A stretch of DNA of 5,335 bases from B21-G16 sp003644825 [NCBI: Candidatus Zhuqueibacterota bacterium] (GTDB taxonomy: Bacteria > SM23-31 > B21-G16). The DNA lies in contig QNDJ01000150.1 of NCBI GenBank assembly GCA_003644825.1, positions 1-5,335 of the forward strand. Direction: 5' to 3'. Positions 1 to 5,335 of the stretch are shown piece by piece. The notes beneath the pieces are model-generated. The model saw only the letters and a list, made by a program, of their open reading frames with translations. It ran no database searches and was not told where the DNA came from. Position 1 is the first letter of the stretch. The number at the start of each line of letters is the position of its first letter. The position numbers were made by a program, and so were the translations under genes.

Positions 1-1
1 A

Positions 2-121
2 AATAACAACAAAAAAGTTGCCGTACTGGACAAAAAAGTCAAAAATAAAAAAAGGCACAAAAGAAAAGCCCTTGAAGAAAAAAATAAAATATTATTAGTA
101 AAACTTCAAGACATAATTTAA
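2..121 (+). CDS. C-terminal end of an unidentified lysine-rich protein (5' truncated)
   Basis: The second + frame is open from the window edge to a TAA at 119-121, giving 39 residues. The piece is strongly basic, with a KNKKRHKRKALEEKNK stretch, and ends in ILLVKLQDII. It is too short and too low in complexity to assign a family. Two observations favour real coding: the + strand is A-rich up to about 121 and T-rich from there, as expected when coding strands are purine-rich, and the stop lies only 24 bp from the end of the convergent minus-strand gene. The third + frame is also open to about position 98, but it is shorter and consists mainly of Lys, Ile and Tyr. The gene starts outside the window, so its function cannot be given. 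Confidence 0.5.
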   Translation, partial: NNNKKVAVLDKKVKNKKRHKRKALEEKNKILLVKLQDII

Positions 122-145
122 ACAACGTTTCTTCAAAATATAGAT

Positions 146-2071
146 TCATTTTTTAATTTTAATAATAATTTTATCTTTTTTAGTGTTCAGAATCTGATTG
201 GAAAAATTCTCAAGGAGTTTATATTCTTCTACTTCGAATTTATCCTGCTTCAGAATCAACTTTTCCTGATAGGATAATCCTGCAGATGTTCTGTTTATAA
301 CCCTGAAAAACTCACCAAAGTATTGCCGATTTACTGTGCTTTTAGGGATAGAAACTATCTCTGTATTTGCCGGTATTTTAATATTTATTAGCACCATTTC
401 TGTTTTTTTGAAATCTAAAAAGAATGGATATGTTCTCTTTTTGTCAGAAAAATAATTGTGAAAGTTATAAACAAAAACAGCAGGATTAATTTCAACATTA
501 TTTTCATCATTTAACAAACTTTTTTTTGTTTCAAAGGAATAATTAATTTCCATAGATTTTGAAAGGTCCTCTGGAGAAGTAATATCAAAATCTGTAATAG
601 AGGCTTCAGGAATAACTGTTTGTAATAATTTTTCATAGTAATTTTTTCTTTCATCAATATTTGTTTTAGATATGAGTTTTCTAAATTTTAGTTCATTTTG
701 AGCATAAAACACACTTTTTACCTTTCCTTTAACAAAACCGTCATCGGTAACTGTAATTTCGGCGGAATGATTGATGAGATTTTGTCTCATTCCTGTTAAA
801 GGTGTTTTTAAAAATTTTCCATTTTTATATCCTATTGGAAGTGCGAACACATCCTGACAGTTATAAGGTAGAAATGGGTATCGTGAGAACTTTTCTGATG
901 GGTCAAGCCAGAGCCCATCTTTAATATCCGGGATGAAGGTTATAACACGATTGAACTGATCAGGGCTGGGAAACTGAGGATATATTAGCCCATAGTCTCT
1001 TGTGGAAATAAGACAGGGGTAAGCCTTTATACCTGCTTCTTTTAGCATAGAAACAAAAAGTAAATTTATCTCCTGATTATCTCCAAGCTTTGTTTCAAGA
1101 ATATCATTAACATATAATGGCGATGGTCTGATGCCGATTACAGGTAGTAGTTTTATGTTTGATTCAATATAAGAAAAAATTGCTCTGACCTTTTCTTCTT
1201 TATCTTTTATACCTCTGGTTATTTCTTTAGCAGTTTTTTTTACTTTATCATTTTTTTTCAATTGATAATTGTAGAGTTTTTTCATATTATCGCTTACGTT
1301 TTTCCATTTTTCATTAATAGCGTAGTCATAAGGGTCAAATTTGTAATATGTAAGAGTCAGAAGACAACCAAATGATAATTCTCTTTTTGGTGGCATATTT
1401 ATTTCTGCTTCAAGAGGTTCAATATTATTAAATTTCCATTTATATCTTTCTGCGTCTACAGTAAGGTCTTTAAGGGCGGCTTTAAGTTCCCATTTTGCTT
1501 TTTCAGCGGTAAAATCTCTGGAGCCCTGATTCAGAGGAAAAAAAGCATATTCAAAACCCATTTTCAGGTCAAAAATCAATTCCGCTTCATTAACATATAG
1601 TTCATCCTGAAAATAAAAAGGGTCTATAAAATATAATGATTCTGATATTCTTTCCACAGTATACTCCAGAATACACCCGGGTTCTACTCCAGGGAAATGG
1701 ATAATATTTTCCTTAATATAGTTTCTTTTAAAATATTGAGGAAATATCATTTTTTCTTCGATATTTTCAGGTGAAAGTGGTATAATAGTTCCATCTGGTT
1801 TTATCACTTTTCCTTCAATATTTCTGATAGTAGTGCCCTTTTTATAAGGAACCTTAATATTAGCATATTTTTTAACACCCTCAGATGTAAGAACATTTAT
1901 ACTTTTTGTATCTTTTGTTTTTATGAAAAATACCGCTGTTTCTGTATGAATGGTTATTTTTCTTTCTTTTTTTAGAATGGTAGCACCCTCTGAAGATATT
2001 TGCATAGAAAATAATTTATTTTGAATCGTTAATGGAATTAACAGAATAAACAAAAATCTTAAATATTTCAT
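146..2071 (-). CDS. Exported DUF3857 / transglutaminase-like protein with degenerate catalytic triad
   Basis: Secreted protein of the DUF3857 plus transglutaminase-core architecture, common in envelopes of diderm bacteria; substrate unknown. An upstream ATG at 2086 gives 646 residues, but I prefer the ATG at 2071 (Met6), because GGAG lies 9 nt before it and nothing like an SD precedes 2086. That start gives a classical signal peptide (MKY, then LRFLFILLIPLTI) without a lipobox Cys. In 646-residue numbering, about 35-240 is the DUF3857-like beta region, 280-400 the transglutaminase core, and 435-646 a beta-rich C-terminal region, perhaps DUF3858-like. The core keeps the family frame (GIRPSPLYVNDIL, LGDNQEINLLFVSMLKEAGIKAYP, FNRVITF, LWLDP). 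However, the usual GDC(K/R)D is GDNQE and the usual FNH is FNR, so Cys and His of the triad are Asn337 and Arg380; only Asp395 remains. It is probably a non-catalytic binding or structural protein. The stop is TGA. It follows the DHOD-like gene closely and is probably co-transcribed with it. Confidence 0.85.
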   Translation of the reverse strand: MKYLRFLFILLIPLTIQNKLFSMQISSEGATILKKERKITIHTETAVFFIKTKDTKSINVLTSEGVKKYANIKVPYKKGTTIRNIEGKVIKPDGTIIPLSPENIEEKMIFPQYFKRNYIKENIIHFPGVEPGCILEYTVERISESLYFIDPFYFQDELYVNEAELIFDLKMGFEYAFFPLNQGSRDFTAEKAKWELKAALKDLTVDAERYKWKFNNIEPLEAEINMPPKRELSFGCLLTLTYYKFDPYDYAINEKWKNVSDNMKKLYNYQLKKNDKVKKTAKEITRGIKDKEEKVRAIFSYIESNIKLLPVIGIRPSPLYVNDILETKLGDNQEINLLFVSMLKEAGIKAYPCLISTRDYGLIYPQFPSPDQFNRVITFIPDIKDGLWLDPSEKFSRYPFLPYNCQDVFALPIGYKNGKFLKTPLTGMRQNLINHSAEITVTDDGFVKGKVKSVFYAQNELKFRKLISKTNIDERKNYYEKLLQTVIPEASITDFDITSPEDLSKSMEINYSFETKKSLLNDENNVEINPAVFVYNFHNYFSDKKRTYPFFLDFKKTEMVLINIKIPANTEIVSIPKSTVNRQYFGEFFRVINRTSAGLSYQEKLILKQDKFEVEEYKLLENFSNQILNTKKDKIIIKIKK

Positions 2072-2080
2072 TTTATTTAT

Positions 2081-2084
2081 CTCC
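2081..2084 (-). promoter_or_regulatory. Ribosome binding site that selects the Met6 start of the DUF3857 gene
   Basis: GGAG on the minus strand sits 9 nt upstream of the ATG at 2071-2069. The alternative ATG at 2086-2084 overlaps this motif and has only a CTCTTAAA-type sequence before it. The shorter start also puts the signal peptide directly at the N-terminus. Confidence 0.6.
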
Positions 2085-2095
2085 ATTTTAAGAGT

Positions 2096-3256
2096 TTAAA
2101 TCTGATATAAGTATATAGCTTTTTTCGGGCACATTTCTACACATAATCCACATCCAGAACAGACGTTTTCAATTATGTAATATGCCTCATTATCAGTTTT
2201 ACTGATAGCATTAAAATTACATATCTTTTCGCATATACCACAACTATTGCACAGGTTAGAATCAATATCAGCTTTAACTTTCTGCGTTCTATCAACCTGG
2301 TGCAGCGAAAGAATTTTATTACAGATTTTACTTTTAAAATCCTTAATTGAACTGTATCCTTTTTCATCCATAAACTTTTCAATTTCATCAATAAGTTTTC
2401 TTATAATACCAAACCCGGAAAGATATAATAAAGTGCATATCTGTGTGGAATCTGCTCCTGCCATAATTAGCTTTATGATATCCTGTCCATTATGTATACC
2501 CCCTGAACCACTGACCGGTATTTTAATATATGGAGAAAATTCACTTATCCATCTCAGGGCATAAAGCAGTGAGTATGAACCTCCGTAACCTGCATACCCC
2601 CCGTGCATTACAGGTTTTTCATTTAGTATGTCGATATCAAGGCCAGCAAACCTGCTAAAAGATGTTATTCCATCTGCGCCATTTTCTTCAATTATTTTTG
2701 CTGTTAAAAGTGGGCTGTTTAACTGGGGAGTCATCTTACAAACAATATCAATTTTCACTGAATTTTTTACTATTTTAAGAACATCTTTTATATACTCATT
2801 CATCTTATTCCGATAATCTCGAATATGGTCACTATAAGGGCAGGATAGATTAAGTTCTATTGCATCTGCACCGGCTTCTTCCAGCAATTTTGAATATTCT
2901 TCCCAGCCTTTTTCAGTAATGCAGGCAATACTCCCGATAACAGGAAAATCAACGGATTTTTTGGCTTTAGATATTTCTTCTGCATATTCCCAAGGACCAA
3001 ATTTGCTTGCCTGTTCATAGCTGTAAAAGGAATATGATGTTAATTTTCCTGAGCCTCTCTGGATGATTTTATATTTTGGAGCGGGGTCTTTTCTACATTT
3101 TTCATCCTCAAAAAGGGTTTTCATAACAGATGAACCAGCACCTGAATCCTCAATTTTTTTAAGCTTTTCTGCAGTTTCTGTTAATCCACAGGAAGCAATA
3201 ACTACAGGATTTTTTATTTCAACATTTGCAGAGTATCGGGATTTTAAATTTTTCAT
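2096..3256 (-). CDS. Dihydroorotate dehydrogenase-like FMN protein with C-terminal 2x[4Fe-4S] ferredoxin domain
   Basis: A 386-residue cytoplasmic oxidoreductase that joins a DHOD/PreA-type FMN TIM barrel (about 1-315) to a bacterial ferredoxin domain (about 328-384). The barrel shows NPVVIAS near the N-terminus, ELNLSCP at 134-140 with the DHOD/DPD-type Asn136 and Cys139, KMTP at 174-177 (flavin-contacting Lys), and the FMN phosphate loop SGSGGIHNGQDI at 249-260 followed by AGAD. The AGAGSSVMKTLFEDE-like N-terminal stretch and ADGITSFSRFAGLDID at 194-209 recall the 'DHOD-like' subgroup rather than true PyrD. The tail has two CxxCxxCxxxC clusters: C336/C339/C342/C346 and C366/C369/C372/C376. 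The first ends in Cys-Asn instead of Cys-Pro. The family predicts electron transfer between ferredoxin-level donors and FMN; the substrate is unknown. It could be called PreA-like, but no PreT-type partner and no pyrimidine genes are here. The start codon has no SD. The stop is TAA. Confidence 0.88.
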   Translation of the reverse strand: MKNLKSRYSANVEIKNPVVIASCGLTETAEKLKKIEDSGAGSSVMKTLFEDEKCRKDPAPKYKIIQRGSGKLTSYSFYSYEQASKFGPWEYAEEISKAKKSVDFPVIGSIACITEKGWEEYSKLLEEAGADAIELNLSCPYSDHIRDYRNKMNEYIKDVLKIVKNSVKIDIVCKMTPQLNSPLLTAKIIEENGADGITSFSRFAGLDIDILNEKPVMHGGYAGYGGSYSLLYALRWISEFSPYIKIPVSGSGGIHNGQDIIKLIMAGADSTQICTLLYLSGFGIIRKLIDEIEKFMDEKGYSSIKDFKSKICNKILSLHQVDRTQKVKADIDSNLCNSCGICEKICNFNAISKTDNEAYYIIENVCSGCGLCVEMCPKKAIYLYQI

Positions 3257-3258
3257 TA

Positions 3259-3297
3259 TTAAAGATTTATCGAAACTTATCTATTATTTAAAGATTT
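3259..3297. repeat. 10-bp direct repeat before the DHOD-like gene
   Basis: TTAAAGATTT on the + strand occurs at 3259-3268 and again at 3288-3297, 29 bp apart from start to start. One copy lies 3 bp from the DHOD-like start codon, the other at the end of the in-frame extension of the upstream gene. It could be a binding-site pair or a chance result in AT-rich DNA. Confidence 0.3.
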
Positions 3298-3309
3298 CAA
3301 TCTGGTCAA
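3281..3309 (-). promoter_or_regulatory. Possible promoter for the DHOD-like gene
   Basis: On the minus strand TTGACC (3309-3304) is followed after 17 nt by TAATAG (3286-3281). The -35 matches well; the -10 matches only moderately (3 of 6 to TATAAT). Transcription would begin about 3275, leaving a leader of roughly 18 nt without a Shine-Dalgarno sequence. The same bases can be read as codons of the in-frame extension of the upstream gene, so this remains weak. Confidence 0.22.
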
Positions 3310-3361
3310 CTTTTATTTTACTCATTTTTGTGAGTTTATTTTTTTCGTGGGATTCATCATG
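3284..3361 (-). other. Open in-frame extension after the TAG stop of the nitroreductase gene, ending in TAA-TAG
   Basis: Past the TAG at 3364-3362 the nitroreductase frame stays open for 25 more codons, starting HDESHEKNKLTK, and closes with TAA (3286-3284) directly followed by TAG (3283-3281). The second half can also be read as a 13-residue ORF, MSKIKVDQIEIFK, from the ATG at 3325. If the extension is or was coding, the gap to the DHOD-like gene falls from about 105 bp to about 24 bp. I see no SD for the 13-residue ORF. It is most likely untranslated remnant sequence or occasional read-through. Confidence 0.3.
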
Positions 3362-4201
3362 CTATTTATTCCATTTCATTTCTTCCCAGTTCCAGCTTAC
3401 TGGATTTCCGCATCCACATTTGCATTTCGGTGGGTTTTTGAGAATTTTTAGAATACCATTTTTCCCGAATTTTGAGTGCCCCGGAATAAAAATTCTGCTT
3501 CTTACAAGGCTAACAATAGGCTGACCACAACCACAGGCACATCTTTTTATCTTCTGGTTATTTTCATCCAGAGCCGGTATCTTATACGAGATTTCGTTTC
3601 TCTTTTTTTCCTTTTTATGGTTTTTCTCTTTTACATATCTGTTTATAAATATCCTGTTGTTATACCTTATTTTTTTTGTTGTTTTCCTGATTTTTGTTTC
3701 TTCAGGTATTCCAACAGGTAAAATTGCCAGTGGAACAAAATTATCAGGAACTTCAAGAATCTCATTCAGAAAAGACGGGTCTCCTGGAGTGTAAGTAATT
3801 GTTCCGAGGTTTTGCTCAACAATTGCAAGGGTTATATAAGAGATTGAAATCCAGGTTGATTCAAGCCAGTATGGTGCTCTTTTATCTCCAAAAACGCATA
3901 ATAAAACAGGTGCATCGGTCAAGAATCTCTTTTCAGAAGTTATGTTCTGTTTTTTCAACCAGGCACGTATACTTTGAGGTGCATTTCTATGCCAGATTTC
4001 ATCTACCTTTTCACACTCGGTTCTGATTAATTTTTTAATTTTCTGGTCTTTTACAATTATATATAACCAGGGTTGTCTGTTAGCTCCAGAGGGTGCAAGC
4101 CTTCCTATTCTCAATATATCGTAGATTTTCTCATCGGGTATTTTTTTTCTCTTGTAGTTTCTTACACTTTTTCTCTCTTTAATTAAATTAATAAGGCTCA
4201 T
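3362..4201 (-). CDS. Nitroreductase-family flavoprotein with C-terminal cysteine-rich CxCGCG extension
   Basis: A 279-residue protein. Residues 1 to about 188 form an FMN-dependent nitroreductase-fold domain: ERKSVRNY at 9-16 (FMN phosphate-binding RxSxR), LAPSGANRQPW at 35-45, a GTITYTPG segment at 133-140 and LPVGIPEE at 161-168, closing with an IRYNN motif like the usual HYNRW. The family reduces nitro compounds, quinones or enamide-type bonds with NAD(P)H or reduced ferredoxin; the substrate is unknown here. The domain alone matches the usual length of about 170-200 residues. A lysine-rich linker (about 190-220) and two Cys cassettes follow: CACGCGQP at 221-228 with GH at 241-242, and CKCGCGNP at 260-267, where the frame meets TAG twelve codons later, before any matching GH. 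These look like small metal-binding units. The linker has no internal ATG. The start is supported by AAAGG 8 nt upstream and lies 13 bp after lipA, implying one transcript. Confidence 0.85.
   Translation of the reverse strand: MSLINLIKERKSVRNYKRKKIPDEKIYDILRIGRLAPSGANRQPWLYIIVKDQKIKKLIRTECEKVDEIWHRNAPQSIRAWLKKQNITSEKRFLTDAPVLLCVFGDKRAPYWLESTWISISYITLAIVEQNLGTITYTPGDPSFLNEILEVPDNFVPLAILPVGIPEETKIRKTTKKIRYNNRIFINRYVKEKNHKKEKKRNEISYKIPALDENNQKIKRCACGCGQPIVSLVRSRIFIPGHSKFGKNGILKILKNPPKCKCGCGNPVSWNWEEMKWNK
3365..3541 (-). repeat. Two CxCGCG cassettes encoded in tandem, the second incomplete
   Basis: Residues 221-259 and 260-279 of the nitroreductase-fusion protein share the pattern C-x-C-G-C-G-(Q/N)-P-(V/I). 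The first continues through FIPGHSKFGKN to a Gly-His pair; the second stops at WNWEEMKWNK. Cys spacing and the following His suggest Zn or another metal as ligand, but that is inference. The unit resembles CxCGCG...GH segments I recall from phage-like or HNH-associated proteins; I cannot confirm this without a search. Confidence 0.5.
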
Positions 4202-4209
4202 TTTAAATA

Positions 4210-4214
4210 CCTTT
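4210..4214 (-). promoter_or_regulatory. Ribosome binding site of the nitroreductase gene
   Basis: AAAGG on the minus strand, 8 nt before the ATG at 4201-4199. It occupies the start of the 13-bp gap after the lipA stop codon, consistent with translation within a shared transcript. Confidence 0.55.
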
Positions 4215-5126
4215 TTAATTATTATTTATAAAGCTTGTAAACTGTTCTTGGGCATGAAAAGAGCTTCTTACAAGAGGTCCACATTCGATATGTTTAAAAC
4301 CAAATTCTGATATTCTTTCTTTTATTTCCTCAAACTCATCAGGAGTATAATATTTCTTTACAGGGTAATGGTTTTTTGTAGGTTGCAAATACTGGCCAAT
4401 TGTAACAATTTCACAGGAATGCTCTTTAAGGTCTTTCATTGTATTAATTATTTCATCAAAAGATTCACCCAGCCCCAGCATTATTCCTGACTTCACGATT
4501 ATTTTGTTTTTTATTTTTTTTGCACTGGATAACAGTTCCAGAGACCTTTCATAATTTGCAAGGGGCCGAATTTCGGAGTATAACCTTGGAACTGTTTCTA
4601 TATTATGATTTAAAATATCCGGAGAAGCCTCAATAACATTTTTAAGTGCTTCAGTTGAACCATTGAAATCAGGAATCAAAACTTCAATAATAATCTTAGA
4701 ATTCAAACTTTTTACCAATCTAATAGTTCTGGCAAAATGCTCTGCGCCACCATCGGGAAGATCATCTCTTGTTACAGATGTTATTACCACATAAGATAAA
4801 CCCAGAATTTCGACCATTTTTGCTATGTTTACCGGTTCTTCCGGAGATGGTGGTAAAGGCCTTCCTTTCTCAATAGCACAAAATCTGCAATTCCTTGTGC
4901 AGTATTTGCCAAGAATTAAAAAAGTTGCTGTTCCATTACCAAAACAATGAGATATGTTCGGGCATAAGGCACTCTGACAGACAGTATTAATATTATACTT
5001 TTCCAGCAAACCTTTTATTTCAATATATTTTTTATTAAAGTTTATCTTTCTTTTTAACCAGAAAGGTAAATTTCTTAGGATTATAATTTTCTTTTTTGTT
5101 ATATACTTGATAACAAAATAATACAT
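4215..5126 (-). CDS. lipA: Lipoyl synthase LipA (radical SAM)
   Basis: Inserts two sulfur atoms into octanoyl groups on carrier proteins (GcvH or 2-oxoacid dehydrogenase E2) to give lipoyl groups; cytoplasmic. All diagnostic motifs are present in the 303-residue product: the auxiliary [4Fe-4S] cluster CX4CX5C (C50, C55, C61), the radical-SAM cluster CX3CX2C (C76, C80, C83), TSVTRDDLPDGGA at 116-128, NHNIETVPRLY at 173-183, GQYLQPTKNHYPV at 244-256, and the C-terminal RSS motif (R287-S288-S289), whose last Ser is the auxiliary-cluster ligand. RSSY is RSSF here. The first 18 residues (MYYFVIKYITKKKIIILR) precede the usual start region (NLPFWLKRKI), so the N-terminus is longer than typical or the true start is downstream at a non-ATG codon; no SD precedes the ATG. 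It is the first gene of the minus-strand block. No lipB, lplA or lipoylated-protein gene is in the window, so the octanoyl source cannot be inferred. Confidence 0.97.
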   Translation of the reverse strand: MYYFVIKYITKKKIIILRNLPFWLKRKINFNKKYIEIKGLLEKYNINTVCQSALCPNISHCFGNGTATFLILGKYCTRNCRFCAIEKGRPLPPSPEEPVNIAKMVEILGLSYVVITSVTRDDLPDGGAEHFARTIRLVKSLNSKIIIEVLIPDFNGSTEALKNVIEASPDILNHNIETVPRLYSEIRPLANYERSLELLSSAKKIKNKIIVKSGIMLGLGESFDEIINTMKDLKEHSCEIVTIGQYLQPTKNHYPVKKYYTPDEFEEIKERISEFGFKHIECGPLVRSSFHAQEQFTSFINNN

Positions 5127-5158
5127 AAAATCTTAAATATCAATAAAGTTATGATTAA

Positions 5159-5191
5159 AAAATCAATCATTCTATTTTGTTGATTGATTTT
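5159..5191. promoter_or_regulatory. Perfect 11-bp inverted repeat in the divergent region, possible operator
   Basis: AAAATCAATCA (5159-5169) and TGATTGATTTT (5181-5191) are exact reverse complements separated by 11 nt. The centres are 22 bp apart, about two helical turns, as expected for a dimeric regulator binding one DNA face. It lies between lipA and the divergent hypothetical gene. An additional AATCAAT occurs at 5213-5219, touching the + start codon. The arms also contain outward-facing TTGATT, which could act as -35 elements. There is no T-tract after a GC stem, so an intrinsic terminator is unlikely. Confidence 0.4.
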
Positions 5192-5210
5192 CAATTTTAA
5201 ATTATATAAA
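5180..5210 (+). promoter_or_regulatory. Possible promoter of the divergent + strand gene
   Basis: TTGATT (5180-5185), a 17-nt spacer, then TATATA (5203-5208), overlapping TATAAA (5205-5210). Initiation expected at about 5215-5220 would leave almost no leader before the ATG at 5220, which fits the lack of a Shine-Dalgarno sequence. The right arm of the inverted repeat overlaps the -35, so a bound factor would probably repress. Confidence 0.35.
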
Positions 5211-5219
5211 TTAATCAAT

Positions 5220-5335
5220 ATGAATAAAATAAAACTGAAGAAAGAAGTCCTGCTTCAAGAACTGGAAAATCTCTGTGCAAAGCTGGATATTTCTGTTCGA
5301 TACGAGACCGGTGATTTTGCAGGTGGATTCTGTAG
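5220..5335 (+). CDS. N-terminal part of a small conserved hypothetical protein (3' truncated)
   Basis: An ATG at 5220-5222 opens a frame that stays open to the window edge (38 complete codons). It reads MNKIKLKKEVLLQELENL followed by CAKLDISVRYETGDFAGGFCR. A charged helix precedes a beta-like segment with the pattern (I/V)xVRYExGDFxGG(F/L)CR, which I recall from a family of roughly 90-100-residue uncharacterised bacterial proteins; this is from memory and not verified. Base composition becomes purine-rich and GC rises at the start codon, as expected for coding DNA. No SD is visible upstream (AATTAATCAAT precedes the ATG). The gene is divergent from lipA over 93 bp and may share its control region. 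No function can be given. Confidence 0.7.
   Translation, partial: MNKIKLKKEVLLQELENLCAKLDISVRYETGDFAGGFC

What the first reader, a model, noticed from the sequence alone, without database searches (positions are those of the whole stretch)
3362..4201. Nitroreductase fused to CxCGCG cysteine cassettes
A normal nitroreductase domain ends near residue 188, then a Lys-rich linker leads to two CxCGCG units. I do not know this architecture among nitroreductases. The tail could be a metal- or nucleic-acid-binding module that redirects a flavoenzyme, or the relic of a separate gene joined by loss of a stop codon. There is no internal ATG in the linker, so the tail cannot start from an ATG independently.
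Basis: partly seen in the sequence, partly recalled or inferred. Interest (0 to 1): 0.6.

Follow-up and report, generated by a model that had tools for sequence, protein, structure and literature searches.

The report
Flavin enzyme with phage-nuclease zinc-finger tail
A bacterial flavin enzyme related to the enzymes that strip iodine from tyrosine carries a conserved tail of two cysteine-histidine modules of a kind otherwise seen here in viral DNA-cutting proteins, which suggests, but does not show, that the enzyme is steered to nucleic acid.

Summary
In detail: 3362-4201 (minus) is one 279-aa frame with a nitroreductase-fold enzyme, a linker and two CxCGCG units. It is not a chimera or a lost stop: the full-length fusion recurs in 2 other genomes of the class (46% identity; 3 of 6 held genomes of the phylum), and the tail (56-72% identical) is better conserved than the enzyme (48-59%).

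Two corrections. (1) The enzyme is nearest to iodotyrosine deiodinase (IYD), but the lid residues Glu-Tyr-Lys of 26 of the 27 nearest tail-less relatives are Asp-His-Lys in 3 of 3 fusions. (2) The unit is CxCxC-x(n)-[YF]xx[GS]H, homologous (hhalign 98.8%) to modules of viral proteins, 8 of 13 of which match HNH or homing-endonuclease families. No Pfam family describes it. A TAG stop removes the last His of the window's second unit.

Best reading: an IYD-like flavoenzyme with a changed substrate pocket, tethered, probably to nucleic acid, by zinc knuckles captured from a homing-endonuclease-type protein. Metal and nucleic-acid binding are inferred, not shown.

The parts
3362..4201 (-). whole fusion gene, 279 aa, ATG to TAG
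   Evidence: recurs full length in G004 and G005
3686..4201 (-). IYD-like nitroreductase-fold FMN enzyme domain, aa 1-172 (Pfam Nitroreductase aa 7-164)
   Evidence: Pfam E 2.5e-21; best PDB sequence match 6pz0 IYD, E 6e-40; the top 12 structural matches of the G004 homologue's model are IYD, Z 20.3-22.3
3929..4003 (-). lid triad positions: Asp67 (4001-4003), His71 (3989-3991), Lys91 (3929-3931)
   Evidence: D-H-K in 3 of 3 fusions; E-Y-K in 26 of the 27 nearest tail-less relatives; D-H-K in 0 of all 51 tail-less matches
3551..3685 (-). variable basic linker, aa 173-217
   Evidence: 21-25% identity; K+R 15 of 45
3476..3541 (-). CCCH unit 1, Cys221 Cys223 Cys225 ... Phe-Ile-Pro-Gly-His242
3365..3424 (-). 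unit 2, Cys260 Cys262 Cys264, cut off before Tyr-x-x-Ser-His
   Evidence: both homologues continue with YIDSHIG
3362..3364 (-). TAG stop inside the conserved unit 2; TAG is an ordinary stop in this genome
   Evidence: 30 of 173 open frames of 150 aa or more on 20 contigs end in TAG
3287..3361 (-). 25 open codons after the stop; possible but unsupported remnant of the old C-terminus
   Evidence: alignment to the G004 C-terminus is not better than controls (43 of 210 as high)

Best explanation
The gene makes an FMN enzyme of the iodotyrosine-deiodinase-like part of the nitroreductase superfamily, with a changed substrate triad (Asp-His-Lys for Glu-Tyr-Lys), joined by a variable linker to two small CxCxC...H modules. 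The modules were probably captured as a tandem from a homing-endonuclease-type protein without its nuclease domain. Most likely each complete module folds around one zinc ion, and the tail holds the enzyme on nucleic acid (DNA more likely than RNA), so that flavin-based reduction happens next to it or on something bound to it. Shown: the fusion, its recurrence, its conservation, the triad change and the homology of the tail to viral nuclease-type modules. Inferred: direction of capture, zinc, nucleic-acid binding, substrate and reaction. In the window's organism the second module has lost its His to a stop codon, so only the first is complete there.
For: Fusion recurs over the full length in G004 and G005 (E 1.5e-83 and 2.8e-82). 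Tail identity W/G004 34 of 61, W/G005 36 of 61, G004/G005 44 of 61, against 83, 82 and 101 of 172 for the enzyme; 15, 14 and 20 of the identical tail residues use different synonymous codons. Tail profile against viral module profile: hhalign probability 98.8, E 4.3e-17; tandem against viral L016: BLASTP E 1e-13 (G004) and 1e-10 (window). Of 13 distinct viral carriers found by tblastn, 8 match a PHROG HNH, endonuclease or homing-endonuclease family at E <= 1e-4: L018, L020, L022, L081, L084, L087, and L016 and L017 only when the part after the modules was scanned alone. Homing endonucleases are described as carrying loosely tethered DNA-binding modules, zinc fingers among them (PMC3943268, passages read). 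Tail K+R minus D+E: +10 window, +14 G004, +8 G005. Triad change in 3 of 3 fusions and 0 of 51 tail-less matches.
Against: No direct evidence of metal or nucleic-acid binding. The tail model (pLDDT 89.4) has no significant match to a solved structure (best Z 2.4), and ligand geometry could not be measured. 5 of 13 viral carriers show no PHROG nuclease match at E <= 1e-4, and whole-protein scans of L016 and L017 showed none either. The window copy has lost the last His of unit 2, so the full tandem is not strictly needed there. Gene neighbours give no link to DNA.
Confidence: 0.5

Rival explanations
1. The tail is a metal-binding module for protein-protein contact or metal sensing, not for nucleic acid. 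It is related to nuclease modules but now serves dimer assembly, regulation or partner binding of the flavoenzyme.
For: Conserved tail with all Cys and His kept in the two complete homologues; neighbours with a known family are metabolic, transport or envelope genes, beside DUF2400 of unknown function.
Against: 8 of 13 viral carriers of the module are nuclease-type by family match; the tail is net basic in all three fusions.
Confidence: 0.3
2. The tail is a passive leftover of a mobile nuclease gene that ran into the 3' end of the enzyme gene and is now decaying.
For: The window copy ends inside unit 2; the module family is mobile-element-like.
Against: The tail is better conserved than the enzyme across two families of the class, with synonymous codon changes; no nuclease family matches the fusions; fusion in 3 of the 4 genomes of the phylum that hold any relative of the gene.
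Confidence: 0.12
3. The CxCxC...H modules hold an iron-sulphur cluster and pass electrons to the FMN.
For: Cys-rich tail on a flavoenzyme; the window gene is followed by a flavin/iron-sulphur oxidoreductase. Two weak matches of viral modules to redox families: L018 to phrog_20137 'ribonucleotide reductase', E 0.0054, and L084 to NiFe_hyd_SSU_C, E 0.043, below cut-off.
Against: No iron-sulphur family matches the tail or its units at E <= 1; apart from such weak matches, no redox domain was listed for the viral carriers.
Confidence: 0.06
4. Assembly chimera or frameshift joining two genes.
For: The window is a short contig of a draft genome, 5335 bp, 493 contigs.
Against: Same join in two other genomes that lie in different public records.
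Confidence: 0.02

Closest known systems
Iodotyrosine deiodinase (IYD), e.g. PDB 6pz0, 5ko7, 3gfd
   Same: Nearest family by sequence (6e-40) and by fold of the G004 homologue (top 12 rows); motifs RxSxR, PSGxN and YTP shared with the tail-less relative L009 (their role in FMN binding is recalled)
   Different: Lid triad Asp-His-Lys instead of Glu-Tyr-Lys; the IYD matches end before the linker and CCCH tandem
Homing-endonuclease-type viral proteins (PHROG 3339, 559, 119, 314, 8446) with CxCxC...GH modules
   Same: Tandem module, spacing between units (L016) and P-x-CKCGC signature
   Different: No nuclease domain in the fusion; a flavoenzyme takes its place
NUMOD nuclease-associated DNA-binding modules
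   Same: Small modules tethered to a catalytic domain; a NUMOD3 motif lies in the same proteins as the CCCH modules in L017 and L021
   Different: No Pfam NUMOD model matches the tail; no Pfam family was found for the CCCH unit
Plant nitroreductase D7KP50 (Arabidopsis lyrata) with an N-terminal C2H2 zinc finger, and A0A2P5WXT2 with a Myb/SANT-like domain (PMC7538488, passages read)
   Same: Nitroreductase domain joined to a nucleic-acid-binding type of domain
   Different: Single plant proteins, N-terminal domain of other families; no C-terminal CxCxC...H tandem mentioned in the passages seen

Membership tests
Nitroreductase superfamily (PF00881) | Nitroreductase-fold domain above the curated cut-off | tested here: met
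   77 bits against 23.5
Iodotyrosine deiodinase | Closest solved structures are IYD | tested here: met
Iodotyrosine deiodinase | Glu-Tyr-Lys lid triad that clamps the amino-acid end of iodotyrosine (its role is recalled; the pattern was read from alignments) | tested here: not met
   Asp67-His71-Lys91; D-H-K in 3 of 3 fusions, E-Y-K in 26 of the 27 nearest tail-less relatives
Iodotyrosine deiodinase | Reductive deiodination of iodotyrosine | not testable with these tools
   no assay
Homing endonuclease | Nuclease catalytic domain (HNH, GIY-YIG, LAGLIDADG, PD-(D/E)XK) | tested here: not met
   No nuclease family for the window protein in Pfam, PHROGs or NCBIfam at the limits used; G004 and G005: Pfam and PHROGs
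CxCxC...GH module of viral nuclease-type proteins | Sequence homology over the tandem | tested here: met
   hhalign 98.8%, E 4.3e-17
CxCxC...GH module of viral nuclease-type proteins | Metal binding by Cys3-His | not testable with these tools
   no coordinates or assay
Eukaryotic CCCH zinc finger (spacing C-x8-C-x5-C-x3-H, recalled) | Ligand spacing | tested here: not met
   spacing is C-x-C-x-C-x16-H in unit 1 and C-x-C-x-C-x19-H in unit 2 of G004 and G005, read

The most novel reading that the evidence does not exclude
A nucleic-acid-guided flavin reductase: an IYD-like enzyme with a redesigned pocket, brought to DNA or RNA by captured homing-endonuclease modules, where it reduces a modified, halogenated or nitrated base or a nucleic-acid-bound substrate. 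It would be a flavin-dependent repair or modification activity that I do not know for this superfamily (recalled, not searched).
Probability: 0.12. Interest if true: 0.85.

Novelty: new variant of a known kind. Interest (0 to 1): 0.5.

Why it matters
The gene joins an IYD-type flavoenzyme to modules of selfish nucleases, a combination that the searches here found only in this candidate phylum. If the tail binds nucleic acid, a reductive flavin chemistry would be aimed at DNA or RNA, and it would show how a host can reuse the targeting parts of homing endonucleases. It also gives a clean substrate-triad change (Glu-Tyr-Lys to Asp-His-Lys) that marks an IYD-like clade to assay.

Tried and rejected
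Alternative code (TAG read as an amino acid): rejected as a genome-wide code. TAG ends 30 of 173 open frames of 150 aa or more on 20 contigs. Read-through at this single site is not excluded.

Post-stop remnant: the 25 codons after the stop hold DESH and QIEIF, which look like DSH and QFDLF of the G004 protein. The alignment score is not unusual: 43 of 210 control post-stop stretches score as high, codon shuffles 2580 of 5000, base shuffles 1529 of 5000. The pattern Q[LIFVM][DSE][LIMV]F is in 0 of 210 controls, but I chose it after seeing it, and G005 lacks it. Left as an observation.

Tail elsewhere: the tail profile matched 37 of 386 genomes at E <= 0.1: the 3 fusions at E <= 4.5e-40, the other 34 at E 0.0018-0.1. 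I read translations at 7 of those weak loci and none had the module; the rest were not read. The single-module profile gave 6 matches of 34.9 bits or more, all in the three fusions; the next is 21.9 bits; the weak ones were not inspected. One genome-contig scan (84,980 species by the tool's description) found 2 loci, G004 and G005 under their record names; its peptide patterns were strict, so diverged fusions may be missed. tblastn against phage and plasmid records: no match. In viral contigs the window's tail alone found nothing; alignments were needed. A viral scan with the whole-fusion alignment gave 5 loci, all matching from residue 191 on (linker and tail), but it could only start from tail patterns.

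All 54 matches of the whole-fusion profile in 386 genomes (E <= 1e-15) were checked in the end: 3 fusions, and 51 others none of which holds the CCCH pattern or CxCGC. The 24 that were added last have neither E-Y-K nor D-H-K and look like other nitroreductase subgroups. Three of the 26 E-Y-K rows (L134, L135, L137) are near-copies.

Fold of the tail: no significant PDB or viral-library match; inconclusive for so small a domain. The best viral-library rows are weak (E >= 0.096); several are named endonucleases.

Tree: the fusions are one side of a branch at 71/66 support, with long-branch warnings that include the window row; one origin is not ruled out, not shown.

Papers: listings (0 papers). 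No listing shows this architecture in bacteria; the nearest is the plant case in PMC7538488 (passages read). PMC5499721: one section and passages; PMC3943268, PMC3930498 and PMC6017928: passages; two papers on IYD and the superfamily are not held; all others listings only.

Full report
What is there. The window is a whole 5335-bp contig of a draft genome (2.48 Mb, 493 contigs, 83.6% complete). On the minus strand lie four genes with gaps of 13, 105 and 9 bases: lipoyl synthase (5126-4215), the gene in question (4201-3362), a dihydroorotate-dehydrogenase-like protein with two 4Fe-4S motifs (3256-2096) and a DUF3857/transglutaminase protein (2086-146). The gene in question encodes 279 aa: Pfam Nitroreductase at aa 7-164, a basic linker, then CACGCG at 221-226 and CKCGCG at 260-265.

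The fusion is real and conserved. Of 6 held genomes of the phylum, 4 have a relative of the protein at E <= 0.001; 3 of these (window, G004, G005) have it full length with the tail, at 46% identity between the window and each of the others. G002 has tail-less relatives only; G001 and G003 (70% and 79% complete) have none. G004 and G005 belong to another family of the same class. Between pairs, the enzyme part is 48-59% identical, the linker 21-25% and the tail 56-72%, and 14-20 of the identical tail residues use different synonymous codons. That is the pattern of a tail kept by selection behind a free linker. An assembly join or a lost stop would not give it. In G004 and G005 the gene is followed by a DUF2400 gene and lptD, with mgtE further upstream, not next to lipA, so the fusion has kept together through a change of neighbourhood.

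The enzyme. The closest solved sequences are iodotyrosine deiodinases (6pz0, E 6e-40; profile 3.8e-46). The model of the G004 homologue has pLDDT under 50 outside residues 24-182 and 138 residues at 70 or more; its top 12 structural matches are all IYD entries (Z 20.3-22.3). The whole-fusion profile gave 54 matches at E <= 1e-15 in 386 genomes: the 3 fusions and 51 others. At the lid positions the fusions have Asp, His, Lys in 3 of 3. Of the 27 others aligned first (the best ones that came as loci), 26 have Glu, Tyr, Lys and one distant row Arg, Leu, Lys; three of the 26 are near-copies. The other 24 matches have neither pattern and belong, as far as can be seen, to other nitroreductase subgroups. 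None of the 51 has the CCCH pattern. That Glu-Tyr-Lys holds the amino-acid end of iodotyrosine is recalled; a review read here says only that side chains of the lid bind the substrate (PMC5499721, section read). So the tail goes together with a changed substrate site, and this clade should not be called a deiodinase.

The tail. Homologues show the unit as C-x-C-x-C-x(n)-[YF]-x-x-[GS]-H, twice. Viral contigs gave 9 and 14 loci, which are 13 distinct proteins after removing repeats (L080/L081, L084/L086, L087/L088, and the seven contig positions found in both calls). Twelve of the 13 hold C-x-C-x-C-x(9-20)-[YFW]-x-x-[GS]-H; L019 reads YIRNH, also with the His. The rows of alignment A5 were picked with that pattern (except the window's unit 2), so its Cys and His columns are invariant by construction. 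Eight of the 13 match a PHROG endonuclease, HNH or homing-endonuclease family at E <= 1e-4, for example L084 with phrog_3339, 3.2e-101, and L020 with phrog_8446, 1.3e-33; for L016 and L017 this appeared only when the part after the modules was scanned alone. L085 is weak (0.0069). L019, L021, L023 and L024 have no such match; L021 has a NUMOD3 motif. Profile comparison of the fusion tail with the viral modules gives probability 98.8, E 4.3e-17, and viral L016 aligns over the whole tandem with two gap positions. No Pfam family covers the unit. Outside the three fusions, the single-module profile finds nothing above 21.9 bits in 386 genomes, so no free-standing donor was seen in these bacteria.

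The window's own copy. Its second unit stops at ...WNK-TAG, where both homologues continue YIDSHIG. TAG is an ordinary stop in this genome (30 of 173). Unit 1 keeps all four ligands; unit 2 keeps three Cys. Either the second His is not needed here or this copy has begun to lose the tail. The codons after the stop look a little like the old C-terminus, but the test did not support it.

How it most likely works. The modules resemble the tethered binding elements that homing endonucleases use to hold DNA (general statement in PMC3943268, passages read). With the nuclease replaced by a flavoenzyme, the simplest reading is a flavin reductase held on nucleic acid by one or two zinc knuckles. The enzyme's fold, the triad change, the fusion and the module's homology are shown by calls; zinc, nucleic-acid binding and the substrate are inferred. 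The main rival is a metal module for protein contact. I put the tethering reading at 0.5.

Novelty. The parts are known kinds. The combination was found only in the two relatives by a strict-pattern scan of 84,980 species and only in the three fusions among 386 genomes by profile. The literature listings show no bacterial case; a plant study mentions one nitroreductase with an N-terminal C2H2 zinc finger and one with a Myb/SANT-like domain (PMC7538488, passages), so joining this superfamily to nucleic-acid-binding domains is not wholly without example. I file it as a new variant of a known kind, interest 0.5.

Noticed in passing
window 3287-3361 (minus, after the stop) and L007 1420-1434 (minus): The G004 protein ends near QFDLF, like the bacterial sliding-clamp binding motif (recalled); QIEIF lies in frame after the window's stop. 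Chosen after the fact; G005 lacks it.
   Followed up: partly
window 2096-3256 (minus): Dihydroorotate-dehydrogenase-like protein with two 4Fe-4S motifs, near PRK07565 and PreA but below their curated cut-offs; directly downstream of the fusion gene.
   Followed up: no
window 146-2086 (minus): DUF3857 plus transglutaminase-core protein, signal-peptide-like start by eye; no NCBIfam match.
   Followed up: no
L014 and L015: Shared gene order mgtE ... fusion - DUF2400 - lptD in G004 and G005, with Ppx/GppA and an ATP-cone protein in between only in G005.
   Followed up: partly
L085 2306-3199: Viral protein with several CCCH modules around an HNH-like core (weak HNH match, 0.0069).
   Followed up: partly
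L021 3287-5797: 837-aa viral protein with two CCCH modules, a C2H2-like finger (below cut-off) and a C-terminal part that looks like a DNA methyltransferase by eye only.
   Followed up: no
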